DNA from: Deltaproteobacteria bacterium
Lineage (GTDB): Bacteria; Desulfobacterota; Dissulfuribacteria; Dissulfuribacterales; DYLC01
Reading direction: 5' to 3'
Assembly: GCA_028695735.1 (NCBI GenBank)
Contig: JAQVIJ010000009.1
Coordinates: 1-33,292 of the forward strand
Length of the DNA: 33,292 bases
Shown: piece after piece, positions 1 through 33,292 of the stretch
How positions within the stretch are numbered: position 1 is the first letter of the stretch
Layout of the letters: each line of letters starts with the position of its first letter
Position numbers and translations under genes: made by a program
The notes under the pieces: generated by a model
What the model was told of the DNA's origin: nothing
Database searches by the model: none
What the model saw: only the letters and a program-made list of their open reading frames with translations

Positions 1-490
1 TCAGGGCGGGAATCAACGCCGTATGACCATCATGGCAGTGAAAGACATCAGGTCTGAGCCCCAGAGAAACCGCCAGGGCAAGGGCAGCCTTCTGATGAAG
101 GACGTTCATGGCAAAGTAGTCATAGTGTCCCTCGCCCCTCTTGTGAGACGGATCCCGCTTTTCTTCTTCCTCTGTGTAGGTATAGACACCAAGTTTTTCT
201 CTGAAACGCCCGGATTCGACAAGCACTATGCCCACGCCGTTTATCTCGCCTTTAAAAAAGCTAACCTTCTCCCGCCTCTCTTCATGGGCATAATCCATAT
301 CTACTTCAATCTCAGCGCCATATGGCTCAAACCCCATCTTGTCAGGCTCCACAAAGCCATAGCAAGGTATGATAACTGTCATCTCATGGCCAGCCCTTGC
401 CAAGGCCTCCGAAAGCTCGCGCACCACGTCCTTTACCCCGCCGGCGCCTGCAATCCCCCTGTATTCCCTTGTAATCATCCAGATATTCAT
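1..490 (-). CDS. glgA: Glycogen/starch synthase, N-terminal part (runs off left edge)
   Basis: This is the 5' 163 codons of a GT5 glycogen synthase, which transfers glucose from a nucleotide sugar to growing alpha-1,4-glucan. The minus-strand translation starts MNIWMITREYRGIAGAGGVK and later reads GEGHYDYFAMNVL and DVFHCHDGHTAL, matching the complete GlgA at 17083-18657 segment by segment. The ATG at 490 was chosen because it aligns with that paralogue's start; an AGAGGCGG stretch precedes it. In-frame TTG codons lie 12-13 codons upstream. The KxGG substrate motif of E. coli GlgA reads GAGG here, so its lysine is absent, as in the paralogue (EAGG). The 3' end lies outside the window. The gene points away from the GC-rich block that begins just upstream. 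Confidence 0.9.
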   Translation of the reverse strand, partial: MNIWMITREYRGIAGAGGVKDVVRELSEALARAGHEMTVIIPCYGFVEPDKMGFEPYGAEIEVDMDYAHEERREKVSFFKGEINGVGIVLVESGRFREKLGVYTYTEEEEKRDPSHKRGEGHYDYFAMNVLHQKAALALAVSLGLRPDVFHCHDGHTALIPAL

Positions 491-529
491 AGCCGCCTCT
501 ATATCTTTTATCTTGTCAAAATCCAACAA

Positions 530-557
530 ATTATACTATAACTTGCTAGACTGTGAA
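530..557 (-). promoter_or_regulatory. Candidate sigma-70 promoter of the truncated glgA
   Basis: On the minus strand a TTCACA box (552-557) is separated by 16 bases from a perfect TATAAT (530-535), about 40 bases upstream of the glgA ATG. The -35 box lies inside or at the edge of the foreign-looking block that starts around 541, so the present -35 may have been supplied by the incoming DNA. Confidence 0.5.
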
Positions 558-955
558 GATCATGGCGTGAGGGAACTTTTGGACGATACCCTGAAAGATA
601 GCGCAGAAAGAGCAAAAGTGATGCGCCTTGTCAGTTACCTGACTAGGCTTGCCTCGCTACGTACCAAACTCATAAGGGATGTAAACGATTATCAAAATCA
701 AAATGTGCTTTGGATGTCGGATGTTCCGCATGAGCGGGATTGCTTCACGCAGACATGTGGACGCGAAGAGGAACACGAACCGGATGAATGGTTGGAAGTG
801 CAAAATCGGCGCGAGCCGGCATTGCCCGCCGATCTCGCTCAGTGCAAAGATTGGGTGAATCCACCGTCGCTCCACAACAAGAACGACCTGCCCGAACTCT
901 TCCCGGAAATCACGCGGCAAATCCAAAATCCTGATTGGCGCGAGGGATCGGATCA
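543..955 (+). pseudogene. N-terminal fragment of a large SF1 helicase-like protein
   Basis: The frame through this stretch encodes a sensible charged protein: HGVRELLDDTLKDSAERAK, then LVSYLTRLASLRTKLIRD, SDVPHERDCFTQ, EEHEPDEWLEVQNRREPALP and NKNDLPELFPEITRQ. From memory this resembles the extreme N-terminus of very large AAA/superfamily-1 helicase-like proteins (1,000 residues or more) often found in defence islands. Nothing downstream continues that family. After residues WREGSDQ the frame passes into a Gly/Ser/Asp-rich run and stops at 1073. The natural start is unclear (TTG 543 or GTG 567). I read it as a truncated remnant left at the edge of the foreign block. The family assignment is recollection, not a search. 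Confidence 0.45.
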
Positions 956-1054
956 AACAGATAGTGTGTCCAAGGGATCAAATCAGTCTGATGGATCGGG
1001 GGGCGGCATAATGGATAAGGGATTATTGAGGCCTGATCCAGAGGGAGCTTGGAT

Positions 1055-1140
1055 ATGGCGGGTGAGTGGGTGAAACGAAAGATTAGCTCCATTGGGCGTG
1101 TTGTAGCCGGGAAGACGCCGCCCACCGCGGCTGACTCCGA
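1055..1140 (+). pseudogene. HsdS-like N-terminal fragment fused in frame to TolC
   Basis: The first ~28 codons of the TolC reading frame read MAGEWVKRKISSIGRVVAGK followed by TPPT. This strongly resembles the start of type I restriction specificity subunits (HsdS), where a W..xxxxxIGxVVTGKTPPT run opens the first target-recognition domain. A good ribosome site (GAGGGAG, 7 bases from the ATG) precedes it. After the FG at about 1138 the similarity ends and the sequence turns into a TolC signal peptide. No methyltransferase or other HsdS portion is present. I infer a recombination or assembly joint at about 1138-1145. Confidence 0.5.
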
Positions 1141-2443
1141 CTTCGGCCGATCCCGGCGCAGCCCGGCATTCGGCTTGATGGGTGGGGTCGTTGGCGCCCT
1201 CTTGCTATATGCGAGCCAAAGCGCCGCCGAATCCCTGCAGCAGGCGTGGGAAACCGCCCTGACCGTGGATCGCGGCCTCAAGGCCGCGCGGGAAAACACG
1301 GCCGCGAGCTTTGAGCAGCTGCAGGCGGCGAAGTCCGCCCGCCTGCCCAATGTCGCGCTGGAGGCGGGCTATACCGCCCTCGACAAGACGCCAGCGGCGA
1401 AGGCCGAGTTTTTCGGCCAGTCGCTCGAAATGCCGCTCTCCCAGCGCGACAGCACCGCCTACAAGGCCATCGCCACGCTGCCGCTCTACACCGGCGGGCG
1501 CATCGAGCGCGGCATCGAGGCCGCCACTGCTGCGCTCGAGGCGGCCAGGCTGGGCGAAACCGGCGATGAGCAGAACCTCAAGCTGCGCGTGGCCGAAGCC
1601 TACGTCAACGTGCTGCGCGCCGGCCGCATGCTGCACGTGGCCGAGCGCCATGTGCAGAGCCTGGAAGCCCATGCGCGCGATGTCGAGAACCTGCACGGGC
1701 AGGGCATGGTGTCGAAGAGCGATCTGCTGTCGGCGCAGGTGGCCCTGGCCGATGCGCGGCAGAAATCGCTGCAGGCCGCCAACGCGCTGGACCTGGCGCG
1801 GGCAGCCTACAACCGCCTGCTGGGGCGGCCGCTGGAGCAGGCGGTCAGCCTGGACGAACTGCTCCCGCCCGACGGCGACTCGCCCCTCGCCGGACTCACC
1901 GAGCGGGCGCTGGAGAAGCGCAGCGAACTGGCGGCGCTCGGCCGGCAGGTCGAGGCCCTGCGCCATCAGGCGGCGGGCGTGCGCGGGGAAAACCTTCCCC
2001 AGGTCGCGCTTTCGGGCGGCTACGGCTACCAGGAAAACCGCTACACGGTGCACGAAGGGCAGTGGATGGTCACCCTGGGCGCCAAATGGAACGTGTTCGA
2101 TGGCGGCGTGCTGAACCACCGCGCCGGCGCCGTCGAGCGTCAGGCGGCGGCGCTCTCGGAGCAGCGCGAGGACCTCGTCTCCGTGGTTGCGCTGCAGGTG
2201 CGCCAGTCCTGGCTGGATGTGGCGGAGACCAGGAAGCGCCTGGCGGTCACGCAGTCCGCTATCGCCCAGGCGGAAGAAAACCTGCGCGTGGTGCGCGACC
2301 GCTATGCCAACGGCCTGTCCACCCACACCGAGGTGCTGGATGCCGAAACCCTGCGCGCGACGAGCGAGGCCAACCACGCCGCCGCGCTCTATGACGCCGC
2401 GCTGGCCGGCCTGCGCCTCAGGCGCGCCGTGGGGGAACTATGA
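1055..2443 (+). CDS. TolC-family outer-membrane efflux protein (with foreign N-terminal extension)
   Basis: This is an outer-membrane channel of the OEP/TolC family, the exit duct of a tripartite exporter. The body carries the two OEP repeats with long helical stretches (ESLQQAWETALTVDRGLKAA near the mature N-terminus, LRVAEAYVNVLRA mid-protein) and a C-terminal half ending in YANGLSTHTEVLDAETLR, a typical TolC landmark. Length is about 420 residues counted from the signal peptide. The native start was probably near the ATG at 1178, just before the hydrophobic run GGVVGALLLYASQSAAES that looks like a cleavable signal peptide. As it stands, translation would begin at 1055 and add ~40 residues from an HsdS-like gene, which could bury the signal peptide. 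The stop overlaps the next ATG (ATGA), so it is translationally coupled to the HlyD gene. Confidence 0.88.
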   Translation: MAGEWVKRKISSIGRVVAGKTPPTAADSDFGRSRRSPAFGLMGGVVGALLLYASQSAAESLQQAWETALTVDRGLKAARENTAASFEQLQAAKSARLPNVALEAGYTALDKTPAAKAEFFGQSLEMPLSQRDSTAYKAIATLPLYTGGRIERGIEAATAALEAARLGETGDEQNLKLRVAEAYVNVLRAGRMLHVAERHVQSLEAHARDVENLHGQGMVSKSDLLSAQVALADARQKSLQAANALDLARAAYNRLLGRPLEQAVSLDELLPPDGDSPLAGLTERALEKRSELAALGRQVEALRHQAAGVRGENLPQVALSGGYGYQENRYTVHEGQWMVTLGAKWNVFDGGVLNHRAGAVERQAAALSEQREDLVSVVALQVRQSWLDVAETRKRLAVTQSAIAQAEENLRVVRDRYANGLSTHTEVLDAETLRATSEANHAAALYDAALAGLRLRRAVGEL

Positions 2444-3570
2444 ACGAAAGGGTCGCCGACATGAAAAAAAACATACCTTCAACCTGGCTCGCCGCAGGCC
2501 TGGTCCTGCTGCTCGTGCTGGCGGCCGCGGCCTGGTGGTTGTGGCTGCGCACCCCGCCGTTGCCGGAAGGACTTATCCAGGCGAACGGCCGCATCGAGGG
2601 GGATCATTTCGTCGTTGCTGGCAAGCTGCCGGGCAAGGTGGCCGAGCTCCTCGCCCGCGAGGGCGATAGCGTCGAGCGCGGCAAGGTATTGTTGCGGCTG
2701 GACGATGCCCAGGTGCGTGCCAAAGTGGATCAGGCGCGCCAGGCGGTGGCCGCGCTGCAGGCCCAGTTACAGGCGGCACAAACCGGGCTTGCAGTGGCGC
2801 GCAAGGACCTGCCGCTGGCCATCCAGACCGCCGAGGCCAACCTCGCCCACGTCCGTGCGCAACGGGCTTCGGCCCGTTCCAGCGCCGAGCAGGCGGCGCG
2901 CGACGCCGAGCGCTTCCGCCGCCTGGCCGAAACGGGCACGGTGGATCGCCACCGCTACGAGCAGATGGCGCTGGCGAGCGAAGTCGCGGCCAATCAGGCG
3001 CGTTCGGCGGAAGAAGCGGTGCGGGTGGCGGAGCGGCAGCTCGCCCAGGCCCGCCTGGGCGACGAGCGGCTGAGCGCCAAGGCGGACGAGGTCAAGGCCC
3101 TGGCCGCCCAGCTCGACCAGGCGCGGGCGGGACTGGCGGAAGCCGAAAGCGTGCGCGCCGATCTCACCATCGCCGCGCCGGCCTCCGGCATCATCACTCA
3201 ACGCCTGGTCAACGTCGGCGAAGTGGCGGCGGCCGGCGCGCCGCTGTTCGACATCGTCAATCTCGACCGGCTCTATCTTCAGGTTTACGTGCCGGAAAAA
3301 GACATCGGCAAGGTGCGCCTGGGGCTGCCGGCGCGCATCTACACCGATGCCCTGCCGAACGAGCCGCTGGCGGCCACGGTGCGCTACATCGCCGCCCAGG
3401 CCCAGTTCACGCCCAAGGAGGTGCAGACGCCGGACGAGCGCGTGAAGCTGGTGTACGAGGTGCGCCTCTATCTCGATGCCAACCCGCAGCATCGCGCCAC
3501 GCCCGGCCTGCCCGCCGATGCGGTGATTCGCTGGCAACAGGATGCGCCGTGGGCCAGGCCGCGGTGGTAA
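2440..3570 (+). CDS. HlyD-family periplasmic adaptor (membrane fusion protein)
   Basis: This periplasmic adaptor links the inner-membrane ABC transporter to the TolC channel. It has one N-terminal membrane anchor (residues ~15-36, LAAGLVLLLVLAAAAWWLWL). A lipoyl/barrel-sandwich half follows (VAGKLPGKVAELLAREGDSV), then a long alanine/glutamine-rich coiled coil (~85-235), the second lipoyl half (LTIAAPASGIITQRLVNVGE) and a beta-barrel. It ends PGLPADAVIRW, typical of YbhG-type adaptors. The ATG at 2440 overlaps the tolC stop; a second in-frame ATG at 2461 (MKKNIPSTWL) also has a usable AAGGG site, so the start is uncertain by seven codons. The 3' end overlaps the ATPase gene by about 20 bases. 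Confidence 0.92.
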   Translation: MNERVADMKKNIPSTWLAAGLVLLLVLAAAAWWLWLRTPPLPEGLIQANGRIEGDHFVVAGKLPGKVAELLAREGDSVERGKVLLRLDDAQVRAKVDQARQAVAALQAQLQAAQTGLAVARKDLPLAIQTAEANLAHVRAQRASARSSAEQAARDAERFRRLAETGTVDRHRYEQMALASEVAANQARSAEEAVRVAERQLAQARLGDERLSAKADEVKALAAQLDQARAGLAEAESVRADLTIAAPASGIITQRLVNVGEVAAAGAPLFDIVNLDRLYLQVYVPEKDIGKVRLGLPARIYTDALPNEPLAATVRYIAAQAQFTPKEVQTPDERVKLVYEVRLYLDANPQHRATPGLPADAVIRWQQDAPWARPRW

Positions 3571-5513
3571 ATGATGATGCGCTCGTGGTGCGGGTGCAGG
3601 ACTTCGTCAAGCGCTACCGCAAGCGCACGGCGGTGGAGGGCGTCAGCCTCGCCATCCGCCGCGGCGAGATCTACGGCCTGATCGGCCCCGACGGCGCGGG
3701 CAAGAGCAGCCTGATGAAAGCCGTCGCCGGCGTGCTCGCCTTTGAGGGTGGATATATCGAAATCTTTGGGCAGACCATCGATTCCGAGGCGGCAGCGGAA
3801 CGGGTCAAGGGCCGTCTCGGCTTTATGCCGCAGGGGCTAGGGCTCAACCTCTACCCGGAGTTGTCGGTGGAGGAAAACATCGACTTCTTCGCCGAATTGC
3901 GCGAGGTGCCGAAGGCCGAGCTTCAGGCGCGCAAGCTCAGGCTGCTGGCCATGACGCGATTGGAGAAGTTCCGTGACCGGGCTATGAAGCAGCTCTCCGG
4001 CGGCATGAAGCAGAAGCTGGGCCTGGTATGCACCCTGATCCACGAGCCGGAGCTCATCATCCTCGACGAGCCGACCACCGGCGTCGATCCGGTCTCGCGC
4101 CGCGACTTCTGGGCCATCCTGACCCAGCTTTTGCGCGAGCGCGGCGTGACCGCGTTGGTCTCCACCGCCTATCTCGACGAAGCCGAGCGCTTCGCGCGCA
4201 TGGCGCTGCTGCACGGCGGCCGCGTGCTGGCGGAAGGCACGCCGGAAGCGATCCTGGACGAGGCGCCGGGCAGCCTGGTAGAATTCGTCGCCGCCCCGCA
4301 GATGGAGGCGCTCGCCCGCCTCAGGGCTCGCTTTGCCAACGTCGAAGCGGTGGGCGGACGGATTCGCGTCTTCGTCCCGGACGGGCAGGCGCAGGCGGCC
4401 CTGGCCGAAGTCCGCGCCCAGCTTGACGGTCTGGCTGTCGAACTGGCGACCGCATCCATTCCGAGCCTGGAAGATGCCTTTATCGCCCTGTTGCAGCGCC
4501 AGCGGGGTGAGAATGAGGAAGCTCCGATGGTGGCGGGGCTCAAGGAAGACCCGCCGGTGGGCGATGGCGTGGCCATCGAGGCGCGGGGACTGGTGCGCGA
4601 CTTCGATCATTTCCGCGCCGTGGATCAGGTCAGCTTCACCGTGCGGCAGGGGGAAATCTTCGGCCTGCTGGGCGCCAACGGCGCGGGGAAAACCACCGTG
4701 ATCAAAATGCTCACCGGCATCCTGCCGCCCACCGGCGGGGCGGGTGCGGTGGCTGGGGCGGACATGCGCCATGCCGGGCAGGCGATCAAGGAACGCATTG
4801 GCTATGTGTCGCAGGCCTTTTCGCTCTACCAAGACATGACCGTGCGCGAAAACCTGCGCCTGTTCGCCCGCATCTACGGCGTGTCGCGCCAGAATCTTGA
4901 CGCACGCATCGGCCGCGTCGTCGAGCTGGCCAGGCTCGGCAAGGTCTGCAACGAGATCGTCGGCCGCCTGCCGATGGGCATCCGCCAGCGCCTGGCGCTT
5001 GCCAGCGCCCTGGTGCATGGGCCGCGCGTATTGTTCCTTGATGAGCCGACCTCCGGCGTGGACCCCATCGGCCGGCGCCGCTTCTGGGAGATTCTGGTGC
5101 ATCTGGCGCGCGTCGAGCAGGTGGCCATCCTGCTGACCACCCACTACATGAGCGAGGCCGAGCACTGCGACCACCTGGCGCTGATGTACGCCGGCAAAGT
5201 CATCGCCGACGACACGCCGCAGGCGCTGAAAGACGCGCTTGTGCGCGAGGCAGGCCAGGTGCTGGACATCGCCGCCGAGCCGGTGCTGCCGGCATTGGAG
5301 GCGCTCGAGCAGACCGGCCTTGCGGACGCCGCGCTGTTCGGTCGCCGCATCCATGTGCTGGCACACGATGTGACGGCCGCCACGGTGCGCATTCGCGGCA
5401 TCCTCGAGGGAAAGGGCATCCGGGTCGAGGACATCGCACCGCGCGCGCCGACGCTGGAGGATGTGTTCGTCTGGCGCATCCTTGAGCGCGAACGCGCAGA
5501 GGTGGCCCGATGA
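3549..5513 (+). CDS. ABC transporter ATPase with two fused nucleotide-binding domains (YbhF-like)
   Basis: This cytoplasmic ATPase subunit powers the exporter and has two ABC domains in one 654-residue chain. NBD1 has Walker A GPDGAGKS (46-53), signature LSGGMKQ (from 149) and Walker B LIILDEP (from 169). NBD2 has Walker A GANGAGKT (375-382) and Walker B VLFLDEP. The sites are asymmetric: the NBD1 H-loop reads VSTAYLDEAE, with alanine where histidine is usual, while NBD2 keeps TTHYMSEAE but has a degenerate signature, LPMGIRQ. From memory the same pattern occurs in YbhF/RbbA-type proteins. The start is GTG at 3549, or GTG at 3564, inside the end of the adaptor gene. The stop overlaps the first permease gene by ATGA. 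Confidence 0.93.
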   Translation: MGQAAVVNDDALVVRVQDFVKRYRKRTAVEGVSLAIRRGEIYGLIGPDGAGKSSLMKAVAGVLAFEGGYIEIFGQTIDSEAAAERVKGRLGFMPQGLGLNLYPELSVEENIDFFAELREVPKAELQARKLRLLAMTRLEKFRDRAMKQLSGGMKQKLGLVCTLIHEPELIILDEPTTGVDPVSRRDFWAILTQLLRERGVTALVSTAYLDEAERFARMALLHGGRVLAEGTPEAILDEAPGSLVEFVAAPQMEALARLRARFANVEAVGGRIRVFVPDGQAQAALAEVRAQLDGLAVELATASIPSLEDAFIALLQRQRGENEEAPMVAGLKEDPPVGDGVAIEARGLVRDFDHFRAVDQVSFTVRQGEIFGLLGANGAGKTTVIKMLTGILPPTGGAGAVAGADMRHAGQAIKERIGYVSQAFSLYQDMTVRENLRLFARIYGVSRQNLDARIGRVVELARLGKVCNEIVGRLPMGIRQRLALASALVHGPRVLFLDEPTSGVDPIGRRRFWEILVHLARVEQVAILLTTHYMSEAEHCDHLALMYAGKVIADDTPQALKDALVREAGQVLDIAAEPVLPALEALEQTGLADAALFGRRIHVLAHDVTAATVRIRGILEGKGIRVEDIAPRAPTLEDVFVWRILERERAEVAR

Positions 5514-6664
5514 ACCTGCGCCGCATCCTCGCCGTGAGTTACAAGGAGTGGCGCGAGATCGTGCGCGACCGGCTGTTCCTGACCTTGGCCTTTGTCGTGC
5601 CCGCCGCTTTGATGCTGGTCTTCGGTTTCGGCCTGACGCTGGATGTGGAGCACCTCCCGTTCGCCGTGGTAGATCACGATAAGAGCGCCGCCAGCCGCGA
5701 TTACTTACACCGCTACATCGACTCGCGCTATTTCGACTACCGAGGTGATTTGGAAAGCGAGCGCGACATTGCTCGGCTCCTCGCCGCCAGCCGCATCCGG
5801 CTGGCCATCGTCATCCCGCCGCGCTTCGGCGAGCGCCTTGCGCAGGGACGCGCCGTGGCGGTGCAGACCCTGATCGACGGCACCTTCCCCTTTCGTACCT
5901 CCAGCAGCAAGGGTTATGTGGTGGCGATCAATAGCGCCTACAACGGCGAGCTGCTGGCGCGTTATATCTCTGACCGCATGGGCGTAACGCTCGATGCGGC
6001 GATGACGATGGCGCAGCCGGTCAAGGTGGAAATGCGCTACATGTTCAACCAGGAGATCCGCAGCACCTGGTCGATCGCCTCGGTGCTGGTGATGTTCGTG
6101 CTGATGATCACCCCGCCATTCCTGACCGCGCTGGGCGTGGTGCGCGAGAAGGAAAACGGCTCGATCTACAACATCTACGCATCGACCGTGACGCGCGGCG
6201 AGTTTCTCATCGGCAAGCTCGCGCCCTATGTCGGCATCTCCCTGCTCAACTTTCTCATCCTGTGGCTGCTCGCGACGCACCTTTTCGGCGCGCCGTTCAA
6301 GGGCGACCCGCTGTTCTTCGCACTCGCCTCGATCATTTTCGTCAGCTGCACCACCGGCATCGGCCTCTTGGTGTCGCTGTTCGTGCGCACCCAGGTGGCG
6401 GCGATGATGCTCACCGTGGTCGTCACCATCGTCCCCTCGGTGCTCTATTCGGGGCTGCTGGTGCCCATCGCCTCGATGGACCCGATGGGGCAGTTCGAGG
6501 CCCATCTGTTCCCCGCCATGTATTACGCCGACATCGTGCTCGGCAGCTTCCTCAAGGGGGTCGGGCTCGATGTGCTGTGGGGCAAGGCGCTGGCGCTCGC
6601 CCTCTACGCCGCCGTGCTGTGGACGGCGAGCTTCCTGCTTTTCCACAAGAGGCCGAAGGCATGA
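5510..6664 (+). CDS. ABC-2 type transporter permease 1 (YbhS-like)
   Basis: This inner-membrane permease subunit has 384 residues. The layout is typical of ABC-2 exporters of the YbhS/YhhJ group. There is a short cytoplasmic N-terminus (SYKEWREIVRDRLFL), a first membrane helix (LTLAFVVPAALMLVFGFGLT, ~20-40) and a large periplasmic domain (~45-180). About five further helices follow, beginning at SIASVLVMFVLMITPPFLTA, with the cytoplasmic VVREKENGSIYNIYAS loop expected to contact the ATPase. Start and stop both overlap the neighbouring genes by four bases (ATGA), giving tight translational coupling. The substrate cannot be read from the sequence; related systems export cationic drugs or dyes. 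Confidence 0.92.
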   Translation: MNLRRILAVSYKEWREIVRDRLFLTLAFVVPAALMLVFGFGLTLDVEHLPFAVVDHDKSAASRDYLHRYIDSRYFDYRGDLESERDIARLLAASRIRLAIVIPPRFGERLAQGRAVAVQTLIDGTFPFRTSSSKGYVVAINSAYNGELLARYISDRMGVTLDAAMTMAQPVKVEMRYMFNQEIRSTWSIASVLVMFVLMITPPFLTALGVVREKENGSIYNIYASTVTRGEFLIGKLAPYVGISLLNFLILWLLATHLFGAPFKGDPLFFALASIIFVSCTTGIGLLVSLFVRTQVAAMMLTVVVTIVPSVLYSGLLVPIASMDPMGQFEAHLFPAMYYADIVLGSFLKGVGLDVLWGKALALALYAAVLWTASFLLFHKRPKA

Positions 6665-7830
6665 AATTCCTCGATGATGACTTGCGCGGCAGGGTCGGCC
6701 TCTGGCTGTGGCGGTTCTGGGCGATGATGCTGAAGGAACTGATTCAGCTTGGACGCGACAGCCTGCTGGTATTCGCCATCACCTACCTGTTCCTATTCGA
6801 TGTTTACATGGCGGGCAATGTCGGCATGAACCTGAAGAATGCCGTGGTGACAGTCCACGACGCCGACCACAGCGCCGCTTCGCGCGAGCTGATCTATCGT
6901 TTTCAGCCTCCCTATTTCAAGCTCGGCGGTGAGATGGCGGATGGGCGCGCGGGGCAGCGGCTGCTCGATACCGGTGAGGCGCTGGTGGTGCTCGACATTC
7001 CACCACGCTTTGAGCACGATATCCAAAGCGGCAAGCCGACCGCCGTGCAGGTGCAGGTCGATGCCGCCAACACCGTGCTCGGCTTCCTGGCTGCGAGCTA
7101 CAGCGCGCAGATCATTGGCCAGTACGGCTTCGACCAGGCGCTCGCAAGGCTGGGCGTGAGCGCCAGCGCCCTGGAAAACGTGCCCATGATCCGCGACGAG
7201 CATCGCGTCTGGTACAACCCGAACCAGAAGGACGCCTGGTTCATGCCGCTTTCCGAGTTGCTGGTGGTCATCACCATCATGGCCATCATGCTGCCGGCGG
7301 CGGCTGCGGTGCGCGAGAAGGAGCGCGGCACCATCGAGCAGTTGCTGGTCACGCCGCTCTCGCCCATCCAGATTCTGCTGCCCAAGGTCGTCGCCATGAC
7401 CCTGGTGATCCTGCTCGGCACGGCGGCGAGCATCCTGCTCGTGCTGCACGGCGTCTTCGACTTTCCCATGAAGGGAAGTCTCGCACTCTTCTTTACTGTT
7501 ACCGCTCTCTATGCCTTCACCACGTCAGGCCTTGGCATCTTCATCTCCACGCTCGCCCGCAACCTTGCCCAGGCGGCGCTGCTTGCCATCCTCGTGCTGC
7601 TGCCGATGATCTTCCTCTCCGGCGCGTGGACTCCGCCCGAGGCGATGCCGGCGGGGCTGCGCGAAGCCATGGTTCTGTCGCCCCTGTATTACTTCATCGA
7701 GATGGGCTACGGCATTCTGCTCAAGGGTGCAGGACTGGACATCCTGTGGGATTCGCTGCTCGGCCTGGCGCTGCTCGGCATGACGATCTTCGGGCTGGGC
7801 GTGTGGCGTTTCCGGCGGCAGTTTGGATAG
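6661..7830 (+). CDS. ABC-2 type transporter permease 2 (YbhR-like)
   Basis: This is the second inner-membrane permease, 389 residues from the ATG at 6661, which overlaps the previous stop. It repeats the layout of its partner: WAMMLKELIQLGRDSLLVFA entering the first helix, a periplasmic domain (~45-195), then a cluster of helices starting at LSELLVVITIMAIMLPAAAA. The conserved cytoplasmic loop VREKERGTIEQLLVTPLSP follows. The reading frame is open far upstream of 6661, inside the first permease gene, but the ATGA overlap and the alignment of the N-terminus with permease 1 support 6661. With the TolC, HlyD and ATPase genes it makes a complete tripartite exporter. Confidence 0.92.
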   Translation: MKFLDDDLRGRVGLWLWRFWAMMLKELIQLGRDSLLVFAITYLFLFDVYMAGNVGMNLKNAVVTVHDADHSAASRELIYRFQPPYFKLGGEMADGRAGQRLLDTGEALVVLDIPPRFEHDIQSGKPTAVQVQVDAANTVLGFLAASYSAQIIGQYGFDQALARLGVSASALENVPMIRDEHRVWYNPNQKDAWFMPLSELLVVITIMAIMLPAAAAVREKERGTIEQLLVTPLSPIQILLPKVVAMTLVILLGTAASILLVLHGVFDFPMKGSLALFFTVTALYAFTTSGLGIFISTLARNLAQAALLAILVLLPMIFLSGAWTPPEAMPAGLREAMVLSPLYYFIEMGYGILLKGAGLDILWDSLLGLALLGMTIFGLGVWRFRRQFG

Positions 7831-7850
7831 CATATGAGTTTGGAGAGCGT

Positions 7851-8003
7851 ATGAGATTACCCAAGGGAGTTGTCGCACTCGGTCTGGTGAGCCTCACCAT
7901 GGACTTCTCCTCGGAGATGATCCACAGCCTGTTGCCGGTGTTTTTGGTGACGGTGCTGGGCGCGTCCGCGATGTCGGTGGGCCCTCTGTGCCAATATAAG
8001 TGA
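7851..8003 (+). pseudogene. Truncated MFS transporter (first 44 codons)
   Basis: After a good ribosome site (GGAGAG) the frame reads MRLPKGVVALGLVSLTMDFS, SEMIHSLLPVFLVTVLGASA, MSVG. This is the first transmembrane segment of a major facilitator family protein of the type that continues '...GLIEGIAEA'. At about 7982 it breaks into unrelated sequence (PLCQYK, stop at 8003). The downstream ~350 codons are absent. The position right after the exporter operon suggests it was the operon's last gene in the source genome. Confidence 0.7.
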
Positions 8004-8240
8004 GACATTTTCCCCTTGTCAAATTGAAGTAGGGCGGGTAGGAGATTTAGGATATGGATAGCAACAAAAAAAGGACAGTCACATTCTTGAATAGTGACGG
8101 TGCTGGGCGCGTCCGCGATGTCGGTGGGCCCTCTGTGCCAATATAAGTGAGACATTTTCCCCTTGTCAAATTGAAGTAGGGCGGGTAGGAGATTTAGGAT
8201 ATGGATAGCAACAAAAAAAGGACAGTCACATTCTTGAATA
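7947..8240. repeat. Perfect 147-bp tandem duplication (7947-8093 and 8094-8240)
   Basis: Copy 1 begins inside the broken MFS gene (GTGACGGTGCTGGG at 7947) and copy 2 begins at 8094. The two are identical over 147 bp by eye, and the bases just outside the unit (7946 vs 8093; 8094 vs 8241) differ. Each copy therefore carries the last 36 bp of MFS sequence plus 111 bp of unrelated AT-richer DNA ending GACAGTCACATTCTTGAATA. Perfect identity means a very recent duplication or an assembly artefact. The 111-bp part may be the end of a transposable element, but I could not identify one. Confidence 0.9.
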
Positions 8241-8487
8241 ATATTTTTAATCAAATTTTTTGATTAGTTATACCAATTCCTTCAGTCGCCCCTCTGGAAC
8301 ATCACGCCCAACCGTAAACGACGCTTAAAAAACACCAGATATCCCTTGAACTTTGTTTAACAGTGGATAAAGGCCAATTCTGCGATTTTTATTGGCAGAA
8401 ATGTCGGTTTAGCCATTACAGCAGGTCAATCCTACCTCAAGAGGATTAAAAGAAAAAAAGGAATAAAGCACCCATTATGAACATGAG
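8241..8487. other. Non-coding spacer with small palindromes
   Basis: No credible reading frame is visible. The AT-rich DNA starts with an 8-bp palindrome (TAATCAAA/TTTGATTA, ~8249-8267). At 8373-8400 two interleaved complements occur (GCCAAT with ATTGGC, TTCTGC with GCAGAA) that could form alternative hairpins or a small pseudoknot. A further hairpin is AATCCT (8428-8433) with AGGATT (8442-8447). It probably marks the return to host sequence and leads into the structured RNA candidate. Confidence 0.4.
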
Positions 8488-8620
8488 GTTCCGTAGGAAC
8501 GACAAGGGCGGCAGTGGTGGAGTGTTTGTGAAATAGGCGCCATGAAGGGCGCCGGCGGCGCATCCTGCCAGGGAGGGCAGTTATGCGCCGCATGGAACAA
8601 ATGCTTCACCGCTGCCGCCC
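8488..8620 (+). ncRNA. Candidate structured RNA: Y-shaped three-way junction with long closing stem
   Basis: A small hairpin (GTTCC 8488-8492, loop GTA, GGAAC 8496-8500) precedes a 115-nt fold. Bases 8506-8529 pair with 8597-8620 in an uninterrupted 24-bp stem containing four G-U pairs. Inside, GGCGCC 8536-8541 pairs with 8548-8553 around loop ATGAAG. GCGGCGCAT 8555-8563 pairs with 8583-8591, capped by CTGCC 8565-8569 with GGCAG 8576-8580 around loop AGGGAG. All four non-Watson-Crick positions are G-U on plus-strand RNA but would be A-C mismatches on the minus strand, so a plus-strand RNA is favoured. No U-tract follows, so it is not a simple terminator. I recognise no known RNA family. An inverted-repeat element (MITE) is the main alternative. 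Confidence 0.5.
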
Positions 8621-8632
8621 CAAGAGATTTAA

Positions 8633-9985
8633 TTAAATGAGTGCATATCTCTTGAGCTTGTTCAACAGCGTCTTGTAGCTCACTCCCAGAAGCTTGGCTG
8701 CCGCTGTCTTGTTGTAGCGAGTGGCGGCCAATGCCTCTTGAATGAGCCTTTTTTCCTGCTCTTCGGTGGCCTTGCGAGTGTGGCTGAAGAGCAGAGGTGA
8801 TGTCATGGCCTTTGCCTCTGTTTCTGTGTTGTCCTGGTCTGAATTTGCCAAAAGTTCGGCCTGTTGGCCTGAATGCCCGCTGCGCTTGAGCTGCCCTGCC
8901 AAAAAGTCATGGCTGATTCTGCCACAAGACATGGCAGCCGCCCTGTCCAGGAGATTGAAGAGTTCCCTCACATTTCCAGGAAAGCCATAGGACATCAAGA
9001 ACTGCACGGCCTCTTCGGTAATCTCCACCGGCTGGCCTAATATGCGCCTCAAATGGGCAAGGCGCAGCTGAATAAGTGGCCTTATGTCCTCAGGCCGTTT
9101 GCGCAGGGGAGGGATCTCCAGGGTCATCACAGCCAGGCGGTAATAGAGGTCCTGTCTCATGCGGCCCTCTTCCACTGCCCTTTTCACATCCTGATTGGTG
9201 GCTGCTATGATTCGGGCGTCGCTTTTTAGCTCCTTTTGGCCTCCAATGGGCAGGTAATGGCCGCTGTCCAAAAAGCGCAAGAGCTTGGCCTGAATGGGCA
9301 GAGGCAGTTCACAGAGCTCATCCAAAAACAAAGTGCCGCCATTGGCTTGAAAGACCAGGCCCTCTTTGGTCTCTGTGGCGCCGGTGAAGCTGCCTTTTAT
9401 GTGGCCAAAGAGAATGGAGTCCGTCAATTCCTGTGTGAGATTGGCGCAGTTCAGGGCAATGAATGCCCTGCGCTGGCTGCATCTGTGCAGAAACCTGGCC
9501 AACATGTCCTTGCCAACGCCTGTTTCGCCTGTGATGAGAATGGGAAAGGGCAGGGTAGCTATGCGCCTGGCGGTCGCCACTATTTCTGCCATGGCCTTGG
9601 AGGCAAAGACCAGCTCGTCTGTGTCAAAGAGGTCTAAGTGTTTGGCAAAGATGCGAGGCAAGGCCTCCATATCCACGGGTTTTTCCAGAAAATCCGCTGC
9701 GCCCAAGCGCATGGCCTCCACCGCCAATTGAATGGTGCCAAAGGCGGTGACAACCACTATCACACACTCGGGCCGTTTTTGTTTGGCGGCGGAAATGAGG
9801 TCAAGGCCCGAGCCATCGGGCAGTTGTATGTCCAATAAAATGCCATGGACCTCATGGGAGTTAATGGCATTCTGGGCGGCCTTTAGATTCCCTGCCTGAA
9901 TGGTGGAATACATGGGAGACAGGGCCTGTTCAAAGAGGTCCGCCAACTTTTGAGAGTCTTCCACTATCAAAATGGTCTTTTTCAT
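8633..9985 (-). CDS. Sigma-54-dependent response regulator (NtrC family)
   Basis: This DNA-binding two-component regulator, 450 residues, activates RNA polymerase with sigma-54. It has a receiver domain (1-120) with phospho-acceptor D52 in LLDIQLPDG and K102 in FLEKPVD. A central AAA+ domain (~125-360) has Walker A GETGVGKD (153-160) and Walker B GGTLFLDE (216-223). A Fis-type helix-turn-helix closes the protein (NKTAAAKLLGVSYKTLLNKL). The sigma-54 contact loop is GSFTGA (198-203) instead of the consensus GAFTGA. The ATG at 9985 was chosen because the receiver fold begins there; the frame stays open 13 codons upstream. No histidine kinase lies beside it. It is divergent from the protease gene at 10024, 38 bases away. 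Confidence 0.93.
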   Translation of the reverse strand: MKKTILIVEDSQKLADLFEQALSPMYSTIQAGNLKAAQNAINSHEVHGILLDIQLPDGSGLDLISAAKQKRPECVIVVVTAFGTIQLAVEAMRLGAADFLEKPVDMEALPRIFAKHLDLFDTDELVFASKAMAEIVATARRIATLPFPILITGETGVGKDMLARFLHRCSQRRAFIALNCANLTQELTDSILFGHIKGSFTGATETKEGLVFQANGGTLFLDELCELPLPIQAKLLRFLDSGHYLPIGGQKELKSDARIIAATNQDVKRAVEEGRMRQDLYYRLAVMTLEIPPLRKRPEDIRPLIQLRLAHLRRILGQPVEITEEAVQFLMSYGFPGNVRELFNLLDRAAAMSCGRISHDFLAGQLKRSGHSGQQAELLANSDQDNTETEAKAMTSPLLFSHTRKATEEQEKRLIQEALAATRYNKTAAAKLLGVSYKTLLNKLKRYALI

Positions 9986-10023
9986 GGCATGATAGCCTTT
10001 GATTCCTGTTTGTTCACGGAGCA

Positions 10024-11874
10024 ATGCCTCAAATGAAATTCATAAAATATACCACATATCTTCAGACTGCCATTCTAATCCTTCTTGTGCAGTGTTTCTT
10101 TCAAGAGGCCTCTGCCAGTTTAGATCCCTATGCCATTCTATTTAACTATTATGAGGCCATAGGCGGTCTGAAGCGCCTTCAGGCCATTAAATCCGGTTAT
10201 TCAGAGGGTACTATCCTTTATGACGGTCTACAAGGCCAAGTGCGCTCCTGGTACGAGAGGCCCTTGAGGTATCGCAGTGAAGAGGACTACGGCATTATTG
10301 CCCATGTGGAGGGAGATGACGGGTTTCAGACCTGGTTTCAGGACACCAACGGCCAAGTCCTGGTGTACAGAGACCAGGATACCCTAAAGCGCCGCATGGT
10401 CAGGGCCTTGTTGGAGGATTATGAGCACTTGAAGCGCAACTCGCCGTGGTTTTCTCTGAAATTTCAAGGTGTAAGGCCAGTAAATGGCAGGGAGTGCTTA
10501 GTAGTGGAGATGACCAATAGCATCAACTCCGATGTCACCTGGTATTTCTTTGATGCAGAGACATCCCTTTTGGTCACGACCATCGAAAGACAGCCGGACA
10601 TGGAGGTTCAGACCCTGTTTTCGGACTATCGGTGGTCTCACGGCATCTACACGCCCTTCAGAACTGAATCCCATATTCGGCCTCGCGACAAACGCATAGT
10701 AGTGGAGCTTTCTCGAAATGAGTTCAACATAGACTATGAGCCCACACACTTTTCTGTGCCACAGGGCTTAAAGGACTCTGTCTTTGAGCAGGCGAACATG
10801 GCAAAGGACATACCCTTTGAACTGGTGGAGGACAGCATCTGTCTGCCTGTCACCATTGCGGGCGACACAAGGCCTTGGATAGTGGATTCAGGGGCATCGG
10901 GCACGGTGATAGATGCGGACTATGCCCGGTCCTTAGGCCTTGAGCCTCAAACAGGCATAAGGGGATTTGGGTTTGGCGAGCACTTTGACCTGGCCTTTGT
11001 AAGGACTCAGGGCTATGGCGTAAAGGGGGTGCAAGTGGGGCCTCAGACGATTCTGGCGGTCAAGGGCCTTCAAGAACGCTTTGATGAGCCCAAAATTGCA
11101 GGGATTCTGGGATATGACTTCCTTTCCCGTTTTGTGGTGAAGATCGATTATGCCAGGCAGCTCATCTCCTTTTATGAACCCTTAAGCTTTTCATATGAAG
11201 GCGATGGAGTGATTTTAAATGCGCCCCTCAAATACAATACCTTCAGCCTGCCGGTGGTATTAAATGGCGAATATGAGGGCATGTTCAGCCTGGATACAGG
11301 GGCAGCCAGCGCCAGTATCTACTACAAATTTGCCAAAAAATACGGCCTATTGCACAAAAGGGGCATAAAACGGGCGGCAAGCGGATTAAATGGGGCATTT
11401 GTGCGAAAAGAGGTGAGGTTTGCAACTGTGCAAATAGGTGGGCTTTCCATACCAAATGCCATGTTGGCCGTGCACCTTGAGCCAGGCAAGGGCATGGATG
11501 CCAGTGGAGAGCTGGCCGGCAACCTGGGTAACTCCATTCTCAGGCATTTTGTGGTGTATCTGGACTATGCCAGGCAGCGCGTCATTCTTGAAAAGGGGCC
11601 GTGGTTTTACAGGCGCTTTAAGGCGGATCAGACAGGTGTGACCGTGGGCATAGATGCAGAGGGAATGCCCATGGTCTCCTATGTGGATGAGACCTCCCCT
11701 GGTTTTCGTGCGGGGTTGCGAACAGGGGATAGGTTTGTGGCCATAAACGGCATCAGGGTGCACAAAGGCATGGCCTCTGTTGTGAAGGAGGTGCTTTTGA
11801 CCTGGCCTGAAAAGGCCGTCAGAATAGGGGTTCAACGAGGGACAAGGCGGCTAACCTGTTATCTTCGCAAATAA
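10024..11874 (+). CDS. Secreted aspartyl protease with two retropepsin-like domains and a C-terminal PDZ domain
   Basis: This is a 616-residue exported protein with a signal peptide at ~5-32 (YLQTAILILLVQCFFQEASA). Residues ~33-245 form a domain reminiscent of LolA/RseB-like outer-membrane-associated folds (weak call). Two consecutive A2-type aspartyl protease units follow. The first has PWIVDSGASGTVID (Asp288) and the companion strand IAGILGYDFLSRFVVKIDYA. The second has FSLDTGAASA (Asp424) and NLGNSILRHFVVYLDYA. A PDZ domain closes the protein (~540-612, TSPGFRAGLRTGDRFVAING). Retropepsins normally dimerise to make one active site, so this chain carries both halves. Start ATG 10024 or 10033 (MKFIKYTTYL). 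The 3' end overlaps the convergent glycosyltransferase gene by 24 bases. Confidence 0.88.
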   Translation: MPQMKFIKYTTYLQTAILILLVQCFFQEASASLDPYAILFNYYEAIGGLKRLQAIKSGYSEGTILYDGLQGQVRSWYERPLRYRSEEDYGIIAHVEGDDGFQTWFQDTNGQVLVYRDQDTLKRRMVRALLEDYEHLKRNSPWFSLKFQGVRPVNGRECLVVEMTNSINSDVTWYFFDAETSLLVTTIERQPDMEVQTLFSDYRWSHGIYTPFRTESHIRPRDKRIVVELSRNEFNIDYEPTHFSVPQGLKDSVFEQANMAKDIPFELVEDSICLPVTIAGDTRPWIVDSGASGTVIDADYARSLGLEPQTGIRGFGFGEHFDLAFVRTQGYGVKGVQVGPQTILAVKGLQERFDEPKIAGILGYDFLSRFVVKIDYARQLISFYEPLSFSYEGDGVILNAPLKYNTFSLPVVLNGEYEGMFSLDTGAASASIYYKFAKKYGLLHKRGIKRAASGLNGAFVRKEVRFATVQIGGLSIPNAMLAVHLEPGKGMDASGELAGNLGNSILRHFVVYLDYARQRVILEKGPWFYRRFKADQTGVTVGIDAEGMPMVSYVDETSPGFRAGLRTGDRFVAINGIRVHKGMASVVKEVLLTWPEKAVRIGVQRGTRRLTCYLRK

Positions 11875-13065
11875 TTCTGCAAAGGAGGCCGTTATGCGGG
11901 ATTGGCCGCAGTAGTTCAAAATGAAGTTGCGCCCTGCCTCTGCCATTTGAAAGGCCATTTTTGAGTTTGAGATCAGTAACTCCAGGGCATCTGCCAGCCT
12001 TTCAGGGCACTGAGGCGGAACCAGCAGCCCTGTTTGCTGGTGTTGCACCATGAAAGGGATGCCTCCCACATTCGTGGCCACCACAGGAACGCCTGCGGCC
12101 ATGGCCTCTGCTATGGTCAGCCCCTGTGCCTCCTGCCAGCCGTCTCGTGTGATGCGGGAGGGCGCAGCAAAGACACTGGCTTCGGCCAGAAAATGCATGA
12201 CCTGCCTGTGAGGCACAGCGCCTACAAATCGCGTACAGGGTGCCACTGCCAATTCCTCTGCCATGGCCTCAAATGCCTTCCGTTCCTGGCCGTCTCCCAC
12301 TATAACCAGTTGAAATGTCCTTTTCTTTTTAAGCAGAATGGCCGCTGCCTTTAGCAGGTCCTCCACACCCTTTTCTGCTGTGAGCCTGCCAATAAAGAGT
12401 ATGACAGGAGGGCTTTTTGAAGACAGGCAGGGCCTCATGGCCTCGTTTTTTTGAAGGCATGGCCCATCTGGAATGCCCATGGGAATCTCATAAAGGTTTT
12501 TCAGGTCTGGCGCCAGTTCCAACACGGCCTGCCGAGTGGCAGGGCTGTTCACCGTTACACAGGTGGCCCTTTTTAGAGTGAAGCGCTTGAGGGTCAGAAA
12601 GGCCGAATGCCTCAGGCGAAAGACATCCCCTCCATGCACCGTGACCACGGTGGGTATGTCAAAGATGGCGGCTGCCAGCACGGCCATGAGCCCCTGGGGA
12701 ATGAGCCAGTGGGCGTGTATGAGGCTGTATCTGTGGCGGGTTAAGTGATACAGGGTGTGCAGAAACTGGCTTGCCAGTAGAGGCGGCAGCTTAAGGGGTT
12801 CCAGGGGCCGCTTTTTCAGAGTGACCAGGGCACTTCCGCCTCCGCAGACCGTCTCCAATCCTTCTGGCACCAGATAGCGAAACCGAGTGACCAACACGCC
12901 TTCCATCTCCTCCTGGTGTAGGCTGCCCGGCACATGAGGCGTGAGGATATGGGCCTTCCAGCCGTAAGAAAGCAGGCCCTTGGCCAATTGAAACACGAAG
13001 TTGCCCTCGTGGTCTTCGGGCCAGCGGGGAAAACTGGAGGTGAGGCAGAGAAATGTGTGGTTCAT
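11851..13065 (-). CDS. Glycosyltransferase family 4 (GT-B fold), downstream gene of pair
   Basis: This 404-residue glycosyltransferase probably adds a sugar to a cell-envelope or storage glycan. The N-terminal acceptor domain reads LTSSFPRWPEDHEGNFVFQL. The linker VTVHGGDVFRLR and the C-terminal donor domain ILFIGRLTAEKGVEDLLKAA follow. The EX7E region is EAQGLTIAEAMAAGVPVVAT, the GT4 hallmark. Its ATG overlaps the stop of the upstream glycosyltransferase by four bases, so the two are coupled. Its 3' end runs 24 bases into the end of the convergent protease gene. Acceptor and sugar cannot be told from the sequence. Confidence 0.9.
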   Translation of the reverse strand: MNHTFLCLTSSFPRWPEDHEGNFVFQLAKGLLSYGWKAHILTPHVPGSLHQEEMEGVLVTRFRYLVPEGLETVCGGGSALVTLKKRPLEPLKLPPLLASQFLHTLYHLTRHRYSLIHAHWLIPQGLMAVLAAAIFDIPTVVTVHGGDVFRLRHSAFLTLKRFTLKRATCVTVNSPATRQAVLELAPDLKNLYEIPMGIPDGPCLQKNEAMRPCLSSKSPPVILFIGRLTAEKGVEDLLKAAAILLKKKRTFQLVIVGDGQERKAFEAMAEELAVAPCTRFVGAVPHRQVMHFLAEASVFAAPSRITRDGWQEAQGLTIAEAMAAGVPVVATNVGGIPFMVQHQQTGLLVPPQCPERLADALELLISNSKMAFQMAEAGRNFILNYCGQSRITASFAELFAKITG

Positions 13066-14207
13066 GCGCTGGTCAGAATCCTTTCAAAGAGTTGCAGGTG
13101 CTGTTCTGCGGCCATGTCCCAGCTAAATAGGGCTGCCCGCCTTTGGCCCTGCTGAGCCAGGTTTTGGCGTAAGAATGAGTCCGTCAGCAACCTCAACATG
13201 GCATTGGCAATGTCGTTTACATCATGGGGGTTCACATAGAGCGCCGCATCTGCGCAGACCTCTGGCAGAGAGGCCGCATGAGAGACGATGACAGGTGTGC
13301 CGCAGGCCATGGCCTCCAGGGGAGGAAGCCCAAAGCCCTCATAAAAGGACGGATACACGAAGAACTCGGCCAAATTGTAAAGGCAGGCCAGGTCTGCCTC
13401 AGGGACATAGCCCAGGTAGCGGATATGGCCTTGATTGGCCCGCAAAATGCGCATGATGGCCTCGTTTTGCCAGCCGCTGAACCCTGCCAGCAGCAGCCCT
13501 ACCTCCTCTTTGACCTGGCCTGGCAGGGAGAGATAGGCCTTCAGCAGGTTTTGCAGGTTTTTTCTGGGCTCCACTGACCCTGTAAAGAGGATAAAGGGCT
13601 TAAAGAGGTTGTAGCGTTGCCGAACCGGTGTCAGCTCCTCTGGTGTCTTGGGCCTAAAGACATGAGAGTCCACGCCGCAATGAATGGTGGTGCATCTCCG
13701 GCTGTCAAAACCAAACTCCTCGATGGCGCTTTTTCGAATGAAATCAGATATAAAGATGAAGTGCTGGGCCCGTGAAAGGTTGGGCCAGAAGTGTCTTTGA
13801 AAATAGAGCACCCGATCCCGAGGGTGCCAGTCTCTGTGCAGATGAAAGGAGAAGTCGTAAATGGTGATCACCAGGTGCCGGGCCGGCACGGAAAAGGGAA
13901 TGAAGTTGGGTTCAAAATACAGGTCAAAGGTGCTATTCTTAAGCAAGCGGCCCCTGGACCTGTTGTGGAGGTCTTTTAGGAGGTTGTAAAGTAGGGGTGC
14001 CTTCTTTAGGAGTCTTATGAGCCGGCCTTGTCTTGCTGTACGGCTGGTATGTGTGGAGTCAGGAAGTTTGGGAGTGTAAGCGCCGTCAAAAAAGGTCAGC
14101 GCAAGGTTTGGGTTATTCAAGAGCCTTTGTGCGATGTTTAGTGTATAGTTTGCGATGCCTGTGCGCGGGCCCAAAAGCGGCGTGGTGTTTATGAAGATTT
14201 TCCACAT
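13062..14207 (-). CDS. Glycosyltransferase family 4 (GT-B fold), upstream gene of pair
   Basis: This is a 381-residue GT4-type glycosyltransferase. It starts MWKIFINTTPLLGPRTGIAN, typical of the mannosyltransferase-like group with a TGI-nucleotide-sugar loop near the N-terminus. The donor domain has ILFTGSVEPRKNLQNLLKAY and the signature FYEGFGLPPLEAMACGTPVI. It leads a two-gene unit with the following glycosyltransferase (4-base overlap) and is divergent from the small membrane-protein gene at 14263, with 55 AT-rich bases between them. The substrate is unknown. Confidence 0.9.
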   Translation of the reverse strand: MWKIFINTTPLLGPRTGIANYTLNIAQRLLNNPNLALTFFDGAYTPKLPDSTHTSRTARQGRLIRLLKKAPLLYNLLKDLHNRSRGRLLKNSTFDLYFEPNFIPFSVPARHLVITIYDFSFHLHRDWHPRDRVLYFQRHFWPNLSRAQHFIFISDFIRKSAIEEFGFDSRRCTTIHCGVDSHVFRPKTPEELTPVRQRYNLFKPFILFTGSVEPRKNLQNLLKAYLSLPGQVKEEVGLLLAGFSGWQNEAIMRILRANQGHIRYLGYVPEADLACLYNLAEFFVYPSFYEGFGLPPLEAMACGTPVIVSHAASLPEVCADAALYVNPHDVNDIANAMLRLLTDSFLRQNLAQQGQRRAALFSWDMAAEQHLQLFERILTSA

Positions 14208-14262
14208 GTTAATGAAGGATCCCTATAAATATCTTCAAAATTTTGACTTGGAAAAATAAAAC

Positions 14263-14703
14263 ATGACAACTCTTGAAAAGCAAAGGGATTTCCAGGTTTC
14301 CTGTGAGCCGGTTTTAAATAACATGCCCAAACGTCTGCCTGGCTGGGTGGCATGGCTGGCATTTGCAGTGGGTTTTATGGGCGCGGTCTCCCTGCGTCTG
14401 ATTTTGGTGGCCAAGGCCTATAAGCCAGAGCTCATCAGGCTCTTTTGGTATTTAGGCGTGGTGGGCAACATGCTCTTTTTTCTGTTTAGGGCATACATCA
14501 CTCATCGCAGAAAGCGTCTGATTTTGGAGCTGAACCTGCTTCAAAAGCTAAAGGTTGAAAATGGCCTGTGCCCTCAGGACTATCAGGCCATTGGCTATGT
14601 GCTCTCAAGCCTGGTGGCCTCCAAGGAGATGTGGAACTATGCCATCATCTTTGTGTTTTCTGTGCTGGCCATCTTGTGGGACCTGTGGTTTGAGGCCCAC
14701 TAA
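14263..14703 (+). CDS. Small membrane protein with three predicted helices, function unknown
   Basis: I do not recognise this 146-residue protein. Hydrophobic segments lie at about 27-50 (WVAWLAFAVGFMGAVSLRLI), 60-77 (LFWYLGVVGNMLFFLFRAYI) and 122-142 (MWNYAIIFVFSVLAILWDLW). A basic, helical stretch lies between helices 2 and 3 (THRRKRLILELNLLQKLKVE), probably cytoplasmic. The start ATG is preceded by a weak GGAA site. The last four bases overlap the end of the convergent hisA gene. The coding signal is good: normal length, no rare stops, composition like its neighbours. Confidence 0.75.
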   Translation: MTTLEKQRDFQVSCEPVLNNMPKRLPGWVAWLAFAVGFMGAVSLRLILVAKAYKPELIRLFWYLGVVGNMLFFLFRAYITHRRKRLILELNLLQKLKVENGLCPQDYQAIGYVLSSLVASKEMWNYAIIFVFSVLAILWDLWFEAH

Positions 14704-15473
14704 TTCAGTGCATTTTGGCGATTGAATCGCACTATCTCCTGGTAGGTGATGCCGGTTCCGCCATAGATGTCCAGGGCGCTTCCTATGGTGAGATCTATGC
14801 GGTTCTTGCCCAATTTCTGCACCAGAAGCACATCCTGCATGTTTCTTGCACCCCCTGCATAGGTGGTGGGAATGGGACTGTATTCAGCCAAAAACGCCAC
14901 CAGTTCCGCGTCTATCCCTGCCTTTTTGCCCTCCACATCCGCTGCATGCACGAGAAACTCACAGCAGTAGGAAGAGAGGTGTTCCAGTGTGCGGGGTGAG
15001 AGAGTCTCTTGAGTGAAGCGCTGCCATCGGTCTGTGACGATATAATAAAAACCGTCTCTTTTGCGGCAGCTCAGGTCCAATACCAGTTTGTCCCTGCCGA
15101 TGGCCTGATTCAGGCGCAAAAGCCGATCCTCGTCTATGCGGCCGTCATAAAAGATGTATGAGGTGACTATCACTGCCGCGGCCCCCTTTTTCAGCCAGTC
15201 CGCTGCGTTGTCCAAAGTGATGCCTCCTCCCAATTGCAGGCCGTTTGGCCAGGCCATCAGGGCATTTGAGGCCGCCTCCTCATTGCCTGGGCCCAACATG
15301 ATCACATGGCCGCCTGTGAGATTGTCATTTCTGAACATTCTGGCATAATGTGAGGGTGGCTGTGCTGCCACAAAGTTTTCTTGAAGGGAGTGGGGGTTGT
15401 TGTCGTTTAGAGTGGAGCCCACAATCTGTTTGACACTGCCCTGGTGCAGGTCTATACATGGTCGAATTCTCAT
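14700..15473 (-). CDS. hisA: Eukaryotic-type ProFAR isomerase (HisA/HIS6-like)
   Basis: This is the phosphoribosylformimino-AICAR isomerase of histidine biosynthesis, 257 residues, TIM barrel. The sequence follows the fungal/plant HIS6 form, not the usual bacterial HisA: CIDLHQGSVKQIVGSTL at the start, GHVIMLGPGNEEAA, LQLGGGITLDNAADWLKKGA, LVLDLSCRKRDG, FLVHAADVEGKKAGID, and a final IDLTIGSALDIYGGTGI. Catalytic-type aspartates D8 and D133 are present. A GAGGTG ribosome site lies 6 bases before the ATG. The gene stands alone, away from other his genes, divergent from the NAD(P)HX repair gene (27 bases apart). Confidence 0.9.
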   Translation of the reverse strand: MRIRPCIDLHQGSVKQIVGSTLNDNNPHSLQENFVAAQPPSHYARMFRNDNLTGGHVIMLGPGNEEAASNALMAWPNGLQLGGGITLDNAADWLKKGAAAVIVTSYIFYDGRIDEDRLLRLNQAIGRDKLVLDLSCRKRDGFYYIVTDRWQRFTQETLSPRTLEHLSSYCCEFLVHAADVEGKKAGIDAELVAFLAEYSPIPTTYAGGARNMQDVLLVQKLGKNRIDLTIGSALDIYGGTGITYQEIVRFNRQNALN

Positions 15474-15500
15474 CTGTCACACCTCGTAAGGGGATTTCTT

Positions 15501-17045
15501 ATGATACTACTGACCGCTAAAGAGATGCAAGCAGTAGATGCCTTTGCCATTGAAACGTTGGGCATTCCCAGCCGGCTGCTCATGGAAAATGCAGGCCGCC
15601 AGGTGGCGCAGGCTGCGCTTCATGAATATGGCCAAATGGCAAAAAAGGGGGTGCTAGTGGTCTGCGGCCCTGGCAATAACGGCGGGGATGGGTTTGTGGC
15701 AGCTCGATACCTGCATCAGGCGGGTGTTGCCGTGAAAATAGTCTGCCTGTGCACCAGGGATACCTATCGCGAAGACAGCCTCGCAAACCTGCAACTCGTT
15801 CAGAATCTGCCCATTTCCTTTTACACAGACGAGACAGCCCTTACAGACCTGCGCCACATATTGCAGGAATGCGGCCTGGTGTTGGATGCCATTTTTGGCA
15901 CAGGGCTTAAGCGGGAGGTGGCAGGCTGGTTTCATCAGGCCATTTGCGCCATAAACGAGGCAAAAAGGCCGGTGGTGGCAGTGGATATTCCATCGGGTCT
16001 CTCTGCTGATACGGGCATGCCCCTGGGAGTGGCTGTGCAGGCTCGGCTCACCGTGACCATGCAGTATGCAAAGGTGGGGCTTTTTACGGGCGAAGGGCCC
16101 GAGTATTGCGGCAAGGTGCAAGTGGTGGACATAGGCATTCCTGAAGAGGCCTTGGCGGCCGTCTCTTCGAGACATGTGCTCTTGACTCGCCTCGAAGTGC
16201 AAAAACTCCTTCAACCCAGGCCGGTCACAGGCCACAAGGGCACCTTTGGCCATGTCTTGCTTTTGGCAGGCTCACGAGGCAAGTATGGGGCAGGGCTTTT
16301 GGCCTGCCGTGGGGCATTGCGAAGTGGCGCAGGCCTGGTCACATTGGCCTGCCCTGCTGAAATGCAGCCGGTTCTGGCACAATCCTTACTCGAGGCCATG
16401 TCCGTTCAGCTCCAGGAAGACCTGAAGTGCGAGCAGGCGTGGCAAGTGGTGCTGGAGGCATGTGCCAAAAAAAGGGCTGTGGCAGTGGGCCCTGGTTTTG
16501 GCCTGTCCATTGAGAGAAGGGGGCTCATGCGGCAAGTGATACGGGAGCTCCACCTGCCGCTGGTGGTGGATGCCGATGCCCTGAGCGCGACAGCCGAGGA
16601 CCTCAATTGCCTTGTGCAGGCCAAGGGGCCGCGCATTTTGACACCGCATGTGGGAGAGATGGCAAGGCTATTTAGTCTCTCTGTTTCAGAGGTGCAGGCA
16701 AATCGCATCGCGGTCGCCCGCAGTTTTGCTGAAAAGACAGGCTGTTTTGTTGTTCTAAAGGGGCCAGGCACGACAGTCGCTTCACCCCATGGCTTCGTTG
16801 CCATCAACTCCACAGGCAATGCGGGCATGGCCACTGGAGGCATGGGGGATGTGCTCACAGGGGTGCTTGCAGGCCTTTTGGCCCAGGGCTATGGGCCTTG
16901 GGAGGCGTGTTTGATAGGGGTCTTTGCCCATGGCAGGGCAGGTGACAGGCTTGAGGCATTTCGAGGCCCATTTGGGTTTCTTGCCTCGGAGTTGGCTGAT
17001 GAATTGCCCAAGGTCTGGCAGGAGCTCTTGAAGGGCAAAGGGTAG
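15501..17045 (+). CDS. nnrD: Bifunctional NAD(P)H-hydrate epimerase / ADP-dependent NAD(P)H-hydrate dehydratase
   Basis: This is a metabolite-repair enzyme that restores damaged NADHX/NADPHX. The 514 residues contain two domains. The N-terminal epimerase (~1-215) has [13 protein letters not shown] and [19 protein letters not shown]. The C-terminal ADP-dependent dehydratase (~225-510) has [49 protein letters not shown] and the ribokinase-like [15 protein letters not shown]. The ATG at 15501 was chosen because the epimerase begins there and AAGGGG lies just upstream; the open frame extends 19 codons further, into the hisA start region. The fusion of both activities is standard for this family. 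Confidence 0.95.
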
Positions 17046-17082
17046 TGTAAGCATTAAAAGGCTTGAGAAAAAGGGGTGTTAT

Positions 17083-18657
17083 ATGCAGAGTGTCTTGATG
17101 ATTGCCAGGGAGTATAAAGGGATTGCAGAGGCCGGTGGCGTCAAGGATGTGGTGACAGGTCTGGCCTGTGCCCTGGTGAAACAGGGCCTGGAGGTCTTTG
17201 TGGTCATTCCCCGCTACGGGTTTGTGCCCACGCATGGCATTGAGCCGCTTGGTGGGCGTCTTTCCATTCCCATGGACTATGCTGCTCAGGAGCGCAGCGA
17301 GGAGGTGGGCTTTGGGCTGCTGGTGCAAAACGGCGTGCAAGTGGTTCTGGTGGAGGCGGAGCGTTTTGCGGAAAAACAGGGGGTTTACACCTACACAGCC
17401 CAAGAGGAGGCCAAAGAGCCATGGAAGCGCAGGGGAGAGGGGCATTTCGACTACTTTGCCATGAATGTGCTCCTTGAAAAGACGGCTTTGAGCTTTTGTG
17501 TGCTAACGGGCCTTAAGCCCTCCGTGATTCACTGCCATGACGGCCATGCAGCCCTGGCGCCTGCCCTGGCCCGAACCCTTTTGGGGTTCAGCCCATATTT
17601 TTTGACCACCCGTTTTGTGGTGACGGTGCACAATGCAGGCCTGGGTTATCATCAGGAGGTGGCGGACATTCCCTTTGCCAAGGCCGTAACTGGGCTTTCC
17701 CATGGCCTTATTGCCTCCTCCATGCTAAACGGCGCCTTTGACCCCCTGTTGGCCTGTGCTGACTATGCAGCCATGAATACAGTAAGCCCCAATTACGCAA
17801 GGGAGCTTCAGGAGACAGACCTGGACGCCATGACCGGCTGGTTGGGCCATGTGCTCAAGGCCAGGGGTGTAACCCTGCATGGCATCACCAACGGCATTGA
17901 CCCAGGGGAGTTTGATGCGAAAAACGCCCAGGAATTGGGGCTTCCCGCCTCCTTTGACCCGCTATCAGGGGACCTGGCTGGAAAATTAGCGGCCCGGCAA
18001 AGGCTTTGGGAGGTGATTTCCCGTGGAGAATCGGCAGGTGTGCGCATACACGGTGCATTAAATCGCGTGCCGGAGCTGCCTTGTCTTACCATGGTGAGCC
18101 GTTTGACGGAGCAAAAGGGCATAGATGTCTTGATTCCTGCCCTTCAGATGCTCTTGAGCCAGGACAAGGCGGTGCAGTGTGTGGTGATGGGGTCAGGCAA
18201 GGAGGAGTTTGAAAAGGCGCTGGTGCAGTTGGCCTGGCGCAATGAATATGCCGGCCGAATGGCCGTGTGTTTAGGGTTTGATCAAGGGCTGGCCAATCTC
18301 ATCTATGCGGCAGGGGATTTCTTTTTGATTCCTTCGCACTACGAGCCATGTGGGCTTACGGACTTCATGGCGCAGCTCATGGGCAACCTGCCCATTGTGC
18401 GGGCTACAGGCGGGCTGGTGAAGGTGCTGGACGGTGTCACTGGATTTTCATATGTGGAACATACGCCAAAGGCCTTGCTTGAGGCCATTGTGCGGGCGCT
18501 GGAGGTCTTTCGCACCAATAGAAACCAGATTCTTCAAATGCAAAGGCAGGCAGTGCAATTGATTTACGAACGCTACACCTGGGAAAAGGTGGCCCAGGAG
18601 TACCTTCAGTTTTATGAGTCTGCCCCAGTGCCGAAAGCGGGCCTTGAAAAATTATAA
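17083..18657 (+). CDS. glgA: Glycogen/starch synthase (GT5), complete paralogue
   Basis: This is a 524-residue cytoplasmic glucan synthase. The N-terminal domain starts MQSVLMIAREYKGIAEAGGV; the middle has SVIHCHDGHAALAPAL and FVVTVHNAGLGYH. The C-terminal donor domain has SRLTEQKGIDVLIPALQMLL and the signature SHYEPCGLTDFMAQLMGNLP, then VRATGGLVKVLDG. The KxGG loop is EAGG, lacking the lysine that binds ADP-glucose in E. coli. Other residues or UDP-glucose use may compensate, as in related deltaproteobacterial forms (inference). An AAGGGG ribosome site precedes the ATG. A second glgA lies at the left edge of the window on the other strand, so the genome has at least two. Confidence 0.93.
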   Translation: MQSVLMIAREYKGIAEAGGVKDVVTGLACALVKQGLEVFVVIPRYGFVPTHGIEPLGGRLSIPMDYAAQERSEEVGFGLLVQNGVQVVLVEAERFAEKQGVYTYTAQEEAKEPWKRRGEGHFDYFAMNVLLEKTALSFCVLTGLKPSVIHCHDGHAALAPALARTLLGFSPYFLTTRFVVTVHNAGLGYHQEVADIPFAKAVTGLSHGLIASSMLNGAFDPLLACADYAAMNTVSPNYARELQETDLDAMTGWLGHVLKARGVTLHGITNGIDPGEFDAKNAQELGLPASFDPLSGDLAGKLAARQRLWEVISRGESAGVRIHGALNRVPELPCLTMVSRLTEQKGIDVLIPALQMLLSQDKAVQCVVMGSGKEEFEKALVQLAWRNEYAGRMAVCLGFDQGLANLIYAAGDFFLIPSHYEPCGLTDFMAQLMGNLPIVRATGGLVKVLDGVTGFSYVEHTPKALLEAIVRALEVFRTNRNQILQMQRQAVQLIYERYTWEKVAQEYLQFYESAPVPKAGLEKL

Positions 18658-18670
18658 CTTTCTGAAACGG

Positions 18671-18880
18671 TTAACGATTCTCCCAGATCAAGCGCTCGCG
18701 ATAATAACCGTAGAGAAGACCAGCGGCTACGGCCCCTGATGCAAATGCCATGGTCAGAAGCAGGCCTCTGGCAAGTCCGCAGGTTTTGGGCGGCAAGGGG
18801 GGAATGTCCCTTTGACAATACCTGCACACAGTGGCGTCTGCTGGAATCTTCATTTTGCAATAGGGGCATCTTCTTTTCAT
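18671..18880 (-). CDS. Small zinc-ribbon protein with one membrane helix
   Basis: This 69-residue protein has two CxxC pairs at the N-terminus (RCPYCKMKIPADATVCRYCQ), forming a zinc ribbon. A single hydrophobic helix follows (~34-56, LLLTMAFASGAVAAGLLYG) and then a basic tail. GGAG lies 8 bases before the ATG. It is the last gene of the minus-strand run after the DUF1015 gene (18-base gap) and ends 13 bases from the convergent glgA. The function is unknown. Such membrane-tethered ribbons often act as small accessory proteins. Confidence 0.8.
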   Translation of the reverse strand: MKRRCPYCKMKIPADATVCRYCQRDIPPLPPKTCGLARGLLLTMAFASGAVAAGLLYGYYRERLIWENR

Positions 18881-18898
18881 AGTGCTTTCTCCATGAAA

Positions 18899-20212
18899 TT
18901 ATAGCTGGTTTATAACCATGCCTGTCAGTATCTTGGGATAGAAAAAGGTGGCCTTGTGAGGCATGGTAAGCCCTGCATCAGCCACATTCAGCACATCCTG
19001 CACCGAGGTGGGCCGCAGACAGCAGAGCAACTGATTCGGCTGAAGGCTGCGAATGGTTCCAGCCGCATCGGCTGTATAAGAGATGGCCTGCTTTGTGTCG
19101 ATGTCTTGCAGGTGTTTTTTGCACCAGTCCAGAATGATCTCGTTGAAGGCCACCACATCCAGGCCGGCCAGGGTCGCAGGCAGTTCCTGAAGCCTTTTAT
19201 GGCCGGGTGAGTCCTTTTTCAGGCGCCAAAGTTCCATCGACCCTGAATCGGCGGCAATTATTCCTAATAACGGCATTCCTTTTGCGGTGAACAGGTGTTT
19301 TCCCAGCAGGTGTGCCAGTTCCGCTTCAGAGGCATGTTGCGGCAGGAGAATGGAGGATATCTCGAAGATATTGGCGATGTCCTTGCGCAGAGCTGTGAGA
19401 AACGCCCTTATTTCGGCCTGATCCCTCAAAGTGATTATGCGATGCGTGGGTAATACTATAAGCCCTGGGTCGTCCGCCTTGACAAGATATGTAGCTATGA
19501 ACCCTGTATCCCGAGTCGCCGCGCCGCGTTGCTGCATGGCCTGCCAGTAGCGCAGGGCGGTGGTATAGCGGTGGTGGCCGTCGGCTATATAGACCGGCAT
19601 TCCTGCAAATGCCTGTGACAGGGCAGCAAGGGCGTGCCCGTCGGTAAGCCTGTAAAGGGTGTGGCGGTTGCCCATGGAGTCCATGACAGAGAAGACCTTT
19701 TCCTTGCGGTCTTCCATGAGGCGCAGGGCCTCTGTGACCCTTGTGTTGTTGCGATATACGGCGAATATCTGGCTGAACTGGGCGTGTGTGGCCGCCAGCA
19801 GCTTCATGCGGTCTTCGGTGACCTTGTCGAAGGTCTGTTCGTGGGGCAGAACTATGCGTTTTTCCCAGGGTTCTATGCCTAAGCGGGCTATAAAGCCATG
19901 TCTTATGTGCGGTTCACCGTTTACACTGAAGGAGATTTCATAGGGATACACCGCCTCATTTTTGTCCTGTTCAAGGATGCCGTTTTTCAGCCAGCTTTGA
20001 AAGAGTCTATGGGCGTGTTCGTATTGGTCGTTGCAGCCGGCGGCATGGTCGCATTCAGGGAGTTCGAGATGAAAGATGTTGTGTGCAGAGCCTGATACTA
20101 TGGCGTCACGTTCTGGCTTGCTTACAACATCGTATGGAGGCGCTACAAGTCTGTTTATGTCTTCAGTGTTGGTTTGATATAAAATACCCTTGAATGGTGA
20201 GATGGTTGCCAT
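18899..20212 (-). CDS. DUF1015 family protein
   Basis: This 437-residue protein of unknown function opens with PFKGILYQTNTEDINRLVAPPYDVVS, the DUF1015 hallmark, and carries the family's central motif VYIADGHHRYTTALRYW and VAFNEIILD near the C-terminus. There is no signal peptide or membrane helix, so it is cytoplasmic. GAAGG lies 8 bases before the ATG. It follows the HD-GYP gene with a 21-base gap and precedes the zinc-ribbon gene by 18 bases, suggesting one transcript from lon onward. No activity is established for the family to my knowledge. Confidence 0.88.
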   Translation of the reverse strand: MATISPFKGILYQTNTEDINRLVAPPYDVVSKPERDAIVSGSAHNIFHLELPECDHAAGCNDQYEHAHRLFQSWLKNGILEQDKNEAVYPYEISFSVNGEPHIRHGFIARLGIEPWEKRIVLPHEQTFDKVTEDRMKLLAATHAQFSQIFAVYRNNTRVTEALRLMEDRKEKVFSVMDSMGNRHTLYRLTDGHALAALSQAFAGMPVYIADGHHRYTTALRYWQAMQQRGAATRDTGFIATYLVKADDPGLIVLPTHRIITLRDQAEIRAFLTALRKDIANIFEISSILLPQHASEAELAHLLGKHLFTAKGMPLLGIIAADSGSMELWRLKKDSPGHKRLQELPATLAGLDVVAFNEIILDWCKKHLQDIDTKQAISYTADAAGTIRSLQPNQLLCCLRPTSVQDVLNVADAGLTMPHKATFFYPKILTGMVINQL

Positions 20213-20233
20213 TATAAAAGCCTTCGATTTGGA

Positions 20234-21736
20234 TTATGATGCTATTAATTGATTGATTGCATTTTCTACTGGAAGCGATGAGTCGAATGTCATTGTTTTT
20301 AGTGACATATCGGCACCCCACAAGTTCTCCATGGTTTGTATGTTTTGTTTTATGATTTCTGAAAGATGCGCCATGATGGAGGTGTCATGATTGGAAAACA
20401 ATATATAGTCCGCCCCTTTTCTCAGGAGTAAAATATCTCCCTCTATCTCATAGATGGAATTTTTGAAGTGGGATATCTCTTCCAGGACCATTTCGCCGAA
20501 TTGGTCTATGAGCGTGTCAGTCTGTATGTAACCCAGTCGTCTGTTCATGCTGCTCAAATTCTTGAAATCCAGTAGAATCAGGTGATAGTTCTTGCGCAAT
20601 ACGGTCAGATTTTTCTGCTTGTTGGCCAGGGTGATCAGGTAACGATAGTTGTAGAAATTGCAAAACGGTTCTCGAAAATAGGCTATTTGACGGAAGGATT
20701 CGATGGTCTGCAGGTCTTGATAATGCAACGGGCACTTGATGGACAGGATATCCAGTTTCTCCACTACCTTTTCCAGCTTGTCCACTATATTGCCGTCTAT
20801 CTTGTCCATGGCGGCCTCTGACCTGAGTATCTTGATGGCTGTTTCCTGTGGCAGTGGCATTTTATAGGGTCTGGTGGCCACCAGTGCCTCGAATATGTCA
20901 GCCACCATGACAATACGGGGGAGGATGCCGATGTCGTCGTCTTTCAGCCCAAGGGGATATCCGCTGCCGTCCAGTCTCTCGTGGTGTTGAATGACCAGCT
21001 CTGTCACGCGATCGTCCTGGTAGCGGTTGGCGATGAGGTTTGCGCCCAGACTTGGATGCAGATTCATGATGCGTCTGTCGAATTCGTTGAATTTGCCCGG
21101 CTTCAACAGGATGTCGTCCGGAATGGCGATCTTGCCTATATCATGAATGGCGCAGCCTATCTGCAACACATGCCGTTCTTCGGTGGGCAGGTCCATGAGT
21201 TGGGCGATGCGGTCAGAGAGGACGGTGACCCGTCTGCTGTGCTCAAGCGTATAGGCATCCCGGCTTCCCAGCATCTGTCCCATGACCTCGAACAGGTCAT
21301 CCACCTGTGTTTGATAGCTGTTTTCCAGGGCTATGACCTTGTCGAGAATGGCAAGCCTTGAAAATATCTGCTCCGGATGGCAAGGTTTGATGAGATAGTC
21401 GTTGGCGCCTGCGGCAAGGGCGCGAATCAGGGTTCGCCTGTCCGAGATGCCGCTCAACACAACGGAGTATAGTTTGGCCCTACCTGTTTGCTGAATGTTT
21501 TGAAGCAGTTCGATGCCGTCCATGCCCGGCATGTTGAGGTCTGTTATGAGCAGACGGATATCTTCGTCCTGTAGCAGTTTTTGGTAGGCCTCCTGGCCGT
21601 CTGCTGCTGTCGTGACTGTGAGGCCCCAGTTCACCAGATAGGTCTCCAGGAGGCTGCGCTCAAAGGGTTCATCCTCGGCTATGAGGATGTGATACTGGCT
21701 CAGCGTAGGAAGGTCTGTGTGAACTGGGTTGATCAT
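20234..21736 (-). CDS. Response regulator with HD-GYP domain and degenerate GGDEF-like C-terminus
   Basis: This is a likely cyclic-di-GMP signalling protein, 500 residues. The receiver domain has acidic pair E21/D22, phospho-acceptor D66 in LLITDLNMPGMDG, and K117. The HD-GYP phosphodiesterase domain (~145-330) keeps H198-D199 with G201-K202 (HDIGK) and the HHERLDGSGYP motif (251-261), so it should be active. Residues ~345-500 look like a worn-down diguanylate cyclase: HLILLDFKNLSSMNRRLGYI has the metal-site and helix pattern. RKGADYILF (439-447) stands where RxGGDEF is expected, so synthase activity is unlikely. Start ATG 21736 lies just after the lon stop; a TTG at 21754 would overlap lon. 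It is transcribed with lon. Confidence 0.92.
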   Translation of the reverse strand: MINPVHTDLPTLSQYHILIAEDEPFERSLLETYLVNWGLTVTTAADGQEAYQKLLQDEDIRLLITDLNMPGMDGIELLQNIQQTGRAKLYSVVLSGISDRRTLIRALAAGANDYLIKPCHPEQIFSRLAILDKVIALENSYQTQVDDLFEVMGQMLGSRDAYTLEHSRRVTVLSDRIAQLMDLPTEERHVLQIGCAIHDIGKIAIPDDILLKPGKFNEFDRRIMNLHPSLGANLIANRYQDDRVTELVIQHHERLDGSGYPLGLKDDDIGILPRIVMVADIFEALVATRPYKMPLPQETAIKILRSEAAMDKIDGNIVDKLEKVVEKLDILSIKCPLHYQDLQTIESFRQIAYFREPFCNFYNYRYLITLANKQKNLTVLRKNYHLILLDFKNLSSMNRRLGYIQTDTLIDQFGEMVLEEISHFKNSIYEIEGDILLLRKGADYILFSNHDTSIMAHLSEIIKQNIQTMENLWGADMSLKTMTFDSSLPVENAINQLIAS

Positions 21737-21740
21737 ATCT

Positions 21741-24071
21741 TCAATTAAATACAAGATTCATGGCTTCGTCAAGCTTGTGCACCAGATGGAAGTGCAATTC
21801 TTCCCTGGTTTTGGCAGGCAGTTCATCTAAGTCAGGGGCATTGCGTTTTGGGAGTATGACCTCCTTTATGCCGGCCCTATGCGCAGCCAGCACCTTTTCC
21901 TTTATGCCGCCCACAGGCAGCACGAGCCCGCGCAGGCTGATTTCACCTGTCATGGCCACATCCGGCCTGATGGGCCTGTCTTTCAGCAAGGAGACCAGGG
22001 CCATCGTTATGGCCACGCCTGCGGAAGGCCCGTCCTTGGGTATGGCGCCTGCCGGCACATGTATGTGTATGTCTTCCTCCTGAAACACGGATTTTGAAAT
22101 GCCGAGGTGTTCGGCCTTGGAGCGCACATAGCTCAGGGCTGTCTGTGCCGATTCCTTCATGATATCGCCGAGTTTGCCGGTCAGAGTGAGTTTGCCTCCG
22201 CCCTTCATGCGGGTGGCCTCTATGAAGAGGATCTCGCCTCCCACTGGAGTCCAGGCCAGGCCAGTGGCCACACCCGGAATACTGGTGCGTTCCGCCACCT
22301 CTGGAGTGAAACGGGGTTTGCCCAGGTATTCCACAAGGCTGGTTGGGCGAATGGTGTGTTTCTGGTCGTCGCCCTCCGCCACCTTTTTTGCTACGCCCCT
22401 GCACACCGCTGCTATCTGGCGTTCCAGGTTTCTGACGCCTGCCTCACGGGTGTGGTCGGTGATGATCCTTGTCACAGCCTTTTTGTCAAAGTTAATATGT
22501 TTGGCAGTGAGACCATGGGCCTCCATCTGCCTTGGAATCAGGTATCTCTTGGCTATCTCATATTTTTCTTCATGGGTGTAGCCAGAGAGTTCGATCACCT
22601 CCATGCGGTCCAGGAGAGGGCTGCTGATGGTGTCAAGGGTGTTTGCAGTGGCTATGAAGATGATCTGGGAGAGGTCGAACTCCACTCCCATGTAGTGGTC
22701 CGTGAAGTGCACGTTTTGTTCCGGATCCAACACCTCCAGCAGGGCCGCCGCAGGGTCCCCGCGAAAGTCTGCACCGATCTTGTCTAGTTCGTCCAGCAGA
22801 AACACGGGGTTTTTTACCCCTACCTTGCGCAGGCCCTGAATGATGGCGCCCGGCATGGAGCCGATGTATGTCCGTCTGTGTCCTCGAATCTCGGCCTCGT
22901 CCCGCATTCCGCCCAGGGCTATGCGGTGGAATTTGCGCCCTGTTGCAGATGCGATGGACCTGCCCAGCGAGGTTTTCCCTGTGCCTGGAGGGCCTACAAA
23001 GCACAGAATCGTGCCTTTCATGCCGGGATTGAGCTTTCTGACGGCCAGGTATTCAAGAATGCGCTTCTTGACCTTTTCCATGTTGTAGTGGTCGGCGTCC
23101 AGTATCTCCGCAGCCTTTTTGATGTCCAGCTGGTCTTCCGAGGCCTCATTCCACGGCAGGCTCAATGTCCAGTCGAGATATGTCCTGGAGACGGTGTATT
23201 CAGCGGAGGATGGGTGCATGCGGCTCAGGCGTTCCAGTTCCCTTTCCGCCTCCTTCAGGGCTGATTCGGGCAGCCCCCTGGCCGTCAGCTTTTCTCTGAG
23301 TTCAGCTATCTCGTCCACAGGGCCGCCGTTTTCGCCTTCTCCCAGCTCCTTTTTGATGGCATTCATCTGTTCCCGCAGAAAGAAATCCTTTTGTGTCTTG
23401 TCCAGCTTGGCCTTGACATCGTTTTGTATCTTGAGGCTCAATTCCAGCAGCTCCAGCTGGTGATTGAGTATGAGCAGGGTTTTGTGCATGCGTTCCGGCA
23501 CATCCAGTGTTTCGAGCACGGCCTGTTTTTCCGTCGGGGGGATGTTCAGATAGCCGACTATGATATCCGCTATGGCCCCCGGGGCGTCGATGTTAGCAAT
23601 GAGCCCAGCCAGTTCATTGGGGATATTGGGAGAGAGTTCCAGAAAGCGGGCGAAGGCCTGTTTTACATTTATGGTAAGGGCCTGCATCTCAGGTGTGTTT
23701 TCGATGATTTCTTCGGTTATCTCACACCTGGCCCGCACGTATGGTTCTGTTTCCAGTATCTCAAGGATCTTCACCCTGCCCATGCTCTGAACGATGACAC
23801 GGGCCTGGCCCTCTTCTCCCTTGGCCATACGTAGAATGATGCCCATTGTGCCTATCTGGGATGGTTGTGGTATGCCGTCCGGCAGGTCTATGGAATGGAA
23901 GACAGCTATGGTCCTGTCTCCAGCCAGGGCCTCGTCCAGCATCTTTACGAGGTTGGGTTGCTCCACAATCCAGGGTACGACCATGTGCGGAAACAATACG
24001 GCGTTTTTGCTGGGTAAAATGGCCAGTTCCCTGATGGTGCTTGCATGTATATTTTCTCTGGAAGATTTCAT
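21741..24071 (-). CDS. lon: ATP-dependent protease Lon
   Basis: This cytoplasmic AAA+ serine protease degrades misfolded and regulatory proteins. The 776 residues are in family range. The N-terminal LON domain starts LAILPSKNAVLFPHMVVPW. The AAA+ module has GPPGTGKTS and VFLLDELDKIG. The protease domain has PKDGPSAGVAI with Ser683 and GGIKEKVLAAHRAG with Lys726, the catalytic dyad. ATG 24071 was chosen for its AAGGAG site 10 bases upstream and its agreement with family N-termini; the frame runs open 43 more codons but that stretch (through a 12-bp repeat) is not Lon-like. It is followed at once by the REC/HD-GYP gene and is divergent from rpsF. Confidence 0.96.
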   Translation of the reverse strand: MKSSRENIHASTIRELAILPSKNAVLFPHMVVPWIVEQPNLVKMLDEALAGDRTIAVFHSIDLPDGIPQPSQIGTMGIILRMAKGEEGQARVIVQSMGRVKILEILETEPYVRARCEITEEIIENTPEMQALTINVKQAFARFLELSPNIPNELAGLIANIDAPGAIADIIVGYLNIPPTEKQAVLETLDVPERMHKTLLILNHQLELLELSLKIQNDVKAKLDKTQKDFFLREQMNAIKKELGEGENGGPVDEIAELREKLTARGLPESALKEAERELERLSRMHPSSAEYTVSRTYLDWTLSLPWNEASEDQLDIKKAAEILDADHYNMEKVKKRILEYLAVRKLNPGMKGTILCFVGPPGTGKTSLGRSIASATGRKFHRIALGGMRDEAEIRGHRRTYIGSMPGAIIQGLRKVGVKNPVFLLDELDKIGADFRGDPAAALLEVLDPEQNVHFTDHYMGVEFDLSQIIFIATANTLDTISSPLLDRMEVIELSGYTHEEKYEIAKRYLIPRQMEAHGLTAKHINFDKKAVTRIITDHTREAGVRNLERQIAAVCRGVAKKVAEGDDQKHTIRPTSLVEYLGKPRFTPEVAERTSIPGVATGLAWTPVGGEILFIEATRMKGGGKLTLTGKLGDIMKESAQTALSYVRSKAEHLGISKSVFQEEDIHIHVPAGAIPKDGPSAGVAITMALVSLLKDRPIRPDVAMTGEISLRGLVLPVGGIKEKVLAAHRAGIKEVILPKRNAPDLDELPAKTREELHFHLVHKLDEAMNLVFN

Positions 24072-24178
24072 TGTAGTGATGCTCCTTGGTATGGGCGTCC
24101 GGTGTATCCCCTTCCTTTTGTAAAGGGTCGAGCCGGACTGATATAATTTTTTTACGTCGCCTCGCAGAATATCCCCCG

Positions 24179-24250
24179 GCCATGCCATTGGCTGTGCCAT
24201 GAGCTATGCCAGTCGCTATGCCAGTCGATATGCCAGTCGATATGATGGAT
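24179..24250. repeat. 12-bp tandem repeat between lon and rpsF
   Basis: Six consecutive 12-mers vary around GCTATGCCAGTC: GCCATGCCATTG, GCTGTGCCATGA, GCTATGCCAGTC twice, GATATGCCAGTC and GATATGATGGAT. The three central copies (24203-24238) differ at only one base. The array lies ~110-180 bases upstream of the lon ATG and ~45 bases upstream of the rpsF -35 box. Confidence 0.85.
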
Positions 24251-24293
24251 TCATGCGGGCATGTTTTATGTTTCGTAATCTAAGTTCTAACCC

Positions 24294-24322
24294 TTGACTA
24301 TGCAAGTCATGTGGAGTATTTA
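24294..24322 (+). promoter_or_regulatory. Candidate promoter of rpsF-rpsR-rplI
   Basis: TTGACT (24294-24299), 17-base spacer, TATTTA (24317-24322), about 75 bases upstream of the rpsF ATG. The -35 box is 5/6, the -10 box moderate. Confidence 0.45.
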
Positions 24323-24331
24323 TTGAAATTC

Positions 24332-24361
24332 CTCCTTGCCCTGAGGAGTCAAGAATCAGGG
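24332..24361 (+). promoter_or_regulatory. rpsF leader with two mutually exclusive hairpins
   Basis: In the short leader, CTCCT (24332-24336) can pair with AGGAG (24344-24348), or CCCTGA (24339-24344) with TCAGGG (24356-24361); both cannot form together. Many S6-S18 operons are autoregulated by the S6:S18 complex binding the leader, so this could be that site, though I cannot match the known consensus. Confidence 0.3.
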
Positions 24362-24397
24362 CCATTTTCTTTATATATCGTCCATAAGGGGGCAAAG

Positions 24398-24802
24398 ATG
24401 CAATTGAAACATTATGAAACGCTCTATCTCATGCATCCCGGCATGAGCGAGGATGACCGCAGCGCCTTTGGTGGCAAGTTGCAGGATATCATCACTCAAA
24501 GCGGCGGCCAGGTGGTTTTGTGCGACCCGTGGCCTCTTCAGAGGCTGGCCTATAAGGTCCAGAGGCAGACGCAGGGTTATTATGTGCTGCTTGAATACGG
24601 CGCTCCGGCCAACATCATCGCAGACATCACCAGGGAACTGCGTCTGAACGACCAGGTTTTGAAGTTTTTAACCATCAAGCATGGTGACAAGTTCGATGCC
24701 GAAGCCATTTTGAAGGCCAAGCAATCTGTGCCGGCTGATAGCGCTGCACAGCCGGAGGCTGCACCTGAAACCATCAGCCCAGAAGAGGAGGTCCAGTCAT
24801 GA
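24398..24802 (+). CDS. rpsF: 30S ribosomal protein S6
   Basis: Small-subunit ribosomal protein, 134 residues, pairing with S18 on the 16S platform. It starts [20 protein letters not shown] and continues [18 protein letters not shown] and [18 protein letters not shown], all S6 landmarks. An acidic, alanine/proline-rich tail follows ([16 protein letters not shown]). ATG 24398 was chosen over an earlier in-frame ATG at 24311 because AAGGGGGC lies 7 bases upstream and S6 begins there. The stop overlaps the rpsR start (ATGA). Confidence 0.97.
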
Positions 24803-25074
24803 CACAGCAGGATTATAAGGCCAATACGGCCGTCAGGAAACGTCGTGTGTATATGCGCAAGAAGATATGCCGTTTCTGCGCTGACAAGAAATTACATATT
24901 GACTATAAAGATGCAAAAACATTGCGTTATTTTGTGTCTGAAAGGGGCAAGATACTTTCTGCCCGCATAACCGGCGTATGCGCCAGACACCAGAGAAGTC
25001 TGACTACGGCCATCAAGTATGCCAGACACATGGCCCTTTTGCCGTTTACATCGAGCCATGTGCTGTCAGATTAG
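24799..25074 (+). CDS. rpsR: 30S ribosomal protein S18
   Basis: 91 residues. The core [19 protein letters not shown] and [20 protein letters not shown] is classic S18. The cysteines CRFC and GVC make it the zinc-binding (C+) form. It is translationally coupled to rpsF by a four-base overlap and followed by rplI after a 42-base gap. Confidence 0.97.
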
Positions 25075-25116
25075 ACGGTGTGACAAAACAGGCTCGGGCA
25101 TAGGAGGTTGACTAAC

Positions 25117-25566
25117 GTGGAAATTATATTGCAGGAAAGCATAAGCACCCTTGGAAAGGCCGGTGATGTGGTGAAGGTAGCCGACGGCTACGCACGTAAC
25201 TACCTGCTGCCCAGGGGATTGGCATTGGTCGCTGACAAGAAAAACCTCACCAATCTGGAGAGACAGCGAAGCCGTATTCTGGCCAGGGCGGCCAAGCTGA
25301 GGGATGAACACGAGGCCCTTGCGGCACAGCTTCAGGCCATGGAACTGCTTGTCGCAGTGAAGGTGGGCGAGGGAGACAGGCTGTATGGCTCTGTCACCGC
25401 CATGGATATCGCGGAGGCCATCTCAGCCAAGGGATATCCTGTTGACAAAAGAAAGATACAGATCAAAGAGCCCATCAAGGTCCTCGGTGAACATGATGTG
25501 GAGATCAGACTTGCCACAGATGTGGCCGCCACAGTAAAGATCAAGGTCGTTTCGAAGGCCGGTTAA
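25117..25566 (+). CDS. rplI: 50S ribosomal protein L9
   Basis: 149 residues at the base of the L1 stalk. The N-domain reads EIILQESISTLGKAGDVVKV and ADGYARNYLLPRGLAL, followed by the long connecting helix and C-domain (LYGSVTAMDIAEAI, KIQIKEPIKVLGEHDVEIRL). GTG 25117 was chosen because a strong AGGAGGT lies 8 bases upstream and L9 starts here; a TTG at 25108 falls inside that ribosome site. An intrinsic terminator follows. Confidence 0.96.
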   Translation: MEIILQESISTLGKAGDVVKVADGYARNYLLPRGLALVADKKNLTNLERQRSRILARAAKLRDEHEALAAQLQAMELLVAVKVGEGDRLYGSVTAMDIAEAISAKGYPVDKRKIQIKEPIKVLGEHDVEIRLATDVAATVKIKVVSKAG

Positions 25567-25589
25567 TCCGGTTTAGGTAACTTGCTGCA

Positions 25590-25620
25590 GGCCGCGGTAT
25601 TCCCGCGGCCCTTCTATTTT
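25590..25620 (+). terminator. Intrinsic terminator after rplI, overlapping the dnaB start
   Basis: GGCCGCGG (25590-25597), loop TATTC, CCGCGGCC (25603-25610), then the pyrimidine tract CTTCTATTTT. The 8-bp all-GC stem with a T-rich tail is strong. The only in-frame start for dnaB (TTG, 25619) lies in the tail. Confidence 0.75.
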
Positions 25621-26992
25621 GAAAAGAGAATCCTCTGCTACCAAACATAAAGAGCCGGCTCGGGAGTTCAGGCAGCCGCCTCAGGACATTGACGCCGAAA
25701 GGTGTGTCCTCGGAGGCATTCTTATAGAAGACGGTGCGTTGGTCAAGGTGATAGAGGTGCTTTCGCCAAGGGATTTCTATCTGGAAAGGCACGCCATCAT
25801 CTATGAGGCCATGCTGGAGCTCTTTGAGCGCAACGATCCGCAGGACCTTGTCACTGTCAACAGCCTTTTGAAGTCCAAAGGCAGATTAAATGCCGTGGGC
25901 GGATCTGCCTATCTGGCCGAGCTGACCGGCGTATTGCCGGTGGCATCCAATATCGTCTATTATGCCAAAATCGTCAGAAACAAGTCGGTATTGCGCCGCT
26001 TGATTCAGGCCTCCTCAGAGATAGCCTCGCTTTGCTACGAGGAGACAGGTGATGTGGATGAGGTGCTGGAGTCTGCGGAGTCAACCATCTTCGAGATATC
26101 CCAGGACAAGATACGGCCTTCTTTTTATCCGTTGAAGACGGTTTTGAAGGAAGGTGTGGTCAAGATACAGAAACTCTATGAGCGTAAGGAGTTGATAACA
26201 GGCGTATCCTCAGGGTTTGCTGATCTGGACAAGCTTACCGCAGGGTTTCAGCCCTCCGATCTGATAATCGTTGCAGGCAGACCGAGCATGGGCAAGACGG
26301 CTTTCGCCCTTAATGTCGCCCAGAATGCGGCCATTCGCAGCCAGGTTCCTGTGGTGATTTTTTCATTGGAGATGTCGAGAGAGCAATTGGGCATGAGGAT
26401 GCTGTGCTCCGAGGCGAAAATAGACGCCCAGAAGGTGAGGACAGGCTTTTTAGAAAAAGAGGAATGGCCTAACATCATAGGGGCACTGGGAGTGCTTTCC
26501 GAGGCACCTGTTTTCATAGATGATTCCCCCGCCATGACTACCCTTGAAATGCGGGCCAAGGCCAGACGGTTGAAAAGTGAACATGGTCTTGGTCTGATAG
26601 TGGTGGATTACCTGCAACTCATGCGCAGTTCAGGGCATAAGGACAATCGGGAACAGGAAATATCCGAGATATCCCGCTCGCTCAAGGCCATGGCCAAGGA
26701 GCTGCATGTGCCGGTCATCGCCCTTTCCCAGCTCAACCGCAAGGTGGAGGACCGTTCCGACAGACGGCCCCAGATGTCTGACCTCAGGGAATCCGGCGCA
26801 ATCGAGCAGGATGCGGATGTGATAGCCTTCATATACAGGGATGAGGTCTATAATCGTGCGGAGGACAACCCAAATCGGGGAATAGCCGAGATAATAGTGG
26901 CCAAACAGAGAAACGGGCCGACAGGCATGGTCAAGCTCTCATTCAAGTCCCAGTTTTCCTCATTCGGTAATCTTATGCATGGTGAGTCATGA
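25619..26992 (+). CDS. dnaB: Replicative DNA helicase DnaB
   Basis: Hexameric helicase that unwinds DNA ahead of the replisome, 457 residues. The N-terminal domain has PPQDIDAERCVLGGILIEDG. The RecA-like domain has ITGVSSGFADLDKLTAGFQP, Walker A GRPSMGKTAF, VVIFSLEMSREQL, Walker B LIVVDYLQLM, ALSQLNRKVEDRSDRRPQMS and DLRESGAIEQDADVIAFIYR. No intein interrupts it. The start is TTG 25619; no ATG or GTG is in frame before the conserved domain, and a stop lies 14 codons upstream. No clear ribosome site is seen, and the codon lies in the tail of a terminator hairpin, so expression may depend on read-through or coupling to the L9 transcript. Confidence 0.95.
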   Translation: MKRESSATKHKEPAREFRQPPQDIDAERCVLGGILIEDGALVKVIEVLSPRDFYLERHAIIYEAMLELFERNDPQDLVTVNSLLKSKGRLNAVGGSAYLAELTGVLPVASNIVYYAKIVRNKSVLRRLIQASSEIASLCYEETGDVDEVLESAESTIFEISQDKIRPSFYPLKTVLKEGVVKIQKLYERKELITGVSSGFADLDKLTAGFQPSDLIIVAGRPSMGKTAFALNVAQNAAIRSQVPVVIFSLEMSREQLGMRMLCSEAKIDAQKVRTGFLEKEEWPNIIGALGVLSEAPVFIDDSPAMTTLEMRAKARRLKSEHGLGLIVVDYLQLMRSSGHKDNREQEISEISRSLKAMAKELHVPVIALSQLNRKVEDRSDRRPQMSDLRESGAIEQDADVIAFIYRDEVYNRAEDNPNRGIAEIIVAKQRNGPTGMVKLSFKSQFSSFGNLMHGES

Positions 26993-27007
26993 TCCTGTTG
27001 TATTGTT

Positions 27008-27694
27008 ATGGATAGAATCGCATTTCTGTCCCGGCTGCTGAATGATCACGGTTGTTCCCTTGATGCCTCTGTTATATCCGGCCTTGCCCTCTATTTTGAC
27101 GAGCTTTTTTTCTGGAATCGCCGCATCAATCTGACAGGCGCCCTGCCAGAGGAAGAGCTGATGGCAAAGCATCTCGGAGACACCTTGTTTTTGCACTCCA
27201 GTCTGCCCGGTGATTTGAAATCCGCCTTGGATATAGGCACAGGCGCCGGTATTCCGGGGCTGCTTTTCAAGCTGTTGAGGCCGTCGGTTGCCATGTTTTT
27301 AGTGGATGCAAGACGCAAACGCATATCTTTTCTGAAAAATGTCATTACAAGACTGGAATTGCAGGGTGTGTATGCCGAGCAGTGTCTGGTGGGCGAGGGG
27401 CATGTCCCGCTACGGGGTGTCTTTCATGCGTTCCCTCAAAAAGGCGTGGAGCTTGTTTTAAGCCAGGCAGTCTGTTCGATTCAGGATTTTATTGCGATGG
27501 CCCTGCCCCTTACAGCGGCAACAGGTTGCATGGTCTCCATGAAAGGGCCTCGTTGCCGGGAGGATTTGAACATGGCGGAGGCCTGTATCAGCAGGTTCGG
27601 GCTTTCCTGCGAGGTGCTGCAGGGCAGAAATCCATTGAACGGTCATGAGCGTTTTTTGATCATATTACGGCCAGGCAGGTCATTAGAGGTTTGA
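27008..27694 (+). CDS. rsmG: 16S rRNA (guanine527-N7)-methyltransferase RsmG
   Basis: 228-residue SAM-dependent methyltransferase acting on G527 of 16S rRNA. RsmG landmarks are FFWNRRINLTGALPEEELMA, the SAM loop SALDIGTGAGIPGLLFKL (residues 73-90) and LVDARRKRISFLKNVI. The later segment LVLSQAVCSIQDF stands where most RsmG proteins have SRAVASL, so the usual arginine is glutamine. The ATG lies 15 bases after dnaB with no strong ribosome site, and the stop overlaps the TTG/ATG region of the next gene. The lon, rpsF-rpsR-rplI, dnaB, rsmG neighbourhood is a housekeeping cluster. Confidence 0.92.
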   Translation: MDRIAFLSRLLNDHGCSLDASVISGLALYFDELFFWNRRINLTGALPEEELMAKHLGDTLFLHSSLPGDLKSALDIGTGAGIPGLLFKLLRPSVAMFLVDARRKRISFLKNVITRLELQGVYAEQCLVGEGHVPLRGVFHAFPQKGVELVLSQAVCSIQDFIAMALPLTAATGCMVSMKGPRCREDLNMAEACISRFGLSCEVLQGRNPLNGHERFLIILRPGRSLEV

Positions 27695-27696
27695 TT

Positions 27697-29541
27697 ATGT
27701 TACAGGAACGTCCTGATATTACCCCATTGAAACTCCTGGAATTGCCGCCTTTACAGGCTGAAAACCTCTTCAACAGATTCTCTCTGCTGGAACAGGTTTC
27801 TCTGGTTTTGGCTGCTCCCTGGGACCGCAGGCATGAATTGATTGCACTTTCCGTGCATTCGATGGCCATTGTGCGTGGTATGCCGCCGCAGGAGCTGTTC
27901 TGGACCGTAAAGGCGGTGGGGCCTGCCGATTCCCTTGAGATCATTTCCATGGCGTCAGCCGACCAGATTCAGTTCATGTTAGATTTCGATTGCTGGAACA
28001 GGGATCGCCTTTTACCCGAAAAGGTGCTGGCCTGGCTTGTATTGCTGTTTGAGGCAGGGGAGACGGTTGTGCCTAACTGGTTGAACTGGCTTAAAGCCAG
28101 GGATGACGCCTTGCTCCCATATATCCTGCGCATGTTTGTGTCTGTTCAAAAACGGCCGGATGACATGGATATTCAGGAAGCAAAGGACGTGCTGCCGGCC
28201 TTTACCCTTGACGATATTTATTTTCTGGACTTTGCCAGGGAAGAGACAATTCCTGTGATTGAAAGGCTGTTGAAGGCTGTTTTAGACATGTCTTTTGAAT
28301 ATTATCAGGGTGTTATGGAGCTTCTTCTGTACAAGGGTATGACCGAACACAGCGAGGATGCCTATGTCATAAAACGCGCCAGGCTGGAGGAATGGGGGGT
28401 TCCCGACTACATAGACGCACTTGAGATATATGCGCCTCTCGTCAGGCATGGAATAAGGACTGCGGACGGCATGAAATTTATGGATTCCTCCTCTGCTTCC
28501 ACGGAGTTGGTCCCTGCCTTTGCCCCCAGTCTTTATGTGGGCGAATACCCTGTCTTGCGCCGGGCATTGCAGCATTTGGTTGAAGACAGGGCAATGGAAC
28601 GAATCGTTTTTGAGTGGATCGGCGTGGCCAACAAGATACTGGTGGCCGATGCCTGTGACCTGGATGACCCTGAACAGATGCTCGCAGCCCTGGACAAGAC
28701 CTCCGGTTTCCTGAACCTGGGGTTGGAAGCGGCAGAGACAAGAATGGGGGCCGCCCCCTTTGAAATATTGGGGAAAGGTGTCTTGGAGGATATCATCAGA
28801 TTTGCCATGTCCGAGATTCAGGCAGTTTCAAGGGAGGCAAGGGTGTTGCATAAAAGCGGCCTTATCCCCAGCGATCTTTCTCTTGTGCAGGATCATCAAA
28901 GAATGCTCCTGGAGGGCTTGTTGCGCAGCAGGCCTGTATTCTGGGACGACGATTCCTTCAGTTATGTGGCATTTTCCGGCATGAGCCAGATTGATTCCGC
29001 CAGAAAGGCTGTGAGGGAGGTCATGGAATGGGCGGTGCTCGTCTCGCGTCTTTTGCCACACTGGTCCATCTGGCAGGGTCTCGTATTATGGGAATCTACT
29101 AATATCAAGGATTACAAGGCGTTGAATTGGCAGACAGCCCTATCGACCGCGCTGGTCAAGCAGATTCTGACCGGAATGCCGGTATTTGAACCCATTGACA
29201 TGGGTGAGCTGTGGAGTATCTGCCGTATTTATGACGCAGACCCTGTCAAATGCCGAAGGGATCTCGAGGATGCCTTGCGTCTGTTGACAGTCAGTCCATT
29301 GAATGCCGTTGAAACCGGCTGCGAATCCAGGGGGGTGTCTGAAAAACGGCCTGTGCCGCAAATGGAAACCTTTCTTCCTGCATTGAATGCCTTGTGCGAC
29401 GATTTGGATTTGCTGATTCAAATGTTGGTCGAAGACTCAGGCTTCGAACGCTGGTCAAATGACAAACCGGCGTTCGAAGCGGCTGTTAAGGGGAAAATCG
29501 ATTTCAGATATCTGTCATCTCTGGTGGTTATGACAGGGTAA
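27697..29541 (+). CDS. DUF6178 family protein
   Basis: 614-residue soluble protein of unknown function. The start LLELPPLQAENLFNRFSLLE and segment SADQIQFMLDFDCWNRDRLL match what I remember of the DUF6178 family, which is common in deltaproteobacteria. It is acidic, rich in helices, with no signal peptide, membrane helix or recognisable catalytic motif. ATG 27697 has AGAGGT 7 bases upstream and follows the rsmG stop by two bases, so it is in the same unit. It is convergent with thi4 (3 bases apart). Family name from memory. Confidence 0.7.
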   Translation: MLQERPDITPLKLLELPPLQAENLFNRFSLLEQVSLVLAAPWDRRHELIALSVHSMAIVRGMPPQELFWTVKAVGPADSLEIISMASADQIQFMLDFDCWNRDRLLPEKVLAWLVLLFEAGETVVPNWLNWLKARDDALLPYILRMFVSVQKRPDDMDIQEAKDVLPAFTLDDIYFLDFAREETIPVIERLLKAVLDMSFEYYQGVMELLLYKGMTEHSEDAYVIKRARLEEWGVPDYIDALEIYAPLVRHGIRTADGMKFMDSSSASTELVPAFAPSLYVGEYPVLRRALQHLVEDRAMERIVFEWIGVANKILVADACDLDDPEQMLAALDKTSGFLNLGLEAAETRMGAAPFEILGKGVLEDIIRFAMSEIQAVSREARVLHKSGLIPSDLSLVQDHQRMLLEGLLRSRPVFWDDDSFSYVAFSGMSQIDSARKAVREVMEWAVLVSRLLPHWSIWQGLVLWESTNIKDYKALNWQTALSTALVKQILTGMPVFEPIDMGELWSICRIYDADPVKCRRDLEDALRLLTVSPLNAVETGCESRGVSEKRPVPQMETFLPALNALCDDLDLLIQMLVEDSGFERWSNDKPAFEAAVKGKIDFRYLSSLVVMTG

Positions 29542-29544
29542 TAG

Positions 29545-30324
29545 TTAGTGTTTTTTTACATATTCTTTAAGTAATCCAGCCAGTTTTTTGCCTGAGAGCA
29601 GCATGCCGCCGAAGATGGGGCCCATTCGGTAGCCGCCGAATACCGCTGCAGTGGACATGCCGCATACAAAAAGTCCTGGATATACCTCTTTGGTGTTTTC
29701 GACCACGGCCTTTTCCGCTGGTTCTGCAAAAAGCGATCTCTCTCCAATGGGTTTGCCTGTTGGAGTGAACAATTTGATATCGTTTTTGTCGGACAGCGTC
29801 TTTACGATGTCATGGGAGTGACCGGTTGCATCCACTACGGCCTTTGCCTCCAGTGTAACGGGATCGATGGGGAACCCGTTCATCAGGGCGAAGGTATTGT
29901 TGACGACTACCCCTCTGACACGGCCTTCGCTCACCATCAGGTCTTCCACCGTGATCAAATTGAAGATTTTGGCGCCTTTCTGCGCGGCTCCGAAGATAAG
30001 GCCTGAAGCCATGGCGATGGAATCCACTGCCACGAAGTTTTCGTCCACACGGCGATAGAAGATGTTGTAATCATCCAGCACGCATCTCGCCTCTTCCTGG
30101 GCTATTACATATTTATAGCCCATGCCGCCGCCCCAGATCCCGCCTCCTGGGGCGAGCTTTTTTTCAAGAACGGTAACATTCAAGCCATCCTGCGCCAGGT
30201 ACCCGGCTGCCACCAGACCGGATGGTCCGGCGCCCACTATGACTACATCGCTTGATAGGCTGTCCATGAAGTCCTTCATGTGGTGTTCGAGAATGCCTTT
30301 GGTGATGTGTAATTCGCGCATCAT
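29545..30324 (-). CDS. thi4: Thiazole synthase Thi4, sulfide-dependent type
   Basis: 259-residue enzyme that makes the thiamin thiazole from NAD and glycine. The dinucleotide loop is VVIVGAGPSGLVAAGYLA (residues 27-44), followed by APGGGIWGGGMGYKYVI and the C-terminal VCGMSTAAVFGGYRMGPIFG. Yeast Thi4 gives up the sulfur of Cys205 (sequence CMDP) and dies after one turnover; archaeal Thi4 has His (HVDP) and uses free sulfide. Here the same place reads PIDP (Pro152), so this is neither. A sulfide-dependent catalytic enzyme is the likely reading. GGAG lies 9 bases before the ATG. It follows thiC by 51 bases under the same riboswitch. Confidence 0.92.
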   Translation of the reverse strand: MMRELHITKGILEHHMKDFMDSLSSDVVIVGAGPSGLVAAGYLAQDGLNVTVLEKKLAPGGGIWGGGMGYKYVIAQEEARCVLDDYNIFYRRVDENFVAVDSIAMASGLIFGAAQKGAKIFNLITVEDLMVSEGRVRGVVVNNTFALMNGFPIDPVTLEAKAVVDATGHSHDIVKTLSDKNDIKLFTPTGKPIGERSLFAEPAEKAVVENTKEVYPGLFVCGMSTAAVFGGYRMGPIFGGMLLSGKKLAGLLKEYVKKH

Positions 30325-30375
30325 TTTTTCTTCTCCTTGAAGTTGTATTTTTTATTCATTATTAAAAACAGTTGG

Positions 30376-31650
30376 TTATATTTTGGGCAGTTGGTCTTTG
30401 AGTACCAAAAATACACAGTATTCAGCGCACATGGTGCAGGCCCCTTCTCCTGACCGTTCCTTGCGCACGTTTCTTGCGCGCTCTGGATCTATGGCAAGGC
30501 GGATCTGTCCATCCCAGTCCAGGGCCTTGCGGGCCTTGGATATCTCCAGGTCCCAGTCCGCTGCGCCAGGCCGGTTTTTGGCTACATCCGCTGCATGGGC
30601 TGCTATGCGTGCGGCTATCACCCCCTGAAATACATCGTCTGCGCTGGGAAGCCCGAGGTGTTCGGATGGAGTGACATAACAGATAAAGTCCGCTCCACTC
30701 ATGCCTGCCACCGCTCCGCCTATGGCGGAGGTGATGTGGTCGTAACCAGGCGCCACATCAGTGACGATGGGGCCGAGCAGATAGAGGGGGGCGTTGTGGG
30801 TCAGGCGTTTTATGCGCTCCACGGACTCCTTGACGAGATGCAGCGGCACATGCCCGGGCCCTTCTATCATACTCATGACTCCACGTTGCAAAGCCCTCTG
30901 TTGCAGGTCTCCCAGGGTCTTCTGCTCACCTATTTCGAAAAAGTCGGAGGCATCTGCTATGGCGCCCGGCCTCAGTCCGTCTCCCAGGCTCAATACCGTG
31001 TCATATTTTGCACAGAGATCGAGAAGACGGTCGTATCCTTCATATAGTGGATTTTCGTTGCCTGTCTGCTTGATGTAGGCAGCGGTTATGGCCCCTCCTC
31101 TTGAAACGATGCCTTCCACGCGTTTTCCTGTTTCGTAGCGGGAGATCAGTTCCTTGGTCACTCCCACATGCACCGTGAGAAAGTCAACGCCTTCCTGCAT
31201 CTGGCGTTCCAGTACCTCGAAGAATTCCTCGGTATCTAAATGGATTACAGCGCCCCTGCGCAATCTGGCCAGAGTGGCAGCCTCATAGAGAGGAACCGTG
31301 CCAACCGGCACCGTGGATTCTTTGAGGACCATCGAGCGAATTTCCGTCAGGTTGTCAGCCAGCGAGAGGTCCATGACCGCATCCGCTTTGGCTTGAAGGG
31401 CCGCCTTGAGTTTTGTGTGTTCTTCGTCGACAGAGGACCTCAGAGTGCTTGCCCCTATATTGGCATTTACCTTGGTGGAGGCCCCTTTGCCTACCAGAAT
31501 GGGCCCACGTTTTGTCCTGTAACCCAGGGTTACTGTCTCACCTGAAAGGATGTCTGCTGCCAGCTGTTCCAGGGACAGGCGTTCCTTCTGGGCCAACACC
31601 TTCAATTCTTCTGGGATGATACCGTTTTTGAGGGTTTGGATAAGTGTCAT
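30376..31650 (-). CDS. thiC: Phosphomethylpyrimidine synthase ThiC
   Basis: 424-residue radical-SAM enzyme converting aminoimidazole ribotide to HMP-P, the thiamin pyrimidine. Landmarks are KVNANIGASTLRSSVDEEHT, AVMDLSLADNLTEIR, LSLGDGLRPGAIADASD, MIEGPGHVPLHLV and GADFICYVTPSEHLGLP. The C-terminal cluster motif is CTMCAEYC (C405, C408, C412), spaced CX2CX3C, not the CX2CX4C of E. coli-type ThiC; the short ThiC class may normally have this. AAGGAG lies 10 bases before the ATG. An upstream TPP riboswitch argues for thiamin, not the related benzimidazole-forming BzaF. thi4 follows in the same direction. Confidence 0.95.
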   Translation of the reverse strand: MTLIQTLKNGIIPEELKVLAQKERLSLEQLAADILSGETVTLGYRTKRGPILVGKGASTKVNANIGASTLRSSVDEEHTKLKAALQAKADAVMDLSLADNLTEIRSMVLKESTVPVGTVPLYEAATLARLRRGAVIHLDTEEFFEVLERQMQEGVDFLTVHVGVTKELISRYETGKRVEGIVSRGGAITAAYIKQTGNENPLYEGYDRLLDLCAKYDTVLSLGDGLRPGAIADASDFFEIGEQKTLGDLQQRALQRGVMSMIEGPGHVPLHLVKESVERIKRLTHNAPLYLLGPIVTDVAPGYDHITSAIGGAVAGMSGADFICYVTPSEHLGLPSADDVFQGVIAARIAAHAADVAKNRPGAADWDLEISKARKALDWDGQIRLAIDPERARNVRKERSGEGACTMCAEYCVFLVLKDQLPKI

Positions 31651-31749
31651 GTGGTGACGGCTCCTTTTTTAATTGTTTTCGTTTCCATTGGTTCCAGGGA
31701 ACCTCTACTAAATTAAAATTTTCGTTCGAGAACAAGGCGCGATGAAAGG

Positions 31750-31846
31750 CGAAAAATCGGTAGCGGCGTATTTAATGCTTTCTGCCTGCGTGCAACGCAC
31801 AGGCAGGGGCAAGCAACGCAGTTGTGAGCGAAAAGGCAATTTTTCG
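31750..31846. repeat. Palindromic element in the thiC leader
   Basis: CGAAAAAT (31750-31757) is repeated inverted as ATTTTTCG (31839-31846), enclosing a hairpin of CTGCCT (31782-31787) with AGGCAG (31801-31806). It lies between the riboswitch terminator and the thiC start. It looks like a dispersed palindromic repeat of the kind scattered in deltaproteobacterial genomes, though only one copy is in the window. Confidence 0.4.
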
Positions 31847-31861
31847 AGGCTCCCTCCAAAT

Positions 31862-31915
31862 AAAAAAAACCGTTCAACTGCCTTGATCCTGTATCGATCA
31901 TTGGTAGTGGAACGG
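31862..31915 (-). terminator. Intrinsic terminator, expression platform of the TPP riboswitch
   Basis: On the minus strand CCGTTC (31910-31915) pairs with GAACGG (31870-31875), with supporting inner pairs ACT/AGT and TGATC/GATCA, followed at once by eight T (31862-31869). It starts 30 bases after the riboswitch, as expected for TPP-triggered transcription termination ahead of thiC. Confidence 0.8.
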
Positions 31916-31944
31916 CCTTATGAACAAATGGAAAATGTTTCGGC

Positions 31945-32036
31945 TCGTTTCCCTACGCTAGTATGATCTAGATCAGGTTAAAGGGGTCGTGGCTACGGCC
32001 AACCTCTCAGCCTGCCCATGCAGGCTCCCCCAACGA
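31945..32036 (-). promoter_or_regulatory. TPP riboswitch (THI element) upstream of thiC-thi4
   Basis: The minus strand carries the full THI-box consensus: GGGGGAGCC, GGCTGAGAGG, GACCCCTTTAACCTGATCTA and CTAGCGTAGGGAAACGA. The P1 stem pairs TCGTT (32032-32036) with AACGA (31945-31949). It binds thiamin pyrophosphate, and the terminator just downstream should then stop transcription of thiC and thi4. Confidence 0.96.
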
Positions 32037-32047
32037 ATGAGAACAAG

Positions 32048-32075
32048 GTTATAATGCCAGGCGATGCTTTGTCAA
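32048..32075 (-). promoter_or_regulatory. Promoter of the thiC-thi4 transcript
   Basis: Minus strand TTGACA (32070-32075), 16-base spacer, TATAAC (32048-32053), ending 11 bases before the riboswitch P1 stem, so the transcript should begin almost exactly at the riboswitch. Confidence 0.75.
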
Positions 32076-32151
32076 GTAGGAAGAATTGTCTGACCGCTGC
32101 CGCTGTCTTTTTTATTTTATTCAATGGGGGATTTGGTTGCCAGCGTCCCTC

Positions 32152-32180
32152 TTGACAGATTTTTTGAGTTTTAGTATAAA
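32152..32180 (+). promoter_or_regulatory. Promoter of the rpsL-rpsG-tuf operon
   Basis: TTGACA (32152-32157), 17-base spacer, TATAAA (32175-32180), about 80 bases before the rpsL ATG: a near-consensus sigma-70 promoter. Confidence 0.8.
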
Positions 32181-32203
32181 GGTCAGACTTTATTTGTGCT
32201 TGG

Positions 32204-32240
32204 TCTCCGCTTTGGGCGGAGAAGGGGCTTTATTTTTTTT
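32204..32240 (+). terminator. Leader hairpin plus T-run before rpsL (possible attenuator)
   Basis: TCTCCGC (32204-32210), loop TTTGG, GCGGAGA (32216-32222), then AGGGGC and TTTATTTTTTTT (to 32240). The T-run begins six bases after the stem, so termination would be partial; attenuation or leader regulation of the str operon is plausible. Confidence 0.4.
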
Positions 32241-32259
32241 GAGTCAAGGGGTTTACATA

Positions 32260-32631
32260 ATGCCTACAATAAATCAGCTTATCAGAAAGGGCAGGGAAAA
32301 GGTGCTTCAAAAGACCAAATCGCCGGCCCTGGATTCCTGCCCTCAAAAGCGAGGTGTCTGTACAAGGGTTTATACGACTACGCCTAAAAAGCCTAACTCG
32401 GCCTTGAGAAAGGTAGCTCGTGTGCGTTTGACCAACGGCATGGAGGTGACTTCCTATATCCCTGGTATCGGCCATAATCTGCAGGAGCACTCTGTTGTGC
32501 TGATCAGGGGTGGTCGTGTAAAGGACTTGCCAGGTGTGCGTTATCATATCATCAGAGGCACTCTGGATGCTGTGGGGGTCAAGGACAGGCGCAGGAGCAG
32601 ATCGAAGTACGGCGCAAAGAAGCCCAAATAG
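32260..32631 (+). CDS. rpsL: 30S ribosomal protein S12
   Basis: 123-residue decoding-centre protein. It starts [20 protein letters not shown] and carries [20 protein letters not shown] and [20 protein letters not shown]. Both lysines linked to streptomycin action (in PKKPNS and RVKDLPG) are wild-type. ATG 32260 was chosen because AAGGGG lies 9 bases upstream and S12 starts here; the frame is open further upstream through the promoter, which is not coding. Confidence 0.97.
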
Positions 32632-32648
32632 CTTCCATATTTCGATAA

Positions 32649-33149
<501 letters not shown>

Positions 33150-33166
33150 TAATATAAGGGGGCGCT

Positions 33167-33292
33167 ATGGGTAAGAAAAAATTTGAGCGTAACAAGCCGC
33201 ATGTGAATGTAGGTACGATAGGTCACATAGATCATGGTAAAACTACCCTTACTGCTGCGATAACGAGGGTTTTGGCTGAGAAGGGTTGGGCG
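33167..33292 (+). CDS. tuf: Elongation factor Tu, N-terminal part (runs off right edge)
   Basis: The first 42 codons read [20 protein letters not shown] and [20 protein letters not shown]. The P-loop [15 protein letters not shown] is EF-Tu, not EF-G. AAGGGGGC lies just upstream, 18 bases after rpsG. In most bacteria fusA (EF-G) comes between rpsG and tuf; here it is missing. Confidence 0.96.

Follow-up and report, generated by a model that had tools for sequence, protein, structure and literature searches.

The intergenic segment at 8488-8620 of the window, the whole stretch of 33,292 nucleotides that was analysed, can be read as a long Y-shaped RNA on the plus strand, and the question is whether it is a single regulatory RNA, as the earlier note had proposed, or something else. 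It is best filed as a member of a real structured repeat family, MITE-like and with an unusual conserved three-way-junction core (Y-core), and not as a unique regulatory RNA.

The Y-shaped fold is real. In the computed structure, a 24-bp closing stem (8506-8529 with 8597-8620) and two inner hairpins meet in a three-way junction, just as had been read from the letters, and this Y-core, of the version that we call A (8506-8620, plus strand), is matched by our covariance model R1 at 8513-8613 with 113 bits. As RNA, the plus strand of segment 8488-8640 has a minimum free energy of -89.5 kcal/mol, where shuffled sequences average -52.3 (z -9.3, 0/200 shuffles); the minus-strand RNA reaches -75.3 kcal/mol (z -7.9), and the segment folded as single-stranded DNA reaches -50.5 (z -9.6). 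The two inner hairpins, described earlier as perfect, are both present, but only hairpin 1 (6 bp, loop ATGAAG) deserves the word, while hairpin 2 is imperfect: a small interior loop, with C facing UU, separates 9 bp from the 5 bp that lead to the loop AGGGAG. The four non-Watson-Crick positions of the closing stem are indeed G-U on the plus strand and A-C on the minus strand. A small 5' hairpin, GTTCC-GTA-GGAAC (8488-8500, plus strand), precedes the core and is mostly kept in other A copies, as judged by column identity. No known RNA family was expected here, and the element has no Rfam match at gathering threshold; a search of Rfam 15 at E<=5 with five loci containing copies and relatives returned nothing of note and nothing above the cut-off. 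Elsewhere in the window, a TPP riboswitch is present at 31933-32041 (minus strand, 73 bits, E 9.8e-13).

The neighbourhood might point to a simple local role. According to Pfam and the list of open reading frames, the core lies between two convergent genes, an ABC-2 transporter membrane gene (6262-7830, plus strand, start codon uncertain) and an NtrC-type sigma-54 response regulator gene (8633-10024, minus strand), so that any transcript running through it would finish within or close to a very stable structure. With a very stable fold on both strands between convergent genes, the feature might terminate transcription in both directions, or stabilise mRNA 3' ends, for the ABC and NtrC genes only. 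However, a U-tract is found on neither strand and 7800-8900 contains 0 terminator-like sites in either direction, which bears out the earlier view that this is not a plain terminator, and such a role leaves unexplained a family with about 100 copies in the genome. As an account of the feature it is very unlikely, and it could be a side effect in this window.

Counting copies in the genome, a check that the earlier note had itself proposed, left a stand-alone RNA unsupported, yielding about 100 cores. BLAST of the own genome (G000) gave 40 long copies at 90-97% identity, and R1 found 85 cores in the fetched loci and 13 in further stretches, that is at least 98, with one extra weak match at 30 bits left out; these counts, drawn from searches and fetched stretches, are lower bounds. 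Motif-based typing divides the cores into 49 of type A, the type in the window, and 49 of a second type, B, and 39 of the 49 A cores have a B core upstream in the opposite orientation at a median distance of 338 bp. A complete unit with both ends is L010:4554-5466 (913 bp), in which the left end AAGGACAGTCACATT is followed by about 300 bp, the B core, a spacer with CCTTTGAACTTTGGTTAA, the A core and the right end AATGTGTCTGTCCTT, while L011:3085-3533 is a window-like unit of 449 bp with the A core only. Ends of the AAGGACAG type stand on both sides of the L010 and L011 units as terminal inverted repeats, and a scan for the left end motif at up to one mismatch gives 73 sites in the own genome and 0 for a reversed-pattern control. 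No convincing open reading frame was found in the units read in the fetched loci. Many units are arranged in tandem, for example at L017, where the repeat recurs every 600-700 bp or so. Same-orientation arrays prompted a comparison with integron attC arrays, which was rejected by inspection since there is no cassette open reading frame and the second core is inverted. Two further arrangements of ends were seen: a 137-bp deletion derivative at L011:868-1004, which keeps both ends and only part of the A core, and six same-orientation left ends (AAGGACAGTCACTTTCTTGAACAAC) with no Y-core, at positions 871-1495 of L189 (79000-80599 of G000 contig C6), at a contig end.

The copy in the window can be dissected by comparison with these units. 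It is 83% identical to L011:3085-3533 over 8210-8637, and the boundaries of 8488-8620 drawn at first were too narrow, as homology to other copies extends from about 8210/8286 to 8637. All parts lie on the plus strand: a left element end AAGGACAGTCACATT at 8218-8232, found by the end motif scan; a probable remnant of the outer edge of a lost B core (GTCGCCCCTC) at 8285-8294, as suggested by comparison with L010:4554-5466 and L017; a non-coding internal arm at 8286-8487, which BLAST finds in most full A copies and which includes a motif close to CCTTTGAACTTTGGTTAA at 8343-8360 (motif scan); the A core; and a right arm AAGAGATTTAATTAA at 8622-8637, where comparison of copies shows that homology stops. 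The right end (GTGTCTGTCCTTTT in L011) and the B core are absent, so that the window holds a solo A copy ending at 8637, where the NtrC-type gene has its stop codon, within the right arm. The left end is present twice, at 8071-8085 and 8218-8232, because a perfect 147-bp tandem duplication (7947-8093 and 8094-8240) lies just upstream. In addition, window 7982-8085 is 87% identical to L011:778-882, and this segment is therefore itself repeated beside another copy of the element end.

Evidence of insertion comes from relatives. Over 46 genomes of the order, which we take to be Dissulfuribacterales, R1 matched only the own genome, G008 (at least 87 matches), G015 (35) and G006 (one; presumably Dissulfurimicrobium), and a phylum-wide draw of 395 genomes had matches in G000, G006 and G008 only; phages and plasmids gave no match and viral contigs none. 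G008 and G015 belong to a single genus of a different family in the order, and G015 has the same match positions and scores as the public metagenome-assembled record UBA5754. In both, the core sits inside a palindromic miniature inverted-repeat unit, CCTGAATCCGTGAG...CTCACGGATTCAGG, of 175-206 bp. Usually one arm is cut short and the unit measures about 175 bp; L101, a copy also labelled L053, is a full 206-bp palindrome. The end CCTGAATCCGTGAG occurs 270 times in G008 and 35 times in G015 (control 0), and exact target duplications of 5-6 bp lie outside the ends of 29 of the 38 G008 units with both ends. At the L164 insertion in G008, the G015 flanks are 90-92% identical with only 5 bp between the matched flanks, a clean aligned empty site, which is direct evidence of insertion; for a second G008 insertion (L156), the empty site has no clean alignment. 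Many near-identical copies with target duplications were the result that the earlier note had said would point to a transposon, and this is largely what emerged, with about 100 copies in the own genome and the duplications and empty site in the relatives. For the own-genome version, whose outer limits are not defined, no target duplication was visible beside five end pairs, and no empty site was found. At L057, L060, L072 and L075 of G015, a different type of arm, CCAGGGATCCGTCAAA..., surrounds the core, with an apparent 9-bp duplication GACCGGAAG at L060, and these copies look like nested elements. The single diverged Y-core of the one-contig genome G006 (L213:7393-7492, G006:C1:50392-50491) lies between two convergent reading frames, has CATGGA in both loops and a GGC...GCC stretch and TTTT downstream, and has a weaker fold (z -1.9); it resembles an old remnant, although it could be an ancestral locus.

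Pairing in the core is evolutionarily maintained. R1 was built from alignment A2, 18 diverse sequences of which eight are A copies, eight are B copies and two come from relatives. Standard pairs fill 97.1% of its pair cells, both sides have changed in 15 of its 37 pairs, and its covariation score of 0.413 compares with 0.155 after shuffling and no more than 0.110 with slid structures. Covariation was seen again within the own genome (A4) and within the relatives (A5; 19 pairs), although both counts lean towards the model because both alignments were fitted to it, and the own-genome signal reflects few independent events because the contrast is mostly A versus B. Homologues that break the pairing would have weakened the proposed structure; instead, the stems in all three alignments vary and largely stay paired. 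Template-switch repair of imperfect palindromes could be a source of matched changes, but by itself it would not keep G-U positions or conserved loops.

The strand on which the fold is kept is a separate matter. Cells with G-U outnumber those with A-C by 257 to 11 in the own genome (A 148 to 3, B 109 to 8), and columns by 7 to 2 in A and 12 to 4 in B. In the relatives, by contrast, there are 25 G-U and 33 A-C cells, 14 of the latter from one poorly paired position, and 15 columns of each kind. The argument for plus-strand selection from the G-U positions thus holds as a bias in the own genome and vanishes in the relatives, and since no bias is seen there it is limited to the own-genome family, where it is largely an inherited state. 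A multicopy functional plus-strand RNA, either an sRNA or a UTR element selected as a transcript, might account for the strong covariation, for the 257 to 11 excess and for junction and loop sequence that is conserved between lineages. However, the A and B cores are opposed within one own-genome unit, and therefore no single transcript shows both in the G-U form; four inherited positions dominate the G-U cells, no terminator is present, and the relatives show no strand bias. Nor is orientation relative to genes biased in G008, where a crude gene caller placed copies at 14 divergent, 12 convergent and 8 and 5 tandem sites. We therefore regard a functional plus-strand RNA as distinctly improbable.

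The conserved loops raise another possibility, that the Y-core might have descended from a CsrA/RsmE-titrating RNA with GGA exposed in both loops and two junction strands. GGA is kept in loop 2 in 42 of 43 A copies, 38 of 42 B copies and 54 of 55 relatives, with a variable preceding base, and in junction J1 in 53 of 55 relatives, and the G006 copy resembles PrrB_RsmZ at a sub-threshold, chance-level 16.1 bits (E 1.1). In loop 1, GGA is found in only 16 of 43 A and 15 of 42 B copies, in junction J3 in 26 of 42 B copies and 41 of 55 relatives, and the Rfam score is far under the threshold of 44. Because GGA retention is uneven and the RsmZ match is at chance level, such an origin would be extremely unlikely.

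The best reading is a new family of MITE-like elements around a conserved three-way-junction core, and the window feature, which has neither B core nor right end, is very probably one copy of a non-autonomous, MITE-like mobile element. As in MITEs, the elements are short, have no coding capacity, occur in many copies and have terminal inverted repeats, with target duplication in the relatives. A transposase supplied from elsewhere might move the unit via its terminal inverted repeats, and a DDE-type enzyme acting in trans would suit the relatives, whose target duplications of 5-6 bp are as in DDE-type transposition. The Y-core may be kept since its folded form, whether extruded DNA, single-stranded DNA or RNA, would aid persistence of the element in the intergenic regions that receive copies, possibly through insulation from transcription or as a recognition site. 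No transposase bounded by either set of ends was found. Among the ends listed for G008, the search for an autonomous parent gave two long end-bounded units of 1.3-1.75 kb, which contain a nucleotidyltransferase/HEPN-like pair or ordinary genes and no transposase; in G000 there was no end pair with insertion-sequence-like spacing. At L087:454-1767, on contig C6 of G008, a pair of the relatives' ends encloses about 1.3 kb with two open reading frames that read as nucleotidyltransferase-like and HEPN-like, and this may be a composite unit with a toxin-antitoxin module as cargo.

An alternative enzyme would be an HUH (Y1) transposase, for which the core, at least in the own-genome version, might be a single-strand hairpin substrate, REPIN- or IS200/IS605-derived-like. 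The strand-specific fold, the inverted B-A pair resembling a giant REPIN, the target duplication not seen in the own genome and the Y1_Tnp genes of G000, G008 and G015 would all suit it. However, the Y1 loci read in these genomes and others of the order had no core or either end set nearby, the sole end match being a weak one at the edge of L129; the cores are 115 bp and not 20-40 bp; and Y1 transposition is known to make no target duplications, which the relatives have. Overall, a Y1 substrate has a slender chance. In G018, of the same order, at least ten same-score matches to a Y1 transposase gene were found (e.g. at L122 and L146), apparently an active IS200-like element unrelated to the Y-core repeat.

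Besides the target duplication and empty site not found for the own-genome version, and the transposase not found with either set of ends, two facts are uncomfortable for the mobile-element reading: the conservation of the core exceeds what a passive passenger needs, and DNA transposition alone does not account for the G-U bias of the own genome. The core fold is kept between lineages whose ends and arms are different, the GGACAG-type ends of the own genome being distinct from those of the relatives (AAGGACAGNCACATT versus CCTGAATCCGTGAG). The Y-core might be a module under selection of its own, either a structured RNA or a DNA recognition element, which two or more mobile elements with unrelated ends have taken up within one bacterial order and amplified along with themselves, a reading that we consider unlikely. 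If true, it would be the bacterial counterpart of a SINE with a structured RNA inside, and the own-genome strand bias and retained GGA loops would reflect a protein-binding RNA function.

As a MITE-like family, the Y-core repeat adds an undescribed kind of mobile element that has reached about 100 copies in a genome of 2.2 Mb; the literature searched gave no earlier description of it. It is unusual in that a three-way-junction core is held by compensatory change while ends and arms are replaced between lineages, and with so many natural copies the reason why tiny mobile repeats keep an RNA-like fold becomes testable. Moreover, strong folding, G-U asymmetry and covariation are insufficient for calling a riboregulator, and copy number and insertion evidence should be checked first.

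Several known systems resemble the family in part. Correia/NEMIS, ERIC and YPAL/RU-2 are bacterial MITE-like repeats (reviewed in PMC2229807), and most such elements are A+T-rich with TA at their ends and long stem loops (PMC2229807). Like them, the Y-core repeat is short, non-coding and multicopy, with terminal inverted repeats, target duplications and possible stable stem-loops in transcripts; unlike them, as compared by description only, it has a GC-rich three-way junction with lineage-wide compensatory stem changes. The bcr1-bcr3 repeats of the Bacillus cereus group are MITE-like and intergenic, often in UTRs or intergenic parts of operons (PMC3446304), but belong to a different phylum, and the likeness is one of description only. 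PrrB/RsmZ CsrA-titrating RNAs (Rfam RF00166) also have GGA in hairpin loops and single-stranded parts, yet they are one gene and not repeated mobile copies, and the G006 copy scores 16.1 bits against their gathering score of 44. REP families and REPINs, the REP-RAYT palindromes (PMC3733652), share the inverted palindrome pair, high copy number and intergenic location, whereas the Y-core repeat has 115-bp three-way-junction cores, no linked RAYT and, in the relatives, target duplications.
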